Virus record (IMG/VR): IMGVR_UViG_3300023174_006980
Span: 1-64,000 of that record
Length of the DNA stretch: 64,000 bases
Source of the DNA: a virus
Strand: one strand, 5' to 3'
Part shown: one piece after another, positions 1-64,000 of the stretch
Position numbering within the stretch: the stretch's first letter is position 1
Layout of the letters: each line of letters opens with the position of its first letter
Position numbers and translations under genes: made by a program
The notes under the pieces: model-generated
What the model was told of the DNA's origin: nothing
What the model saw: only the letters and a program-made list of their open reading frames with translations
Databases searched by the model: none

Positions 1-480
1 GATCTTGGAAGGAGTAGTACATTGTTTAAGGGAAGGGTAAACGAGGATGTATATAAGAAAGAGACAAAAAGAACATGGATAGGAACTCAATATGGGGAGA
101 ATCAGCATAAGAATATACATCAAGCACAGATCCAAAACCCAATTAATAGATATGAAAATTTTAAAGTTTATTTAGAAACCCAAATGCATGCTTTTGTACC
201 GTGGATTTATAGGGGACAAACTGTTCCAACTAGAATAGTACATGCGGATCCTCAGCAAGCAAAAGCAGCAGCGGGTGAAGGAGTTGATAAACCACCGATT
301 GACAAAGAGGCTCATAAAATAGGTAGAAAGGTTGACAATAAGTTTTTATGCGGTACTTATATGATTATGGGATCTTATATAGAGTATATAGAAAGCAAAA
401 TAATACAAACTTTTGTTTTGGGTAAGAGAGAATGGTTAATAAATGATGGTAGAGGATCGGACCCTGAACCTGTAGTTTAA
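1..480 (+). CDS. Baseplate hub-like protein, C-terminal part (5'-truncated by window)
   Basis: The reading frame is open from base 1 with no stop upstream, so the gene begins outside the window. The TTG at 22 is probably internal and not the start. The visible part is about 159 residues. Its C-terminal stretch, from GTYMIMGSYIEYIES to FVLGKREW, has the alternating strand pattern seen at the end of gp27/gpD-type hub proteins, where a 'G-x-Y-x-I' strand is followed by a closing strand with basic residues. It lies just ahead of a large structural gene and the gp5-like spike, as a hub gene would. The identification rests on position and this weak pattern. It could be another baseplate protein. 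Confidence 0.45.
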   Translation, partial: DLGRSSTLFKGRVNEDVYKKETKRTWIGTQYGENQHKNIHQAQIQNPINRYENFKVYLETQMHAFVPWIYRGQTVPTRIVHADPQQAKAAAGEGVDKPPIDKEAHKIGRKVDNKFLCGTYMIMGSYIEYIESKIIQTFVLGKREWLINDGRGSDPEPVV

Positions 481-491
481 AACAAAAAGAA

Positions 492-3400
492 ATGGCAGAT
501 TTTTTAAGTAACATCAAAAGCAATGCTTCTAGCGTAACAGATCAAAATCAGATTCTAAACAGGGGTGTAGACAAAGGAAGAACTATGTTCTTAAAGGGCC
601 TAACAACAACATCATCTGGGCAGAAAGAGGATCCAACATATCTTGGTTTTAGAATTATGTTTGATATGGGACATGAGGGATTGGTTGACCCTGAATCTTT
701 CCTACCGATTAGTCCTTTATTTTCTAAGGGTGCTACCTCCAATATTGCAGGAGGAATAAAGGGAATGAAAGTTTCTAACGGAGCTGCAGATTTTTTCCAT
801 GGGTCAAGACAACAGATCGATAAATATCCCAACTATACTGAAAATTTCCATTACATGACTGCTGAGTCATTTTTAAGAGAGAGGAGAAGTGCAATGGAAA
901 ATCAGGAGATAGAAGGAAGATTACAGAAAGATCAATTTGGAAGAGCAATACCTCTTGATACAGGAGCTAATGTAGGCGGGGGTATAGCACACAGAGCTGA
1001 TGCGTTAATTGCATTTAAAAATTTAATAGTTAGTATAAACGAAAAAAGTCCTTGGTTTATAAAAACAATTGATGGGCTAGATTCCATATTAAAGGTAACT
1101 ACACCCCGACAAATAGGTGGGGGTACAACATACAAAGAACAAAGATCCGGAATTCTGACATTTGACTGTTTAGATGCTATAGATTTAAGAATAAGTGCAA
1201 TGGCAGATCTTTATAGAAAAGCAACTTATGATTTTCAGTATCACAGGGACATGCTTCCGCATAACCTTAGAAAATTTAGAATGTGGATTATTGTCACGGA
1301 GATAAGACAGATAGATCTACAAAAAAATCTAGCGGATGTTTTAAATCCATTTAATATTTCTGGAGTGGGAAGCACCTTTGATAATTTAAAAAATATAGCG
1401 CAATCTTCAGGTATACTAAACGATAAGGCTGCGGAAAGTGGTAATAACCCAGGTGAAGAGCTAGGAAAATTTGTAAACTCTTTTGAAAAGCTTACTCCAT
1501 ACATCTTAATGTATCAATTGGATCTATGTGAGTTTAATTTTGATGAATCATATCCATTTACTAAATTAGATAACACTAAGAATGATATAGCGGTAGCTAA
1601 TAAATTTAAAGTGCATGTTGGAAACGTAAAGGAGTATAAAATGCAATATAATATTCTTTCTGACCTACTAAAGAATGAATCTACATTTGCACCTTTATTA
1701 ATACAGGATAGCTGGAATTTGAATGGATCTAAAATATCAACAACCCTTAAAATAGATAATAATACCGATCTTTTCACAAGACTAGCTAATAACTTTATCA
1801 ACAATTCTGTTGCCTCTGTTGTACAGCAACAGGTATCGCCGATAGTAACAAAAAAGCTTTTAGGAAATGCCTATGGATTTAATATCAGTGATGCTGTTAG
1901 ATCCCTAAATTCAGCCCAAGATCTAGTAAATGGTGTGAGAAATACAAAAGATCCTTTAGGTGATTACAGGCCTCAATCTAAAGGATTTGGTGGTCCAGGG
2001 CAAAGACAATATCCAACATTAAAAGAAGATGTCTATGCAACTGTACCAGAAAATCTAACATATGGATTGGGCAACCAATATCCATCAGGAACTCCAGCAC
2101 CTCCTGGAAGTGCAAATGATGTTTATGGAAATAATCCAGGTGTTGATTTAGGCTTACCTCAAAGACAATATCCAATCAATTCTGATGATCTTTATACAAG
2201 GGTTCCTGGAGTAGACTCTGGAGTTCCTGATAGAATTTATCCAACAAATGTTTCTAATTCTGATGTATACCCAACTAATCCAGGACAGGATTTAGCATTG
2301 CCACAAAGAACATATCCTGCTAATTCATATGATGAATATGTTGATAACCCTGGCGTTGACCTGGGTGTTCCGCAAAGGGTTTATGCTAGCAGCATAACCC
2401 CTAACCCTGATGAGTATCTTACAAATCCTGGACCTTCCTTGGGATTGCCTCAAAGACAATATCCATCTAATAATGCTGATGAGTACGCTACAGTTCCCGG
2501 TAATGATCTTGGTGTACCACAAAGAGTATATCGAATTAACATGGCACCAGTTTCTGATGAATATCCAACAAACCCTGGTGTTGATCTTGGAGTACCCCAA
2601 AGACAATATCCATATAATACAGGAGATGAATATGCTGATGTTCCAGGAAGAGATCTTGGTGTACCACAAAGAGTTTATCCAAGTGATTTTACTCCAGGAG
2701 CAGACAAGTATCCAACAAACCCAGGTGTTGATCTTGGAGTACCCCAAAGACAATATCCATATAATACAGGAGATGAATATGCTGATGTTCCAGGAAGAGA
2801 TCTAGGCGTTGCTGCAAGAGTTTATCCAAATGATTTTACTCCGGGAGCAGACAAGTATCCAACAAACCCTGGTGTTGATTTAGGACTTCCACAAAGGGAA
2901 TATCCATATAATACGGAAGATGAATACTCTGATGTTCCAGGAAAAGATTTAGGGGGTAATCAAAGAATCTATAAAGAACCTAGAGATCCTTCTGACGTTT
3001 ATCCTACTAATCCATCCGAAGCCCAATATCCAGAAAACGTTGTAGATGAATACAAGGATGTTCCAGGTAAAGATCTAGGAGGAATTAATAGAGTATATGA
3101 GGAACCAAAAAATCCTTCTGATGTCTATCCAAATAATCCAGAAACACCACAATATTCATCTAATGATTTTGATGAGTATAATGTGTCCACGGTTTATAAT
3201 GAAGTTAAAAATTTAGGTAATGCTTTAGTTCCTTCTATAAGAAAAGAGGAACCCGATAACGACAAGGACAAGTATAAACAAGTTCCAGGTAGGGATCTAG
3301 GTGCTCCTTTTAGGGAATATGTTACTAAATTACCAGAGAGTGAATCCGATGTATATACAGGAAAAAGAGATTTAGGATTGCCCGATAGAATATATTCTAA

Positions 3401-4187
3401 CACTCAAAATGACAATGATCAATATCCAGATAGTCCTGGACCTGATTTAGGTGTTCCTTCATTAAAATATGTTGTAACAGATAAGCCAATGGTTAGTGAT
3501 GCATCTTTAACTGAAATGAGCATTCCGCAAAGAAAATATAGAACTATAAGAGCAAATGTTTATAAGAAGGAAGAAAACGATTCAGAGGTAAAAAATGTTA
3601 CGTCTTATCCAAGTATAAGAGTGGATGAATATCCAACAGTTCCCGGAAAAGATTTAGGAGTTCCTAAGATAACATACAGTATGGATAATAAAGATACACC
3701 TATTATTGATGCATCATTAGAAGGTAAAATAAAGGATCTTAGCAAACCGCAAAGAATATATCCAACTGTAATACCGGGCGGAACTGATGTTTATCCAACT
3801 AATCCGCCTAATGAAAGAGTATATCCTGAAATTATAGTCAATAAAGATGCCTATAATAATGTACCAGGAAGTGATCTGTCAGCACCAGATAGAGTTTATA
3901 GAGGTGTTCATGATGATCAATATTCTAAAAATCCAGGAGAGGATTTAGGATTACCTGATAGAGTATATCAAGTCAATAATGATAATATGTATAGAAGCTT
4001 GCAATCAAATATAGCAGAGATTTATAAACCATCTTTGCATGATGATGTATACAATAACGAAAGACAAGAAAACGCAAAGCTTTACAAAGAGAGCCTAGCA
4101 AATTCTGATGAGTACCCAAGAGTTCCTACTACAGGAAATAACAATCCTGGAGTAAATGATAATATTTATAGAAGAGTATATAAATAA
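492..4187 (+). CDS. Tail/baseplate structural protein with long tandem-repeat C-terminus
   Basis: A 1231-residue protein starting at ATG 492 after an A-rich leader. Residues 1 to about 490 look globular, with strand-rich segments such as FRMWIIVTEIRQI and YILMYQLDLCEFNF. These suggest a tube-like or tube-initiator fold (gp48/gp54 role), but I do not recognise the family with confidence. Residues about 495-1231 are some twenty imperfect copies of a short unit built around N/V-PG-x-DLG-x-PQR-x-YP and separated by DEY/DVY. The best copies form 49-residue double units that are almost identical at DNA level. It lies between the hub-like gene and the spike gene and ends 2 bp before the next ATG, so co-translation is likely. 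The repeats could be an extended fibrous tail or a binding surface. Their function is unknown. Confidence 0.6.
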   Translation: MADFLSNIKSNASSVTDQNQILNRGVDKGRTMFLKGLTTTSSGQKEDPTYLGFRIMFDMGHEGLVDPESFLPISPLFSKGATSNIAGGIKGMKVSNGAADFFHGSRQQIDKYPNYTENFHYMTAESFLRERRSAMENQEIEGRLQKDQFGRAIPLDTGANVGGGIAHRADALIAFKNLIVSINEKSPWFIKTIDGLDSILKVTTPRQIGGGTTYKEQRSGILTFDCLDAIDLRISAMADLYRKATYDFQYHRDMLPHNLRKFRMWIIVTEIRQIDLQKNLADVLNPFNISGVGSTFDNLKNIAQSSGILNDKAAESGNNPGEELGKFVNSFEKLTPYILMYQLDLCEFNFDESYPFTKLDNTKNDIAVANKFKVHVGNVKEYKMQYNILSDLLKNESTFAPLLIQDSWNLNGSKISTTLKIDNNTDLFTRLANNFINNSVASVVQQQVSPIVTKKLLGNAYGFNISDAVRSLNSAQDLVNGVRNTKDPLGDYRPQSKGFGGPGQRQYPTLKEDVYATVPENLTYGLGNQYPSGTPAPPGSANDVYGNNPGVDLGLPQRQYPINSDDLYTRVPGVDSGVPDRIYPTNVSNSDVYPTNPGQDLALPQRTYPANSYDEYVDNPGVDLGVPQRVYASSITPNPDEYLTNPGPSLGLPQRQYPSNNADEYATVPGNDLGVPQRVYRINMAPVSDEYPTNPGVDLGVPQRQYPYNTGDEYADVPGRDLGVPQRVYPSDFTPGADKYPTNPGVDLGVPQRQYPYNTGDEYADVPGRDLGVAARVYPNDFTPGADKYPTNPGVDLGLPQREYPYNTEDEYSDVPGKDLGGNQRIYKEPRDPSDVYPTNPSEAQYPENVVDEYKDVPGKDLGGINRVYEEPKNPSDVYPNNPETPQYSSNDFDEYNVSTVYNEVKNLGNALVPSIRKEEPDNDKDKYKQVPGRDLGAPFREYVTKLPESESDVYTGKRDLGLPDRIYSNTQNDNDQYPDSPGPDLGVPSLKYVVTDKPMVSDASLTEMSIPQRKYRTIRANVYKKEENDSEVKNVTSYPSIRVDEYPTVPGKDLGVPKITYSMDNKDTPIIDASLEGKIKDLSKPQRIYPTVIPGGTDVYPTNPPNERVYPEIIVNKDAYNNVPGSDLSAPDRVYRGVHDDQYSKNPGEDLGLPDRVYQVNNDNMYRSLQSNIAEIYKPSLHDDVYNNERQENAKLYKESLANSDEYPRVPTTGNNNPGVNDNIYRRVYK
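1974..4150 (+). repeat. Imperfect tandem repeats (PG-x-DLG-x-PQR-x-YP) within CDS
   Basis: About twenty coding repeats of roughly 23-26 codons. The central copies are nearly identical and have a period of 147 bp (49 codons), with unit starts at 2562, 2709 and 2856. Outer copies have diverged or lost the DLG core. The in-frame period and changes concentrated at third positions show that selection acts on the protein. The near-identity in the middle points to recent unit duplication. Confidence 0.9.
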
Positions 4188-4189
4188 AG

Positions 4190-4960
4190 ATGAACAATTT
4201 ACAAGAATCTAATATAGAAAGAACCCAGCATTTTTTAGGAGTTATTGTGGATAACAAAGACCCTGAATTTAGAGCAAGATGTAGGGTTAAGGTTTTTGGA
4301 ATCTTTGATGATCTCAAGGATGATGAACTTCCTTGGGCATTTCAAAGATTTGATATTTCATTCGGAGATAACGGTGGTTCAGGTAGAGTTAGTATACCTA
4401 AAATAGGAGCCGTAGTGCACGTTCAATTTAATAATGGTAATTACTATGCACCCGAATATAAAGCTGTGCAGGAGCTCTCTAAAGACCTTATAGAAGAGAT
4501 TAAAGCATCTTATGAGGGAGCACACTCTTTAATATATGATGGTATAGAGAAATTAAAAATATATTACACAGTTGCAAAGGGATTAGTGATAGATTTGAAA
4601 GAATCAACTATAGTTATTTCTAATGATAACTCCATTACAATAACACATGCAGGCCAGCAATCAAGTCTTGAGTTTAGAGGCGGAAAAATAACAGAATATG
4701 CTAACTCCGAGATAGAAAGCACTGCCACAACAAGAATTAAACAAAGCAGTAACGAGGTCTGGATGGACGGTAAGCTTACAAAGCTTGGACATTCCCCTGT
4801 TTATTCTGCTGTTCTAGCAGAGCCCTTATGGCTGTTTCTAAAATCAATGGCTGCTGCTATAGATGCAAAGCTTCCATGTACACCAGGAACTATGACAAGC
4901 CTAGCAGAAAGCTATGAAAATTTATCAACATCAGAGGTTGTTAAAGTAACAAAATCTTAA
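4190..4960 (+). CDS. gp5-like central spike / baseplate hub OB-fold protein, no lysozyme domain
   Basis: A 256-residue protein. The N-terminal 100 residues match the OB-fold of gp5/VgrG/gpV spike proteins: FLGVIVDNKDP, then RCRVKVFGIFDD, ELPWAF and IPKIGAVVHVQFNNG. The C-terminal part has short alternating strands (IVISNDNSITITHAG, LEFRGGKI, TTRIKQSS) typical of the triple-stranded beta-helix needle. T4 gp5 has a lysozyme domain between these two parts. It is absent here, so the spike cannot itself digest peptidoglycan. Translation starts 2 bp after the preceding stop. It sits with hub and wedge genes as expected. The fold-level assignment is good, and the exact T4 equivalence is inferred. 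Confidence 0.8.
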   Translation: MNNLQESNIERTQHFLGVIVDNKDPEFRARCRVKVFGIFDDLKDDELPWAFQRFDISFGDNGGSGRVSIPKIGAVVHVQFNNGNYYAPEYKAVQELSKDLIEEIKASYEGAHSLIYDGIEKLKIYYTVAKGLVIDLKESTIVISNDNSITITHAGQQSSLEFRGGKITEYANSEIESTATTRIKQSSNEVWMDGKLTKLGHSPVYSAVLAEPLWLFLKSMAAAIDAKLPCTPGTMTSLAESYENLSTSEVVKVTKS

Positions 4961-4978
4961 CTTAAAAATAAACAAGTT

Positions 4979-7900
4979 TTGGATCTTCAAAAATTACAGG
5001 AAATAGGCGACAAACTAGCTAATGGTACAATAACACCAGAGGATGCTATGGCTCAGTTAAATAGCCAGGCAACAACATTACCAAGCGATGATGAAATACA
5101 AAATGTTGGAAAAGAATTAGAAAAATCATTAGAACCTGTTCCTCTATCATTAACTGATAATGAAATAAACGAAATACTTTGCCAATATGAAGGGGAAGAA
5201 TTAGCAAATAGAATTTTTTGGAAAATACTGGATAAAGAAGGATCCATTAGAAATATTAAGGATAGACCAGATTTCACAAAAAACTCAAAGTTTGACAAAT
5301 TTATAGGGAGCAAAGGATTGGAGCCTAGATTAAACAGAGCTAAAGAAATGATATCTGATAATCTTGATCTTGGTCTTCTTAATATAAAATTTAAAGGTGC
5401 AAATCTTAAAAAAAGAGATTTAAAAATCGGACCTTTTTCATTTGGTATAGAGGTCATAACCAATATGGGTACGCCTCTTTTCTATCATGTTGCAGCTCCT
5501 AAATTTACACTTGAACAGATACTAAATAAATTAAAGGGTAAAGCAAAAAAGCCAAAGCAATGTGTAAAAGATTTTAATAAGAAATATAATTCTAATTCTG
5601 CTATTGATGATCAAGACGTAATAAAAAGAATAGAAAAACTAGCAGAAAAGGAGAAGGCATTAAATACAGCATCAATGGGATCTTCTAGTACGCCATTTAA
5701 TATTTATGATATAGTTGATGATATTTTTTGCGAGCCTGATATTCCCATCAATCCTGAAACTGGAGAACCGCTTTTTACAAAAGAAGATTTATCAACATTT
5801 TTACAAGATATATGTAAACCTGATATCGAAACACCAGATCCAGAACCCACAATAGATCCGAAAGGAATTGACACACAGGAGGTAGCCGATGCAGTAAATC
5901 AATGTCTTATTCAAACAAAAATTATATTTAAAGATATTAGAGAAAAAAACGAATTAAAGTTAAGATACGAAAAAGCAGAAAAAGATCTTGAGGAGATGTT
6001 ATATCATTATAGAATTATAAAAAATTATTACAATTCTCTTTATGATTCTTATCTTAAAAAATTAGCTATAGGAGAAGCAATGGCTAAAAAATTAAATTAT
6101 AGTTTAGACCAAGTTATATCATCATATAGAAATTATTATTTCAATTTTGCCACTTCTGCCGTATGGGAAGGAGTATCAAAAGGAATGGTAGAGAATGTGA
6201 AGATGGAATCATCTAAAATAAATTATAATCCTGATTCACTTCACTTAACTATAAATGCAGTTTTAGGATCTAGAGAAGCAGCTATTGCTCTTGATGAAAT
6301 AAAAAAATTCTCATGTAGATTAAAAGAAACAACTGGCTATATTAGTCCTGTTAACTATAATAATACCACAGAAAAGCCAGCTGCATATTTTGGTATAAAA
6401 TTTATTCTTCAATATCCACATTCTCTAGGAAAACCCCTTGAATATGATCAAATAAATATAGATATTCCTAATAGCACTTTTTCTGATAAGTATCAGACGA
6501 TAAACATACCAAAATTAAGAATAGGTATGGAGTTTGGTACTAATGGAGTTCTTGGAGGTAAAAAAAATGACTTCTTAAAATCTTTTGATAATTATGTTAT
6601 TGAAAAAGATGAGGATCCTATTTTAAATACACCTTTTTACAATTTCATAAGACTTATAGAGGACACAACCCTTACTAAACAAGAAATAATAGATCGCATA
6701 GAAAGAGATCATGGATTTTTATATTCTACTCTTTACGAGCTTTCCTCTAATAGTTGGTTATTTTTTACCGCCGAGGAAAGAGGTGATAATGATGCTAGAT
6801 TAACAAAAAATCTTAAACCTAAATCATCTTCAAATGGTACACCTAATGATTCTTTTACTAATTTTTGGAGCAACTATAAATCTTCATGGAATAAGAAATA
6901 TATTTCACAAAAAGAACTTATTGAGGAAAGAATAGCAAGAATTAAAAAAGCAACTGACGTATTTACTGATAAACTCTCTGACTATTATTTTATAGTTAAT
7001 CCAAGCCCTATTAAGGATAATACAGCTCTTTTAAAATCTGCATCTGATGGAATAGACGAGAGAGTAAATCAAATACAAGATCTGCTCCTTTTTATAGGGG
7101 AGAAAGTAAAAGAAATAGATCAGCAGATTTCACCTGAGGCTATATCTACAAAGGGTAATGAAATAAAATGCGGAATAGACCCAAAGATTCAATCTCTAAC
7201 TGCTTCGTGTCCTTCCGAGTGCTGCGGACCATCAGGGCAAGCAATAGACACTATGGGATTTGGCGGTATGACAGATTCACCAGATTGTCCTAATATTTAC
7301 ACTGTTTGTTATTGGAAAGAATTTTGTAAAAAATTAAATATAGTGGGAACACTTCCTATACCTAACGGAATACCCCCTATAGAAAAACCAAGTGGTTTTT
7401 TACCAAATCTTGCTTTAAAATATTGGCCGGTTGGATATATTCCACCTGCAATTATACCTATACCCCCACCAGCAGTTAATCCATTAGATGGAATGCCTTT
7501 TGTTAGAATACCTATGCCTTTTAATTGGACTGTGATAGATCCTATTATAATTCCATTACCTATAGGATTGATAGTTATTTTTATACCATTTATAGGGGGA
7601 TTTATGCCTAGCCCCCTTATATTTTTTCATGATTTTTTAAGCGGTAATTCTATATTTCTAATGGGTATGAGAGGATTTAGATTTATACCTAGAAAATCGG
7701 ATCCTATCACTAAAGATCCAGGCGAGGACTTTAAAAAGATGCTTACCAAAGGTGTTCCCCATTTTTCTTTTCCTTTTCCTAATCTTGGCGGAGATAATGT
7801 AGATTCCGTTGAAAGAATGAAAAAGGATGTCACTGAGAATTTATTAAAACAATTATCAAACACAACTAAGAATGTTGATTTTAGTAAAATACAAAAATTG

Positions 7901-9523
7901 CAGGATGAGATAAGTAAAAATACAAAAGAAAAGAAAGACAAAATACTAGAGATTAAAAGAAGATCAGCATTAACAGGAGAAAGCACAAAAGATTTAGAGG
8001 CAGATCTTAAATCATATATTGATTCTAAAAAATCACAAAAAATACAAGTTGTTAAAGATGCAATTAAAGATTATATAAATAAAACTGTAAATCCGCCCGA
8101 TGTCTTATTTCCTAAACAATCAAAAAATCTTATAGCAGAAATTCCATCTCCTATAAAATTAGCTAAGAATGTTTCTGATAAAATAAAGATCGGAACAATA
8201 CCTAAGATCACTAAAATAAATCTTAAATCTAAGATTCTTAGTAAAATAAAAAGTATTGATATACCAGAAGATCCTGCTTTTATTGAAAAAAATAAAAGTC
8301 TTTCCCCTGATTCTAAAATAGTTGCATCCTTTGATGTTCCTATAAGTGATATAGGTAAGAATAAGGATCAGTTTGATAAACTAGCAGGATCTATAACAGG
8401 AACAATTGGAAATTTTTTAAATGGAGATGAATCACCTATAAAACCAAAAAATCTTTCCCTATTTAGTACTAAATTAAACGGAATACCTAAAACAGGAACA
8501 AAAATACCCATTCCAAGTTCTTTGGTGCCTTTAGATAATCCTATACTTACAAGTTTAAGCAATCATCTTTTAAATAATCTTTCTATATCGGGTAAGGATA
8601 TAACTACACTTGCTAAGAGAGCATCAATATCTGATAATAAAGTTTTAAGAGATAAGGATTTAAAACTGTTTGTTAAAAGTACATTAGATAAAGCTCTAAA
8701 AAGTTTTCCAGGCGATCTTAAAAATTTCTCTGTACCTAATATTGCAAATCCAGGAGATATTGCAAAAGATGCAGGAACTATGATAGGATCTATAGAACCT
8801 CCTCCATTCCCGCCTAAGAAAAGCGGGACAATAGCTATGCCTTTAGGACCTGGTGGCATACCACAAATACCCATTCCTGGAAAAGCTATAGGCAGTATTA
8901 TAATAGGTGCAGTTACATCTAAATTAAATTCATTGGATTTTAATAAGATATTACCTGGTGGATTAGATAACTTTGAAAATTTAACTGATGTAGATATTAA
9001 GAGAATCTCTTCAAATCTGGTAACAGACACATCTAAAAGTATAAGCATACCATTACTTAATAATGTTCCGCCTATACCTTTAAAGTCTAGACCTCAGGAT
9101 ATGATTGAATTCTCAATGCAATTCTTGCCAGTGCATCCTTATTCTGATATTGCTTTTACCCTCCTCTGGAACCTTATTAAGAGCCCTCCAAGGATTCCTA
9201 TATCTGGTGATGCTATGGAACAATATATTAAATTACAAAATATAATTTTTTCAAAATTACCTTGGCCGATTGTCGCTATGCTTGGAAGATGGGTAATCAA
9301 TATACTTAATCCTCTTTATAATAAAGAAGACCTACCTAGATGGGACAGAATGTCTCTAAACAATCCCTTTTTTGTTGTTTTTCTGGATGAGTTTTTAAGA
9401 TCTGCAGCTGATATTTCAGGTGGATTTAAATTCTTTGTTGGAGGACCTACAAAAGGTTTATTATATCCTTTGCCGGATCTTGAAATTTCTTTAGGATTTG
9501 GTACTAAAATAGGTACACAATAA
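4979..9523 (+). CDS. Large virion structural protein of unknown role (1514 aa)
   Basis: Starts at a TTG (4979) in an A-rich context. No better in-frame ATG gives the N-terminal helix DLQKLQEIGDKLANG. The N-terminal third is acidic and helical, with a coiled-coil stretch around residues 320-380. A Cys-rich patch (SCPSECCGPSG) lies near residue 745. Residues about 824-894 are strongly hydrophobic and proline-rich (PAIIPIPPPAVNP, GLIVIFIPFIGGFM), unlike a normal soluble structural protein. They are followed by a Lys-rich helical part and a C-terminal domain with WNLIKSPPRIPISGDA and WPIVAMLGRWVIN. It lies between the spike gene and an S1-domain gene. I do not recognise the family. A baseplate or internal tail role fits the position, and a tape-measure role is possible because of size but unsupported. 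Confidence 0.6.
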   Translation: MDLQKLQEIGDKLANGTITPEDAMAQLNSQATTLPSDDEIQNVGKELEKSLEPVPLSLTDNEINEILCQYEGEELANRIFWKILDKEGSIRNIKDRPDFTKNSKFDKFIGSKGLEPRLNRAKEMISDNLDLGLLNIKFKGANLKKRDLKIGPFSFGIEVITNMGTPLFYHVAAPKFTLEQILNKLKGKAKKPKQCVKDFNKKYNSNSAIDDQDVIKRIEKLAEKEKALNTASMGSSSTPFNIYDIVDDIFCEPDIPINPETGEPLFTKEDLSTFLQDICKPDIETPDPEPTIDPKGIDTQEVADAVNQCLIQTKIIFKDIREKNELKLRYEKAEKDLEEMLYHYRIIKNYYNSLYDSYLKKLAIGEAMAKKLNYSLDQVISSYRNYYFNFATSAVWEGVSKGMVENVKMESSKINYNPDSLHLTINAVLGSREAAIALDEIKKFSCRLKETTGYISPVNYNNTTEKPAAYFGIKFILQYPHSLGKPLEYDQINIDIPNSTFSDKYQTINIPKLRIGMEFGTNGVLGGKKNDFLKSFDNYVIEKDEDPILNTPFYNFIRLIEDTTLTKQEIIDRIERDHGFLYSTLYELSSNSWLFFTAEERGDNDARLTKNLKPKSSSNGTPNDSFTNFWSNYKSSWNKKYISQKELIEERIARIKKATDVFTDKLSDYYFIVNPSPIKDNTALLKSASDGIDERVNQIQDLLLFIGEKVKEIDQQISPEAISTKGNEIKCGIDPKIQSLTASCPSECCGPSGQAIDTMGFGGMTDSPDCPNIYTVCYWKEFCKKLNIVGTLPIPNGIPPIEKPSGFLPNLALKYWPVGYIPPAIIPIPPPAVNPLDGMPFVRIPMPFNWTVIDPIIIPLPIGLIVIFIPFIGGFMPSPLIFFHDFLSGNSIFLMGMRGFRFIPRKSDPITKDPGEDFKKMLTKGVPHFSFPFPNLGGDNVDSVERMKKDVTENLLKQLSNTTKNVDFSKIQKLQDEISKNTKEKKDKILEIKRRSALTGESTKDLEADLKSYIDSKKSQKIQVVKDAIKDYINKTVNPPDVLFPKQSKNLIAEIPSPIKLAKNVSDKIKIGTIPKITKINLKSKILSKIKSIDIPEDPAFIEKNKSLSPDSKIVASFDVPISDIGKNKDQFDKLAGSITGTIGNFLNGDESPIKPKNLSLFSTKLNGIPKTGTKIPIPSSLVPLDNPILTSLSNHLLNNLSISGKDITTLAKRASISDNKVLRDKDLKLFVKSTLDKALKSFPGDLKNFSVPNIANPGDIAKDAGTMIGSIEPPPFPPKKSGTIAMPLGPGGIPQIPIPGKAIGSIIIGAVTSKLNSLDFNKILPGGLDNFENLTDVDIKRISSNLVTDTSKSISIPLLNNVPPIPLKSRPQDMIEFSMQFLPVHPYSDIAFTLLWNLIKSPPRIPISGDAMEQYIKLQNIIFSKLPWPIVAMLGRWVINILNPLYNKEDLPRWDRMSLNNPFFVVFLDEFLRSAADISGGFKFFVGGPTKGLLYPLPDLEISLGFGTKIGTQ

Positions 9524-9541
9524 ATAATATAACAATAAAAA

Positions 9542-10669
9542 ATGGCTAAAACTACTAGGGAATACACAAGGGATGGGTACTCTCAAGAGGAGAGAGAATC
9601 CTTAGATAATCTTTACAATGGTTACTATCAAAGGAATTTCACAAACAAATCTATAGATTTTACAAGTAAAGAATTGGAAGAAAATCAGGTTCTAACTGTT
9701 AAGATTTCAAACATTAGCGGGGATCGTGCTATAGGTGAAACTCCTATAGGCCAATCTGTATCTATAGATCTTTTAAAAGAACAGAAGGCAATAAGTAAAT
9801 TAGGATTTCCACCACTTGAGATAGAAGAGGGAATTGAAATAGACGTTGTGATCTTCAAAGATAAATCTGGATCATATAATGGATCTCTTTCTGCGGGGTA
9901 TGAAAAAACATTAAAGAAAGAACTTCTTAAAGCTATAAAAGAAAACGATAGTGCATATTCATGCAGAATCGAATCAACATGTCCTGGTGGGTTTATGGTT
10001 AATCTTTCAGGAATTAAATGTTTCTTGCCTGGATCACTTGCAGCAGCAAATAGAATTATAGATTTCCAATCATTTATAGGTAAGACAGTTAATGTTATGG
10101 TTGAGACCTACGATGAAAAGAGAGATATTTTTGTGGTTTCCTTCAAGAAGTATCTTAAAAATATAATTAACAGCAAGGTTGAAGAGCTTTCTTTAACACA
10201 GATTTATACAGGAACTGTTACAGGAACTTCTCCTGCCGGTGTGTTTGTTGAGTGGAATGAATATTATACAGGATTAATTCCTGCCGAGGAATTTGAGGTA
10301 AGTGGTCAAAAAATGGGATTTGATCCGGGTAATTCTGTTTCATTCTATGTTTATGACTTTAGAAATCCAACAAGAATAGTTCTAAAATTAACTCCCCCTG
10401 AAGGAAAAGATAAGGACTTTCAAGAATTAAAAGATGTTTCTTTATCGGAAGCTAAGGAAAATAAAATATATAGTGGAACAGTGTCCAAGATTAAAAACTT
10501 TGGAGTTTTTGTAAAACTCGAAAATGGAATAGTCGGACTTGTAGAAAAGGACAATTTAGCTAAGAATACAAAAGATTATGTACTAGAAGATAAAATTTCA
10601 TGTACAATATTGGATGTAGAGCTACAAAGTTCTAAACTATATTTAAAAGAGAAAATTGAAAATACTTGA
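9542..10669 (+). CDS. S1-domain (ribosomal protein S1-like) RNA-binding protein
   Basis: A 375-residue protein of consecutive S1-type OB folds. A degenerate copy spans about residues 48-125. Three clearer copies follow at about 138-205 (CRIESTCPGGFMVNLSGIKC, then the FLPGS strand), 217-288 (YTGTVTGTSPAGVFVEW, GLIPAEEF) and 308-370 (YSGTVSKIKNFGVFVKLENG, VGLVEKDNL). The 'G-x-V-x-x-(I)-x-x-x-G-x-F-V' signature is plain in the last two. Such repeats bind single-stranded RNA, and host S1 helps ribosomes initiate on mRNAs without Shine-Dalgarno sequences. It lies in the virion gene cluster and overlaps the next gene by 14 bp, implying late coexpression. It could act on late mRNA translation or bind RNA or DNA in the virion. 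Domain call strong, role inferred. Confidence 0.8.
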   Translation: MAKTTREYTRDGYSQEERESLDNLYNGYYQRNFTNKSIDFTSKELEENQVLTVKISNISGDRAIGETPIGQSVSIDLLKEQKAISKLGFPPLEIEEGIEIDVVIFKDKSGSYNGSLSAGYEKTLKKELLKAIKENDSAYSCRIESTCPGGFMVNLSGIKCFLPGSLAAANRIIDFQSFIGKTVNVMVETYDEKRDIFVVSFKKYLKNIINSKVEELSLTQIYTGTVTGTSPAGVFVEWNEYYTGLIPAEEFEVSGQKMGFDPGNSVSFYVYDFRNPTRIVLKLTPPEGKDKDFQELKDVSLSEAKENKIYSGTVSKIKNFGVFVKLENGIVGLVEKDNLAKNTKDYVLEDKISCTILDVELQSSKLYLKEKIENT

Positions 10670-12167
10670 TCAAAACTTTTTTTATTCAGCTAAAATAGGA
10701 TTCGAATTTGAATTCATGTCATCTTTTACTAGGGATGAGATAGCAGAAAAAATAGGGGAAAACTTAGGAAAGAAGGTAAAAGTCTTTAAAAAATACCATT
10801 CTAAGTTTTCCCCTACTCGTGATGTTTTTAAACTAGAGCCAGATTTTTCAGGTGGATGGAAGATGGTTGAGCTTATTACAGGTCCTATGGATTACTTTGA
10901 AGCTATACCTGTTTTAATAAGAACATTAAAATGGATTGATGAAAATGGTTATACAAACGATAAATGTGCTTTTCAATTTAGTATAAGCTTTGATAGAGAC
11001 AAATATCCCCAGTTAATAGACCTTAGAAACATAAATCCCTTAAAATTTGTGTTGGGATTTGATGAAGAATACATTTGGAGAAAATTCCCAGAAAGAAGGG
11101 GATCTTTATATGCTAAATCAATAAAAAGAATAACTCCATCAAATAAATTTATAGGAACTCCATTTAAACAAATACTAGGTGATAAAAACTCATACTCGGT
11201 ATTCACCGAAAAAAATATGGGTGTAAATCTAACTAAATTGGATGAAGGATACATGGAGATTAGATATTTAGGTGGAACTGACTATCAGAAAAAATACACC
11301 GATATAAAGGAAATTATAGATTATGTTATAGATTATACATTCAAGTGTCTTTTAGATAATGACACATTATCACAGAAAGAGACAAGTAATCTAACAGAAT
11401 TAATCTCTGCAGTATACAAGGAAACTGAAACATTTATAGATCCTGAAACATTTATGAAAAATTATCCGGATTTCCATGTAACAGTGGATTTAATGGAAGA
11501 TCTTCAGATTATAAAAACATATTTTCATGATGTTAAAGACATATTATATAGTTTAATAGTTGATAATCATATAAAATTTGGATTTTTAAATTACGATACA
11601 CAAATATCTAAATATCAGCTAAAAGACGCAGAAACTAAAAAAGCAAGCCTTATAAAGAATTTGGATCTAGTGGAATGTAAAATAGAGGGGAATATATCAG
11701 GATGTAGGCTATTTGGATGCGAACTTAAGAATTGCCAGGTAGAGGATTCACCTTTTATTATGAATAACGAAGCCACTGATTGCAAAATAATTGATTGTGA
11801 CCTTCAATTTTCAAATAAACTAGTTAATTGCTACATAGATTCTATGGAAAGAGAAATTAGTTGTGAGGTTGAAAGCGGAATTATTAGATCTGGATATATC
11901 ACAGCAACTGCACATATATCATCGGATAGCGAGATAATTGGTGACGGCGGTGACGGAAAAGGTAAACATAAAGGAAAAGGAAAGGGAAAAGGATCTAAAA
12001 TGCTAAGACCGCAGGTATTTCCTAATAGAAACGATTCTAGCTATATGGAGCCATTAAATAGATTTAATAATCTAAATGACAAAAGGCCTTCCTATTCTAT
12101 AAATAAGATTTTGAATATTAGAAATAACAATGACTACAACGGAGGAACAACTAATACAGGAGGTTAA
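10656..12167 (+). CDS. Predicted amidoligase (COOH-NH2 ligase) with pentapeptide-like C-terminus
   Basis: A 503-residue protein that overlaps the S1 gene by 14 bp and the next gene by 38 bp. The N-terminal 250 residues show the glutamine-synthetase-like amidoligase pattern: IGFEFEF at about 14-20 (metal-binding acidic residues), KLEPDFS with MVELITGP at about 59-78, the FQFSISF strand at about 106-112, and MEIRYLGG near 200. This superfamily joins amino groups to carboxylates using ATP. Residues about 332-425 are Cys-rich and regular (CRLFGCELKNC, CKIIDCDL), suggesting a pentapeptide-like beta-helix. Residues about 432-448 are a Gly/Lys run (GKGKHKGKGKGKGSK). The target is unknown. Its position between virion genes suggests modification of a virion or host-surface component. 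The family call comes from motif reading only. Confidence 0.55.
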   Translation: MKILDQNFFYSAKIGFEFEFMSSFTRDEIAEKIGENLGKKVKVFKKYHSKFSPTRDVFKLEPDFSGGWKMVELITGPMDYFEAIPVLIRTLKWIDENGYTNDKCAFQFSISFDRDKYPQLIDLRNINPLKFVLGFDEEYIWRKFPERRGSLYAKSIKRITPSNKFIGTPFKQILGDKNSYSVFTEKNMGVNLTKLDEGYMEIRYLGGTDYQKKYTDIKEIIDYVIDYTFKCLLDNDTLSQKETSNLTELISAVYKETETFIDPETFMKNYPDFHVTVDLMEDLQIIKTYFHDVKDILYSLIVDNHIKFGFLNYDTQISKYQLKDAETKKASLIKNLDLVECKIEGNISGCRLFGCELKNCQVEDSPFIMNNEATDCKIIDCDLQFSNKLVNCYIDSMEREISCEVESGIIRSGYITATAHISSDSEIIGDGGDGKGKHKGKGKGKGSKMLRPQVFPNRNDSSYMEPLNRFNNLNDKRPSYSINKILNIRNNNDYNGGTTNTGG

Positions 12168-12945
12168 AGATGATTTATCACATTCCTGTGCTTTACCATA
12201 TGCACTAAATGATGGTGAGATTAAAAGAATTATAAAAAGGGCGAAAGCATTTTTCTATGATAATTATCAATATGCAGTTGAAGATAAAATATTTGTATTA
12301 AATAGAAGCCTTTTTTCACATCCATCATTTAAGGTAACAAGACAAATACAGCTTCCAGAATGTGTGGTTAGTGTTTATGATGTTAGGGAAGTTGGGGGAG
12401 CAGGCATAATAGGAACACCTGATAAAGATTTTGGCGATAGTAAATTACTAGGTTCTGAATTAATGCTAAGTCCTTTTGCTGGAGATAACCTTGTTTATAG
12501 AACGGTTTTGTATTCATTTTTTGATCTTGCTAAAGCATATCTTTTAGAAACATTTGCTTTTAGTTATAACAAAAACACAAAGAAACTTAGTATTCTTGGT
12601 AGAGATCCTAGTAGAGTTACATCGACTGGAACATCAATAGACGGCAAAGATGTTGGGGTTAGAGCATATGTAGCAATTCCTGAAGAGAATTTATATTCAG
12701 ATGAATTATTTGTTAGATATGTTCTTGCAGAATCAAAAATAAACATAGGAAGACTTCTTGGAACCTTTGGATATCAGCTTCCTGGGGGTGTAACTATAAA
12801 TGCAACTGCAATTCAAACTATAGGACAAGCTGAGAAGACAGAGGTGATGGATATGATTAAATCTGAAAATACTCCTTCTTGGTTCTTGCAATGGAATGTT
12901 TTAATACCCTTTATAATTTCATTTGGATCATTATTCATGTCTTAA
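12130..12945 (+). CDS. Neck protein, T4 gp13-like
   Basis: A 271-residue protein. The N-terminus has the helical acidic pattern of T4-type neck proteins (ALNDGEIKRIIKRAKAFFYD). The C-terminal part has the family's most characteristic block: ENLYSDELFVRYVLAESKI, then LLGTFGYQLPGGVTIN at about 209-224 and a helix with EKTEVMDMI. T4 gp13 works with gp14 at the head-tail junction. The final residues (PFIISFGSLFMS) are unusually hydrophobic and lie at the junction with the minus-strand endonuclease gene, whose 3' end overlaps by 15 bp. The original C-terminus may have been altered by that insertion. The start overlaps the amidoligase gene, consistent with translational coupling. Confidence 0.65.
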   Translation: MTTTEEQLIQEVKDDLSHSCALPYALNDGEIKRIIKRAKAFFYDNYQYAVEDKIFVLNRSLFSHPSFKVTRQIQLPECVVSVYDVREVGGAGIIGTPDKDFGDSKLLGSELMLSPFAGDNLVYRTVLYSFFDLAKAYLLETFAFSYNKNTKKLSILGRDPSRVTSTGTSIDGKDVGVRAYVAIPEENLYSDELFVRYVLAESKINIGRLLGTFGYQLPGGVTINATAIQTIGQAEKTEVMDMIKSENTPSWFLQWNVLIPFIISFGSLFMS

Positions 12946-14112
12946 AAATTTTCCTTTATTATTAAATATTATAAACATGAAATTTATTTTATTTTTCAAT
13001 ACTGAATTTTTCTTTAAATGGTTTTTTTGAATATCGCAATTATAGGTATATTCAGATTTTACCTCTATAATTGTATTTATAGACTTAATGTAAAAATCTG
13101 GGTAGTATTTATTTAGTCCATTGTTATAATAAAAATTTCCGCACTCCTCAGCAATTTGTCGTTTATCTATTATAATATCATTTTCGCTGTATTCTTTTAA
13201 TAATATGTCTAATGCTAATCCTTCATATCCTTGTATTTTTATTATTTTTCCTGATGGAAGGGTATAGTTTTTAAATTTTCTAGTATTTTTATATTGGGTT
13301 TCAAAGACTTCTGAATTTTGTATTGGGAATTTAGATCCGTATTTTATAATATTTGTTTTTTCTATCTTTTCTTTTATTTTATCCGATTGATGTAAAATGC
13401 CTCCATGTCTTTCTTCCATAATCGTTTTATGTTTTTCTGCATGATCTTTTAATTGCATATTATACTTCACTCCATATTTTTCCATCATTTTATTTTCCTT
13501 CCATTCTTTATCTTCAAGTAAGCATTTTTTTCCATATTTTTTAAGATTTGTTTTCTCCCTCTTTTTATTTATTTCTTTCCTTTCTTCCGATGTTCTATTT
13601 TGTATTTTTTGTTTAGATTGCTCTTTAAATTTATTGCTTTCTGTGTAATATTTAACCCCGTATTTTTCTAAATTAGAATTCTCTAATCCCTCCCTATATC
13701 CAGGGATTTCCCAAATATTTTTGGTACCGTATTTTTCTTCTAATTTTTTTAGACCTCTTTCTCTGTTATATTCTTTATTACATTTCTCCGATCCACAAGT
13801 ACCACAATAATTAGCATCTCTCTTTTCATATTGATTTATAGAAAATTTATTATTGAATGTAAATTTTTTTAAATCACCACATATACAATTTTCTAAACCA
13901 ATATTAAACCAAACATGATAGAATCTTTGTGATATAGATATATTATTATATTTTGTGTCTAAAAAAAATGTCATTTCATTTAAGCATTTTAACAATCCTG
14001 AATTTTTATTTATTTTCCCTATGATAGATCCAAATGCTTGTCCTTTCATCTCCTTCTTTCTAGTTTCTTCGATTAATATCTCTAATTGATTCATATCTTG
14101 GTGTATTTTCAC
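12931..14112 (-). CDS. Probable homing-type endonuclease, PD-(D/E)XK fold with YG repeats
   Basis: 393 residues if the GTG at 14112 is used. An ATG six codons later (14094) is more likely, because a promoter-like TGATATATAA sits just upstream at 14122-14113. The N-terminal part has a Cys cluster (CICGD, YCGTCGSEKC) suggesting a zinc site. Residues about 125-300 hold five degenerate repeats with the core EKYGVKY / KKYGKKC / IKYGSKF, typical of DNA-binding modules in phage mobile endonucleases. The C-terminus has a nuclease signature: GYEGLALDILL, then YYPDFYI and IIEVKSEYTY (PD...E-x-K). It is oriented against the virion operon, between neck and gp25 genes, as a freestanding intergenic homing endonuclease would be. 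Target site unknown. Confidence 0.7.
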   Translation of the reverse strand: MKIHQDMNQLEILIEETRKKEMKGQAFGSIIGKINKNSGLLKCLNEMTFFLDTKYNNISISQRFYHVWFNIGLENCICGDLKKFTFNNKFSINQYEKRDANYCGTCGSEKCNKEYNRERGLKKLEEKYGTKNIWEIPGYREGLENSNLEKYGVKYYTESNKFKEQSKQKIQNRTSEERKEINKKREKTNLKKYGKKCLLEDKEWKENKMMEKYGVKYNMQLKDHAEKHKTIMEERHGGILHQSDKIKEKIEKTNIIKYGSKFPIQNSEVFETQYKNTRKFKNYTLPSGKIIKIQGYEGLALDILLKEYSENDIIIDKRQIAEECGNFYYNNGLNKYYPDFYIKSINTIIEVKSEYTYNCDIQKNHLKKNSVLKNKINFMFIIFNNKGKFLRHE

Positions 14113-14122
14113 TTATATATCA
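14113..14122 (-). promoter_or_regulatory. Late-promoter-like element for endonuclease gene
   Basis: TGATATATAA on the minus strand, 19 bp before the ATG at 14094 but almost touching the alternative GTG at 14112. This favours the ATG as start. Confidence 0.5.
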
Positions 14123-14151
14123 GTTAGTTTAATCCTAACTTTAATTAAATC

Positions 14152-14161
14152 GATATATAAA
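14152..14161 (+). promoter_or_regulatory. Late-promoter-like GATATATAAA before gp25
   Basis: Perfect match to the recurring element. The first base is 14 bp before the gp25 ATG, so a transcript begun about 6 bp downstream of the element would be nearly leaderless. Confidence 0.6.
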
Positions 14162-14165
14162 GAAG

Positions 14166-14537
14166 ATGATTAGAATTACAGACATATATCCAAGAAATCC
14201 AGACGATCCAAATTATGTTGCGGATAAGCTAGAAACAGATGACGTTGTGGAATCTGCTATAGGAATGATAAAACAGATCATGCTAACTAAGCCTGGGTCT
14301 GTTTTAGGCGATCCTTTTTTTGGTTTAGATCTGGAATCTTTAGTTTTTGATTTCGAAGTTTCGGAAACCGAATTAAGAGAGGCAATAGGACTACAATTAT
14401 ACACGTATTGTCCGTTTGCTAGGGATATACTTAAAGTAGGATTTAATCTAGGATTTTTTAAGGGGGATACCAGAGATGCATGTGTTATAGAGTTTGCAAT
14501 TCAAGGTAATCCAGTTTTAGGAATAAAGGTAATTTAA
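14166..14537 (+). CDS. Baseplate wedge protein gp25-like
   Basis: A 123-residue protein of typical gp25/W-type length. It has the family's pattern of an N-terminal helix with AIGMIKQIMLTKPGS, then GDPFFGLDLESLVFDF and the C-terminal strands. In T4 and related contractile machines gp25 ties the wedge to the hub and nucleates sheath assembly. It is followed 2 bp later by gp6, the same order as in many contractile systems. A GATATATAAA element 14 bp before the ATG probably drives this wedge operon. Confidence 0.85.
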   Translation: MIRITDIYPRNPDDPNYVADKLETDDVVESAIGMIKQIMLTKPGSVLGDPFFGLDLESLVFDFEVSETELREAIGLQLYTYCPFARDILKVGFNLGFFKGDTRDACVIEFAIQGNPVLGIKVI

Positions 14538-14539
14538 AA

Positions 14540-16273
14540 ATGGACTTATTTAAAAAAAATCGGGCTAAAATTCAGGATCTTTTACAAGATTCCTTAGAAT
14601 TAATACAAAGAAGGTACAACCAGGCAAATCAGTTATTTACCGTGGCATCTGCATGGGGTCAGATACTTTTTGTCTTGCAAAACCTATCTCAACTTATATT
14701 ATTCTTTATAGAGGATTCTATTACAGAATTAAACATAAAAACTGCAGTAAGGGAAAACTCTATTTATGGATTAGCAGCATTAACAGGCCATAATGCAACA
14801 AGAAGCAGTGCTGCTAGAGGTAGCGTTGAAATAACATGGAACGGAACAGACACATCTGGTGTTGGCGGTGGAGCTATTCTTTTCCCTAAATATGCATCAA
14901 TAAAATTTGTAAATGGGGGTATTAGCTATGTTTGTAATATACAACAAGACTATGTAAGAATAAATCTCAATGGGTCTTCTAAAATAGCTTGTGAGATAAT
15001 AGAAGGTGATATTAAAAAATCAACGTTTACTAGTTCAGGAGATAAACTTCAAAGCTTTAATCTTTCCGACAGAGTAACAGCGGGTATTGATAATTTTGAA
15101 GTTAAGGTTTTTGTTGACACTGAGCAATGGAAAACATTTGATTCATTATATGATATGCCATATAATTACAAAGGTGTTTTAGTTAAAACTGGAATATCCA
15201 ATGGAATAGATGTGATATTTGGTACTGGAAATTTTGGTGCTATACCTAAAAGGGGATCTAAAATAACTGTTCAGTATTTAGAGACAATAGGAGTATCAGG
15301 AAATATTAATTCAACAAATCCAGGAAAAATAGTTTTTGAATTTAATGATGATGGAACTGATGTGTTTGGAAATAGTGTTTCTCTAAGTCAGTTTCTAAAA
15401 ATTAAATGTATAATACCTCCGCAATTAGGAACTGATCGTGAGTCTATAGAATTAACTAGAATACTAGCTCCTAAAACATCTAGGTCTTATGTGCTAGCTA
15501 ATGCTGATAATTACATTACATTTTTTGAAAAATTTGGAATGTTCTCTGTCATAGAGGCATTTAGCACTTTTAATGATCAATATTTGGACGATGATAATAT
15601 TATTTACACTCTTTTAATTCCAGATATCACTAAAAAGCTAAAAACAAATGAGACCTATTTTGATGTGAAGGAGAGTGAATTTTCTTTGACTGAATCACAA
15701 AAAAACAGAATACTACAGGTAATAGATGAAAGCGGACAAAAAATAGTTACAACCGAAATTAAAATATTGGATCCTAAAATATCTAGATACGTAGTAAACA
15801 TACTCGTAACTGTTTTTGAGGGATATGATCTCGATAATTTAAAATCTCAAGTTGTAGAATCTTTAAGTTCTTATTTTATAAGTATAAGAAGAAGAGATAA
15901 AATACCAAGATCTGACCTAATTGCAATAATTGAGTCTATAACAGGAGTAGATTCCGTTACTATATTTTTTGTTTCAGAGAAGAATGAAAAATACGCTATT
16001 AGTATAGCAAACTTAGATGACACAGATCCTAAGAAGAAGATAGTTATAGGTCTTGATGAATTTGGTGATATAGTTTTTGATAAGGATGAAATAGTTATAA
16101 TTACAGGTGGATGGTCAGATAGAGCTGGATTATATTATGACAGAGGAGCAGATATGAATAAGCTTTCCTCTGTTAATATAGATGTTAGAAAAATAGTTCC
16201 TGTAACATATAACACCGAAGTTAATATGAAGAATAAGCAATTTCTAAAAAATAATAATACATCTACTTTATAA
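14540..16273 (+). CDS. Baseplate wedge protein gp6-like (baseplate J family)
   Basis: 577 residues, somewhat shorter than T4 gp6 (660). The N-terminus is helical (RAKIQDLLQDSLELIQRRY, then FVLQNLSQLILFFIEDS), followed by the gp6/J marker region LNIKTAVRENSIYGLAALTG (about 69-88), a beta-rich middle and a C-terminal domain with IPRSDLIAIIESITGVDSV. gp6 dimers form the inner ring of the baseplate. The flanking gp25 gene (2 bp upstream) and gp7-like gene support the call. The ATG follows an AAAA leader. Confidence 0.85.
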   Translation: MDLFKKNRAKIQDLLQDSLELIQRRYNQANQLFTVASAWGQILFVLQNLSQLILFFIEDSITELNIKTAVRENSIYGLAALTGHNATRSSAARGSVEITWNGTDTSGVGGGAILFPKYASIKFVNGGISYVCNIQQDYVRINLNGSSKIACEIIEGDIKKSTFTSSGDKLQSFNLSDRVTAGIDNFEVKVFVDTEQWKTFDSLYDMPYNYKGVLVKTGISNGIDVIFGTGNFGAIPKRGSKITVQYLETIGVSGNINSTNPGKIVFEFNDDGTDVFGNSVSLSQFLKIKCIIPPQLGTDRESIELTRILAPKTSRSYVLANADNYITFFEKFGMFSVIEAFSTFNDQYLDDDNIIYTLLIPDITKKLKTNETYFDVKESEFSLTESQKNRILQVIDESGQKIVTTEIKILDPKISRYVVNILVTVFEGYDLDNLKSQVVESLSSYFISIRRRDKIPRSDLIAIIESITGVDSVTIFFVSEKNEKYAISIANLDDTDPKKKIVIGLDEFGDIVFDKDEIVIITGGWSDRAGLYYDRGADMNKLSSVNIDVRKIVPVTYNTEVNMKNKQFLKNNNTSTL

Positions 16274-16275
16274 AA

Positions 16276-16530
16276 ATGTTTACAACAGAAAAGAAAAGTT
16301 ACCACGAATACATTAATTCCATGCAGGATGAAAGAACTAATGTGGGTTTTGATTATGAGGGAATGATATTTCAAAAAACATTATCCGATGTAACATTAAA
16401 TGGTGACAGAACAAGAATGGGAATTCTTAAATCTCTAGAAAAAGTAATCTATAGACTTGTAGAATCAACCAAGGACATTAGAAATTTTATGAATTACAGA
16501 GTTCCTAAAAATAATAAGTACGTTAGATAA
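16276..16530 (+). CDS. Small conserved-position protein between gp6 and gp7-like genes
   Basis: 84 residues, starting 2 bp after gp6 and overlapping the next start by 1 bp (TAATG), so translation is probably coupled to the wedge genes. It is charged and mostly helical, with MGILKSLEKVIYRLVEST as the likely helix, and has no signal or membrane segment. I recognise no family. The position suggests a small wedge or assembly component. Confidence 0.6.
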   Translation: MFTTEKKSYHEYINSMQDERTNVGFDYEGMIFQKTLSDVTLNGDRTRMGILKSLEKVIYRLVESTKDIRNFMNYRVPKNNKYVR

Positions 16531-19500
16531 TGAATTATAATAATCTTATATTTTTCAATAAGAGCGGACATCAAACCAATCTAATTTGGAATGGTAATTT
16601 TTGGGAAGCAAGACTCATGCTTCCCCGCGTTTCTGTTGATCTTTTTGAAACCGAGCATTTTTTTATAGTTGAAAAATTTAAGGATCTTACAGGAAAAACA
16701 GTTTATGGATATCCCCACATAACTCCTGATGTTAATGCAGATTCTTCTGCAGCTGGGATTTATGGTGAATTTGTACTTGGTTCTAATTTAATAAGAACAG
16801 ACGTACCTCCTCTTCAGGATTATGTCGGGTCTAAATTATTCTGTGCTCAATTTCCCAATGGATCTGAGATATTATCGGTTGACCCTGTTAATAATACTAT
16901 TACAATACAGGATAATGCTATTTTATCAGAGATCAATGTTACTCTTCTTTTTAATATATGGAAGGTATCTTTTGAAACAACAAGAAATGTGATAGATTTT
17001 GATCTATTCACCGGTTTAAAAGCTAGTATAGTTTCAGGTAGAGATTACATTACAGTTAATGTCGATACAGACCAAATTAAATATAGCGAATATAAGCTTG
17101 TTATTCTTGGTGATGGAATACCTAAGGATGCTAGAATAACTAGTGCGTCTGGAAAGAATATCTACCTAAATAAAATATGTAATGTAACATTAACAAATTC
17201 TGATGTTTTTATTTATCCAATAGAGGAAAGAAACGATGTTTCTGAATATATTTATCAATACAATATAACAGAGGATGTAAATTTAGATGCTCCTATTTTA
17301 AATGTTATACAGGATGCTTATTATAAAATAGATTATGACTCAACTGAAACATTTTCAGGTACTCAAAGAATTAGTGATAGCATAACATCATCGAGTGTAT
17401 CTATAAATTTAACCCTAAATTCTCCAGATGAAGGAATATTTGGTAGAACCCTTGTTATAGAAGATCTTTCATTAGGATATCCTAAATTGATTGCAAGAAT
17501 AGAAATCCATGGAGAAACGATAGGGGAAGACGAAAGATATAAAATACTACTTAAAAATTTTGGAAGAAGTTTAAATAATGAGGATGCATATATTATAAGA
17601 GACAGCGATCCAAGCGAGCCATATCCTGATTATGATATTGTAAACACAAAGAGAAAAGAATTATTACTAGAAGGCCATGAGATATTCCCATATATGGGAT
17701 CTTATAAGGGTTTAATAAATGCAATTAGATTTTTTGGATATCAAGATTTAAGAATCAAAGAATACTGGATGAATATTAAGAAATCTGGTAGAACTCCAAA
17801 AAGTGCTCTTTCTGAAAACCAATCTGTGATAGATTCCATAAACTCGCAAATTGGAAGTCAATCAACTCTTATTGCAAATATACACGATGACGAAAATTCA
17901 GGAAAGTATAAACAAGTAGAGGTATACGGTAAAAAGGATGACGGTACATATGGAATAAAATCATCCCTTGAGCAAATATTTCCCTCATCATCCTTTAAGA
18001 AAACATCTCTCTTTGGACTTTATTATGATATAAACAGAACTGTAGAAGATGAGTTTGACGAGTTTGGATATCCTGTAGTGGAGAATGTATTTGCATTTTC
18101 ACCTGAGGAGGTTTTAATCAAGCTTTTTGGATTAAAAGAAAAGCTTAAGAAAGATTATTTACCGCTCAATGCTAGAATTATAGATATAACTGGTGAGGGT
18201 GTATATTTTGAAATTTATAAAACTAGGGGATGGATAGATCAATTAAAAATAGATGAATTAAATCAGGGTATAGATGTAGAAATATCTGCTACACCTAAAT
18301 TTGGATACATTGAGGATTTAAGACCTTTTGGATTAAGACCTAATAATTCCATACCATATACGCCATATGTTGGACCAGATCCTTTTGAATATAATTATAC
18401 AACATATGGAAATGTAACACTTCCTACTGTTGCTAATAATTATCTATCTCCAACGCAATCTGAGAAATTAGCTAATGCTATAGATAGTTTTTATTATGAA
18501 AGAGACCACCTAGGAGTTCCTAAATATAGATTGGGTGATGGTGATAGTAAAATGGGTGGATATTTTAAATTGGGTGATGGACAAAAATACGAAGTACCCT
18601 CTGGATTTCCCACAGTATTAGAGGTAACTTCCTTTAATTTAAGTTGGGATGAATTGGATAATAAATGGGGAAATCTAGACAGAAATATTGCATATTATAC
18701 CACCACAACAGCATCTCTTTCGAATATAACTTCATATACAGGCAACCCTCTAATTTCAAGTTCTGTAAATTACACATTTGATCCTTTAACGGGTTTTGGC
18801 CAATTCTTTAATGTTACCTTACCGACAGGGATAGCTTATTTAACTCCATCAGCAGGAAGATTACAATTAAAGTTTACGTCCAATTCTGATAGCTCTTATT
18901 CTTTTCTTGCTGAGGTGTTTACATATAATAATTCAACAGGAAACGCATATGTAAAACTACTTTGGTCTAAAACTGATGCGGCATTAGATAATTGGAAAGT
19001 AGAACTTGTTAATTTATTTTCTGATAATGTAACACTTAATTATTATGATTACTCATTCCATTCGGATGGATATTATTCATGGGGTAATTTAAGATTTGCA
19101 GGATTTTATGAGATAGAATGGACGGTTACTAAAACGGGTGAAAATCCATATAAATATCAGACAAGAGACAAGCTAAATAAATATTGGAGAATCCCATTGA
19201 TACTTCCATATAGCGGGGTATACTCTGTTAGATGTAGGGTATGGAACGGGTTTAATGATATATGTACCGCATATTTTAATGAGTATATTGAGGTTAAAAC
19301 AAGGGAGATAGAGATAGTTAATGTTGCTAGATTTAGGGAGGCAGAAGTTTATACATGGGATAACACAAAAAGAGCCTGGGAAGATTATGATTCAAGATGG
19401 CTATTTCCCGTGGAAAGAATGATACCAAAATTTCAAATTTCTGAAAATGTTGATGATGCTGCAGAATATGGAAATCAATTTAATGAAGGCCAAGAATGCA

Positions 19501-22500
19501 TGGTTTTAAAAACATTTGGCGAAGTTGTCGCAACTGCAGCAGTTGATTTTGGGCTTAAGCCTACAAAATTAACAGGCTTTACTAGCTTACGTCCAGGAGG
19601 GGGTATTGGTCCTGTTATTGCCACTATAAATCCATCATATTTACCACACACTTTTGCTAATGGAGATTTTGTTACTATTATAGATAACAACGTTGGAACC
19701 TTAATTAATAGAAGTGGATCATATGAAATATCTAATGTAACAACGACTGGATTTACATTACCCTTTACTAGCACAGAAATACTAAATCCGCTATTAATAA
19801 ACATAATAAAAACTGGTACAATTACAGTTAGCTATGATAATAATATATGTGGAACTGTAGATTTTAACGGAAGACTGGATTCAACACTTGGTAATCTGAT
19901 GTTTAGTATAAATAATTCAACAAAAGAGCCTAAATTTGGTATTGATACTATTGAATCTTCTAATATTACAGATCCTTTTGTTACAGAATGGCTTAGAGTT
20001 ACTTTTAAAGCTCCATTAGGATCGGGTAGCTCGTTTAATGGCAAAGTTCTAAGTATATCCATGAGCGGAGGAATATATGCGTATAATGGCCTTATACCAG
20101 TTCAATCATATAATGCTCCAATCATAAATGGTGCTAACTCATATGATGAGTATGTCGATTATGAATTCAATGGAGATCTTCCAACAGAAAACACAAGATT
20201 TTATGGGACTAAAGCATTAAACTGGGATGCGTTTGATCTTTTAGATTGGGATAATGTTTATGCACAGACATGGGGAATGTATGATTATCATAACGATTGG
20301 CTAGGAGGATTTTCAATCTATAACATAAAAAATAGGGATAAATTAAGAGTAGGAAAAGATACCACAGGAATAACAATGGATGAATCTATTCTTCCAAATT
20401 TAAGCTTAGATTATTTAGATCTAAATGAAGCATGTATCCAACTTAATAATTCTAAGGATCCTGGAATATCTAAATTCACATACAGTGTAAATGGATTCTC
20501 TAAACTCCCCGATAACTATGGAATAGGCTCAAGTCCTATAGGAGCTCCTTTAACAGCTCTAGCAATACCATACAATGAAAGTACTGATGCCTATGATGTT
20601 CAAACTGGAACTTCCCCTAGCATGGATGCTCCAACCTCTATAACACAAAATCCTAGTGGAGATATAATAATGGGCGGTGATTATTTCGTAAAATTATTTA
20701 ACTCCTCTACCAACATAGATGCATATCCAATAGGCGGAGAATATGTGGGATGTATTCCTAGAAAAGTCTACAATGATGAGTATGATAACTGGTGGTGCTA
20801 TGGTGAAAGATGTCAAATCCCTTTAGTTATCTATAATAGAAATAATGCAGAATCTTCTCTGGTTTTTAGCACATCACCTATATCTGGATTGCAGAATGCA
20901 GAGAATAATATAATTGTTCCCGTTCCTGACAGCCAGTTTCAGATTATATGTCTAGCAGTTGATGGAATGACCGATAATTTTGCTATGTATGTTAGATACA
21001 AGCAATATTATACTAGCCCAATTTCTAGTAGTGAAGATGTTTATAAATTATTATTTTACAATGCTTCTACTAAAGAATTTTTAGATATCTCTACAACAGG
21101 CCCAGCATGGAATATTACTGACGTTTATGATATTGGAAATATAGTTACATATAACGGAGATTGCTATTTAAAAATAAACACACAGGGCAATAGCTCAACC
21201 TTCCCCGCATCAGGAAGCAACGCTAACTGGGAAAAAATAGAATTTAATACCCCTGGATTAATAGATCTTTCTGTTTTTTCTATAAGACAGATGAAATATG
21301 AATATGTGGGTAAAAAATCAAATCTTTGGATAGCAACTGATGACGGTGTTAAAATCTATAATGGGTTTAAAATATCTTCTTTAAGAATCCAAAATTCGGG
21401 CATAAGCAGCAATGATGTTTATTCTATCTGCATTGATGAGGTTAATTCTAAATGGATAGGAACATCAGACGGCATAAATTATTATGATAATGAAAGATGG
21501 GGATGCTGGAATCATACAAGCGATCCTATACTTCCTCTAGGTAAAACTAGAAACATAACTAATATAGGAAACGGAAGAATATTTTTCATAGTACAGCTAG
21601 GTGAAGATAATTATAATCTAGTTTATTTTAACGGGAATTCATTTAAGGTTTATACAAATGATCCTGGAACTGTCAATAATTTTAGTCCAATTAATTATAT
21701 GGATTATGATTATGAGGATTTATATGTTTTTATTAATAAAGTAAAATCAATTAATGGGAATTTTACAAAATATCCCGATGATCTTTTTTATCTTTCGGAG
21801 CCTTATAGGACAGGAGACATATACGCATCGCCCTCTTTATGGGACTTTACAAAATTTGCTACCTATGTAGATCCGGTAGATACCTATTTAAAGAAATCAA
21901 ATTATCTAATTCCTTTCATACATGCAAAATCAAAATATCCAGGAATTGAAGGCTGGGATTTTGTTCATTATACCCCATACAGTCCAAATATAGATCCAAC
22001 AATTATAAATAATATAGGTATAGGTGATTCTGTTATAAATTTCTCTTTTATAGTAGGACCTTTAAGTGGTGTAACTATTTCAGGTAAAGACCCACAATTT
22101 CCCCATGTAGATAGAAAATCATGGAAAATTCCTTCATGGTTAAGGTATGATTTTGATAAGGTCTTAGACGCATTTCCAGGAACCGACCCTGATGATTTAT
22201 TTTTAGATGCACCTTTAAGAGATATAATAGATGGAAGTGCATCTAAAGAAGAGTATTGGAAAAATTCTAATGTAGCAAGAAGCGCAGATAGAGATTCAGG
22301 TAATTATATAGATGAATATGAGTGGGTGCTTAGAATAGGTGACACCTCAGATGATAAAGGAATAAGTGTATTTAGTGCTGATGATGGATTTGTTTATGTT
22401 ACTGGATTCTTTACCGGAAGCATATTCTTAGGTCCTAGAAATAACACATCATCATCGACCAATACAACACTTTTATCAACTAATTGTAGATCCATATTTG

Positions 22501-24134
22501 TTGCTAAGTATAATAAATTTGGCGTTGTTCAATGGGCTAGAAAATATGGTGAGGATCTTTCAGTACCATCCTCATATGATTATGATTATGAGCCAACCTC
22601 AATAAAAGTAGATAGATTTGGTAATGTGATAGTTGTGGGATATAAAATAAAAAATAGAAACAATACAACTAACGAATTATCATCTAATTTTTATTTAAGA
22701 TGGAACTGGGATGCAGAACTAGAGGTTTCAACATCTCTTTTTAGCTCGCCTAGCTCCACATCCGGAAATATCATTGATTGTGTAGAAATAGATAAGGTCG
22801 GAAATACCTATGTTGCAGGGACATTTAATGGAACCTTGTCTGGCGGAAATTACACCCTTACAACTACACTTCAAAGTGTTTTTGTTGCTAGAATAGAGCC
22901 GGATGGAAATATCAGATGGATCAATAAGCCAAACAGTGGAAGGAAAGAATGTAAGCCTTCAATAAGCTTAGGGAAATCGTTTGAAGATCTTTATTTAGGA
23001 TATTCTTCGATCGGAACAACTGATCAGATTGTTTATTTTAATAAATATTCAAGCTATGATTTTTTATCTAATTGGAGTAGAGAATTTTTAAATCCAAATA
23101 ATGGAACATCTGTTATTTTATTGGATCCATCTGCTATAGCAGAAACCAACATAAGTACATCTAAAAATGGTGACATTGCTTTAGCGTTAACATTTAATGG
23201 TCAATTAATCACAGAAGGATTAACACTAACATCTGTTGGATATGATTCTAATGTTATTGGATCTGGATCTACCGACATAGGAATAATTAAGTTTAATGGA
23301 TATAGAATTTTATGGGGAAAAACTGTAGGATCTAGTTCTATAGATTATGCGCATGATGTTAGTATAGATTCAGCAGGAAACATATATGTTGCTGGGTCTT
23401 ATGGATCTCAATTAATTGTATCGCCAGAATACACATATCCTAATTATTATCCAGGTCCTATAGGTAATTTAGATGTACTACTACTTAAATATTCACCAGA
23501 GGGGCATTTAATAGATGTAGTTACATCAGGTGGCGTAAATATAGACGAAGGTGTTTCTATGGGATTAGACGATGAAGATAATATTTATTTAACTGGATAT
23601 TTGGTACCTAATGCTGATTTTATAAATTTTGGTGTGGATTCATTAACTGGTGGTGCTAAAGACGCATTTGTTGCCAAGATTAAAAATATGAAATATAAGA
23701 GCGGTAAAAAGATAGGAAATGTATATTCCTGGCTGGGAGCAGAATCCTGGTCAGCAGGTGATGGTAAAATAACAAATAAAGAATTTGAAGTCCCTATAGG
23801 AACTACCGTTGTTTTCAATCCTGTTGGTTCTTTTATACCAGGAAAGAAAAATCACATTTGGAGATTAAAATACGATGTAACATCAGAAACACTCATAGAT
23901 ATTAAAGATGCACAATCTTTCATTTGGACCTTTAATAAGCCAGGATTTTATTCACTATATCTTTCCGTAGAGGATACAAATGGCAACATTTCAGTATTTG
24001 ATAGACAGGGATATATTAGAGTTATAAATCACAAAAATCCAGCTCCTGGAGAAATAGTTGATCTAGTAAATAGCGATACATTTAAAAGAAGAACAATATA
24101 TCCTCCAGAAGCTGTAAGACATGAGATTTCTTAA
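16530..24134 (+). CDS. Giant gp7-like baseplate wedge protein with propellers, CBM and PKD domain
   Basis: 2534 residues, over twice T4 gp7 (1032). Around residues 380-412 the segment EIFPYMGSYKGLINAIRFFG resembles T4 gp7's STKGIEAS-YKFLF region, and it follows gp25 and gp6, so a gp7 role is likely. The C-terminal half carries accessory domains. About 1530-1570 is a CBM5/12-like module (YDIGNIVTYNGDCYL, then ANWEKIE). About 1597-1667 holds propeller repeats of the Reg_prop type (LWIATDDGVKIYNG, KWIGTSDGINYYDNERW). About 1930-2390 holds SBBP-type propeller repeats (DSAGNIYVAGSYG, DDEDNIYLTGYL). About 2414-2505 is a PKD-like domain ending FYSLYLSVEDTNG. These modules normally bind glycans or proteins, so this wedge probably contacts the cell surface. 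Confidence 0.7.
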   Translation: MNYNNLIFFNKSGHQTNLIWNGNFWEARLMLPRVSVDLFETEHFFIVEKFKDLTGKTVYGYPHITPDVNADSSAAGIYGEFVLGSNLIRTDVPPLQDYVGSKLFCAQFPNGSEILSVDPVNNTITIQDNAILSEINVTLLFNIWKVSFETTRNVIDFDLFTGLKASIVSGRDYITVNVDTDQIKYSEYKLVILGDGIPKDARITSASGKNIYLNKICNVTLTNSDVFIYPIEERNDVSEYIYQYNITEDVNLDAPILNVIQDAYYKIDYDSTETFSGTQRISDSITSSSVSINLTLNSPDEGIFGRTLVIEDLSLGYPKLIARIEIHGETIGEDERYKILLKNFGRSLNNEDAYIIRDSDPSEPYPDYDIVNTKRKELLLEGHEIFPYMGSYKGLINAIRFFGYQDLRIKEYWMNIKKSGRTPKSALSENQSVIDSINSQIGSQSTLIANIHDDENSGKYKQVEVYGKKDDGTYGIKSSLEQIFPSSSFKKTSLFGLYYDINRTVEDEFDEFGYPVVENVFAFSPEEVLIKLFGLKEKLKKDYLPLNARIIDITGEGVYFEIYKTRGWIDQLKIDELNQGIDVEISATPKFGYIEDLRPFGLRPNNSIPYTPYVGPDPFEYNYTTYGNVTLPTVANNYLSPTQSEKLANAIDSFYYERDHLGVPKYRLGDGDSKMGGYFKLGDGQKYEVPSGFPTVLEVTSFNLSWDELDNKWGNLDRNIAYYTTTTASLSNITSYTGNPLISSSVNYTFDPLTGFGQFFNVTLPTGIAYLTPSAGRLQLKFTSNSDSSYSFLAEVFTYNNSTGNAYVKLLWSKTDAALDNWKVELVNLFSDNVTLNYYDYSFHSDGYYSWGNLRFAGFYEIEWTVTKTGENPYKYQTRDKLNKYWRIPLILPYSGVYSVRCRVWNGFNDICTAYFNEYIEVKTREIEIVNVARFREAEVYTWDNTKRAWEDYDSRWLFPVERMIPKFQISENVDDAAEYGNQFNEGQECMVLKTFGEVVATAAVDFGLKPTKLTGFTSLRPGGGIGPVIATINPSYLPHTFANGDFVTIIDNNVGTLINRSGSYEISNVTTTGFTLPFTSTEILNPLLINIIKTGTITVSYDNNICGTVDFNGRLDSTLGNLMFSINNSTKEPKFGIDTIESSNITDPFVTEWLRVTFKAPLGSGSSFNGKVLSISMSGGIYAYNGLIPVQSYNAPIINGANSYDEYVDYEFNGDLPTENTRFYGTKALNWDAFDLLDWDNVYAQTWGMYDYHNDWLGGFSIYNIKNRDKLRVGKDTTGITMDESILPNLSLDYLDLNEACIQLNNSKDPGISKFTYSVNGFSKLPDNYGIGSSPIGAPLTALAIPYNESTDAYDVQTGTSPSMDAPTSITQNPSGDIIMGGDYFVKLFNSSTNIDAYPIGGEYVGCIPRKVYNDEYDNWWCYGERCQIPLVIYNRNNAESSLVFSTSPISGLQNAENNIIVPVPDSQFQIICLAVDGMTDNFAMYVRYKQYYTSPISSSEDVYKLLFYNASTKEFLDISTTGPAWNITDVYDIGNIVTYNGDCYLKINTQGNSSTFPASGSNANWEKIEFNTPGLIDLSVFSIRQMKYEYVGKKSNLWIATDDGVKIYNGFKISSLRIQNSGISSNDVYSICIDEVNSKWIGTSDGINYYDNERWGCWNHTSDPILPLGKTRNITNIGNGRIFFIVQLGEDNYNLVYFNGNSFKVYTNDPGTVNNFSPINYMDYDYEDLYVFINKVKSINGNFTKYPDDLFYLSEPYRTGDIYASPSLWDFTKFATYVDPVDTYLKKSNYLIPFIHAKSKYPGIEGWDFVHYTPYSPNIDPTIINNIGIGDSVINFSFIVGPLSGVTISGKDPQFPHVDRKSWKIPSWLRYDFDKVLDAFPGTDPDDLFLDAPLRDIIDGSASKEEYWKNSNVARSADRDSGNYIDEYEWVLRIGDTSDDKGISVFSADDGFVYVTGFFTGSIFLGPRNNTSSSTNTTLLSTNCRSIFVAKYNKFGVVQWARKYGEDLSVPSSYDYDYEPTSIKVDRFGNVIVVGYKIKNRNNTTNELSSNFYLRWNWDAELEVSTSLFSSPSSTSGNIIDCVEIDKVGNTYVAGTFNGTLSGGNYTLTTTLQSVFVARIEPDGNIRWINKPNSGRKECKPSISLGKSFEDLYLGYSSIGTTDQIVYFNKYSSYDFLSNWSREFLNPNNGTSVILLDPSAIAETNISTSKNGDIALALTFNGQLITEGLTLTSVGYDSNVIGSGSTDIGIIKFNGYRILWGKTVGSSSIDYAHDVSIDSAGNIYVAGSYGSQLIVSPEYTYPNYYPGPIGNLDVLLLKYSPEGHLIDVVTSGGVNIDEGVSMGLDDEDNIYLTGYLVPNADFINFGVDSLTGGAKDAFVAKIKNMKYKSGKKIGNVYSWLGAESWSAGDGKITNKEFEVPIGTTVVFNPVGSFIPGKKNHIWRLKYDVTSETLIDIKDAQSFIWTFNKPGFYSLYLSVEDTNGNISVFDRQGYIRVINHKNPAPGEIVDLVNSDTFKRRTIYPPEAVRHEIS

Positions 24135-24815
24135 TTATCTGTCGTGATATTCAGAATATACACTAAGAATTTCGGGAACTATTGGGTGTCTGTGATTTTT
24201 CTTAAGCGATATTACTTTTACCCCAGTAACCCTTGATTCCACAATATTTAAGAAATCAAGACCAGATTCTTTTTTAGATTTTAAATCTATCTGGGAGATA
24301 TCTCCACAAATCATAATTTTAGATGCTAGCCCTAATCTACCCAAAACCATTTCCATTTGACTGTTGGTTACGTTTTGAGCTTCATCAACTATTACACAAG
24401 AATTAAGAAAAGTTCTACCCCTCATAAAAGGGAAGGGAAGAATTTCTATAATATTATCTGCAACTAATTTATCAATTTTATCTTTGTCATAAAGCATATA
24501 AAGATTTGAGTAAATAGGAGCCAACCATGGGTCCATTTTTTCCTTTAAATCTCCTGGAAGAAATCCAATATCTTCCTTTGCAACTGTTGGTCTAGTTATG
24601 ATAATTTTTTCAGCTTCCCTGTTAAACAATAGATCTAAAGCAATTTGACATGCTAAAAGGGTCTTACCTGATCCAGCCATTCCTCTAATAACAGTTACTG
24701 GGTTTTCTAAAATTAGCGATTTTGCTTCTTTTTGTTCCTCGTTTAATTGAATTTGAAATTTGATAGGACCTTTGATCTTACCTTTTGGTGTTGATTCTTT
24801 TTCTTGTTTTTGCAT
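24135..24815 (-). CDS. phoH: PhoH-family ATPase
   Basis: 226 residues with the full PhoH P-loop set: Walker A GMAGSGKT at 45-52, the ITRPTVAKEDIGFLPG block, Walker B VIVDEAQN with D144/E145, and ICGDISQIDL followed by the LKKNHRHPIV arginine-containing end. PhoH-like proteins are cytoplasmic ATPases or RNA helicase-like proteins, frequent in marine and T4-like phages, with unsettled function. It is convergent with the gp7-like gene (the stops are adjacent) and divergent from the fibre genes, so it is a separately expressed gene inserted in the virion cluster. Start: ATG at 24815 after an A/T-rich leader. Confidence 0.92.
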   Translation of the reverse strand: MQKQEKESTPKGKIKGPIKFQIQLNEEQKEAKSLILENPVTVIRGMAGSGKTLLACQIALDLLFNREAEKIIITRPTVAKEDIGFLPGDLKEKMDPWLAPIYSNLYMLYDKDKIDKLVADNIIEILPFPFMRGRTFLNSCVIVDEAQNVTNSQMEMVLGRLGLASKIMICGDISQIDLKSKKESGLDFLNIVESRVTGVKVISLKKNHRHPIVPEILSVYSEYHDR

Positions 24816-24846
24816 AAAATATTAAGATTAATTTTCGAGAAACTAA

Positions 24847-24869
24847 TGATCATTTTTGATGTATGATCA
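24847..24869. promoter_or_regulatory. Inverted repeat TGATCAT-N9-ATGATCA between divergent genes
   Basis: Two 7-base arms, each containing the palindrome TGATCA, separated by 9 bases in the 122-bp gap between phoH (minus) and the fibre gene (plus). The spacing of about 16 bp centre to centre would suit a dimeric repressor, but no regulator is known here. Operator function is a guess. Confidence 0.3.
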
Positions 24870-24907
24870 GTATTGAGGAAGAATTATTTCTTCATCTAAG
24901 CTTATTT

Positions 24908-24919
24908 GATATATATATT
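24908..24919 (+). promoter_or_regulatory. Late-promoter-like GATATATATATT before fibre cluster
   Basis: 30 bp before the ATG at 24938, in the divergent gap after phoH. It could start transcription of the 24938-37337 gene run. Confidence 0.5.
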
Positions 24920-24937
24920 CAGAATAAAAAATAAAAG

Positions 24938-25849
24938 ATGATTACTATTCAGGAGATACTTGGAACAGACTCTATAGCAGGTTCTAGGTTAACAATTAAC
25001 TCAAACTTCTTATTGGTTGAAAATGAACTTAATGATTTTGAAAACACATTTAATATCAATGTTGTTACAGGATCAATGGACGTTTCTCAGGCCACTAATG
25101 GACAGGTTAAAACTAAGAGTTTTTACTCAAACCAGGTGACTTTACCGTCGTCAGGAACATCAACTATTAATTTGTATGGAACAGGGGCTAGTGCGGGAAG
25201 TGCATCTTTTAGCGGGACAGTTTCTTCCACCCAATTAGCTATATCAGGGACAGGAGCATTTAATAATATTAATGCAACGGGTCCTGCAGTTTTTGGATCT
25301 ACCGGTCAATTTGCAGGAGATGTAACGTTTAGCTCTGCTATAATAAGTGGCCCAACAGGAAGCCATCAGGAGAAAAACTCTGCTGGTGCATCAGGCCCAA
25401 CTAATGCGTTTGCCGTTCCCAGCTCAGGAGGCGGAGGAATAATAGGTACAATTGACAATCCCTATTCATTAACATTCACAGAGAGCGTTATCTACGCTGA
25501 TTGCGGGAATGTTTCAGCAGGTGCTACTGGATTTTACTTTAGCGTTGTAGCTGGTGATGGTGGTGCAGTTGCTCCATCTGTTCCCCAAGGATTTAGATTA
25601 ACAATAATAAACACTAATGCAGTAGCAGGTAAAATAGCTACCGGGGTGGTTAGTGCAACTAATACCTATTATACAGGTTTTAATACATCTGTAGCATCTT
25701 ATAATAGCGAAATTACTGTTCCAGCAGGCCTTCCTTACAAAACATCTATAACTCTACAGTGGGAAAATAGAATAAATAAAACGGGGGGTTCTCAAAGAGG
25801 ATCTTGGGTAGTAATATCGTCTACAGGATTCGAAGCAGGAGATATTTAA
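24938..25849 (+). CDS. Fibre/baseplate-periphery structural protein
   Basis: 303 residues. The N-terminus (GTDSIAGSRLTINSNF, then LLVENELND) resembles the short 'xxS-x-x-x-IN-x-NF-x-x-LE' attachment segment found at the start of T4 gp10-like and other fibre proteins. The rest is low-complexity Gly/Ser/Thr/Ala-rich and strand-forming (TGAFNNINATGPAVFG), as in fibre shafts, ending in a compact beta domain with ITLQWENRI and GSWVVISS. It starts a run of large structural genes downstream of a GATATATA element at 24908. The specific role is unknown. Confidence 0.6.
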   Translation: MITIQEILGTDSIAGSRLTINSNFLLVENELNDFENTFNINVVTGSMDVSQATNGQVKTKSFYSNQVTLPSSGTSTINLYGTGASAGSASFSGTVSSTQLAISGTGAFNNINATGPAVFGSTGQFAGDVTFSSAIISGPTGSHQEKNSAGASGPTNAFAVPSSGGGGIIGTIDNPYSLTFTESVIYADCGNVSAGATGFYFSVVAGDGGAVAPSVPQGFRLTIINTNAVAGKIATGVVSATNTYYTGFNTSVASYNSEITVPAGLPYKTSITLQWENRINKTGGSQRGSWVVISSTGFEAGDI

Positions 25850-25864
25850 AATAACAAGAACTAA

Positions 25865-28048
25865 ATGGCTAAAACACCATACATTAGGCCTCTACAAATA
25901 CAGGGCGGAACTTTTTATACATTCAGTTCTGCTGCGGAGGATCTTACGTTTACTTTTAATAACACTACAAATAAATTTAGGTTTTCTAAATATGTTTTAT
26001 TAAACCTTCCAGACTTTAAAAATCCCGTTTATGGGGATAATTCAATACAGTTTGATACCATTGATAGCGCTTTTTTAGATGTTGCCAACAATGAATTTAC
26101 ATTAGTAAATCCAAATAACACTAGTCCTAATTTGGAAGTATCCTTCCAAAACTATTGTTTAAATATGGAAGCAACTATTCTATCTTCACCTGATTATAAC
26201 CCAACATTAAAAAGAAATATTTCAGAAAGAGTATTTTGGAAATGGATTAAAGAGTTAGGTGCTATAAGATTTAGACCTGCCAATTCAAATGAAGTTATAC
26301 CTGGATTAAATCAAAATTTAACAGGCACAACTGGCGGATTCCCATATTCAGATAAAAGATGGGTTGAAGAAGACGACTATGTTATTGGTACAGGAACTCC
26401 AACACCTAGATATTCTAGAATTGTTAAATATGTTGGTGAGTGTGATATAGTAAATTCTGTACAAAGTAAGAATAATTCATACTCTGAAGTTTATATACAT
26501 GTTCCCACAGAGGATGGTAATACCCCTTTAGTTATGTTTAAAACAGTAGCTGATGAGAATTATTATCCAGGACAGATATTAACCAATTCACCAAATGATC
26601 CTGCAGATACCGAATATTTACAAGGTAGGAGCTACTCTGATGGTGTTTATGGTCCTAATGGATTACCTAAGATTGCAATATTTGATCAGGATGTCGTAGG
26701 AGAACCTAATGTGACGGGTACATCCTCAAAAGGTACACCGTTAACTGCACCTTGGTATTATCCAAGAAATACTGCTAATTCATATTACACAGACCCATCA
26801 TTCTTTGATTCTGGAAATGATATTATAGATAAGCATTTATCCTCAGGTACTTTTCATGTTAATTATAGAAGAAGCAAACTTGATGGTATTCAGATAGATT
26901 TTAATCCTGATAACTATAAGCCTATTATAGACAATCCAGCAATTAGTACAATTGAAGAATACAATGGAACAGTAGATTCTAATACTTTTGAATTTAATGC
27001 AGTTCTTCTTTATTATGATGTGTATGATCCTAATAATCCTTCAGACGGAGAGACTAATCTTTATGGAGTCTTATTTTTAGAAGATATAGAACCAATATCT
27101 AATACAGGCGGAAGAATACCTAGATTCAAGAAATATAAGCCAGATCCCCTTACTAAATTAAACGGTAATTCATACGGATTAAAGGTTAATATAAAATTTG
27201 ATACTGACGTTGAAAATACTGGTGTAGAATTAGCGATCAATGATTATTCATCATTTTCTCTTTCTATGTTCATGGATGCAGCAAATGTCTTACAGGAGGC
27301 TTCACGAACTTTAAACGACCAGACTGTAGAGATGATTACTCTTGCTGATAGAGTTACCAATCTTGAAGGATTGGTTGTTAATATGGATGATAACACATCT
27401 ATAAATGCAAGAATAAGCTCATTAGAGGATGCAATGATTGCAAATCAAGCTCTGTTTACTAACACACAAGATATCCTAGGATTGATAGAGAGAAACTATA
27501 CAATGATGCAGAATATTCTAAACGGAAGAACTGATATTAAACTTTCCTACGATTTGGATTTAATTAAAAATGGAGAGGGTATCAATGTGGATAGATCCAA
27601 TCTAAATAAATTAATACTAAATAATACCACACAAAATTATACCATACCTGATGGTAGCCAATATGTATTTACATTAAATACAACTAGTGGGAATACATTG
27701 GCGTTAAGTCAGTATGGAAATTATTATAAGCACTCAAATTTTGGATTAGGAATAACACTGGAAAGCGATCTGATAATAAGAATAGATGATAGTGTTAACA
27801 CATGGAAAAGAGGCCAAACTTTTAGAATAGTATTTGATGACCAAGTTATATTAAATGGTAATAATATTTTAATATACACCGATGCTAAGGGTAATTATCC
27901 TTTATCATCACCATCTGGATCATTATATGTTATTCTAGTTGGCGGATTTACAGAGAATCTTTTTAACACAGCTAACAACAAACCTATTTTTGATATAGTT
28001 TGTGTGGATGAAAAGAATCTGGTTTTTGAAATAGATCAAATAAGATAA
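25865..28048 (+). CDS. Virion structural protein, unknown (727 aa)
   Basis: A beta-rich 727-residue protein with no signal peptide. It starts at ATG after 'aactaa', 16 bp behind the previous gene. Features are a SERVFWKWIKELGAIRF segment near 115-135, many Tyr/Asn/Pro turns, a short coiled-coil region near residues 470-560 (ISSLEDAMIANQALF), and a beta-sandwich-like C-terminus. The coiled coil followed by a beta domain suggests a trimeric fibre-like C-terminal half. It lies between fibre-type genes and so is probably a peripheral baseplate or fibre-network protein. No family recognised. Confidence 0.6.
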   Translation: MAKTPYIRPLQIQGGTFYTFSSAAEDLTFTFNNTTNKFRFSKYVLLNLPDFKNPVYGDNSIQFDTIDSAFLDVANNEFTLVNPNNTSPNLEVSFQNYCLNMEATILSSPDYNPTLKRNISERVFWKWIKELGAIRFRPANSNEVIPGLNQNLTGTTGGFPYSDKRWVEEDDYVIGTGTPTPRYSRIVKYVGECDIVNSVQSKNNSYSEVYIHVPTEDGNTPLVMFKTVADENYYPGQILTNSPNDPADTEYLQGRSYSDGVYGPNGLPKIAIFDQDVVGEPNVTGTSSKGTPLTAPWYYPRNTANSYYTDPSFFDSGNDIIDKHLSSGTFHVNYRRSKLDGIQIDFNPDNYKPIIDNPAISTIEEYNGTVDSNTFEFNAVLLYYDVYDPNNPSDGETNLYGVLFLEDIEPISNTGGRIPRFKKYKPDPLTKLNGNSYGLKVNIKFDTDVENTGVELAINDYSSFSLSMFMDAANVLQEASRTLNDQTVEMITLADRVTNLEGLVVNMDDNTSINARISSLEDAMIANQALFTNTQDILGLIERNYTMMQNILNGRTDIKLSYDLDLIKNGEGINVDRSNLNKLILNNTTQNYTIPDGSQYVFTLNTTSGNTLALSQYGNYYKHSNFGLGITLESDLIIRIDDSVNTWKRGQTFRIVFDDQVILNGNNILIYTDAKGNYPLSSPSGSLYVILVGGFTENLFNTANNKPIFDIVCVDEKNLVFEIDQIR

Positions 28049-28050
28049 AA

Positions 28051-31000
28051 ATGGCAGGAACAAAAAACTCAATAAGCTCTTTATTAGCACAATTTCTTAG
28101 ACTCCAAAAGAATTCTTTGGAGATAATTAATAAGCTTAGTAATGCTACCACATCTAAACAAGAAACCGTTAGTGTTGAATTTTTAGATGATAATAATCAA
28201 ACCTCTACGGTTTCTATACCTTCTTGGGGTTATCTTATAAGTGAGATAAAAAGATTGGATGGAAATATAAAGGCTCTTAGCGGTCTTGATGATAATAATG
28301 CTAATGTTAGAAATGCTGACGGAACAGTTTCTAGAATTTATCAATCAACCCCACTAGTAGATCCACCTGCCCCTGCTAATCTGCAAGTACCTACAAATTT
28401 TAAATATAGAAGTAATTACTTTTTTGAAAGCTTTCTTAATCCTTTACTTTTTGTTTCTTTCGATCTTGATGGGCAAATAGATCCTGGAACAAAAAGAGTA
28501 TTTATAAAAAGAATCATAGCTAATACCACAACAGATGCTCAGAAAAATTATTTTGATACAAATCTGAAAGGTAAAAATGACATGACAGATCTCGAGTTCA
28601 TGAAGGAGCTAAAGGGTCAAAACATTTCTTATTTCATAGATGAAAATCCAGAGGATTTGCCACTTCAGGTTATAAGATATAATGGAGCATTTTCTGTTCT
28701 AAGAGTTTTTGATACAACTGTTCCTTTAACAGTAGATGGACAAATAGTAAATCAAAATGTAAGAAAGTATAAGCTAGATACAATTACATATAAAGATACA
28801 ATATCCAATACAAATAGTGGTGATAGACAACTAAAGGTTGGTGACAGACTAATGACTAAAAATGGTAGTAAATTTGGAATAACATCAATTGATATTTCTG
28901 AATTCTCTGTTGTTCTTAAAAGATTAAGTGGATATGAGCCAGTTCCTATTGGAGCAGGAGCTTTAGTTTTAGATTCCGAGATGCTTTCTCCTTTACAGGT
29001 TAATGTAAACGTTGGGCATGACGAGAGACAAGCAGTATACATAAAATCAATCAATGATGAGTTTCATGTTACTGGATCAGCATATAGCAATGGAGTAATT
29101 TTTTATTCCAATGAAATGACTATAAATACATCTGAAGGATTAATGACTTTGGATAATTATTATAAAAATTATGTTTCAGATTTTGGAACTCAATTTTTAT
29201 CAAACTCTAAAGAAAAAGTAATACCGTCTGTATATGGATTAAAGCCAAATACTCCTGTATTAAATTCCTCTAATTTTCAGGTTGTTCAAATTAACAAGCA
29301 AATAACTCAGACAACAACATCTGATAAATTTACAAATACAGTACAGATAAAAACAAAGATCCAGAATGAAATAGATGCCTTAAATAAATCTATAGATCAA
29401 GCTAGAAATGAACTTGCAAATCTTGTTAACGATTCTGTTTCTAAATATTCTAACACAGCAAGAGAAAGTATAATTAGTAAGATTGATTCTTTAACTAAAG
29501 AAAAAGCAACTAAGACAGCTTTGTTGCAAACAACAATACAAGATCTAAATAATATTTCTGATTCTGCTCCTGAAGTTAAAGAAGCACCTAAATATAGGGT
29601 TAGAGGATTTTGGCCGATACCAGCAGGGGTATTGGATACTAAGACTGGAACACAGGAAGTTATACAATTCCGTGTTAGATATAGATATCTTACAAAACAG
29701 GGAAATGCAACTGCAACCGATGAAATTAAATTTGCAGATAATGATGGAACAGAAAGAAAAGGAACTTATAGTAACTGGACAGAATACAAAACTGATGTTA
29801 GAAAGAAAGCATATAACTCAACAACAGGGAAATACTATTGGATGGATGAGGACGTATTAAATGCAGACGTTCCTAATATTAATCAATTAGATATACCAAT
29901 AACATCAGGAGAGCAGGTTGAAATAAAAGTAGCTGCTGTTTCAGAAGCTGGATGGCCAATGAATCCTTTAGAATCTGATTTTTCTGCACCAATCATTGTT
30001 GATTTTCCACAAGAAAAATCCACAGAAAATCCTAACAGCCAATATATTTCTCAAAATGAGAAGGACAAGATATTAATTGCAGTACAACAGGATTTAACTG
30101 CTAAAGGATTAGATACACACCTTTCCACCTCATTTAATACAGGAGATAAGTATTATGCGCATGTTTCTAATGTCATATCTTCTGGATTTTATGATACAGG
30201 AGGAAAATCATTGGATCTATACCAAAAGCTATTAGCCATGGATCAGGAGATAGCAAGCCTGAAAGCAATGATCACTGTTGCTAAGGGAGTTCTTACAGTT
30301 TATATAAACGACGGATCAAATTCAATACCCATAAAAAGAGGAACTGTTGTTGAATTATTTGCAGGATATTATAATGAGCTATTAGATTTAACAAACACAT
30401 CTAATAGAGGAAAGATAATAACTAAGACCTATACTGTTGAATTAAAGAATGAAACTGCATCACCTTTAGAGCTAGCTTCTATTATACCCGGTGGGCAAAA
30501 TACTATTGCATTAGATAATACGGATCAGAAGGCAACACAGGATTATAAAGATTTTAGAAAATATGATTTAACACCTATTTCTTTAACCAGTATTAGATCA
30601 AGTAACGTTATATCAGGAGCAACAGGATCTAATTCTTATGTACATGCATCTCCATATCAATCTGCAAATACAAATTCCCAATTCATATATCCAAGATTTA
30701 AATCTGTTGGATTTGATGCTGATCTTTATTTCAAGTCATCTTTATCTACAAATATAGCAGGACCTATACCAATGGATTTAGGGACAATGTTACCATTTGA
30801 TCCAAATACAACATCTACATCTACATCTACACCAGGAAATCAAAATACATCTGTATGGAACGGAACCTATGTTCAGCCCAATCCATCAGTACAAGTTTTT
30901 AATCCAGGCGGTGGCGGGAAATTAAATGAGTATTGTGTTCATATTAGTCACCCTACACTTATAAATGAGGCTTCGTCAACCAGAAGGTCTTATACGGCTT

Positions 31001-31602
31001 TAGTTAGACCAACACAACCAGCGACAGGAACTGCTGGATTTAATTATCCAGAATTTAGACATGCTGCAGGATTTTGGGTTACACCAACAGATGTTCTTAG
31101 TCCAACAATACACACACAAAAATTTGGATATCAGCAGCTAGCATACAATAAAATATTGGACACAAATTATGGATCAAGTAATCAAGCATATCCTGATAAA
31201 TTAGGATTTAGCTCTGATGATGAATTCTTAATAGGACAATACACATGTGGTTCATATCTTTTTATGGCCCCACCTAATCACTCCTCTGTACAGGTTGAGG
31301 GATCAACAACATTGGCTGTAAAATCTTTACAACCTGGATCTCAAAATAGCATAGTTGTTCCTATAATTTTCCAAATGAGATGCCAGGATAAACTTGGATA
31401 TATTGGTGGATACAGATCTGGCGGTACAATTAGAAACGTAACCTATAGTAAAAGAATAGGATTAGATATAAAAGTAAATAACGAGGATCTTTTCTCCTTT
31501 GATGTTTCTATAAGTGGAAGTTATTCTAAAACTGCTCTTGTATCTCCTACATATTCTAATTTTAGAGATAATAATGGCATAACAAGGACAATAGCAGTAT
31601 AA
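28051..31602 (+). CDS. Large virion structural protein with coiled coil and FN3-like segment (1183 aa)
   Basis: 1183 residues, starting 2 bp after the previous stop. The N-terminal part carries a helical segment (SLLAQFLRLQKNSLEIINKL). Residues about 425-510 form a charged coiled coil (NEIDALNKSIDQARNELANL, then KIDSLTKEKATK). A beta domain follows at about 520-655, with QFRVRYRYLTKQG and VEIKVAAVSEAGWPM, which is fibronectin-III-like. The C-terminal third is beta-rich. This fits an elongated structural protein of the tail periphery. Function unassigned. Confidence 0.6.
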   Translation: MAGTKNSISSLLAQFLRLQKNSLEIINKLSNATTSKQETVSVEFLDDNNQTSTVSIPSWGYLISEIKRLDGNIKALSGLDDNNANVRNADGTVSRIYQSTPLVDPPAPANLQVPTNFKYRSNYFFESFLNPLLFVSFDLDGQIDPGTKRVFIKRIIANTTTDAQKNYFDTNLKGKNDMTDLEFMKELKGQNISYFIDENPEDLPLQVIRYNGAFSVLRVFDTTVPLTVDGQIVNQNVRKYKLDTITYKDTISNTNSGDRQLKVGDRLMTKNGSKFGITSIDISEFSVVLKRLSGYEPVPIGAGALVLDSEMLSPLQVNVNVGHDERQAVYIKSINDEFHVTGSAYSNGVIFYSNEMTINTSEGLMTLDNYYKNYVSDFGTQFLSNSKEKVIPSVYGLKPNTPVLNSSNFQVVQINKQITQTTTSDKFTNTVQIKTKIQNEIDALNKSIDQARNELANLVNDSVSKYSNTARESIISKIDSLTKEKATKTALLQTTIQDLNNISDSAPEVKEAPKYRVRGFWPIPAGVLDTKTGTQEVIQFRVRYRYLTKQGNATATDEIKFADNDGTERKGTYSNWTEYKTDVRKKAYNSTTGKYYWMDEDVLNADVPNINQLDIPITSGEQVEIKVAAVSEAGWPMNPLESDFSAPIIVDFPQEKSTENPNSQYISQNEKDKILIAVQQDLTAKGLDTHLSTSFNTGDKYYAHVSNVISSGFYDTGGKSLDLYQKLLAMDQEIASLKAMITVAKGVLTVYINDGSNSIPIKRGTVVELFAGYYNELLDLTNTSNRGKIITKTYTVELKNETASPLELASIIPGGQNTIALDNTDQKATQDYKDFRKYDLTPISLTSIRSSNVISGATGSNSYVHASPYQSANTNSQFIYPRFKSVGFDADLYFKSSLSTNIAGPIPMDLGTMLPFDPNTTSTSTSTPGNQNTSVWNGTYVQPNPSVQVFNPGGGGKLNEYCVHISHPTLINEASSTRRSYTALVRPTQPATGTAGFNYPEFRHAAGFWVTPTDVLSPTIHTQKFGYQQLAYNKILDTNYGSSNQAYPDKLGFSSDDEFLIGQYTCGSYLFMAPPNHSSVQVEGSTTLAVKSLQPGSQNSIVVPIIFQMRCQDKLGYIGGYRSGGTIRNVTYSKRIGLDIKVNNEDLFSFDVSISGSYSKTALVSPTYSNFRDNNGITRTIAV

Positions 31603-31604
31603 AA

Positions 31605-34600
31605 ATGGCAGAAAATAAAGACAGATATAAATCATCATTCGGTGTCATAAGATGTAATCCTAGGATTTCAGGTAACCTAAAAATAAGTGTTGATTCTAAT
31701 CAGAATATATGGCTTAATTCTATAGATTCTAATTCAGAAATGTCTAAGAATCAATACAAGGGGTACAGAATAACAGATGATTCTAATTTTTCACAGGATG
31801 TTTATTCTTTTTTTGATAGGGGTAAAACACCATCTAATTTTATATTCGGACTAAAAAATGAGGATAGAGTTAGAGACTCACAAGCTAATTCACTAGAAGA
31901 TCAATATTCAGGATTCTATGATATGGGGGTTTCTCCATTAGTATCTAGTCTATATTCTGAAAGTTTTTCTTATCTTGCCCCTATGTGGATGGGTGAAAAA
32001 ATTCCAAAATATTTTGTGATTTTCAGAATCGACGATCCTATTGATTTTCCGTACCAGGTGAAAGTTTATTCTTTGGAGATTGGTAAAATATATAAGGTTA
32101 TAAGCAATGTTGAGGTTGATCCCATAACAGGAAATTCATATGAACCAAGCCCTTATATTATAAAATCCGCTAGAAAAACATACACATCAGGAGATATATT
32201 TACTGCTACCTCTACATCTTTTTCTGAGGTGGGAGGAGAGGGAAATGTTATATTGTTGGATTCTAATTATAATAAACAATTTATAGAGGATTTACAAGGG
32301 CATCTGATTAATAATATATTACCAAAATCATCTATAGTTAAGACCTATTCTTTAGGTGAGAATTCAAAAATAGGAAAATACCTAAGAAAAATTAAAAAAT
32401 CCCAAGCATATTCTCAATCGTTAATAGATGCAAAATTTGAGGAAAGATCCTTAAGCCTATATAATGGTGTTTCGGTTAAAGATGGTGTTTATTGTAGTAA
32501 AGGTGAATATCTAAATAATATATTCACTAATGATAACAACATAATAGAATTTGAAGAGCATATCACAGATGGGTTTAAAAGAAATGATGTTATATCGTAT
32601 AATCTTTTAAACCTTGAATTTTTCTTTGATGATCCTGATGCAGACTTATATTCTATTAACAGATATTTCGGTCTTTATGTTGAAGATATACCTACTGGTG
32701 AGTTTCAATTATCTGGAGATCTTTTTTATACAAAATCTGCATCCAAAAATAACTTCCCTGAACCAAAATCGAAAACACAAATTTCTAATAAAATGATAGC
32801 ACCATTCTATCAGAACAATGATGGTGGTGTTAGATTGTTTCTTGATAATTATACTTTTTGGGGATATATTCCTAGTTCTGATGATGTTCATATAAACGAG
32901 AGACTTAAATTTTTCTATGTCAAGGATAAGAATAATAATTTTTATTCTTATAAACAAATACAGAATTATTCAACATTAGCACAGGATGAAGATAAATGGG
33001 GAGATTCTACAACACAAGATGATCTTATAATACTAAAAAATAAAATTTTAGATCTATCATTATTTGCAGGTATAGATCCAATTAAAACCAAAGAATATAA
33101 AGCTGAAATAACAAACAGCCCAGGTAAATCATACTCTGTATTGAGAATAGGCGATCAATTAACACCAGGAGATGCTATAGTTTTATATCATCCATTTGGT
33201 GTAAATATTTTGAATAATAAAAGATTTGATTATTTTATTGCATCTGATTTAACTTATGTTATAGGAGGATGGGGACCAGGAAGCTACACTGAAGAGGGCG
33301 GAGCATATTATTTCCATCCCTTTGGTACTAAAGCACAGATTGCTAAAGCTATAGCTGATGTTTTAAATAGTGTTAATTATAAAACTTATAAATGTTTTAA
33401 TATAGGCGAAGAGGTTATTGTGAGAACAGACGGAAACGACGAAAGAATAAACGAGCTTTTTTCATTCTATGCTTATAGCGACTATTATAATAAAACAGCT
33501 TTTACATCTACTGGTAAACTTTTTGTCAATGAAATAGATTTTAAGGATTTAACATCTGATATAAAGTTTATAGGAGGATGTAAATATGAGAATACTAGGG
33601 TAAAGATAAGAAAGGAGGATTCTAATAAAATAACTCCTGGTGTTAGCTATGTTAGAACTAATTATGGCTTATCTAAGGTTAAGTTTATAGGATCGTGTAT
33701 AGATGAAACAACATCTGAAGTTGATACACTAACTATAAAAGATTATAATTCACATTCTATTATTGAAATAGAAGATCACACACATACAGTTTTATTAGGA
33801 ACATCTAAAACATTAATTGTTGAAGAGCTGGTTAAAATACAAACGGGAGTTTTTTCAATGTATGGATTAAAAGATCTTGATATTGATTTTTGGTCTAGTA
33901 CTTATGGGAAAACACCAACTGAAGAGTACTATAGATATATTGATGTTCAACCTGACGGAATAACACCAATTATATCGGGTATGGATTATGCAGTTGCTGC
34001 AGATGCAGTAATAAAGTATATGGGAGTTAGGTATGGAGATTTATCTTCTGGTCCAATTTTTATATTCAGAGGCGGTACTGATCCAGCATATAAATTAATA
34101 ACTCCATCGGTACTTTCTAGACAAAATGTTGTACCTTCTCTATATGTTAATGATATATACGATTTATTATCTACTGGAAATAATAATCCACAAACGGATC
34201 TTGATAAATTTCCAGGCTTTGCTGGATTGCAGGATATTAAATTTTTAGAAGATACGCCTGGAATCTTCACTAAGAAGGATCAATTATTTTTTGGTAAGAC
34301 CGATAATGAATATGATGTTCTTAAAGAAAACTCACAAAGAGCATTAACCCTAAAATCAAGGGTTACCCCATATATTTCCAAATGGGTTTATGAGGGTGGA
34401 ACAGATGTTAGAGGAAATGATTACAGACTAAATGTAAGTCATGCTTTTACTCCGTTAAACTTCTCCCCTAGTTTTTTTAGCAATGGTAGAGATCCTTTAT
34501 ATTTTACTAATGAGTGGTATTTATTAGAAAACCCACCAATATTAGCAACTACCTCCCTTTTAAAAACAAGCTCGAATTATTGTGTGGGTAATATAGATAT

Positions 34601-37337
34601 GAATCTTCTAAAGAATGCAGATCCAGGTATACCTGATTATTTTTTAAATTATTTCACAGTAGAAGGAAATGATTTCTATAATATAGATCCTATAAGATAC
34701 AGTGATCTTAAAAATAAACCTTCAGAGGAAAAATACACATACTTCACATATAATAGCGCATCTGGATTTGCAGAAACTATATTTAGAGGAGTTAAAGTAA
34801 GGATAAAAGAAAGAACAGATTCTTCATTACAAACAAAACAAAGAGATCAATTTAAGACAGGTGACAAGAAGTTTAATGATTATAAATTTTCATGTATTTT
34901 AAAATCAATAGAGGATCCAGATCCTTATAGTGTTACATCACCTATAACTTTTCAAATACATCAAAATGACACATTCAAGCATATTACCTTTCTAATAACA
35001 GTTATAATTAATGATTCTAGATTTATAGATCCATCTAAACTTATATCTGCCATATCCGATCCTACTGGTGTTGCGTCTATTGATGCATTTAATACAACGG
35101 GTACATGGTACTATAATCCACAAGGAATATATGGGGGCATTGATTATTTTGGATTATACTCAGTTTCAAATAAAACAAAGCATATAGTAATAGGCCAAGA
35201 TCCGCCACAATATCCGCCTGCGGATTATCTTAACTGGTCTACTAATAATCCATCAAAAAACCCTATAGCATCTGATACCGGTCACGTTAAGCTTAGCGCT
35301 GGACTTAATGCGACCTCTCTAGGTAGCATGGGAATTATTCCTTCTGTTGATTCAGGAACATTAAACGCAACAGGAATAATTCCTATAGCAGAAAATGAGA
35401 ATTATGATACAGATTTAAGGGAAGAAATGAAATATAATGATCCCACCACAGTAGCTCCAAATGATCCTGCTCCAAAGGTCTTTAGCAAAAATTATTTATT
35501 TTCACCTAAGCAGGGAAATACTATTTTTCAGCCATTCTTTTCCACGCCTGTTCCAACTGGGGTAGGAAAGAACTATATTAATTTCAATCAAACGCGTTAT
35601 TACGACCCTTTGACCGGATATTTCTTTAATTTTACGGGTGCTGGATATCCTCCACCTCTTTTTACTAGTATACCAATTCCAGGGATTCAGTATAATAATA
35701 TAAAAAATAGAGCTGTATATCAAAGCGAGTCGGGAGAAAATTATTGGGATTTTATATTTAATAAATTAAGTTTTCCTGAAATTTATAAATTATTTACATC
35801 AGACAGTCCTTATATTAAATATACAAGATCATATTGGGACGAGACAACTAAATCCACTCTTTATAAGGATGACACCTTTGCATTAGAATTAGTTAAGCCA
35901 TCATCTTTTTTACAAAAATCCAGAAAGGTACCCCTTGAGGAAGATTTTAAACCTGATGTATTTTCCAATATTATTGCTGGATATAAATTAGCTGACGAGA
36001 AAACTATAACCGAGTATTTTAGATATGGAGGAGGATACTCTCCTAAATTTAAAGATGTATTATTTTTTGATAACATTAAAAATGATCATCTTAATGCCGA
36101 TAAAAATCCCATATCTAACACAGATATGCTTGATGTACTTGTTACCCTTAGAGAAAAAACAGATGCTGAATCTGAATACTATGGTATTGGGTCTGATTAT
36201 GAGATTTTAATAGACGGAATGCCTAGGAAAAAATTAAGGCTTGTTAGAGGCAATACCTATAAATTTATTTTTGATAATTTTACATCTCTTGCAAATCCTC
36301 CATCTCCACCTTCATTAATACAAAAAGATTTTATAATATCTGGGGTAGAAAATTCGGGCGAGGTAGTTAACATATATTCTAAGGGATTTATAAACTCCGC
36401 TTCTGATAGCGTTTTATTTACTATTCCACAGGATGCACCCGATATTTTATATTATGAGCTTTCTGGCGAAAATTTTTCAGGAGGAACTGCTATAATAGCT
36501 GAAGGATTAGAATTTAAAAATACAACATTGGGAATTAACAAAGAATCTTTTGGACTAGTTAAAAATCTTAATTATTATAAATACTCAGGAATAAATCCAT
36601 TTAGAATAGATCCACAGTCAGGATATAAATTAGAGTATCCCCTTATAGGTGAAACCCCTATAGATAGAAGAGATGTTTCTATATTTGAAAGTACTTGGGA
36701 TCCTGGAAGATACAGAAAGTACTCATCATCCTTATCCTATGAAGAATTACCGGGAACCAAAAACATGACCGAGGATAAATCATTTTTTGGCAGCAAGGTT
36801 ATGAAAACCCCAGAAACTATTAAACAATCATTTCAGTCTAAATATCCAACATCAATAGACGATGTCTTTAATAGCAGCATTGAATTATATAAAGGATATG
36901 AAATACTTTGGGAACAAACAGATACTTTGATAAAAGCTGTTTTATTACTTGACAGAACCGCAATTAAGCATTTTAAAACAGGCGGAGTTGCTAATTCTTT
37001 TAATAGTCTTTTAGTTTCTGAATTTGGTATAGGGAGTGAAACTTCACTTGATGATGATATAGATTCATATATTAATTCAAATATTATAAATGAATACGAA
37101 GCTAAGGAGATAACAGTCTATATAAAGAAACTACCAACCATTTATGTAAAGGGTGTTTCTGCATTAGAGCCAATAATAACTGATCTTTCAGATTATAAAA
37201 AAATATCAAGCGGATTTTTTAAAGCTTCAAATAATAATATAACTAGGAGAGGACCTCTTGAATTTGAGTATACCTTAACTAAGGATCCTGGATATAACTA
37301 TTCAGTAGCCTTTTCTTTTATTATAGGAAAAATATAA
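31605..37337 (+). CDS. Very large virion structural protein, unknown (1910 aa)
   Basis: 1910 residues, starting at an AAAATGG context 2 bp after the preceding stop. It is rich in Tyr, Asn, Ser and Asp with strand-turn patterns throughout, and has no membrane segments. The N-terminal region contains SPLVSSLYSESFSYLAPMWM and KYFVIFRIDDP; the C-terminal region contains SIELYKGYEILWEQ and a final beta domain ending YSVAFSFIIGKI. It is the last gene before a new GATATATATAAA element at 37353. I recognise no domain. Placement in the fibre cluster implies a virion role. Confidence 0.6.
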   Translation: MAENKDRYKSSFGVIRCNPRISGNLKISVDSNQNIWLNSIDSNSEMSKNQYKGYRITDDSNFSQDVYSFFDRGKTPSNFIFGLKNEDRVRDSQANSLEDQYSGFYDMGVSPLVSSLYSESFSYLAPMWMGEKIPKYFVIFRIDDPIDFPYQVKVYSLEIGKIYKVISNVEVDPITGNSYEPSPYIIKSARKTYTSGDIFTATSTSFSEVGGEGNVILLDSNYNKQFIEDLQGHLINNILPKSSIVKTYSLGENSKIGKYLRKIKKSQAYSQSLIDAKFEERSLSLYNGVSVKDGVYCSKGEYLNNIFTNDNNIIEFEEHITDGFKRNDVISYNLLNLEFFFDDPDADLYSINRYFGLYVEDIPTGEFQLSGDLFYTKSASKNNFPEPKSKTQISNKMIAPFYQNNDGGVRLFLDNYTFWGYIPSSDDVHINERLKFFYVKDKNNNFYSYKQIQNYSTLAQDEDKWGDSTTQDDLIILKNKILDLSLFAGIDPIKTKEYKAEITNSPGKSYSVLRIGDQLTPGDAIVLYHPFGVNILNNKRFDYFIASDLTYVIGGWGPGSYTEEGGAYYFHPFGTKAQIAKAIADVLNSVNYKTYKCFNIGEEVIVRTDGNDERINELFSFYAYSDYYNKTAFTSTGKLFVNEIDFKDLTSDIKFIGGCKYENTRVKIRKEDSNKITPGVSYVRTNYGLSKVKFIGSCIDETTSEVDTLTIKDYNSHSIIEIEDHTHTVLLGTSKTLIVEELVKIQTGVFSMYGLKDLDIDFWSSTYGKTPTEEYYRYIDVQPDGITPIISGMDYAVAADAVIKYMGVRYGDLSSGPIFIFRGGTDPAYKLITPSVLSRQNVVPSLYVNDIYDLLSTGNNNPQTDLDKFPGFAGLQDIKFLEDTPGIFTKKDQLFFGKTDNEYDVLKENSQRALTLKSRVTPYISKWVYEGGTDVRGNDYRLNVSHAFTPLNFSPSFFSNGRDPLYFTNEWYLLENPPILATTSLLKTSSNYCVGNIDMNLLKNADPGIPDYFLNYFTVEGNDFYNIDPIRYSDLKNKPSEEKYTYFTYNSASGFAETIFRGVKVRIKERTDSSLQTKQRDQFKTGDKKFNDYKFSCILKSIEDPDPYSVTSPITFQIHQNDTFKHITFLITVIINDSRFIDPSKLISAISDPTGVASIDAFNTTGTWYYNPQGIYGGIDYFGLYSVSNKTKHIVIGQDPPQYPPADYLNWSTNNPSKNPIASDTGHVKLSAGLNATSLGSMGIIPSVDSGTLNATGIIPIAENENYDTDLREEMKYNDPTTVAPNDPAPKVFSKNYLFSPKQGNTIFQPFFSTPVPTGVGKNYINFNQTRYYDPLTGYFFNFTGAGYPPPLFTSIPIPGIQYNNIKNRAVYQSESGENYWDFIFNKLSFPEIYKLFTSDSPYIKYTRSYWDETTKSTLYKDDTFALELVKPSSFLQKSRKVPLEEDFKPDVFSNIIAGYKLADEKTITEYFRYGGGYSPKFKDVLFFDNIKNDHLNADKNPISNTDMLDVLVTLREKTDAESEYYGIGSDYEILIDGMPRKKLRLVRGNTYKFIFDNFTSLANPPSPPSLIQKDFIISGVENSGEVVNIYSKGFINSASDSVLFTIPQDAPDILYYELSGENFSGGTAIIAEGLEFKNTTLGINKESFGLVKNLNYYKYSGINPFRIDPQSGYKLEYPLIGETPIDRRDVSIFESTWDPGRYRKYSSSLSYEELPGTKNMTEDKSFFGSKVMKTPETIKQSFQSKYPTSIDDVFNSSIELYKGYEILWEQTDTLIKAVLLLDRTAIKHFKTGGVANSFNSLLVSEFGIGSETSLDDDIDSYINSNIINEYEAKEITVYIKKLPTIYVKGVSALEPIITDLSDYKKISSGFFKASNNNITRRGPLEFEYTLTKDPGYNYSVAFSFIIGKI

Positions 37338-37352
37338 GGAAGTTTAGATAGT

Positions 37353-37364
37353 GATATATATAAA
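37353..37364 (+). promoter_or_regulatory. Late-promoter-like GATATATATAAA before collar fibre
   Basis: 29 bp before the ATG at 37382 in a 44-bp gap, one of the few gaps in the structural cluster. Confidence 0.55.
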
Positions 37365-37381
37365 AACTAATTAAGTTAGAG

Positions 37382-40300
37382 ATGCCAAAAATTAATGTAC
37401 TGAATATAGCTCCGGGAGACAATCAAACAATCCTTATTGATAAGATTAATTATAATTTTGATCAGATTCTCACAGCTGGGGGTGGACCTCAAGGTCCTCA
37501 GGGTATAAGGGGAGCAACCGGAGCCATTGGACCGCAGGGTATACAGGGACCAGTGGGTCCTCAGGGTCAAAAAGGAGCTAGATGGTATGTTCAATCTGCA
37601 GCTCCTGCTTTTGGAACGGTAGTTCACAGTCCTTGGGGAGAGCCTGAGCTTGGAGATTATTGGCTAGCAGATTCAAACGATCCAAATCCCTATGGTATTT
37701 ATGTGTATAATGATAATGGTACAGGAACTTTAAATTGGGAATATAGCGGGGTTTTCTTTAATAATTCATCATTATTTACAGCATTTGATAATACTAATGC
37801 TGACGTTGATAGAGTTATTCTACATGATGATATAAATGCTCCTAATTATTCCTTAGTTATCAGTGATTATGCTGTTACTACAGGAGATATCGATTATACA
37901 TATGATGAATTACCATACACACAATTTGGAATTAATAGTGAAAAAGCCAAATTAAAAATTGCAACTGATCACACAACAAGAACACTTAGCCTGTTGTCTT
38001 TTGGTCGTGCAAATATGGATAATGCCAATGCAAATTCTTCCCAATATTCAAGAACTGTTAATCCAAGATTTGAATGGAAAAATCTATCAGTGGGGACAGA
38101 TTATGATATAAAATTTAATGTACCAAATTCTAATTATGATATAGAATTAACTGGACCTGGAAAAGTTTTTTATAGCAAAGCTTCATATGTTAATCTAGAG
38201 GGTACTGCTCAAGTAAATATTACTGGACCTAATGTAAGCATTAGAAGAAATGGAGCTGGCAATCTTTTTAATAACTACGGCACAGGAGATTACTATGCAG
38301 AGGGTAATAAAATTAGATATAAGCCTGATTATAGCACATCTACAGGCAATTTTATAATTGGTAGTGATGTTACAACGCCAGGTACTAAAGGCCTTGTAGT
38401 ATCCTCTATAGGATCAGCTAGTGGTAGTGGAAATTCTTTAGTTTTTAAGGCAGACGCAACTGCTTCAAATAAATATTACGGAAGAGTTATTGCTGAAAAA
38501 CAATCATCTGCTACTCCTTTAGCTGGTATTGGATTTGCTGTGGATCTTGTTGATAACTCAAACAACACTAGAATTGATTTTTCAGTAAGCAGTGTTTCTA
38601 AAGGATTGGATATAAATAGACTAACTTTAGATAGCGATGGAAACCTCCAATTTAAATTTGGATCTCTCACAGGAACATCAAAGAATGCAAAGATCTACAT
38701 GCAAACCGCAGGGACTAGCGATCCAGGAGCAAATCTTTCAGTTTCTGCTGGTGATGCTGTAAGCGGAATAGCTCAGGGCGGTACTATAGAGATAAATGGG
38801 GGTTTAGGTGGATTAAACCCCTCAACTACAAGTGGCGACGTTATAATAAACCCAGGAAACACTGTTAAAGGTAATTCTAATCCTAATGCAGGTGCTATTT
38901 ATTTACATAATAATTTTCCATTAAAGGGAAATAACACAGGTGTTGCCATAGGTATAAATACTTCTACAGATGTAAATGCATCACTTGTTATATCTGATGT
39001 TAATCCCAATATGGGTGTTGACATCTTGCAAATAAAAACACAACAGCAAAGATCTACTAACGATTATTTCTTTGGATTTGATTCTGATGGATATGTTTCT
39101 AGAGGTCTTCCTTATAATCCTAATCTTTATGACGCAAATTCTGGAACTGGATATCAGCTTTCCGCAGATCCTACAAATCTAGATTACTATATAGAAGGAG
39201 ATTGGGGGAGCACATTAACACTACAAACTAGAGGGGATGCTACAACTACTGGATGGGATCCATCACTATATTTAACTGTATTAAGATCTAGATTTACCAG
39301 AATAGGCGACACAGTTCAGGTTGACTTTGTTGCTAAGATTAATATAACTTCACCTTTACCTACTGGATATCCTGCTTCTGATGGTGTAATGTATATAGCA
39401 GGATTACCATATAAGCCGGATTTCGATAGGGGTGCAGGAATCGTATATGATTACAATATTCCTGTTATGCCTAGATTTTCAGTAAAGGCAGCTAATATAG
39501 TACAATCAGCAACCAGTACAGTAGCTCAATCCCAGATACCTGCGGGAACTATTATAGCATGGGCCGGACCAACAGCAACTAAACCCAATGGATGGGCAGT
39601 TTGTGACGGCACTAAATATAATAAAGTTGCAGCTGCTAGCGGTCCTGGATATCCTGATTTATTTGCTGCAATAGGGTCAACATATAATGTTCCTCTTACA
39701 CCAACTACTCAGTTTTGTGTTCCCGACTATAGAGGAAAATTTTTAAGGGGACTTGGCTCAGTTGGAGGAATATCAACAACACAAGCATCTGCTGCATTAG
39801 GAGCAGTACAACAAGATTCACTTAAATCGCACACGCATACAATTGATGGCGGGGGTGATGCTTATATAGATGATGTATATCCTGGAAATTTAAAGGGCAG
39901 ACAAAATCAGGATAATAGAATGGTTTCATATACAACATCTGCAACAGGCGACGTTGAAACACGGCCAGTTAACCAGTCTGTTAATTATCTTATTTATCTA
40001 GGAAAATCAACCGATGTACAATCTACAACTGTAACCACAACAAATATACCACAGATGGATTTAGGAGCTGCATTTGTGTATGAGAATTCTAGTGAAACTA
40101 GGCTTTATCTTTATAATGATGGCGGAACTTTTAATTTAGATAATTTTCCTGCTAATGGAGGTGGGACATCATATCTTAGTGGATCATTCTCATATTTCAC
40201 GCAGGATTCAACAACATACGCTATTCCCGGATGTACAACTCCTACTTGGATTAGTGTCGAGTTTCTTACTAGCAATCAGCTTAAATTCAAATGGCGTAAT

Positions 40301-41293
40301 GGTTTTGGAAGTCCTACAACATTTATAATAGAAGCATCTCTCAATAACACCAACTGGATAACTTTACATAATAATCTTCCTCCTACATCCCCTGGGGTTG
40401 TTATAGTACCAACTCCTGCTGGATATCCTAATACAACAGGAGATCTAAAAACATATTTTAGAATCACACAAAATTGTGCTAGTGGTCCAGGAGCAGGATC
40501 TGCAACATACACATACCAAGCTACCTCTTGTGTTGCCCCTACCTTTGTTAGACTTGATGGATTATCATCTAGCACTGCAAGCCTTGTTTGGACAAGCGGA
40601 ACAGGAGTAACAGATACCACTGCAGTTCTTGTAGACTATAGCATAGATGGTGGAACTACATGGAGTAATAACCCAGGAGGATTCGGGGGAACACAACCTG
40701 TGGCTTCAACTAGTCCTTACACATTAGTAGGTTTACAGTCAGGATGGAAAGTTAGAATACATCAAATATGTAGTAATAATAATCAGCCTGTTTATGCAGT
40801 TCAGACATGGCAGTTTACACCTCCTGCTACACTTCCTATAAACCAATATATTTATCGTGCAGGTCCAGCAGGGAACAGGGGAACAGTTGGTGGATATGCT
40901 AACCAATGGTTCCTAACAGTGAACTTAACTGATACGGATCCTGCGACATTCACTCCTGGTATATTTACAGCCTTCCCTGACCCTGCTGTTGCATTATGTC
41001 CTTATGATGTTTCTTATATAACAGGTACCTATAGGAGAGCAGATAATTCAATAGGAACTTGGCAAGTTGTTACTAGCGTACTAACTGGAGGATTAAACAC
41101 GACTATAGCCCTTAATGGAACACAAGCTAAATTCTATATGAAAGATCCTACTAATTCCGCCCAGATTTTAACCTCCGCTCAAACTGCTGCTAATCCGCAG
41201 TTTACTATAACCCCTAGTTCGACCCCAACTATTTTCTGCTCCAGCGGGGCACAACCTGTACAATTATATTTAAATGATGCTCTTGGTACATAA
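37382..41293 (+). CDS. Tail fibre/baseplate protein: collagen-like, tail-collar and FN3 domains
   Basis: 1303 residues. The N-terminus LIDKINYNFDQIL resembles the T4 gp10 attachment segment (KINENFDELY). Residues about 33-62 are collagen-like Gly-x-y triplets (GPQGPQGIRG, GPQGIQGPVGPQG). Residues about 718-877 are a phage tail-collar domain: PAGTIIAWAG, GWAVCDGTKYN, FCVPDYRGKFLRG and the HTHT metal-ligand motif, closing with NYLIYLG. Residues about 950-1160 look like two FN3-type modules (PTWISVEFLTSNQLKFKWRN, TASLVWTSGTG). This combination matches short-tail-fibre-type adhesins (gp10/gp12 class). The FN3 modules after the collar may be exchangeable receptor-binding parts. It has its own GATATATATAAA element upstream. 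Confidence 0.8.
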   Translation: MPKINVLNIAPGDNQTILIDKINYNFDQILTAGGGPQGPQGIRGATGAIGPQGIQGPVGPQGQKGARWYVQSAAPAFGTVVHSPWGEPELGDYWLADSNDPNPYGIYVYNDNGTGTLNWEYSGVFFNNSSLFTAFDNTNADVDRVILHDDINAPNYSLVISDYAVTTGDIDYTYDELPYTQFGINSEKAKLKIATDHTTRTLSLLSFGRANMDNANANSSQYSRTVNPRFEWKNLSVGTDYDIKFNVPNSNYDIELTGPGKVFYSKASYVNLEGTAQVNITGPNVSIRRNGAGNLFNNYGTGDYYAEGNKIRYKPDYSTSTGNFIIGSDVTTPGTKGLVVSSIGSASGSGNSLVFKADATASNKYYGRVIAEKQSSATPLAGIGFAVDLVDNSNNTRIDFSVSSVSKGLDINRLTLDSDGNLQFKFGSLTGTSKNAKIYMQTAGTSDPGANLSVSAGDAVSGIAQGGTIEINGGLGGLNPSTTSGDVIINPGNTVKGNSNPNAGAIYLHNNFPLKGNNTGVAIGINTSTDVNASLVISDVNPNMGVDILQIKTQQQRSTNDYFFGFDSDGYVSRGLPYNPNLYDANSGTGYQLSADPTNLDYYIEGDWGSTLTLQTRGDATTTGWDPSLYLTVLRSRFTRIGDTVQVDFVAKINITSPLPTGYPASDGVMYIAGLPYKPDFDRGAGIVYDYNIPVMPRFSVKAANIVQSATSTVAQSQIPAGTIIAWAGPTATKPNGWAVCDGTKYNKVAAASGPGYPDLFAAIGSTYNVPLTPTTQFCVPDYRGKFLRGLGSVGGISTTQASAALGAVQQDSLKSHTHTIDGGGDAYIDDVYPGNLKGRQNQDNRMVSYTTSATGDVETRPVNQSVNYLIYLGKSTDVQSTTVTTTNIPQMDLGAAFVYENSSETRLYLYNDGGTFNLDNFPANGGGTSYLSGSFSYFTQDSTTYAIPGCTTPTWISVEFLTSNQLKFKWRNGFGSPTTFIIEASLNNTNWITLHNNLPPTSPGVVIVPTPAGYPNTTGDLKTYFRITQNCASGPGAGSATYTYQATSCVAPTFVRLDGLSSSTASLVWTSGTGVTDTTAVLVDYSIDGGTTWSNNPGGFGGTQPVASTSPYTLVGLQSGWKVRIHQICSNNNQPVYAVQTWQFTPPATLPINQYIYRAGPAGNRGTVGGYANQWFLTVNLTDTDPATFTPGIFTAFPDPAVALCPYDVSYITGTYRRADNSIGTWQVVTSVLTGGLNTTIALNGTQAKFYMKDPTNSAQILTSAQTAANPQFTITPSSTPTIFCSSGAQPVQLYLNDALGT

Positions 41294-41316
41294 ACTTTTA
41301 ATTAGTAAAAAAATAT

Positions 41317-41598
41317 ATGAATAGCAAGGAAAAAAATATCATAAGATCTATAATGAATAATTATAGATCTATGCACAAAGAATTGGAATCCTATGAGAAA
41401 GTTTTAAATGAAATGGAATCAGGATCTTTAGAAAAAGATTCGAATATGATAAGTGATACTGGTAATAAAATAAAAGAATGTGTTCAAAGATTAAAATCGC
41501 AAAGAGAGGATGAAGTTAATTTCTTTAATGAGATAGGTAAAAAATACGGGCCTGGTGAATTTAATCCTATAACGTTTGAATATAACCTAAAGAAATGA
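41317..41598 (+). CDS. Small coiled-coil protein upstream of spanin candidate
   Basis: 93 residues, highly charged and helical (MHKELESYEKVLNEMES, KIKECVQRLKSQREDEV), with no membrane segment. The ATG at 41317 follows an A-rich leader, and the gene overlaps the next start by 4 bp (ATGA), so the two are coupled. I do not recognise it. Pairing with a membrane protein suggests a shared role in lysis or envelope contact. Confidence 0.55.
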   Translation: MNSKEKNIIRSIMNNYRSMHKELESYEKVLNEMESGSLEKDSNMISDTGNKIKECVQRLKSQREDEVNFFNEIGKKYGPGEFNPITFEYNLKK

Positions 41599-42332
41599 AA
41601 AATAACTTCTTTCTTATTGTGATTATTTTGGCTTTAGTACTTCTCTTTGTTAGGCAATGTCATAAAACAAACGAACTAAAAATAGATAAAGAAATAGCAG
41701 AGAGTAATCTAGATGCTTTAAAAGACACTGTGGCAACTGAAAAAAATAAAGCAGGAGAAATAGAATTCACAAAGCAGGCTTTAATATCTAAATCAGAAAA
41801 TTTAGAAAAATGGAATAAAGAATTAGCAGATCAGGTTAAAAAAGAGAAAGGAAAAGTCATTTATATTCAAAAAAGTTCAGGTCAGGTTATTTCAGTTCCC
41901 ACTGAGGTGATAACAAATATTGTTAACGTATATGATAACGAAACAGCATCAATTGAAACCCAATTTGATACTGTTTATAGCCCAGACAACTACAGAAGAC
42001 TTAGTTTAATGACAACAGTCAAAATGGATTCTAGTAAAATAAAATCATCATCATCACGGATAACTAAAGATGATATAGGATTTAATATAGTGACTGGATT
42101 AAAAGAAGATGGAGGAAAAATAAGGATAATTGTCAGATCTGATTATCCAGGATTAACTTTTACTAAAATAGACGGAGCTCTAGTAGATCCTCATAAATCA
42201 GAGGTTTTAAAAAGAATGTTTCCTCAGAAAAAATTTGGTATAGGACCTGTTCTTGGATATGGTATTAATAGCACATTAAAACCTGGATTTTTTGCCGGCG
42301 TTGGACTTAGCTACAATATTATTCGTTGGTAA
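41595..42332 (+). CDS. Putative spanin-like envelope protein (inner-membrane anchor, coiled coil, outer-membrane end)
   Basis: 245 residues. Residues 4-20 are a transmembrane anchor (FFLIVIILALVLLFV). Residues about 28-90 are a charged coiled coil. Residues about 90-200 form strands (VIYIQKSSGQVISVP, KIRIIVRSDYPGL). The end, GIGPVLGYGINS then FFAGVGLSYNIIRW, resembles the last strands of Bacteroidota outer-membrane barrels. A single protein spanning both membranes would fit a fused spanin, as seen in other phages of this phylum. No lipobox and no endolysin are visible nearby. The role is inferred from layout. A structural membrane protein is the alternative. Confidence 0.5.
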   Translation: MKNNFFLIVIILALVLLFVRQCHKTNELKIDKEIAESNLDALKDTVATEKNKAGEIEFTKQALISKSENLEKWNKELADQVKKEKGKVIYIQKSSGQVISVPTEVITNIVNVYDNETASIETQFDTVYSPDNYRRLSLMTTVKMDSSKIKSSSSRITKDDIGFNIVTGLKEDGGKIRIIVRSDYPGLTFTKIDGALVDPHKSEVLKRMFPQKKFGIGPVLGYGINSTLKPGFFAGVGLSYNIIRW

Positions 42333-42339
42333 TAAACCT

Positions 42340-42348
42340 GATATATAG
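42340..42348 (+). promoter_or_regulatory. Late-promoter-like GATATATAG before Hint-tailed protein
   Basis: 14 bp before the ATG at 42354, the same short spacing as at gp25. Confidence 0.5.
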
Positions 42349-42353
42349 AGAAC

Positions 42354-45134
42354 ATGTCAACATTTACACACACTAGTAAATTTTTAAGCCTTACACCATA
42401 TGTACTTATGGAGTATAGATACGGATCTGAGCCTCATCCGGAGTATCACCCTACAACATACGGATCAACCACTGTTGGATTTGAGAGGATAGTTAACGGA
42501 TATTTTAATGGAGCAGTTCAGATCTCTAACCGAGATAGCGATAAAGAAACAACAGGAAATGTTAGGGATTTAAGTGCTGTTCAAATCTCACAAAACACTT
42601 TTGTTAGATTGGATATAGACAGATTAAAGCAATATTTAGATTATGATAATAAGCTAACAGATGTTGCTAATCTACCTGTACAATTTGATGTTAATCTAAA
42701 TGTCTATTATGACACAATTAGATACCATTTCTTAGGCGGATTTGATTTTGGTCTTGCAGATGGTGTTATTTTACAGGTTCAATTTCCAGAAAAATCCGGA
42801 AAAAAATCTACAATTTCTCAGATAACATATCAGAAGGATGACATTGATATTATTAAGTACAATCCAAATCCAATTTATTTTAATGCTGGGATTTATGACA
42901 AGTACGTGGAGGTAAAAATCCCTAGCTATAATGTTATCACCTATGAATATGAATCACAGGTTCAAGCAGGTACTGCGAATCAAACAGTTGCTTCTAAATT
43001 AAGTTCCGATGGATATGGATTTGTAAGAAATAATCCATTTACTATTTCCCTTTATGAGATAGAATCGACCCAAAGATTAAATGGATTCTATTACTATAAC
43101 ACTCAAATTGTCTCTACTGCAACTATGACGCCATTTGATGAATATGGTGATCTTGCTGCTAACATCGTAGAGAATACAACATATGATTATTTTGATTATT
43201 ATCCCTCATGGAAAGGTAATTTCGTAGAGGATTTTATTTATGTCGAGGAAAGTTTAGGAAATAGCTATTATATTATACATGATATTGAGCTCTCAGAGCA
43301 GATTGGATTAAGCTCTATAACATCACAGAGATTTCAGACAATACAAACAAAAGATTACAACTCCCCGTATATTTATAGGCCGATAGTAACAAATCCAAGA
43401 GCAACAAGTTTTACGATCTCATATTCTATGAGATTAGTAAATAAATCCAGTAACATTTCTATATTAAGGGTATCAACACTCACCAGCACAGAGGTTGATA
43501 AATATGGTCCTGGATTAAATAGAATAAATCTTTTACATCAGCCATATCCACAAAAAATATACAATAAGGTTGTTGAGCCTATAGTTTCTAAAGCATACAC
43601 ACTTAATGTTAATCCCCTAGAAAGAGTGATAACAAAATATGTTCCTGCTTTCTTTGAAAGAGATTCTATTAATATCACAGAGGAGAATTTAACTCTAGAT
43701 AATCTGGGCGGATTAAAACAAGCAGACACCAAAGATGCAACTATAGCATTTGGACAGGGAAAGGCTAAAATTGTTATAAATCCATACGATAACTATTACA
43801 AGTTTAGAATATTTACAAAGAATGATGGCAAGGAAAATACGCTTTTAGATTTAGGAAATAGCACGGAGTTTTATTTAAATTTTGAAGGTGGAAATAATCT
43901 AACAGTTAAAGTGCCTAGTCTTTCAGGAAGTACTTTTCAAAATCCAAATAAGGGAGAATTAGTATTTAAACTCGTTGAGGCTGATTCTAAAAAAATCACA
44001 TCATTTAGCGGGAGAGACTTCCATATAGTTGCTAAAACATCTAATGGAATAGAAACTTCATTATACCATGGATATTGGATATTACCTAGCGAAAGGGATC
44101 AAAAACCTGTTGCGGTTACCGTTGCAACACCTACACCAAATCCTGTTAAGGTAGAAATTGCTCCTGTAAGCACATCTCCAACAACACCAACTGTTAATGT
44201 GATACCTCAACAACCATCAACATATTTTGATCCTAAGGTTGATCCAGTTATTATAAACGTTCCTCCGGTAGCTACAAACACTACAACCATAGATGAGATT
44301 CCTGTAAAACCGGTTAAACCTCGTATTGATATAGATGTTAACACGTTAGCAAGAGAAATCAAAATGAGTGAGGATTTGAAAAAGACAGTCAAAGAGATCT
44401 GTGATTACTACTTAGTTCCAGGAAGCCCTGGTAATTCTATGTATACAGGAATAACTAAAATGTTCTTTTTAGATGCAGCAATAATAGTACATCCCAACAC
44501 AACAAAAGGATTTAAAAGCGCTAAATTTTTGGAGTATGAACAATATCTAGGAATTAAATATTTAACATATCAGAACACGCCATATACACCTCCGAAGTCA
44601 ACAACTTCAGGATGCTTTGCAGCAGGAACGGAAATTACACTTATAGATAATTCTGTAATTGCTATAGAAAAAATAAAAGAGGGTCAGGTCATATTAACAT
44701 ACAACGAGCAGACTGGAAACAGAGAGCCTGGTGTTGTTAAAGCATTATTTACACCAATCAAGAATAATTTAGTTCTTCTTTCCCTCTCAAATGGCGTGAG
44801 AATTAAATGTACAACTGAACATCCAATATGGGCTATAAATAAAGGATGGTCTTCAATAGATCCTTTAAATTCTAAAAAACTACATGACATAGATTCTTTA
44901 CAGCTTATGGCAGGTGACATTTTAACGAATAAGGAGGGAAAGGAAGTAGTTTTAGAAAGTGTAGAAATTTTATCTGAGTCTTTGCAAGATGTTTATAATT
45001 TAGGTATTGAAGGAAATCACACATATTATGCTAATGGAATACTAGTTCATAATAAGACAGCTTCTGCAACCAATAATGTTGCGACAGGAACAGAGACTTC
45101 TAATTATTCCAGTAATAATGGAATGTATTATTAA
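42354..45134 (+). CDS. Tail structural protein with C-terminal Hint (intein-like) domain
   Basis: 926 residues. The first about 750 residues are beta-rich and tail-fibre-like, with a Pro/Thr/Val-rich linker near 590-650 (PVAVTVATPTPNPVKVEI). From Cys754 a Hint domain runs to Asn900: block A CFAAGTEITLIDNS, a TYNEQTGNREPGVVKALF strand pair, block B RIKCTTEHPIWA, and block F/G VYNLGIEGNHTYYANGILVHN. No homing-endonuclease insert is present. The residue after His-Asn is Lys, not Cys, Ser or Thr, so classical splicing is unlikely. A bacterial-intein-like domain that cleaves itself or attaches the N-part to another nucleophile fits better. Only 26 Ser/Asn/Thr-rich residues follow. A GATATATAGA element lies 14 bp before the ATG. 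Confidence 0.75.
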   Translation: MSTFTHTSKFLSLTPYVLMEYRYGSEPHPEYHPTTYGSTTVGFERIVNGYFNGAVQISNRDSDKETTGNVRDLSAVQISQNTFVRLDIDRLKQYLDYDNKLTDVANLPVQFDVNLNVYYDTIRYHFLGGFDFGLADGVILQVQFPEKSGKKSTISQITYQKDDIDIIKYNPNPIYFNAGIYDKYVEVKIPSYNVITYEYESQVQAGTANQTVASKLSSDGYGFVRNNPFTISLYEIESTQRLNGFYYYNTQIVSTATMTPFDEYGDLAANIVENTTYDYFDYYPSWKGNFVEDFIYVEESLGNSYYIIHDIELSEQIGLSSITSQRFQTIQTKDYNSPYIYRPIVTNPRATSFTISYSMRLVNKSSNISILRVSTLTSTEVDKYGPGLNRINLLHQPYPQKIYNKVVEPIVSKAYTLNVNPLERVITKYVPAFFERDSINITEENLTLDNLGGLKQADTKDATIAFGQGKAKIVINPYDNYYKFRIFTKNDGKENTLLDLGNSTEFYLNFEGGNNLTVKVPSLSGSTFQNPNKGELVFKLVEADSKKITSFSGRDFHIVAKTSNGIETSLYHGYWILPSERDQKPVAVTVATPTPNPVKVEIAPVSTSPTTPTVNVIPQQPSTYFDPKVDPVIINVPPVATNTTTIDEIPVKPVKPRIDIDVNTLAREIKMSEDLKKTVKEICDYYLVPGSPGNSMYTGITKMFFLDAAIIVHPNTTKGFKSAKFLEYEQYLGIKYLTYQNTPYTPPKSTTSGCFAAGTEITLIDNSVIAIEKIKEGQVILTYNEQTGNREPGVVKALFTPIKNNLVLLSLSNGVRIKCTTEHPIWAINKGWSSIDPLNSKKLHDIDSLQLMAGDILTNKEGKEVVLESVEILSESLQDVYNLGIEGNHTYYANGILVHNKTASATNNVATGTETSNYSSNNGMYY

Positions 45135-45141
45135 ATAGATT

Positions 45142-45693
45142 ATGTTATTAAACAATAGGCAGAATAGCTTCATATTTACCCTTCCGAAGGGATATTTTTC
45201 TAAAGAATTAGAGGAAAAGTATAGATTGTATGTGGAAAGAATGCCTATACCCTATGACACACTTAGGGACTTTATGAATTCTACCATACAACAGATATCA
45301 TTTCCTTCATTAAGATCAGTTGATAGTGTGGAACAAACAAGACCCGGAGGTTTTAAGCAACACTATAAAAGTGCAACTAATATACAAAATCTAATCAGTA
45401 GGGATTTCAATGTCACTTTTAAACTAGGTGAGGGGATGATCAACTATTGGATCATGTATGAATCTATGCTAGAATTTTTAGATTTTCAAAATAAGAAAGA
45501 ATATCTACCCGATATGACTTTAAGACTTCTCGATAACGAGGGAGTTATAATGTCAAGTATAGAATTTGAGCAATCAATATATACATCGCTATCAGAGGTA
45601 CAGCTAAACTATTCAAGTACTACACCTCAATTCTCGACATTCAGTGTGGGATACAAATGTAATTACGTAAAAATAAAACTAGAGATTGGCTAA
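45142..45693 (+). CDS. Tail tube-like protein (gp19 / tube-initiator family)
   Basis: 183 residues. The second half shows the tail-tube fold pattern: DFNVTFKLGEGMINYW, then MTLRLLDNEG, SIEFEQSIYTSLSEVQL and the closing strand FSVGYKCNYVKIKLE. T4 gp19 and the gp48/gp54 initiators share this fold. Since the main tube and sheath genes are not in this window, this may be the tube protein, an initiator or a terminator. It starts 7 bp after the Hint-protein gene and overlaps the resolvase gene by 8 bp. Confidence 0.65.
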   Translation: MLLNNRQNSFIFTLPKGYFSKELEEKYRLYVERMPIPYDTLRDFMNSTIQQISFPSLRSVDSVEQTRPGGFKQHYKSATNIQNLISRDFNVTFKLGEGMINYWIMYESMLEFLDFQNKKEYLPDMTLRLLDNEGVIMSSIEFEQSIYTSLSEVQLNYSSTTPQFSTFSVGYKCNYVKIKLEIG

Positions 45694-46351
45694 TATATTA
45701 GGAATTGATTTTTCATTAAATTCCCCAGCCTGGTGCCTATTAACGCCAGAAGGATCTAAATGGGGAACATTTCACCGCACAACAAAAAAAATTGATAGGA
45801 TGATGGTTAATGAGACCTCTCCTTTTAAAATATTTAATGAAAATCCGCACTTTAGTGTAAAGGTGATAGAGAAATTTAAGTTAGAGGGGGAGTATTTTGT
45901 TATAGAAAAGAAAAAGATAGAGAATTTTATAGAGATATCCGAAGAGTTTGTTGGTATGATGGAACCTCATATTGATTCAGACACTAAGATATTTATGGAG
46001 GGAATTAGTTTTGGTAGTTCAGGTAATTCATTAATTGATATATCAATGGCAACAGCATTAGTTAGGAAGAGACTAGTTGAAATAGTGGGATTCCAAAATT
46101 TAAACATATATTCTCCTACCTCCATTAAAAAATTTGCACTTAAGGGAAATTCTAAAAAAGATGAACTTTACATTCAATTATTGGATAAATATAAGGATAA
46201 TAAAAATTTAGAACCTTTAGTAAAAATATTGGAACAAAATAAAGGAATATGGATAAAGAATAGTAAAGAGGTTGAAACACCATGCTCAGATTTAATAGAT
46301 GCAACATGGATCAGTCTTTTTGGAAAGCATATTTTAGGAGAAACTTTTTAG
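45686..46351 (+). CDS. RuvC-like Holliday junction resolvase
   Basis: 221 residues with the RNase H/RuvC layout: strand 1 ILGIDFSLNSPAW (D8), the second acidic site IFMEGISFG (E105), a helix with MATALVRKRLVE, the SPTSIKKFALKGNSKKDE segment typical of RuvC-type enzymes, and the C-terminal pair DLIDATW (D202/D205). It would cleave branched recombination intermediates before packaging, the job of unrelated endonuclease VII (gp49) in T4. TTG start at 45686, overlapping the tube gene. It opens the replication and recombination block. Confidence 0.8.
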   Translation: MANILGIDFSLNSPAWCLLTPEGSKWGTFHRTTKKIDRMMVNETSPFKIFNENPHFSVKVIEKFKLEGEYFVIEKKKIENFIEISEEFVGMMEPHIDSDTKIFMEGISFGSSGNSLIDISMATALVRKRLVEIVGFQNLNIYSPTSIKKFALKGNSKKDELYIQLLDKYKDNKNLEPLVKILEQNKGIWIKNSKEVETPCSDLIDATWISLFGKHILGETF

Positions 46352-46409
46352 AATCATTTAGGTATAAATTTAGTAAACAACAATTTAAATAATAAAAATT
46401 AAGAAAAAC

Positions 46410-47378
46410 ATGGAAACATTTGACATCTTTAGTTTAGACAACGAAGACTTTTTAAAACCAGAAGCAACAACAGGAACAGGCGATTCAAGTATCTACAAGC
46501 CTTACCCAGAATTAGGAAAAGACGGGGTTTACAAATCCCTTATCCGCTTTATTCCTAACGTAGCAAATCCAAAAAAATCAAAAATCCACAAGTATTACGT
46601 TTGGTTAAAAGACCCTGCAGACGGAAGTAATTTTGTTGCTGATTGTCCATCAACAGTGGGAAAAAAATCAATTCTTAAAGACATCTTTTGGAAATTGAAA
46701 AATTCTGCATCTGCAAAGGATCAAGAGCTTGCAAAATCATTTGCTCGTAAGGAAGATTATTATTCTCTTATTCAAATCGTAAAGGATCCAAATAAACCTG
46801 AATTAGAGGGTAAAGTAATGATCTTTAAATTTGGTAAGAAAGTTGCAGATCTTATTGAACAACAAATTAAACCAGAATACGGTACACCTTGTAATCCTTA
46901 TGATCTTTTTGAAGGAAAGAATTTTGGAATACATGTAAGAAAAGTAGGAGACTGGAACAATTATGATCTTTGTCAATTTGTTGGAGACAAATGTCCTATT
47001 AACATAAATGGTATACCTGTAGAAAAAACAGAAGAATTCCAAAAAACAATTGTAGAATATTTAAAATCAGGTCCACAAGACATGGCTGAAAAATATGACT
47101 ATAAGGAATGGTCTGATTCTGATAGAGATAGAATAACATCTATTATCAGAAATACAGTTCCAGACGGAAGAATGCTATCTGACATACTTTCAGGATCCCC
47201 AGACTCTAAAGGTTCGTCTAGTACATCCTCAAACCCTATCAAAAAAGAACCGAAGAAAGATGCTTCAGCAGACTTTTTCTCAGACACTAAAGCTGTAGAG
47301 GAATCTGAAGTTGTGACTTCTTCCCCTAAAAAATTCCAATCTTCCAGTAGTCTTGATGACTTGTATAATGATCTCTAA
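46410..47378 (+). CDS. 32: Single-stranded DNA-binding protein, T4 gp32-like
   Basis: 322 residues, similar in length to T4 gp32 (301). The core matches gp32: YYSLIQIVKDPNKPELEGKV, IFKFGKKVADLIEQQI, NFGIHVRKVGDWNNYD. The C-terminus is Ser-rich and acidic, ending SSLDDLYNDL, like the gp32 tail that recruits partner proteins. The zinc site of T4 gp32 (one His, three Cys including a CxxC) is not conserved; only an isolated DCPST remains in that region. It coats ssDNA for replication and recombination and lies directly before primase, UvsY and UvsW. The preceding gap has a TATAAATT element at 46373. Confidence 0.88.
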   Translation: METFDIFSLDNEDFLKPEATTGTGDSSIYKPYPELGKDGVYKSLIRFIPNVANPKKSKIHKYYVWLKDPADGSNFVADCPSTVGKKSILKDIFWKLKNSASAKDQELAKSFARKEDYYSLIQIVKDPNKPELEGKVMIFKFGKKVADLIEQQIKPEYGTPCNPYDLFEGKNFGIHVRKVGDWNNYDLCQFVGDKCPININGIPVEKTEEFQKTIVEYLKSGPQDMAEKYDYKEWSDSDRDRITSIIRNTVPDGRMLSDILSGSPDSKGSSSTSSNPIKKEPKKDASADFFSDTKAVEESEVVTSSPKKFQSSSSLDDLYNDL

Positions 47379-47399
47379 TTAATTAAATTATGAGACCAT

Positions 47400-48452
47400 A
47401 TGCAAAAGCTAGGATTAGAAGACGTGAAAGGACTTGTTCTGAAAGTTCTCCAGAAAGAATTTCCTGGGGATACTAATAGACAAAAGATTTATCAATCAAA
47501 AGATAGGTTAAACTTTTCTTGTCCATACTGTAGAGATTCAAATGACCCTAGAAAAAAGAGAGGCAATCTATATTTAGAGAGCCTCTCTTTTAAATGTTAT
47601 AATGGAGGGTGCGGTAATTTCAGAGACCTGATAGGATTTCTCTATGACTACGGACTAAAAAAAGAATTAACTCCAGATCAGATTGAGGATGCTAAGAACA
47701 CAATAGCATCCAAGAAAACTAACAGAAGGTTATCTGCTAGTGTTGATGTTTTTATTCTGGATAATTATAGAGATATAATAATACCTAGAGAATTATATAA
47801 AGAGAAGCTAAATCTTATAGAATTACCTAGACCTATTGTGGAATATCTAAGAGGAAGAAATCAAGGTGCGGATGAAAGATACCTTTATGCACCTGATAAA
47901 AAATCATTACATATTCTTAATCTTACCTCTGATGGGAAATATATTCTAGGTTTACAACTTAGAAATATGAACAAATGGGCTACCAATAAATATTTCACCT
48001 ATAAGCTAAGTGGTATTTATAAAAATCTATTAAGGATAAATAATTCAGAAATAATCTCAAAGGCAGAACAACTAGATCCTATTTCTAATGTTTTTGGATT
48101 CTCCTCTGTTGATCTTGATAGCATGGTAACAATTTTTGAGGGACCATTAGATTCTTTCCTTTTTCCAAATTCTGTGGGGCTTTGTTCCGTTAATAATCAA
48201 TTCCCATTTGATATAGAAAATAAAAGATGGTTCTTCGACGGAGATGCTGCAGGAAGAGATGCATTAAGAAAAAAATTATCTGAGGGTGAAACTGTTTTTC
48301 TCTGGAAGAAATTCTTAGATGATAATGGATTACCTGAAAGGGATAAATGGGATTTGAATGATGTTGTTGATTATCTGAGATCAACAGGTAAACAAATTAA
48401 AAGATTCGATAAATATTTTGGAAATTCACCATGGGATCTAATTTTAATATAA
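47400..48452 (+). CDS. 61: DNA primase, T4 gp61-like
   Basis: 350 residues (T4 gp61 is 342). The N-terminal zinc ribbon is CPYC at 41-44 and CYNGGCG with C66 and C71. A TOPRIM domain follows: VTIFEGPLDS (catalytic Glu), RWFFDGDAAGRDA (the DxD pair), then ETVFLWKK and KWDLNDVVDYL, matching the gp61 end. It makes RNA primers for lagging-strand synthesis with the helicase. Its 3' end overlaps the next small gene by 22 bp. Confidence 0.88.
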   Translation: MQKLGLEDVKGLVLKVLQKEFPGDTNRQKIYQSKDRLNFSCPYCRDSNDPRKKRGNLYLESLSFKCYNGGCGNFRDLIGFLYDYGLKKELTPDQIEDAKNTIASKKTNRRLSASVDVFILDNYRDIIIPRELYKEKLNLIELPRPIVEYLRGRNQGADERYLYAPDKKSLHILNLTSDGKYILGLQLRNMNKWATNKYFTYKLSGIYKNLLRINNSEIISKAEQLDPISNVFGFSSVDLDSMVTIFEGPLDSFLFPNSVGLCSVNNQFPFDIENKRWFFDGDAAGRDALRKKLSEGETVFLWKKFLDDNGLPERDKWDLNDVVDYLRSTGKQIKRFDKYFGNSPWDLILI

Positions 48453-48649
48453 CGAGGGAAGATTTAGACAGAATCGAAAGTAAGAAAGGAAAGCTTAAGT
48501 CAATCATTTCTTATAAGGTAGATGAATCTTTAGAAATGCCCGATCTGGAAAAAAACTTTACTCCGCAGGAGATAAAGAGCAGCAAAGCAATAAAAAAAGA
48601 AATAGTTGATTTAAGAAAAAAGAAAAATAAAAGCAATAAACTTATATGA
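48431..48649 (+). CDS. Small charged protein between primase and UvsY genes
   Basis: 72 residues. The start lies 22 bp inside the primase gene and the stop overlaps the UvsY-like start (ATGA), so the gene is wedged into a translationally coupled chain. It is Lys/Glu-rich and probably helical, with TREDLDRIESKKGKLKSI and a basic end KKKNKSNKLI. No family recognised. A small replication accessory role is possible from location only. Confidence 0.55.
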   Translation: MGSNFNITREDLDRIESKKGKLKSIISYKVDESLEMPDLEKNFTPQEIKSSKAIKKEIVDLRKKKNKSNKLI

Positions 48650-49083
48650 GTGATATACAAGATTTTGAAGAAAAATTCACAGGAGAGAGGTCTGAATGGA
48701 CTGAAAGAATTAGAGAACTTTCTATACGTATGAGAAATATCAGAGAGATAGGAGAGGTCCAAGTTGAACTCTATTCGGATAGACAAAAACTTCTTGAGTA
48801 TGCATATAAGCTTGGCCAAGTTCTTAGTAAATTAAATGCTAAGTATAGAGCGGATAAGAAAACTAAGATGATGTATTATTCAGAGGAACATAATGTTAGA
48901 TATGGCTCCAACGAAAAAACAACTTTAATAGATGGAGATCTATCTGAATTAAAAAGAAAAATAGATATAGTAGATAATCAAATGAGTTTTTTAAATGAAA
49001 CAACAAAAACAGTTGATCATTTCCTTTATGGTATAAAATCGCGAATTTCTCTAGAGGAATTTATGAGAGGTGGAATAAAATAA
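48646..49083 (+). CDS. uvsY: UvsY-like recombination mediator
   Basis: 145 residues (T4 UvsY 137). The pattern follows UvsY: a helical N-half with QKLLEYAYKLGQVLSKLNAK, the KKTKMMYYSEEHNVRY segment matching UvsY's ARLDYYSG region, and a C-terminal helix with DHFLYGIKSRISLEEFMRGG, matching UvsY's ALDAIKSRGFAIKHIQDMR end. UvsY loads UvsX recombinase on gp32-coated ssDNA. Position between primase and UvsW supports the call. UvsX is not in this window. Confidence 0.75.
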   Translation: MSDIQDFEEKFTGERSEWTERIRELSIRMRNIREIGEVQVELYSDRQKLLEYAYKLGQVLSKLNAKYRADKKTKMMYYSEEHNVRYGSNEKTTLIDGDLSELKRKIDIVDNQMSFLNETTKTVDHFLYGIKSRISLEEFMRGGIK

Positions 49084-49091
49084 TTATTTTA

Positions 49092-50618
49092 ATGATTAAA
49101 TTTATAGTTTCCGAAGATTTACAATGGCTTATATTAAATGACTATAATGAGGAAGTTGATAAAAAACAGCTTGAGCTATCTTTAACAAGAAAAATACATA
49201 ATCACTTTTTCCATCCATTGGTGAAGAAAAAAATATGGAATGGTGAAATATGTTTCATAGATAAAAAAGGACCCCTATGGAGAATACCTATAGGATTATG
49301 GAGTGAGGTTTTTGATATAGGAGAAAAATATAAAATAGAAATAGAGGTTATAGGTCTGGATCATATTATTGATAACACCCTTACTCTTGAAGACTTTACC
49401 CTATGGGCAAATGATTTTTTCAAAGATAAAGAATTAAAACCAAGAGATTATCAGATAGAAGCTGCTTGGAAAATAGTTAGATTTAGATTCTCTTGTCTTG
49501 AAATTGCAACATCATCAGGAAAGACCCTTATAGCTTTTATAGTTCTAGCTTACCTTAAGAATATAAGGGGTATTAATAAATTCCTTATGATAGTTCCTAA
49601 TACAACACTTATTCTTCAGGGATCTGAGGATTTTGAAGGGTATGGTTTAAAAGAACTAGATAACTGCGATATACAATTAATTCATGGCGGTAACAAAAAT
49701 AAAATATCTGGTGGATTAATGATAGGAACTTATCAATCATTAGTTAAGCAGGAAGACTCTTTTTTTGAAGGAGTTGAAGCAATATTTGTGGATGAGTCCC
49801 ATCAGACTTCGGCAAAATCAATCAAAGATGTTATATCAAAGTGTAAAGATTCTAGATATAGATTTGGTCTTTCTGGTACACTTACTAATAGAAATACTGC
49901 AGAGCATTTAACTATACAGCAATTTTTAGGTCCTTTAGTCATGGAGATAAGTCCAAAATTTTTATTTGATAACAAATATGCAACCCCTGTTTCCATAAAG
50001 ATAGTAAAGATGGACTGGCTTGATAATGATATAAAAAGGAAGCTATATGATCTAAGAAAAAATAAGAGTGAAATAGAGGGTAATGAAATATTTTCCATAG
50101 AAAGAAAGCTAGTTGTATCCTCTGATAAAAGACTTAATTATATAGTGGATTTCGTTGCTAAAACAAGCAAGAATTCTTTAGTGCTTTTCCAGTCAGTGGG
50201 TGACGGATACGGGAAAAGAATTTATGATATTCTAAGGGAGATCCAGGCGGAAAAAGAAATCTATTATGTTGATGGAGACACTGATCCACAGCAGAGGGAT
50301 TATTTTAAAAACAAAATGGAAGAAGGAGTTAATAAAGTAATGGTTGCCAGCTTTGGTACACTAAGTACTGGGGTATCTATGAAGAACATACACAATATAT
50401 TTCTGACCGAATCCTATAAGTCAGAGGTTTTAATTAAACAAAGTCTAGGTAGGGGTATGAGACTGTATGAAGGTAAGGAGAAGGTAAATATCATAGATTT
50501 TGTTGACGATTTCTCATGTGAGGGATCTGATAACTATCTTATGAAGCATTCCAATGAAAGGATAGAGATCTACAAAAGGGAAAAATTCGAATATAAAATA
50601 TACAACGTCAAGCTTTAG
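49092..50618 (+). CDS. uvsW: UvsW-like recombination DNA helicase
   Basis: 508 residues (T4 UvsW 503), colinear with it: an N-terminal domain with HNHFFHPLVKKKIWNGEI, the Q-region KPRDYQIEAAW, Walker A ATSSGKTL (about 138-147), motif II as DESH (about 234-237; T4 has DECH), the FGLSGTL motif III, a second RecA domain with VLFQSVGDGYGKRI, VASFGTLSTGVSMKNIHNI and KQSLGRGMRL. It unwinds R-loops and branched DNA, shutting off origin replication and supporting recombination-dependent replication. It is the last gene of the block. Confidence 0.92.
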   Translation: MIKFIVSEDLQWLILNDYNEEVDKKQLELSLTRKIHNHFFHPLVKKKIWNGEICFIDKKGPLWRIPIGLWSEVFDIGEKYKIEIEVIGLDHIIDNTLTLEDFTLWANDFFKDKELKPRDYQIEAAWKIVRFRFSCLEIATSSGKTLIAFIVLAYLKNIRGINKFLMIVPNTTLILQGSEDFEGYGLKELDNCDIQLIHGGNKNKISGGLMIGTYQSLVKQEDSFFEGVEAIFVDESHQTSAKSIKDVISKCKDSRYRFGLSGTLTNRNTAEHLTIQQFLGPLVMEISPKFLFDNKYATPVSIKIVKMDWLDNDIKRKLYDLRKNKSEIEGNEIFSIERKLVVSSDKRLNYIVDFVAKTSKNSLVLFQSVGDGYGKRIYDILREIQAEKEIYYVDGDTDPQQRDYFKNKMEEGVNKVMVASFGTLSTGVSMKNIHNIFLTESYKSEVLIKQSLGRGMRLYEGKEKVNIIDFVDDFSCEGSDNYLMKHSNERIEIYKREKFEYKIYNVKL

Positions 50619-50647
50619 TCACTTCTTGTTTTTATTGCTATCATTTG

Positions 50648-50657
50648 GATATATAAA
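50648..50657 (+). promoter_or_regulatory. Late-promoter-like GATATATAAA
   Basis: Perfect element, exactly 20 bp before the ATG at 50668. It begins the accessory region after the UvsW gene. Confidence 0.6.
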
Positions 50658-50667
50658 ATAAAAAAGC

Positions 50668-51372
50668 ATGAAGCACTTAGACTCGTTTGACTTATTTGAG
50701 GGCAAGAATCCTTTTAAAAAATATAATTCCTACGAATATTATTCCGGGAATAAAGCCCAACCTGGATATGGACAGTTTCTTTATGATTTTTTTAAAGGAA
50801 TGAATGACAGATTTAAAGCATTTAATAGTTACTATAAGAGTAATATAGCTGCAACGAATGTTAATGGTGTGAAGATAGACACTGGTTTAGGCTGGTTAAT
50901 AGGAACAGCAGGGGATCTAGCAACATCAATACCTATGAAAATATTTGAGCCCTCTAAGCTTTATAATAAGGTGGATAATAAAGACCCATTAAAAAACAAA
51001 AAATCAACGTTTCCGTCGGGATCTACTGGTTCTACATCTAAACTTAAAACACCAAAAAGTGAAGCTGAGGTTACCCCAGAACATCAAAGACTCCTAAGCA
51101 ACAATTTTATAAAAAATGATTTGTCTAAGATTAATAGCGATGAAGATATGCAAAACTATGTAGAAAAATTCTATAAGGATCTGGGTGTTAAACCAGGAAT
51201 GAGCAAAAGCGCTGATAATGCAACGACAAACATGGTTACATCTTGGTATAATAAAAGAAGTGGAAGAATGCCCACTATTGCTAGCGACACAATGACATCA
51301 AGCGAGATTGATGCTGCTCAGAGAGAGGGAGATGGAGCGGAAGCTTTATCAACTTTTTCTGTGTTAAAATAA
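50668..51372 (+). CDS. Unknown late protein with capsid-targeting-like leader
   Basis: 234 residues. The N-terminus MKHLDSFDLFEGKNPF resembles the capsid-targeting leader of T4 internal proteins (IPIII MKTYQEFIAEA), with a possible prohead-protease site after LFE (residues 9-11). The rest is Ser/Lys/Asn-rich and mostly disordered, with a helical segment near residues 130-170, and has no recognisable domain. A GATATATAAA element starts exactly 20 bp before the ATG. I infer a head-packaged protein expressed late. Confidence 0.55.
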   Translation: MKHLDSFDLFEGKNPFKKYNSYEYYSGNKAQPGYGQFLYDFFKGMNDRFKAFNSYYKSNIAATNVNGVKIDTGLGWLIGTAGDLATSIPMKIFEPSKLYNKVDNKDPLKNKKSTFPSGSTGSTSKLKTPKSEAEVTPEHQRLLSNNFIKNDLSKINSDEDMQNYVEKFYKDLGVKPGMSKSADNATTNMVTSWYNKRSGRMPTIASDTMTSSEIDAAQREGDGAEALSTFSVLK

Positions 51373-51385
51373 AATAAAATAAAAT
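51366..51385 (+). repeat. Short AAAAT repeat before a start codon
   Basis: Four consecutive AAAAT units between two genes, ending 5 bp before the ATG at 51391. Slippage could change leader length, though A-rich leaders are the norm here. Confidence 0.6.
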
Positions 51386-51390
51386 AGAAA

Positions 51391-51645
51391 ATGAAAAAAG
51401 TATCACAAATACAAGAAGGTTTAAAAACCGAAAGAGAATCAGCTATTACTAAAATAGACGAGACCAATAAGTATTTAACTTTTGCTAAGAAATACTATAA
51501 GAAAAGCGGTGTTTCTGGACCTTTCGACGAGAAATTCAAGGGAGATAAAAAAGCTCAAGAAAAATTTATGGAGGAATTAGGAAAGGCATGGAAGGAACAT
51601 AAAAAAAAGGAAGGAATTAAAACTAGTAGTAACAAACCCTATTAA
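51391..51645 (+). CDS. Small Lys-rich protein, unknown
   Basis: 84 residues, very Lys-rich and helical (KFMEELGKAWKEHKKKEG). The N-terminus MKKVSQIQEGLKTE could be a weak capsid-targeting leader with a cleavage site after IQE (residues 7-9), less convincing than in the neighbouring genes. A basic, head-packaged or DNA-binding protein is possible. No family recognised. Confidence 0.5.
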   Translation: MKKVSQIQEGLKTERESAITKIDETNKYLTFAKKYYKKSGVSGPFDEKFKGDKKAQEKFMEELGKAWKEHKKKEGIKTSSNKPY

Positions 51646-51647
51646 TT

Positions 51648-51657
51648 GATCTATAAA
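51648..51657 (+). promoter_or_regulatory. Variant late-promoter-like GATCTATAAA
   Basis: One base differs from the consensus (C for A at position 4). It lies exactly 20 bp before the ATG at 51668. Confidence 0.4.
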
Positions 51658-51667
51658 GATATAATCT

Positions 51668-52093
51668 ATGCATGATATACTTTACCCAGTTATTGAGCAC
51701 TATATAGGTGCTGTGGTTTCGCAGATTAAGAGAAGTAAAAAATTAGTTTTGTTTAAAACTGCTTTAGGACAGGGGGGTTTTATACAAAAGAATGATGATG
51801 GAAATTGGGATCTTGTAGTTGATGATGAAAAGGTAGCAGAAATTGAAAATATATTATTTTCAGTTTTTTCCCAACCTGATAAACATCCACCGATAGATAA
51901 GTATTATAAAAAATTATTGAGTCTAAAGAAAAAAGGATTAAACTATAGATCAGGACTTTTGGTAGACCAATTAATAGAGTCAATAGAAATACTTCTTTTA
52001 ATAGGCGATGTTAAATTAAAAAGCCCAGTGTCTTTTGGGCCTTTTTATATTTTTAGTTTGGATAATAAAAAACAAGTTATAGTATTAAATTAG
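51668..52093 (+). CDS. Unknown protein with terminator-like hairpin in its coding end
   Basis: 141 residues, helical with hydrophobic segments but no clear membrane span (HDILYPVIEHYIGAVV, LVDQLIESIEILLLIGDV). Upstream, GATCTATAAA begins 20 bp before the ATG, the same register as neighbouring genes. A hairpin with a T-run lies near its 3' end. It starts immediately upstream of the ligase fusion gene (3 bp gap), suggesting cotranscription unless that hairpin terminates. Function unknown. Confidence 0.55.
   Translation: MHDILYPVIEHYIGAVVSQIKRSKKLVLFKTALGQGGFIQKNDDGNWDLVVDDEKVAEIENILFSVFSQPDKHPPIDKYYKKLLSLKKKGLNYRSGLLVDQLIESIEILLLIGDVKLKSPVSFGPFYIFSLDNKKQVIVLN
52019..52046 (+). terminator. Terminator-like hairpin inside the 3' end of a CDS
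   Basis: GCCCA (52023-52027) pairs with TGGGC (52036-52040), with A-run and T-run flanks (AAAA on the left, CTTTTT on the right). It lies about 50 bp before the stop codon at 52093. It may attenuate transcription into the ligase gene. The stem is short, so confidence is moderate. Confidence 0.4.
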
Positions 52094-52096
52094 AAT

Positions 52097-54025
52097 ATGT
52101 CAGGAATAAAACATTTAAGCGAAATATACAAAAAACAAGGATCACAATTTTTGGATGATCTTTTTGGAAGAGAGGTTACCGTTACAGAAAAACTAAACGG
52201 AATGTCATTCTCTTTTGAAAGAAGTTTATTGGATGGAACTATCTATTTTTATAAAAGGGATCAAAACAATCCCATATCTAAGATAGACAGAGTACTGATG
52301 CAACAGTATGATGATCCAATCTACCATATAAAAAATCTTCCAGAATCTGTTTTAAGTGAAATTCCTGCCGGATGGAGATTTGGCATGGAATATTTTTATA
52401 GCAATAATCCAATCTCTATAGCGTATCAAAGAACCCCTTTAAATGGACTGGTTCTTACACACATCTCTGTTAAGAATGAATTTGGAGATTTGGAGAGAAC
52501 CATAGTTGATAAGGAGGAGCTTGATTACTGGGCGGATATGATAGGAGTGGAAGGACCCCCTATTATTTTTCAAGGTGAACTAACGGATGAGCAAAAAGTT
52601 GCTATTAATGATTTTGTGAACTCACCCAATGATACTCTAAAGAAGGATCACGGAACTTATAGTTTTGCAAAATATCTGATCACAGTTTTAAACCCTAAAA
52701 TAGACAAATCATTTCTGAATAATTCTTTAGATGAACCTATAGAAGGAGTGGTTTTTAGATTTGGTAAACTAGACGGAACTGGAGAGGCTTTCACAGCTAA
52801 AATATTGGACCCAATTTTTGATGATATCACAAAACAAAATAACCTTAAAAAAAGAAGTTATTTTCCTAGTGACATATATGGAATTACAATTTTAGATGTA
52901 ATGAATTTTATACTTGATAAAGGAGTGGATTCGTTTGCGTATGAAGGAAGTGAACCATCTGATAGATACATCACTTATATTTGTTCCGTATTTAATCAAT
53001 TTATAGAGAAGTACGGTGAGAGGTATTTGGGATTAGACTTCCAGGAGCCAGACTATTTAAAATCTGAAAAATCATCATTTAATTTGGATTTAATACCTGA
53101 TGAGGAAACTAAGAAGATAATCTCTGATGATGAAAGCTATAAATCTTTTTTTAAACTTATTCTTTCTGCATTTAGAAAGATCAAAAAGAAGGAAGGCGGA
53201 TTTTTCACTAAAGGAGCTATAGATCAGTTTAATTTGCTTGTTAGAGAAATAACAGAATATCTTAATAGAGAAACCACTGTTACAGAATCAGCTATACCAA
53301 CTTTCGATCAGTTTAGACAGGTTAAAAAAGTTTTTAAACCTATACCGGAAGAGGAGCCAGAAGAGGAGCCAGAAGAGGAGCCAGAAGAGGAATCAGAGGT
53401 TAAAAATGAAAAGCCAGTTGAGATCGAAAAGGATGAAGAAATTGAAAGCTCAGATGATGCTGAGCTAGATCCTATAAGATCTGCAGTAATCTCTCACGAT
53501 CTTGCACAACAGACGGAGGGAGATCCAGTTAATCTTGTAATAGGAAAATTTAATCCATTTCATAATGGCCACTATAAATTAATAAAAAAAGCAAAGGACC
53601 ATAATGGATTGCCTGTTGTTGTTTTTGTTATTAATCAAGGTAAAGGATTCTTAGATAATGATATGATGACTAAGATGATGGATTTAGTTTCCTCCGAGAT
53701 GCAAGATTCCATTAAATCCGTTAAATTTGTAGATAATGATCTTTTATCAACAGTTGTGGATAATCTTGATGATGACTGTATCCCAAAGACCTTAACAGTT
53801 GGGAAAAAAAGATTGGACAATTATCTACTACAAAGTAGATCACTTAAGAAAAAGAATAAGATACCAAAAGAATTTTTGATACAGACAGCTCCAGATTGGG
53901 TTACCTCAAATCAGGTTAAAACCATATTAGATAATGAGGATTATTTAGATTTTAAGAAAAATGTGCCTAAATCAATATATCCACTCTGGGAAGAAATAAG
54001 AAGGTCTTACACTAAGAAAAAATAA
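52097..54025 (+). CDS. Fusion: RNA/DNA ligase-like nucleotidyltransferase + NMNAT-like adenylyltransferase
   Basis: 642 residues in three parts. The N-terminal part has the covalent nucleotidyltransferase motifs: motif I EKLNG with K32 as the likely AMP-accepting lysine, motif III WRFGMEYFY (E98), motif IV EGVVFRFG (E216) and motif V FTAKIL (K235). This arrangement is closest to RNA ligases. A helical region (about 290-415) and an acidic Pro/Glu linker (EEEPEEEPEEEPEEE, about 416-430) follow. The C-terminal part has the adenylyltransferase motif GKFNPFHNGHYKL (HNGH at 489-492) and the downstream TSNQVK (603-608) in the place of the ISSTxxR motif, as in NMN adenylyltransferases. It may join nucleic-acid repair to NAD metabolism. 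Substrates are unproven. Confidence 0.75.
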   Translation: MSGIKHLSEIYKKQGSQFLDDLFGREVTVTEKLNGMSFSFERSLLDGTIYFYKRDQNNPISKIDRVLMQQYDDPIYHIKNLPESVLSEIPAGWRFGMEYFYSNNPISIAYQRTPLNGLVLTHISVKNEFGDLERTIVDKEELDYWADMIGVEGPPIIFQGELTDEQKVAINDFVNSPNDTLKKDHGTYSFAKYLITVLNPKIDKSFLNNSLDEPIEGVVFRFGKLDGTGEAFTAKILDPIFDDITKQNNLKKRSYFPSDIYGITILDVMNFILDKGVDSFAYEGSEPSDRYITYICSVFNQFIEKYGERYLGLDFQEPDYLKSEKSSFNLDLIPDEETKKIISDDESYKSFFKLILSAFRKIKKKEGGFFTKGAIDQFNLLVREITEYLNRETTVTESAIPTFDQFRQVKKVFKPIPEEEPEEEPEEEPEEESEVKNEKPVEIEKDEEIESSDDAELDPIRSAVISHDLAQQTEGDPVNLVIGKFNPFHNGHYKLIKKAKDHNGLPVVVFVINQGKGFLDNDMMTKMMDLVSSEMQDSIKSVKFVDNDLLSTVVDNLDDDCIPKTLTVGKKRLDNYLLQSRSLKKKNKIPKEFLIQTAPDWVTSNQVKTILDNEDYLDFKKNVPKSIYPLWEEIRRSYTKKK

Positions 54026-54030
54026 TTTAA

Positions 54031-54056
54031 ACCCCTAATAAAATAGGGGTTTTTCT
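54031..54056 (+). terminator. Rho-independent terminator
   Basis: Stem ACCCCTA / TAGGGGT with loop ATAAAA, followed by TTTTCTT, just after the ligase-fusion stop at 54025. It separates that gene from the next promoter-like element at 54077. Confidence 0.8.
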
Positions 54057-54076
54057 TGAGTACTATTTTTGTTTTG

Positions 54077-54086
54077 AATATATAAA
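54077..54086 (+). promoter_or_regulatory. Late-promoter-like AATATATAAA
   Basis: One mismatch (A for G at position 1), exactly 20 bp before the ATG at 54097 and just after a terminator. Confidence 0.55.
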
Positions 54087-54096
54087 GAAAAAACTA

Positions 54097-54636
54097 ATGA
54101 AGTTTATAAAGAATTTTTCAAATTATTTGGTTAATGAAAAAGCTGGATATGGTAACGACTATTTTGTAGAGAAGAAAGTAGATAAGTCGCTTTATTATTT
54201 CTTTAAAGCTGGCTCTGGTGATGAAGTTGAGGGAATAATAATAAAGATAGGAAAGTTTTCAAAAAATTCTGTTATATCAGATGCTGAGAAAACATATTGC
54301 GTAGTACATATAGAACAAATAGATCCTAACGATCTGGATGATTACTTAGTCAACGACAGTGAGTACAAATCTAATGAGGATGAGAAATTCACAATTTCTA
54401 GAGATCTTTTAAATGAAACATTCTCTATATACAAAAAAGCATTGGATGATTATTTATCTAAAAATCCTAAGGTAACAAAGATCTATGACGAGATCCTTGA
54501 AAATCTAGAAATGCCTATTGATGATTATAGGGAGTACATAGAGCAAGTAGTAAAATCTTGGTCTAAAAGAAGATGGAAAATACAGGACGGGCCATCACAA
54601 AATGTCCTAATCTACACCAAAGTATCTCATGGATAA
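54097..54636 (+). CDS. Unknown late protein with capsid-targeting-like leader
   Basis: 179 residues. The N-terminus MKFIKNFSNYLVNEKAGYG fits the T4-type internal-protein leader, with a possible cleavage site after VNE (residues 12-14). The remainder is acidic with a beta-rich first half (EGIIIKIGKFSKN, TYCVVHIEQID) and a helical second half (KIYDEILENLEMPIDDY). AATATATAAA begins 20 bp before the ATG, directly after a terminator, so this is the start of a new transcription unit. It overlaps the next gene by 8 bp. Function unknown. Confidence 0.55.
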   Translation: MKFIKNFSNYLVNEKAGYGNDYFVEKKVDKSLYYFFKAGSGDEVEGIIIKIGKFSKNSVISDAEKTYCVVHIEQIDPNDLDDYLVNDSEYKSNEDEKFTISRDLLNETFSIYKKALDDYLSKNPKVTKIYDEILENLEMPIDDYREYIEQVVKSWSKRRWKIQDGPSQNVLIYTKVSHG

Positions 54637-54949
54637 TTTAAAAAGATATAGCCAGTTTGTTAATGAGTCTCTGACACCTGTAATGTACATGAGTGTTAAG
54701 AATGAGCTTAAAAATTCGGTTGTTAAGTTTCTTTATGAAAAGGGGCAGGCAACAAGGAAAGAGATATTTGAATTTAGTGCAACGCTTGGGGAAAGTGGAG
54801 CATCTATAGATAGAAGATGGATGTCTAGAAATAAGCAATTAATTAAATGCCTAGTTTCAGAGGATGGCCCTAATCAATATGTGCTTACTAGATTAGGTAA
54901 GAGATTTGCAAAAAACCTCATTGTAAACGAAACAAAAAAGGCTAAATAG
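54629..54949 (+). CDS. Small winged-helix-like protein with capsid-targeting-like leader
   Basis: 106 residues, coupled to the previous gene by an 8-bp overlap. The leader MDNLKRYSQFVNESLTP resembles the other capsid-targeting leaders (possible cut after VNE, residues 11-13). The body looks like a winged helix: SVVKFLYEKGQATRKEIFEF as the first helices, RRWMSRNKQLIKCLV as the recognition region, and YVLTRLGKRFAKN as the wing and last helix. A packaged DNA-binding protein is a reasonable inference. No specific family recognised. Confidence 0.5.
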   Translation: MDNLKRYSQFVNESLTPVMYMSVKNELKNSVVKFLYEKGQATRKEIFEFSATLGESGASIDRRWMSRNKQLIKCLVSEDGPNQYVLTRLGKRFAKNLIVNETKKAK

Positions 54950-54970
54950 ATATAATAAATAAATATTTTT

Positions 54971-55153
54971 ATGGAAAATTACGAAAAATTAGTTGCATTA
55001 GTTGAGTCTATGAAAGAAAACATCGATAAGTTTTTTGTTAAAGGAAACAAATCGGCAGGAACTAGAGTTAGAACTCAATGTCAAGATTTAAAGAAATTAG
55101 CTCAAGAACTTCGTTTGGATGTTCAGAATTCTAAAAAAGAGGCGGGGGAATAA
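54971..55153 (+). CDS. Histone H1-like protein, Hc1 family (Bacteroidota type)
   Basis: 60 residues, almost the whole Hc1-type motif found in Bacteroidota: MENYEKLVALVESMKENIDKFF, then KGNKSAGTRVRTQCQDLKKLAQELR and a short Lys-containing tail. The AGTRVR element with flanking helices is diagnostic. These proteins bind and compact DNA. Host copies usually have a similar size. A phage copy could organise phage DNA or displace host nucleoid proteins, and it argues for a Bacteroidota host. The ATG at 54971 follows an A/T-rich leader. Confidence 0.85.
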   Translation: MENYEKLVALVESMKENIDKFFVKGNKSAGTRVRTQCQDLKKLAQELRLDVQNSKKEAGE

Positions 55154-55201
55154 GAATTATCTCCTGTTATTGAAACAAGTGCCTTTTCCAACACTTTAAT
55201 G

Positions 55202-55211
55202 GATATATAAA
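55202..55211 (+). promoter_or_regulatory. Late-promoter-like GATATATAAA
   Basis: Perfect element, exactly 20 bp before the ATG at 55222. It lies in the 68-bp gap after the histone-like gene. Confidence 0.6.
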
Positions 55212-55221
55212 ATATTAATTT

Positions 55222-55437
55222 ATGGCTTATTATCAATGCAAAGTTACTTTTGACTCAGGTGAGGTCAACAAGCAAGGAAAGGCAGTTATCACCAAAACAG
55301 TTATGTTAGTTGAAGCTACAGGTGTTACCGAAGCTGAAGCTAGAGTGGCTAATCACTTAAAGTCCGATATAATGGATTTCGAAGTGACTTCAGTTTCACT
55401 CTCCAACATAGAATCTGTTTTGCAAGAAAGAGATTAA
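55222..55437 (+). CDS. DUF4494-like small protein
   Basis: 71 residues. The order of a YQCKVTFDSGEV strand, a strand with KTVMLVEATGVTEAEAR and an ending FEVTSVSLSNIESV matches the small DUF4494 family common in Bacteroidota and their phages. Function is unknown. A perfect GATATATAAA begins 20 bp before the ATG, so it starts a unit that continues into the next genes (2-bp gap). The family call is from memory of the motif order. Confidence 0.6.
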   Translation: MAYYQCKVTFDSGEVNKQGKAVITKTVMLVEATGVTEAEARVANHLKSDIMDFEVTSVSLSNIESVLQERD

Positions 55438-55439
55438 CT

Positions 55440-55640
55440 ATGAAACCAAAAAAGTCTCCTGTAAAAGAATCTAAAAAAGAAGGCGGATCTGCTGATATGT
55501 CAAATTATGAGGTACCAGACAGCCCTGTTAAAATACCAGATAACGACACTGGATTTGCTCTTGTTAAGAAAAATTACAGGAGATTTATTTGGACAATGGA
55601 TGAGCATTCAAAGAAAAGGGTTTCAGGAAAGGATAAATAG
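55440..55640 (+). CDS. Small Lys/Ser-rich protein, unknown
   Basis: 66 residues following the DUF4494-like gene by 2 bp. It is basic and probably mostly disordered (MKPKKSPVKESKKEGGSAD), with a short folded segment (ALVKKNYRRFIWTMDEHSKK). No signal peptide. Unrecognised. Operon position suggests coexpression with the packaged-protein candidates. Confidence 0.5.
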   Translation: MKPKKSPVKESKKEGGSADMSNYEVPDSPVKIPDNDTGFALVKKNYRRFIWTMDEHSKKRVSGKDK

Positions 55641-55652
55641 AAGAAAATATTT

Positions 55653-56003
55653 ATGCTAAACGAAAAGGCTGCTTCTAAAACCCAACAAAGACTATTCGGT
55701 CAGGCATACGGTGTTAAAGTTTTTAGAATAACCGATGGCAAAAAAGGTGTAGATCCCAAAGACATTAATCCCAGATATAAGAAAGAGATAATCAAATTAT
55801 CCAATAGCATGTCCTTAGCCAAGCTAAAAGAGTTTGCCCATACCAAACATAAGGACTTACCTGAAGAGGTGAAAGAAGGCGTCCTAAAGGACATATACTA
55901 TAAGTTAAGCCCAGAGGCAGAATACGAACCAGAAAGTGAAAAAGAAAGAAAAATGGGCAATCTTGCTGATTACAGAGAATATATAAAAAAGAATAAAAAA
56001 TAA
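55653..56003 (+). CDS. DUF3008-like protein
   Basis: 116 residues. The start MLNEKAASKTQQRLFGQAYG resembles the ASKAQQ-type opening of DUF3008 proteins, and MSLAKLKEFAHTKHKDLPEEV matches their conserved second block. The LNE at residues 2-4 could be a remnant prohead-protease site, as in the other leader-bearing genes. The role of DUF3008 is unknown. The C-terminus is charged (YEPESEKERKMGN). Confidence 0.6.
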   Translation: MLNEKAASKTQQRLFGQAYGVKVFRITDGKKGVDPKDINPRYKKEIIKLSNSMSLAKLKEFAHTKHKDLPEEVKEGVLKDIYYKLSPEAEYEPESEKERKMGNLADYREYIKKNKK

Positions 56004-56009
56004 TCACAT

Positions 56010-56486
56010 ATGTCAGAAAAAATTAACGAAGACTGTGGATGTGGTGGTGCATCAAATCCAAATCCAATTCAATCACAACAAGCATTTCAAACCACAACAG
56101 ATCCCAATGTGGGAAAGTTTGCAACCCTTGCGGATGGAAGAACAGGAACTATAAATGATTCTATCAGAAATTCAACTGGGCAGATTATAGGGTATGTCTT
56201 AAATAATGATAAAGGTGCTTTTAGAGTTTTTAAAGATAAGGTAACAAGAATCACAGAGAGCGAAGGTGCAATGGCTAGCTTGGAAGCAACACCTGGCATG
56301 GGCGAAGTAGCTCCTCCAACAAGGACTAGCACAGGATCAGGTGATCAATTCCCAAGTCTAACTGCAGGAACCCCAGCAGCTAAAGGTAAAAAAGCTAAGA
56401 CAAATAAAACATCAGATGAAAAGGTAGATAAAAAAGCCTTACTGAGTTGGAACGATTTTAAAAGTAAAATGACTAAATTTCAATAA
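56010..56486 (+). CDS. Unknown protein with N-terminal Cys-Gly motif
   Basis: 158 residues. The start MSEKINEDCGCGGASNPN has a CxC-GG motif. The middle (GKFATLADGRTGTINDS, QIIGYVLNNDKGAFRVFKDK) looks like a small SH3-like beta domain. A Thr/Lys-rich linker follows, then a helix (LLSWNDFKSKMTKF). It is the last gene of this plus-strand unit, ended by a strong terminator. Unrecognised. Confidence 0.5.
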   Translation: MSEKINEDCGCGGASNPNPIQSQQAFQTTTDPNVGKFATLADGRTGTINDSIRNSTGQIIGYVLNNDKGAFRVFKDKVTRITESEGAMASLEATPGMGEVAPPTRTSTGSGDQFPSLTAGTPAAKGKKAKTNKTSDEKVDKKALLSWNDFKSKMTKFQ

Positions 56487-56487
56487 C

Positions 56488-56517
56488 AAAAAAGCCAAAT
56501 CCTAGGATTTGGCTTTT
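56488..56517. terminator. Bidirectional terminator between convergent genes
   Basis: A long perfect palindrome with arms AAAAAGCCAAATCCT / AGGATTTGGCTTTTT, directly after the plus-strand stop at 56486 and before the minus-strand gene ending at 56537. The A/T runs on both sides allow it to work in both directions. Confidence 0.9.
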
Positions 56518-56536
56518 TAAATTGTGTGGTATTATT

Positions 56537-56929
56537 TTATAGTATTGTTCTATCAAAGAAAAATCTTACGCCGCCTCCATAAGGTGCATTAACAGTTTTA
56601 TCCTTTGGTTGGTTTTCAAATTCTGTAGCATTTTTTCCAAAATCATATGACATATCAGAACTTAGGTAGATAAGCATTAAATCCTGGTCTTTATATCGAA
56701 AAGCGACAAGATATTTACCCCAATTTTCCCCGTAATCGTCACCTCCACTATCCGGCTTAAGCACGTCTGTTCGTTTTATTTCATAGTCTTTAAATTGAAA
56801 TAAATCTTTTAATTTATCCTCTAATGTATCAAAGGGTATATAATCCCTATTTAATTCTATCCAATCATCTAACTCTGCTATTTTATTCTCAATGTCTTGA
56901 AAATTTTCAAATAGTTTTAAATAGTTCAT
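56537..56929 (-). CDS. Unknown protein with capsid-targeting-like leader (minus strand)
   Basis: 130 residues. MNYLKLFENFQDIENK resembles the leader of the neighbouring plus-strand genes (possible cuts after LFE, residues 6-8, or DIE). The body is acidic, with KYLVAFRYKDQDLMLIYL strands, and ends RFFFDRTIL. It follows the 44-residue gene on the same strand by 1 bp and shares its promoter-like element. Transcription stops at the bidirectional terminator. Unrecognised domain. Confidence 0.55.
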   Translation of the reverse strand: MNYLKLFENFQDIENKIAELDDWIELNRDYIPFDTLEDKLKDLFQFKDYEIKRTDVLKPDSGGDDYGENWGKYLVAFRYKDQDLMLIYLSSDMSYDFGKNATEFENQPKDKTVNAPYGGGVRFFFDRTIL

Positions 56930-56930
56930 A

Positions 56931-57065
56931 TTATTTTTTCTTTTTATTATCCTTTACACAATTAGGAACTTTCTGGCCATCCTTCATTTTCATTCCTATC
57001 TGCTTGTAGCCTTTCCAGCAAGGATTCTTTTTCTCAAATAAAAATTGTTCGTAAGTTAGTATCAT
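56931..57065 (-). CDS. 44-residue protein with phage 'CWKGYKQIGMK' motif
   Basis: ATG at 57065, stop at 56931-56933, 44 codons. The sequence opens with a leader-like MILTYEQFLFEKK (possible prohead-protease cut after LFE, residues 9-11) and then contains NPCWKGYKQIGMKMKDG and VPNCVK, a short motif found in many phage and virion-associated proteins. Two Cys residues bracket it. A GATATATAG element sits 13 bp before the ATG and the gene leads a two-gene minus-strand operon. The small size and capsid-type leader suggest a packaged peptide. Confidence 0.7.
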   Translation of the reverse strand: MILTYEQFLFEKKNPCWKGYKQIGMKMKDGQKVPNCVKDNKKKK

Positions 57066-57069
57066 GTTA

Positions 57070-57078
57070 CTATATATC
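57070..57078 (-). promoter_or_regulatory. Late-promoter-like GATATATAG (minus strand)
   Basis: 13 bp before the ATG of the 44-residue gene at 57065. The rest of the gap (57079-57213, before the Hsp20 gene) shows no other clear element. Confidence 0.55.
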
Positions 57079-57213
57079 TATTGCCAAATGTAGGAATCAT
57101 GCCTAAAATTTTCGACAGTATTTCATCCGATGCTATTAACATATGACAAAATGTCTTAATAAGTACGGAGGCATTCTTTTTGAGTCTCTATAGTTAATAT
57201 AATAATATTTACT

Positions 57214-57561
57214 ATGATTAGAAGTTTATTTCCAAACCATGTTTTCGATCTTTACACAGATCTAGATTCACAATTAGAATCTTATCTTCCTGTAGAAAAT
57301 GGAACACTTACTTTAGATGTTCCTGGCTTTTCAAAAAAAGACCTATCTCTTGAAATTGATAAGAGCCTAGGACTTTTATCTGTTATAGGGGAAAAAGAAA
57401 TTAATGGAAAGAAAAGAAAAGTCAACAAATCTATAAGGCACCAAAAACTAAGAACTGTAGATCTTGATAAGGTTGAAGCAAAAGTTCAAGATGGTGTACT
57501 AACTGTCTTCATTAAAGAATTAGAAATTAAAGAGACTAAAAGACAAATTTCTTTAAACTAG
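57214..57561 (+). CDS. Small heat-shock protein, Hsp20/alpha-crystallin family
   Basis: 115 residues with an alpha-crystallin core: LTLDVPGFSKKDLSLEI, LLSVIGEKE, and the hallmark KVQDGVLTVFIKEL (about 88-101). It is shorter than most host Hsp20 proteins, with minimal N- and C-terminal extensions. Hsp20 genes are frequent in T4-like phages. The protein probably prevents aggregation of phage proteins during late assembly. The upstream 148-bp gap contains divergent signals. Confidence 0.9.
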   Translation: MIRSLFPNHVFDLYTDLDSQLESYLPVENGTLTLDVPGFSKKDLSLEIDKSLGLLSVIGEKEINGKKRKVNKSIRHQKLRTVDLDKVEAKVQDGVLTVFIKELEIKETKRQISLN

Positions 57562-57579
57562 TTTCTTTATATTTGGTGT

Positions 57580-57966
57580 GTGGAAAAGATTGATCTAATA
57601 CAAACACATTATCTTGAGGATCCCTGGAAAATCATGATTTCCTGCATCCTCCTAAACCAGACTACTAATATACAAGTTAGACCTGTTATTATAGATCTGT
57701 TCAATCGTTTTCCCACACCAAATTCTATTACAGAATCAGATGAATTCGAAATAGCAAGTATTATAAGAAGTACTGGGTTTCAAAATGTAAAAGCAAGAAG
57801 AATTATAGCTTTCACACAAAGCTGGAATTCAGGAGAAAGAAACCCTGAAAAATTTCCAGGAATTGGTCCATATGCTAGGGACTCTTGGAAAATCTTTGTT
57901 GAGGGTATTACTGATATATTTCCCACTGACAAGAAGCTAAAAATCTATTTAGCTCAACTCCCTTAA
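57580..57966 (+). CDS. MBD4-like helix-hairpin-helix DNA glycosylase
   Basis: 128 residues, GTG start at 57580. It aligns by eye with the glycosylase domain of MBD4: EDPWKIMISCILLNQTTNIQ, RSTGFQNVKARRIIAF, the HhH turn FPGIGPYARDSW (92-103) and the catalytic segment FPTDKKLKIY with D117. It lacks the C-terminal Cys residues of an iron-sulfur cluster. MBD4-type enzymes remove T or U from mismatches. In this phage it may repair deaminated bases. It lies in a row with Hsp20, glycosyltransferase and polymerase genes. Confidence 0.8.
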   Translation: MEKIDLIQTHYLEDPWKIMISCILLNQTTNIQVRPVIIDLFNRFPTPNSITESDEFEIASIIRSTGFQNVKARRIIAFTQSWNSGERNPEKFPGIGPYARDSWKIFVEGITDIFPTDKKLKIYLAQLP

Positions 57967-58006
57967 TTTTTTAGAAATTTATTTTATTTGCTGTAATATA
58001 AATTAC

Positions 58007-58780
58007 ATGGATAAAAATATTATTGTTGTGCAAAATGCTTATGAAGATATTACACATACTGCACAGAGCATATCATCAATTAGGGAAGCTGCACATAGAT
58101 GGGGTGTTAATTTTTATGAAATAACACATAAACAATTTCCAAGATCCCCCTATCCTACAGGAAGAGATAGGTTTTGGACTTATGAGGAATTTAAAAGCTA
58201 TGATAAGGTTTTAGCGCTTGATGCTGATATCATTATTAATTCTAAAGCCCCAAATATATTTGATGAGCTGACCGAAGATTATGATTTATGTGGGGTTCTT
58301 GATGGAAATCCTGGTGGTAGATTTAAGCATAATGATTCTTTTTTAAGAGATACATTATCTAGAAGAGCAGCTTTTATCTGTGACACAGAAAATGTCTTTA
58401 AAAATTGCATACCTAATTTTGATATAAATAAATATTGGGATAATTATATTAATACAGGGGTTGTACTTTTTAGACCCGAAAAAATTTATGATATAGCTCA
58501 AAAATTTAAGGATATAGTTCTAAATTCAGAGGAAATGCATTCATACTTTAATATCAAGAGTGGATCTTGGTTTTCTGATCAAAATATTTTTAACGGGTTA
58601 GTCTCAGTCTCTAATCTTAGATTAAAAATACTAGCTAATGAATGGAATTGGATACTTCCTGATATACAGGAGGAATGGAGAGATGATTTTTATCTTGGCC
58701 CGATGAAGCCTTGGATTTATCATTTTTGCGGAACACCTAATTCTAAGGATGACTTAAGAACCTATGATCGGTGGAAATAA
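58007..58780 (+). CDS. GT-A fold glycosyltransferase (GT8-like)
   Basis: 257 residues. The nucleotide-sugar site has a DxD motif in KVLALDADIIINSKAP (D72/D74), and the family block YINTGVVLFRPEKI (about 148-161) follows. Conserved His/Cys near WIYHFCGTP could complete the metal site. GT-A enzymes transfer sugars from UDP- or GDP-sugars. It does not look like T4 alpha- or beta-glucosyltransferase. Adjacent polymerase and dCTPase genes make a DNA-modifying role imaginable, but a role on surface glycans is equally possible. Confidence 0.75.
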   Translation: MDKNIIVVQNAYEDITHTAQSISSIREAAHRWGVNFYEITHKQFPRSPYPTGRDRFWTYEEFKSYDKVLALDADIIINSKAPNIFDELTEDYDLCGVLDGNPGGRFKHNDSFLRDTLSRRAAFICDTENVFKNCIPNFDINKYWDNYINTGVVLFRPEKIYDIAQKFKDIVLNSEEMHSYFNIKSGSWFSDQNIFNGLVSVSNLRLKILANEWNWILPDIQEEWRDDFYLGPMKPWIYHFCGTPNSKDDLRTYDRWK

Positions 58781-58786
58781 AATAAA

Positions 58787-58799
58787 TTGTTTGAAACAA
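58787..58799. promoter_or_regulatory. Short palindrome TTGTTT-G-AAACAA before polymerase gene
   Basis: A perfect 6-bp inverted repeat with a single central base, in the 46-bp gap between the glycosyltransferase and polymerase genes. It could be an operator or part of a promoter. No T-run follows, so it is not a terminator. Weak evidence. Confidence 0.25.
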
Positions 58800-58826
58800 C
58801 ACTAATCCTATTGCATAAAGATCTAT

Positions 58827-60236
58827 ATGATAATCGACATTGAAAATTTAGGGGAATCTTTAAAAGTATCCCATTACACGGAAGAAGGAGAAGTTGCTTA
58901 CTTAAATCTTGAAATACCAAAATCAGAAAGGTACTCTTGGAGAAAATGTTCAGCATCCGATAGAGCCAGAGAAAAAGGATGGGCATCTTGGGACGGATTT
59001 CCTATAAAGAAACAGCAAGGATTAAAATATGACAAATATAGACTTGTTGAGATGCTTGAGATGTTTGATAAAGATGTAACTAAACCACTTTGGGAATCAC
59101 AAACACCTAAGAAATATTTTGTTGATATAGAGGTTGAGATAACAGACAATCGAGCTGATTCACTAGATACATTAAGGGCTAATAATAAGATTCTAACCAT
59201 AGCAATTGCCTCATCAACGGGCAAGATATTGGTAATGGGATTAGATAAAATGGATTCACCTAAAATATTAAATATAGAGAAAAGGGTGAATGATCATTTT
59301 AAGGATTTACCCTATGATCTAAAGTGGACATTTAATTATAAATCATTTGAGAGCGAATTTGATATGATCTATACTTTTATGTCTAAGCTCATGCATAAAA
59401 TGCCATTAATCACAGGATGGAACTGGTTTGGATATGACTGGCCTTATATGCTTAATAGAGCAAAAAAATTAGGTATAGATCCTGCAATATCTTCTCCTAG
59501 CGGAATTCTTTTAGGAAAAACCCAAATACCAATGCATGGTTTAATGGTGGATTATATTGAGATCTATAAAAAATGGGATAGGGTAATTAAAATAAGAGAA
59601 TCAGATTCGCTTGATTATGTTTCCAAAGCTGCTAATGGAGTAGGTAAAATTCATTACAATGGAACTCTTAAAGATTTATATGAGTCAGATTTTGAGACAT
59701 ACATTTTCTATAACGCAATAGATTCCTGTCTTGTTCATTATATAGATGAAAAATTAAATACCCTTGCAACATTTTTTAAAATAGCAAATGTAAGTGGGGT
59801 TGAAATAAACAGAGCACTTTCTCCTGTCTGGACAACTGAGGTTTTAATGGTAAGAAAATTCCTGGAGAGAAAAAGGATAATAACATACGATAAAAAGAAT
59901 GAAGAGCACACTAAATTCGAAGGTGCATATGTTAAACAACCCATTAAAGGATTACATGAATGGATAGTATGCTTTGACTTTGCATCGCTTTATCCAAACA
60001 CAATGATGCAGTGGGGAATATCACCAGAAGTTTTCATAGGAAAGAATTTATCAAACCCACCAGAGGGTGCAATAAAAACAGCAAGCGGCGCATACTTTCA
60101 TTCAAAAGAAGGCAACCTTCCTATATTAAAAGACGTACTTACATCTTTATATGCTATGAGAAAATCAGCAAAGAAGAAGTATCAGGAATGTGAGAACAAA
60201 ATAATTCAATTAGAAGAAATATTAAAAAATAAATAA
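58827..60236 (+). CDS. 43A: Family B DNA polymerase, N-terminal half (split gp43)
   Basis: 469 residues colinear with the first half of T4 gp43 (898). The 3'-5' exonuclease motifs are visible: Exo I FVDIEVEIT (about 98-106), Exo II ITGWNWFGYDWPYML (about 194-208) and Exo III YNAIDSCLVHYID (about 295-307). Motif A CFDFASLYPNTMMQW follows at about 382-396. The protein ends soon after, in a charged helix (KKKYQECENKIIQLEEIL), well before motif B (KxxxNSxYG) and motif C (DTD). Two stops (TAAATAA) close it and the next gene, 1 bp on, is the dCTPase, so no frameshift restores it. A separate C-terminal half must lie outside this window. Confidence 0.88.
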   Translation: MIIDIENLGESLKVSHYTEEGEVAYLNLEIPKSERYSWRKCSASDRAREKGWASWDGFPIKKQQGLKYDKYRLVEMLEMFDKDVTKPLWESQTPKKYFVDIEVEITDNRADSLDTLRANNKILTIAIASSTGKILVMGLDKMDSPKILNIEKRVNDHFKDLPYDLKWTFNYKSFESEFDMIYTFMSKLMHKMPLITGWNWFGYDWPYMLNRAKKLGIDPAISSPSGILLGKTQIPMHGLMVDYIEIYKKWDRVIKIRESDSLDYVSKAANGVGKIHYNGTLKDLYESDFETYIFYNAIDSCLVHYIDEKLNTLATFFKIANVSGVEINRALSPVWTTEVLMVRKFLERKRIITYDKKNEEHTKFEGAYVKQPIKGLHEWIVCFDFASLYPNTMMQWGISPEVFIGKNLSNPPEGAIKTASGAYFHSKEGNLPILKDVLTSLYAMRKSAKKKYQECENKIIQLEEILKNK

Positions 60237-60237
60237 A

Positions 60238-60705
60238 ATGGCAAACACAGACAATTCATGCGCACAGTTAGAGATAGAAAATCTTTACGTTGAAAGCAAA
60301 GACACCCTAGGAGATATTTTAAATCTTCAATCAGAAACTCAAAAAAACATTTACGGTTACAATTTTGAGAACATGAGTCTCAGAGACGTAATGAACTTTT
60401 GGCATATGAATACGCATGCCTTAATTGATGAGGTTCACGAGGCAACAGATGCTCTTGGAGGAATTAAAGACGGAAAGGGAAACGCTATTTGGAAAAGGTG
60501 GAAATCATCCTATGAATCATATTCGGAGAAGAAATTCTCAGATTTATCTGAATCTGACCAATTAGAATGTAAATTTGAAATCGTGGATATGCTTCACTTT
60601 TTTATGAACTATGCAGCTTCTATAGGGATGACACCTCAGGAAATGTATAACATGTATATGAGTAAAAATAAGGAGAATAGAAACAGACAAAAAAACGGAT
60701 ATTAA
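60238..60705 (+). CDS. 56: dCTPase-dUTPase, T4 gp56-like
   Basis: 155 residues (T4 gp56 171). The similarity is strong: DEVHEATDALGG matches DELRELYTSLGG; AIWKRWKSSYESYSEKKFSDL matches AVWKPWKKRYSEMQAEKISDL; QLECKFEIVDMLHFFMN matches QLEIKYELIDQMHFFLN; and both end RQ-x-x-GY. It is an all-alpha MazG-like NTP pyrophosphatase. In T4 it removes dCTP and dUTP so that hydroxymethyl-dCTP is used. It starts 1 bp after the polymerase half-gene and ends before a strong terminator. Confidence 0.92.
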   Translation: MANTDNSCAQLEIENLYVESKDTLGDILNLQSETQKNIYGYNFENMSLRDVMNFWHMNTHALIDEVHEATDALGGIKDGKGNAIWKRWKSSYESYSEKKFSDLSESDQLECKFEIVDMLHFFMNYAASIGMTPQEMYNMYMSKNKENRNRQKNGY

Positions 60706-60726
60706 GGATTTAATACTTTTTATATA

Positions 60727-60753
60727 GGGGAAGATTTTATCTTCCCCTTTTTT
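60727..60753 (+). terminator. Rho-independent terminator after dCTPase gene
   Basis: Perfect 9-bp stem GGGGAAGAT / ATCTTCCCC with loop TTT and a six-T run, 21 bp after the dCTPase stop. It ends the polymerase transcription unit before the fibre promoter-like element at 60788. Confidence 0.92.
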
Positions 60754-60787
60754 AGTGGTCCTATAATTCTTTAACCATTTGTCTGAT

Positions 60788-60799
60788 GATATATATAAA
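60788..60799 (+). promoter_or_regulatory. Late-promoter-like GATATATATAAA before fibre genes
   Basis: 31 bp before the TTG at 60819 and after a strong terminator, so it probably drives the two terminal fibre genes. Confidence 0.55.
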
Positions 60800-60818
60800 A
60801 AGAATAAAAAAATAAGCA

Positions 60819-62036
60819 TTGGCACAGAAAAATAGAACGGATCTCAAGACAAGATTTGAAACCGGTGATATCCCAACACAGCAAGATTTTTATGATCTTA
60901 TAGATAGTTCATATAATAAATTGGAAGATTTTAGTACAGGTGCAACAGGTGCCCAGGGTGCTTCCGGTGTTCCTGGTCCAACCGGACTTGCAGGGACCGG
61001 AGGTATTGCAGGAATTGATGGATCAAATTCTTCTAGATGGACTAGAGGATCAGGAACAGCAAATTTAACAAGTCAGGTTGCAGCAGCAGGTAAGTTTGAA
61101 TATAGAAGCATAATCGCTTTTTATGTAAATCTTACCCAAATACAATTCCATTTTACAGATTACTATGGCAATGATATGAGTATTTGGCTAGGCAGAATAG
61201 ATGCAGCATTAGCAGCAGGTAATGATAATATATTACAAATAAGGGATGTTGCATCACCCACTATCTTTGGAGTATATAAAGTTACCTCATACACTGTTTA
61301 TGGATCAGCTGTAACATTAGATTTAAATCCAATAGCAGGAAGCGGAACGCTATCATCATCTAGTATTTTATCTGTTAGCTGGATATTAATGGGAGGTGCA
61401 TTAGGCCCACAAGGTGTTACTGGTGCTGATGGAACTTCAGGAGGCGATGGATCTTCTGGAACATCAGGATCCTCCGGATCAACAGGAACATCAGGATCCT
61501 CTGGATCAACAGGAACATCAGGATCAACAGGAACATCAGGATCTTCAGGAACATCAGGATCAACAGGAACATCGGGATCTTCAGGAACATCTGGAGAAAA
61601 CGGAACAATGGGAACATCAGGTAGTGCAGGCTCAACTGGAACTGCAGGAACATCGGGCATAAGTCCTTCCGGGTACTTAGCTTCCTATGAGGTTTTGCTT
61701 TCCTATAGTGGTGGAGTTGTTACAGGTGTCACTTCAGCAACGTCTCCTACGGGTACAAGCCTAATAGGTGCTTCTGGATGGTCTTTCTCAACAACATCTA
61801 CTGGATTAACAATCACACACCCGCTAGGTAAAAAAATAATGAACCCATATAGCTATGGCGAAAACGCAGGGAATATAGTTACCAGGGCTTTTACTGGGAC
61901 CACAACAGGTAATCATTCATGTGTACAAAACCTAGCATTTACACAGGTTGATTTTTACTCGTTAACCCCAGTAAATACCGGATGTGCATCCGCTGGAAAT
62001 ACTAATCTCTGGATAACATTTCAGGTTAAAGTATAA
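60819..62036 (+). CDS. Collagen-like tail fibre protein
   Basis: 405 residues, TTG start at 60819 giving MAQKNRTDLKTRFETGDIPT. The N-terminal segment KTRFETGDIPTQQDFYDLID is an attachment motif I associate with many Bacteroidota phage fibres. A short Gly-x-y run follows (GATGAQGASGVPGPTG), then a beta domain (about 75-195), a second collagen-like run of GTSGSSG/GSTGTSG units (about 200-285) and a C-terminal beta domain (about 290-405) that is the likely receptor-binding tip. It has its own GATATATATAAA element and lies after a terminator. Confidence 0.8.
   Translation: MAQKNRTDLKTRFETGDIPTQQDFYDLIDSSYNKLEDFSTGATGAQGASGVPGPTGLAGTGGIAGIDGSNSSRWTRGSGTANLTSQVAAAGKFEYRSIIAFYVNLTQIQFHFTDYYGNDMSIWLGRIDAALAAGNDNILQIRDVASPTIFGVYKVTSYTVYGSAVTLDLNPIAGSGTLSSSSILSVSWILMGGALGPQGVTGADGTSGGDGSSGTSGSSGSTGTSGSSGSTGTSGSTGTSGSSGTSGSTGTSGSSGTSGENGTMGTSGSAGSTGTAGTSGISPSGYLASYEVLLSYSGGVVTGVTSATSPTGTSLIGASGWSFSTTSTGLTITHPLGKKIMNPYSYGENAGNIVTRAFTGTTTGNHSCVQNLAFTQVDFYSLTPVNTGCASAGNTNLWITFQVKV
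61430..61660 (+). repeat. GTSGSSG-type coding repeats in fibre gene
   Basis: Short in-frame repeats of GGA-ACA-TCA-GGA-TC-type codons (9- to 18-bp units) encoding Gly-x-y triplets. They are much more G+C-rich than their surroundings. The large minus-strand open frames here are artefacts of this repeat. Confidence 0.85.
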
Positions 62037-62057
62037 TAAAATATTTTAAAAATAAGA

Positions 62058-64000
62058 ATGTCAAGTTTAATAAATTCCCCACTTACCGTTGTAGCTAAGG
62101 TCTCCTTTGGAACTACAACAGTAAGCACAACATATAGCAATCCAGGCAATCCTCATAACGGAGCAGCACAAACATTTTTAACCACACTAAAGGTTACACC
62201 ACAGCTGACATCATCATACTCAGGATCTAATCTGATCCAATATGATGGAAGAAACTTTGCTGTGGGAATGTGGGTAGGATTTCCAGGCGGATTCACATAT
62301 AGAATTAAACAAATTAATAGCGTCAATCCAACAGGTACAGTTATCACATTAATTCTTGAAGATAAGGATTTACTTAATTTAATTGTTGATAATAGTACAC
62401 TGTCTAACAATCATCCTCCAGAGGAAATAAATGGTATAGTATTTAATGTGGATGATGATGGCATGCCTATATTATATCCATTGGACTCTCAAAGAGGATC
62501 CCTGAATTCATCCGCTCCTACATATTGGATATTTGATATTGAAAATAGATTTAGGTTAAGAAATTACTTTACAAATTTTTTCCAGATAGATCCTAATTAT
62601 GCATCTTATGCGGGCATTAACATAGGAGATTTTGTATACTTAAATGGATCTGGGTTATTTATAAAATCATCATCATCATCAAATGATGAAATAAAAAGCG
62701 TTTTTGGTATAGTTACTGCTAGTGATACACCATCTACAGGAAACCTTAATGTTAGACCGCTCGGAAGAATAATTACTAACCTTCCAACTCTTCCTGGAAG
62801 TGTTGGTCAGGTTTTATATTTTGATTCCACACAGGCATCTAATTTAAACCCAATACCCCCTTCTGGAGTTAATCTATTTCCAGTTTATATAAAAATAAAT
62901 AATACTACTGGTCTTTTATTAAGTAGAAGCGGGGGTGATGGATCCATAGGACCACAAGGATTTTCAGGAGATTCTGGTACTTCAGGTTCGTCAGGATCAA
63001 ATGGTACATCAGGATCTTCAGGTATAGATGGATCCTCAGGCACATCAGGAACAGGATCACCTGGTACATCTGGATCCTCTGGCACATCAGGAACAGGATC
63101 ACCTGGTACATCTGGATCCTCTGGCACATCAGGAACAGGATCCCCCGGAACATCTGGGTCATCAGGCTCATCTGGAGCCGGGTCATCCGGCACAAGTGGA
63201 TCGTCCCCGAGCAGTGTTTTTTCAAGCGATATTACAGTTTCACTTTCAGGAGGTAAAACTTTGGGTAGATATACTACGGGCCAATCTATTCCGTCAAACG
63301 GAAAAACCCCTCAAGAGGTAATTACACTCCTTGCACAAGAGGCACTTGCTCCCACGGTCTCTTTGACATCTTCTACCACTATAGCTTTCAACCAAACAGC
63401 TATATCTAATGCTCTTAGTTTTAGCTATACTATCAATTCTTTGGGAGCAACTGTATCTACGGCCTCTTTAGAATGGAGAAGAAATGGTACAGGAGCATGG
63501 ACAGTTCTATCATCAGGCACAACAACGCCTGCTACATTTACCCACACTCTTACTGATTCTGCATTCAACACTCAGGCTTTTAATTATAGATACATAGTTA
63601 CAGATTCTGCAGGAGGGACAAATACTGCCACATTCAATATAACCCCCGCAGCTTATGCTGCTCCAACTATTACTTTTACAGCACCTGCTACAGCTGGACT
63701 TACCTCCCCTGAAAGTGGTAATTCTACCTCACAAAAAAGAGAATTGGGAAAAACAGCATCTACATTGCAGGGATCATGGTCAAGAAATAGCGCTAATGTT
63801 CCAGTTTCTTCTTACATATATTCAGTTTCAATAAACGGAGGTGGATATACAAATATAGGAACTTCATACAGTATATCAGGATCATCTGGTACACTTGCAA
63901 CTGTTTCAGATACACCAGCAACATCCACAACCACTAGCATAACATACAGGATTGTTCTTACAGACTCATATACAACTACTACAAAATACTATGATGTAAC
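62058..64000 (+). CDS. Second collagen-like tail fibre protein (3' end beyond window)
   Basis: The ATG at 62058 opens a frame that stays open to base 64000 (647 codons seen). A beta-rich N-terminal domain (about residues 1-290) with repeated 'GTVITLILEDKDL' type strands is followed by a Gly-Ser/Thr collagen-like run (about 294-378, GTSGSSG units, three exact 42-bp copies). Then come a short domain (SPSSVFSSDITVSLSGGKTL region, about 380-420) and Ig/FN3-like repeats (LSFSYTINSLGATVSTASLE, YRYIVTDSAGGTN). It lies 21 bp after the previous fibre gene and is probably cotranscribed. It is likely a host-recognition fibre. Confidence 0.75.
   Translation, partial: MSSLINSPLTVVAKVSFGTTTVSTTYSNPGNPHNGAAQTFLTTLKVTPQLTSSYSGSNLIQYDGRNFAVGMWVGFPGGFTYRIKQINSVNPTGTVITLILEDKDLLNLIVDNSTLSNNHPPEEINGIVFNVDDDGMPILYPLDSQRGSLNSSAPTYWIFDIENRFRLRNYFTNFFQIDPNYASYAGINIGDFVYLNGSGLFIKSSSSSNDEIKSVFGIVTASDTPSTGNLNVRPLGRIITNLPTLPGSVGQVLYFDSTQASNLNPIPPSGVNLFPVYIKINNTTGLLLSRSGGDGSIGPQGFSGDSGTSGSSGSNGTSGSSGIDGSSGTSGTGSPGTSGSSGTSGTGSPGTSGSSGTSGTGSPGTSGSSGSSGAGSSGTSGSSPSSVFSSDITVSLSGGKTLGRYTTGQSIPSNGKTPQEVITLLAQEALAPTVSLTSSTTIAFNQTAISNALSFSYTINSLGATVSTASLEWRRNGTGAWTVLSSGTTTPATFTHTLTDSAFNTQAFNYRYIVTDSAGGTNTATFNITPAAYAAPTITFTAPATAGLTSPESGNSTSQKRELGKTASTLQGSWSRNSANVPVSSYIYSVSINGGGYTNIGTSYSISGSSGTLATVSDTPATSTTTSITYRIVLTDSYTTTTKYYDV
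63047..63172 (+). repeat. Three tandem 42-bp copies in fibre gene
   Basis: Units begin at 63047, 63089 and 63131. The first two are identical and the third diverges partway. Each codes for 14 residues of Gly-Ser/Thr collagen-like repeat. Confidence 0.85.

Follow-up and report, generated by a model that had tools for sequence, protein, structure and literature searches.

The window, a stretch of 64,000 nucleotides, is part of a 76.7-kb IMG/VR record in which sequence reading recognises T4-like phage genes for the tail, a UvsW-like helicase and a B-family polymerase. An ORF at positions 52097-54025 (+ strand, ATG start) encodes a protein of 642 amino acids, which the preliminary description took for a ligase-like nucleotidyltransferase fused to an NMNAT-like adenylyltransferase (Table 1). 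Further downstream lie an Hsp20-like gene, an endonuclease III-like DNA glycosylase gene and a glycosyltransferase gene, named from sequence reading, and a B-family DNA polymerase gene that, here as in relatives of this phage, stops past the exonuclease part; its second half is not encoded by the next gene. Split T4-like polymerases are known.

Table 1. Positions of features in the window and in related loci (entries with an L number are positions in those loci; aa, amino acids)
Feature	Residues	Position	Strand	Evidence or remark
Ligase-superfamily adenylyltransferase-like domain (T4 Rnl2 fold)	1-236	52097..52804	+	Pfam, alignment, AlphaFold2, Foldseek
Motif I EKLNG, codon of K32	32	52190-52192	+	further residues R54, E98, E216-G217, K235
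Helical C-terminal part of ligase-like half	237-394	52805..53278	+	AlphaFold2, conservation comparison
Internal motif VTESAIPTFDQFRQV	395-409	53279..53323	+	conserved [VIA]xES-IPTFxxFR
Disordered acidic Pro/Glu linker	410-475	53324..53521	+	AlphaFold2 pLDDT about 31-36 over residues 420-472
HxGH nucleotidyltransferase domain (PPAT/NaMNAT/NMNAT fold)	476-642	53522..54022	+	Pfam, Foldseek, profile search
GKFNPFHNGH	483-492	53543-53572	+	HNGH at 489-492
TSNQVK	603-608	53903-53920	+	
UvsW-like helicase		49092..50618	+	cluster 1; syntenic anchor upstream in 54 loci; identity by sequence reading
Upstream gene, 234 aa		50668..51372	+	conserved, cluster 15; capsid-targeting-like N-terminus (MKHLDSFDLFEG)
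Upstream gene, 84 aa		51391..51645	+	conserved, cluster 18
Upstream gene, 141 aa		51668..52093	+	conserved, cluster 9, 17 loci; ends 3 bases before the fusion start
Next gene, 179 aa		54097..54636	+	capsid-targeting-like N-terminus; homologue fused to the fusion's C-terminus in L020
Gene, 106 aa		54629..54949	+	capsid-targeting-like N-terminus (MDNLKRYSQFVNES)
Hsp20-like		57214-57561		
Endonuclease III-like DNA glycosylase		57580-57966		
Glycosyltransferase		58007-58780		
B-family DNA polymerase, stops at about 470 aa		58827-60236		cluster 12, 15 loci
Pol-beta-like nucleotidyltransferase		L017:4641-5579		
Pol-beta-like nucleotidyltransferase		L061:4307-5254		
Pol-beta-like nucleotidyltransferase		L089:2128-3138		
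Pol-beta-like nucleotidyltransferase		L090:2441-3361		
Pol-beta-like nucleotidyltransferase		L002:8781-9872	-	
Fusion extended by a third domain		L020:6001-8604		joined via KIIKDFQSFSEG
915-aa three-domain protein		L091:3483-6230		LR756508
DUF6267 example		L088:3646-4848		
DUF6267 example		L260:4478-5671		

Is the fusion real? AlphaFold2, supplied with a 53-sequence family alignment, predicts two domains with confidence and disorder in the linker between them (residues 420-472), and Pfam and Foldseek agree with it on both folds. Pfam RNA_ligase (PF09414) covers residues 25-221 at 27.2 bits against a cut-off of 27, and CTP_transf_like (PF01467) covers residues 481-514 at 27.1 bits against a cut-off of 21; independently of these scores, family members L020 and L021 reach 30.5 bits for RNA_ligase and 35.3 bits for CTP_transf_like, respectively. 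The top Foldseek match to solved structures is T4 RNA ligase 2 (2hvr, E 2.4e-8), and the adenylyltransferase domain 1s68 gives a TMt of 0.55 against the window model. Alignments over the full length to 2hvr run to 372 columns but with an rmsd of 21 Å, and no Pfam match to a C-terminal Rnl2 model is found in the window protein. The second half matches many PPAT and NaMN adenylyltransferases and also NMN-type ones, for example 4nah (E 5.6e-7, TMt 0.69). Structure prediction of both halves was among the checks named beforehand; it finds the adenylyltransferase fold, whose lack would have counted against the fusion. A single-sequence search of the PDB with the window protein returned nothing significant. 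The family profile matched PPAT and NMNAT structures with its C-terminal half and no ligase in the PDB; the ligase assignment therefore stands on Pfam and on the fold. The two-domain identification is far above chance.

All the residues and motifs first noticed (K32, E98, E216, K235, the acidic linker, GKFNPFHNGH and TSNQVK) are in place, together with R54 at the motif Ia position. Motif V of T4 Rnl2 has two lysines, K225 and K227 (PMC3149579), and that of the window protein has a single one (T233-A-K235, in TAKI). The chance that the ligase half of the window copy can adenylylate itself seems to us an even one. The helical part behind this domain is conserved within the window clade nearly as well as the catalytic-domain part. 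In the second half HNGH is present, and TSNQVK is a weak second motif when set against the ISSTxxR type. PPAT and NaMNAT folds match this half alike, and because the fold does not separate the substrates of PPAT, NaMNAT and NMNAT, the label 'NMNAT-like' keeps its HxGH adenylyltransferase part and, as regards NMNAT, becomes one of several readings; NMN or NaMN as the substrate is a tentative choice, with the odds somewhat against it.

How widespread is the fusion? A search of phage records finds it in LR756500, a 462-kb uncultured phage, and finds the ligase-like half alone in five megaphage records of 634-735 kb. A single-sequence search of viral contigs with the window protein gave nothing; an alignment search gave 181 relatives, of which 80 were kept, so that the proposed search for the same fusion in other phages has yielded LR756500 and further viral contigs. 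No family relative occurs among 84,980 bacterial and archaeal genomes, and a cellular origin was rejected on this ground. The fusion forms an old family (family 1) that is confined to viruses and occurs in uncultured large T4-like phages. Of its 62 distinct proteins, 18 carry a fused HxGH domain with the motif intact, and for 16 a separate HxGH gene starts 4-34 bp downstream, an arrangement found in a sister clade in which about 500-770 residues of unrelated sequence take the place of the C-terminal half. In L035-L056 these replacement regions run from about residue 420 to 930-1174, and the one from L042, the sole one examined, has no confident Pfam match. In L020 the fusion extends into a third domain, a homologue of the window's next gene, joined via a capsid-targeting-like stretch.

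The active sites of this family are not kept as faithfully as the domains. K32 is present in 30 and absent in 23 of 53 aligned rows, with at least 4-5 independent changes on the tree, and on the same tree of 53 the HxGH motif was lost at least four times among the 25 domain-bearing rows. The megaphage-type short forms all read E-D-[IV]-Q-G and have also lost the motif V lysine, while their other conserved residues are retained. Every comparison shows stronger conservation in the ligase-like half than in the HxGH half (77% vs 59% for L007, 40% vs 26% for L026). Because K32 and HxGH were lost repeatedly, catalysis is not a constant feature of the family, and these losses weaken the suggestion of the preliminary description that one polypeptide couples strand repair to NAD or NMN chemistry.

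The main finding is the pairing of a ligase-like protein with an HxGH enzyme, rather than the single fusion. The pair recurs as adjacent genes, as overlapping genes and as fusions in both orders, in hundreds of related phages, and we regard the pairing as very nearly certain. Family 2 is ligase-like, with a sequence distinct from family 1, and is the upstream neighbour of family 1 in LR756500 and many other loci. Once 41 ORFs truncated by a contig end are left out, 35 of 39 family-2 ORFs in viral contigs have the reverse order, with HxGH N-terminal to the ligase-like domain. The active-site columns of family 2 (E-K-x-D-G, R, E, E-G, K) are invariant in 36/36 rows; many members carry GRFQPFGPHH, which may mean an altered HxGH site. 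The cultured Microcystis phage Mel-JY01 has the reverse fusion near its terminase gene. An AlphaFold2 model of the reverse fusion L246 has a low-confidence pLDDT of 65.6, and its top PDB matches, all RNA or DNA ligases at E >= 0.01, are suggestive only. The protein at L091 combines ParB-like, HxGH and ligase-like family-2 domains.

A third ligase-like family is DUF6267 (PF19782), which tblastn finds in 469 phage records. Its K-x-D-G-A-P, EG[FY]V and K-x-V-x-R elements form a ligase-superfamily pattern whose key residues are invariant in five diverse members. HxGH motifs around DUF6267 have a strict placement: 56 lie downstream in the same orientation, and 266 kb of upstream sequence and 622 kb of the opposite strand contain none. 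The DUF6267 and 'cytidylyltransferase' genes overlap in S-PRM1, S-ShM2 and P-RSM3 and adjoin in S-PM2, and in Xanthomonas phage X1 and Stenotrophomonas phage Moby the genes of short K[LM]DG proteins overlap the HxGH gene. The pairing is not universal: no HxGH neighbour is annotated in the DUF6267 region of Bellamy, and in S-SM2 both genes lie far apart. Genes of pol-beta-like nucleotidyltransferases (GS.GK..SGDxDL or GS..GDxDI) also recur near the pair, and those of L017 and L061 start with a capsid-targeting-like sequence. Their assignment as RlaP was considered and rejected, there being no Pfam support for it and no confident Pfam family for these proteins.

Are the three ligase-like families related? 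Homology of the window's ligase half with family 2 and DUF6267 found no lasting support in profile comparison: the values of 24% and 58% obtained for family-2 pairs in small early alignments fell to less than 3% in deeper ones. Deeper profile comparison links none of the three (below 3%), and hhalign gives DUF6267 and the window family a probability below 1%. The claim is therefore limited to a shared residue pattern and to the pairing. As sequence profiles do not link them, the families either share a very ancient origin or came to be paired with HxGH more than once; in both cases the association looks functional, not accidental, and its survival in unlinked families suggests that the two enzymes are tied biochemically.

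Where would such a pair act? Entry into the T4 head requires no more than the first ten residues of IPIII, and the cleavage site of gp21 lies behind L/I-x-E (PMC9026906). A capsid-targeting pattern followed by [LIVF]xE stands at the start of 121 of 624 same-strand neighbour ORFs (shuffles: mean 14, maximum 23), including 12/15 of family 2 and 5/7 of the pol-beta-like nucleotidyltransferases, and at none in the clusters of the helicase and other replication genes. A T4-type (gp21-type) prohead protease domain (PF03420) is encoded in 11 of 16 records. The N-terminus of the fusion itself has no capsid-targeting sequence cut after L/I-x-E. Many members have a motif between the two halves (VTES-AIPTFDQFR in the window, an FxTFxxYL variant outside the window clade), which may be an internally placed capsid-targeting and prohead-protease site; it is unmatched in several family members. 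The idea that it once began a separate HxGH gene was discarded, since split forms retain the motif in the ligase-like protein too. The HxGH partner has been detected in purified virions of the cyanophages S-SM1 (PMC3037559), S-CREM2 (PMC10665884), S-SCSM1 (PMC9602691) and S-SZBM1 (PMC9146016), and the N-terminus of the S-SZBM1 protein, MRFRQFIIEA, fits targeting and I-x-E cleavage. The authors of the cyanophage work cautioned that detection in virions may reflect carry-over, and the ligase-like DUF6267 partner is absent from the listed virion proteins of S-SZBM1 (gene 141) and S-CREM2 (58914-59765). For these reasons packaging is likely for the cyanophage HxGH partner; for the fusion it is a sensible conjecture, and we rate its entry into the head slightly above even odds.

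Taken as a whole, the explanation we prefer is that T4-like phages have a head-associated pair for adenylyl transfer, with a probability of roughly 0.4 (0.42). The protein would be made late and enter the prohead, where the gp21-type protease may cut near E397 in the linker; it would then be delivered with the DNA into a new cell, and adenylyl transfer could start at once. The ligase half, with K32 charged with AMP, would act on broken or 5'-phosphate RNA or on nicked duplex ends, and the HxGH half would make an NAD- or CoA-type dinucleotide or adenylate a related small molecule. Where a lineage lacks K32, the ligase-like half might be only a binding or structural module.

Could the fusion instead serve NAD metabolism under host defence, the HxGH half restoring NAD from NMN when a defence depletes it and the ligase half using or sensing NAD? 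Phage salvage with NadV, NadM and NadR is already known (PMC9503650), motifs of the GRFQPFH.GH type resemble those of NadM/NadR-type NMN adenylyltransferases, and MJ0541 is among the matches of the family profile search with the HxGH half. PPAT and NaMNAT folds, however, fit at least equally well. NadV occurs in 7 of 16 records, in none of the seven next to the fusion, and mostly with another HxGH match within about 10 kb that is never the fusion, and the large fragments G001-G003, which are incomplete records, carry the fusion without NadV. This explanation is unlikely. Strand repair and NAD/NMN chemistry may possibly share the polypeptide, a proposal that the separate NadV locus weakens further.

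An equally improbable account is that of an unpackaged protein repairing tRNA or other RNA in the infected cell, with Rnl2-like sealing and an accessory nucleotidyltransferase. It draws on T4 RNA ligase 2 as the best fold match and on the pol-beta-like gene upstream in 11 loci and near the pair in X1 and Moby, which recalls the RNA-ligase-associated pol-beta enzymes of Iyer et al. (PMC7824862). Those genes, however, lack a Pfam match to the RlaP family, no kinase or phosphatase partner is recognised beside the fusion, K32 is repeatedly lost and the neighbours start with capsid-targeting sequences. Many of the same genomes also have, at other sites, at least one strong canonical RNA ligase. As these ligases and the NadV loci sit apart, the fused halves are, in the genomes that have them, additional enzymes and not the main NAD-salvage or RNA-repair set. 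The least probable account, a head structural or assembly protein whose enzyme folds are mostly relics serving as binding modules, would explain why domains stay conserved after loss of K32 or HxGH, why megaphage forms keep their other residues without the two lysines and why the C-terminal part can be swapped, but it sits poorly with the ligase residue set kept in the window clade, the invariant family-2 site and a pair that persists across unlinked families.

The head-associated pair would have a wider meaning. Cyanophage virions repeatedly contain HxGH 'cytidylyltransferase/NMNAT' proteins, whose presence there is puzzling, and Pfam assigns DUF6267 no function; placing both in one recurrent ligase-like/HxGH pair, fused in either order, provides these orphans with a shared function open to testing and leads to the prediction that many environmental T4-like phages deliver an adenylyl-transfer activity from the head. 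A bolder and distinctly less probable version is that T4-like phages widely carry an unnamed two-enzyme adenylyl-transfer system, at least partly head-packed and injected, with its active sites working in series on one substrate. If so, the serial sites could, for instance, within minutes of infection make a nucleotide or NAD-like cofactor and then attach it to the ends of RNA or DNA. The searchable literature, which leaves subscription papers outside its scope, holds no account of the ligase-like plus HxGH architecture or of DUF6267, and within that scope the earlier statement that this is no described system is upheld.

How does the pair compare with known systems? With T4 RNA ligase 2 (gp24.1; PF09414) the window protein shares the fold, the order of motifs I, Ia, III, IV and V and the corresponding residue set (K32, R54, E98, E216-G217, K235); it differs in its one motif V lysine, in an unrelated-looking helical second half, in the fusion or pairing with an HxGH enzyme and in the loss of the lysine in some members. 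Phage NAD salvage (NadV with NadM/NadR) likewise uses an HxGH adenylyltransferase, but the fusion has no adjoining NadV and no Nudix or kinase partner domain. The T4 internal head proteins (IPI-III, Alt) have a targeting motif plus [LIVF]xE similar to that of the neighbours, family 2 and the pol-beta enzyme included, whereas the fusion has no such N-terminal sequence and is only presumed to be packaged. Other HxGH nucleotidyltransferases (PPAT/CoaD, NadD/NMNAT and the phage 'cytidylyltransferases' phrog_395, phrog_3041 and T4-GC190) have the fold and GxFxPFHxGH in common with the window domain, which differs in standing C-terminal in a fusion, in the weak second motif of its clade and in close relatives (L007-L013) that read NNGH. 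The cyanophage 'cytidylyltransferase', detected in virions, comes closest in context, as it likewise adjoins a ligase-like gene. There, DUF6267 (T4-GC71) and the cytidylyltransferase are separate genes and the ligase-like part is without significant sequence similarity to the window family, yet a ligase-type pattern is encoded directly upstream of the HxGH gene.
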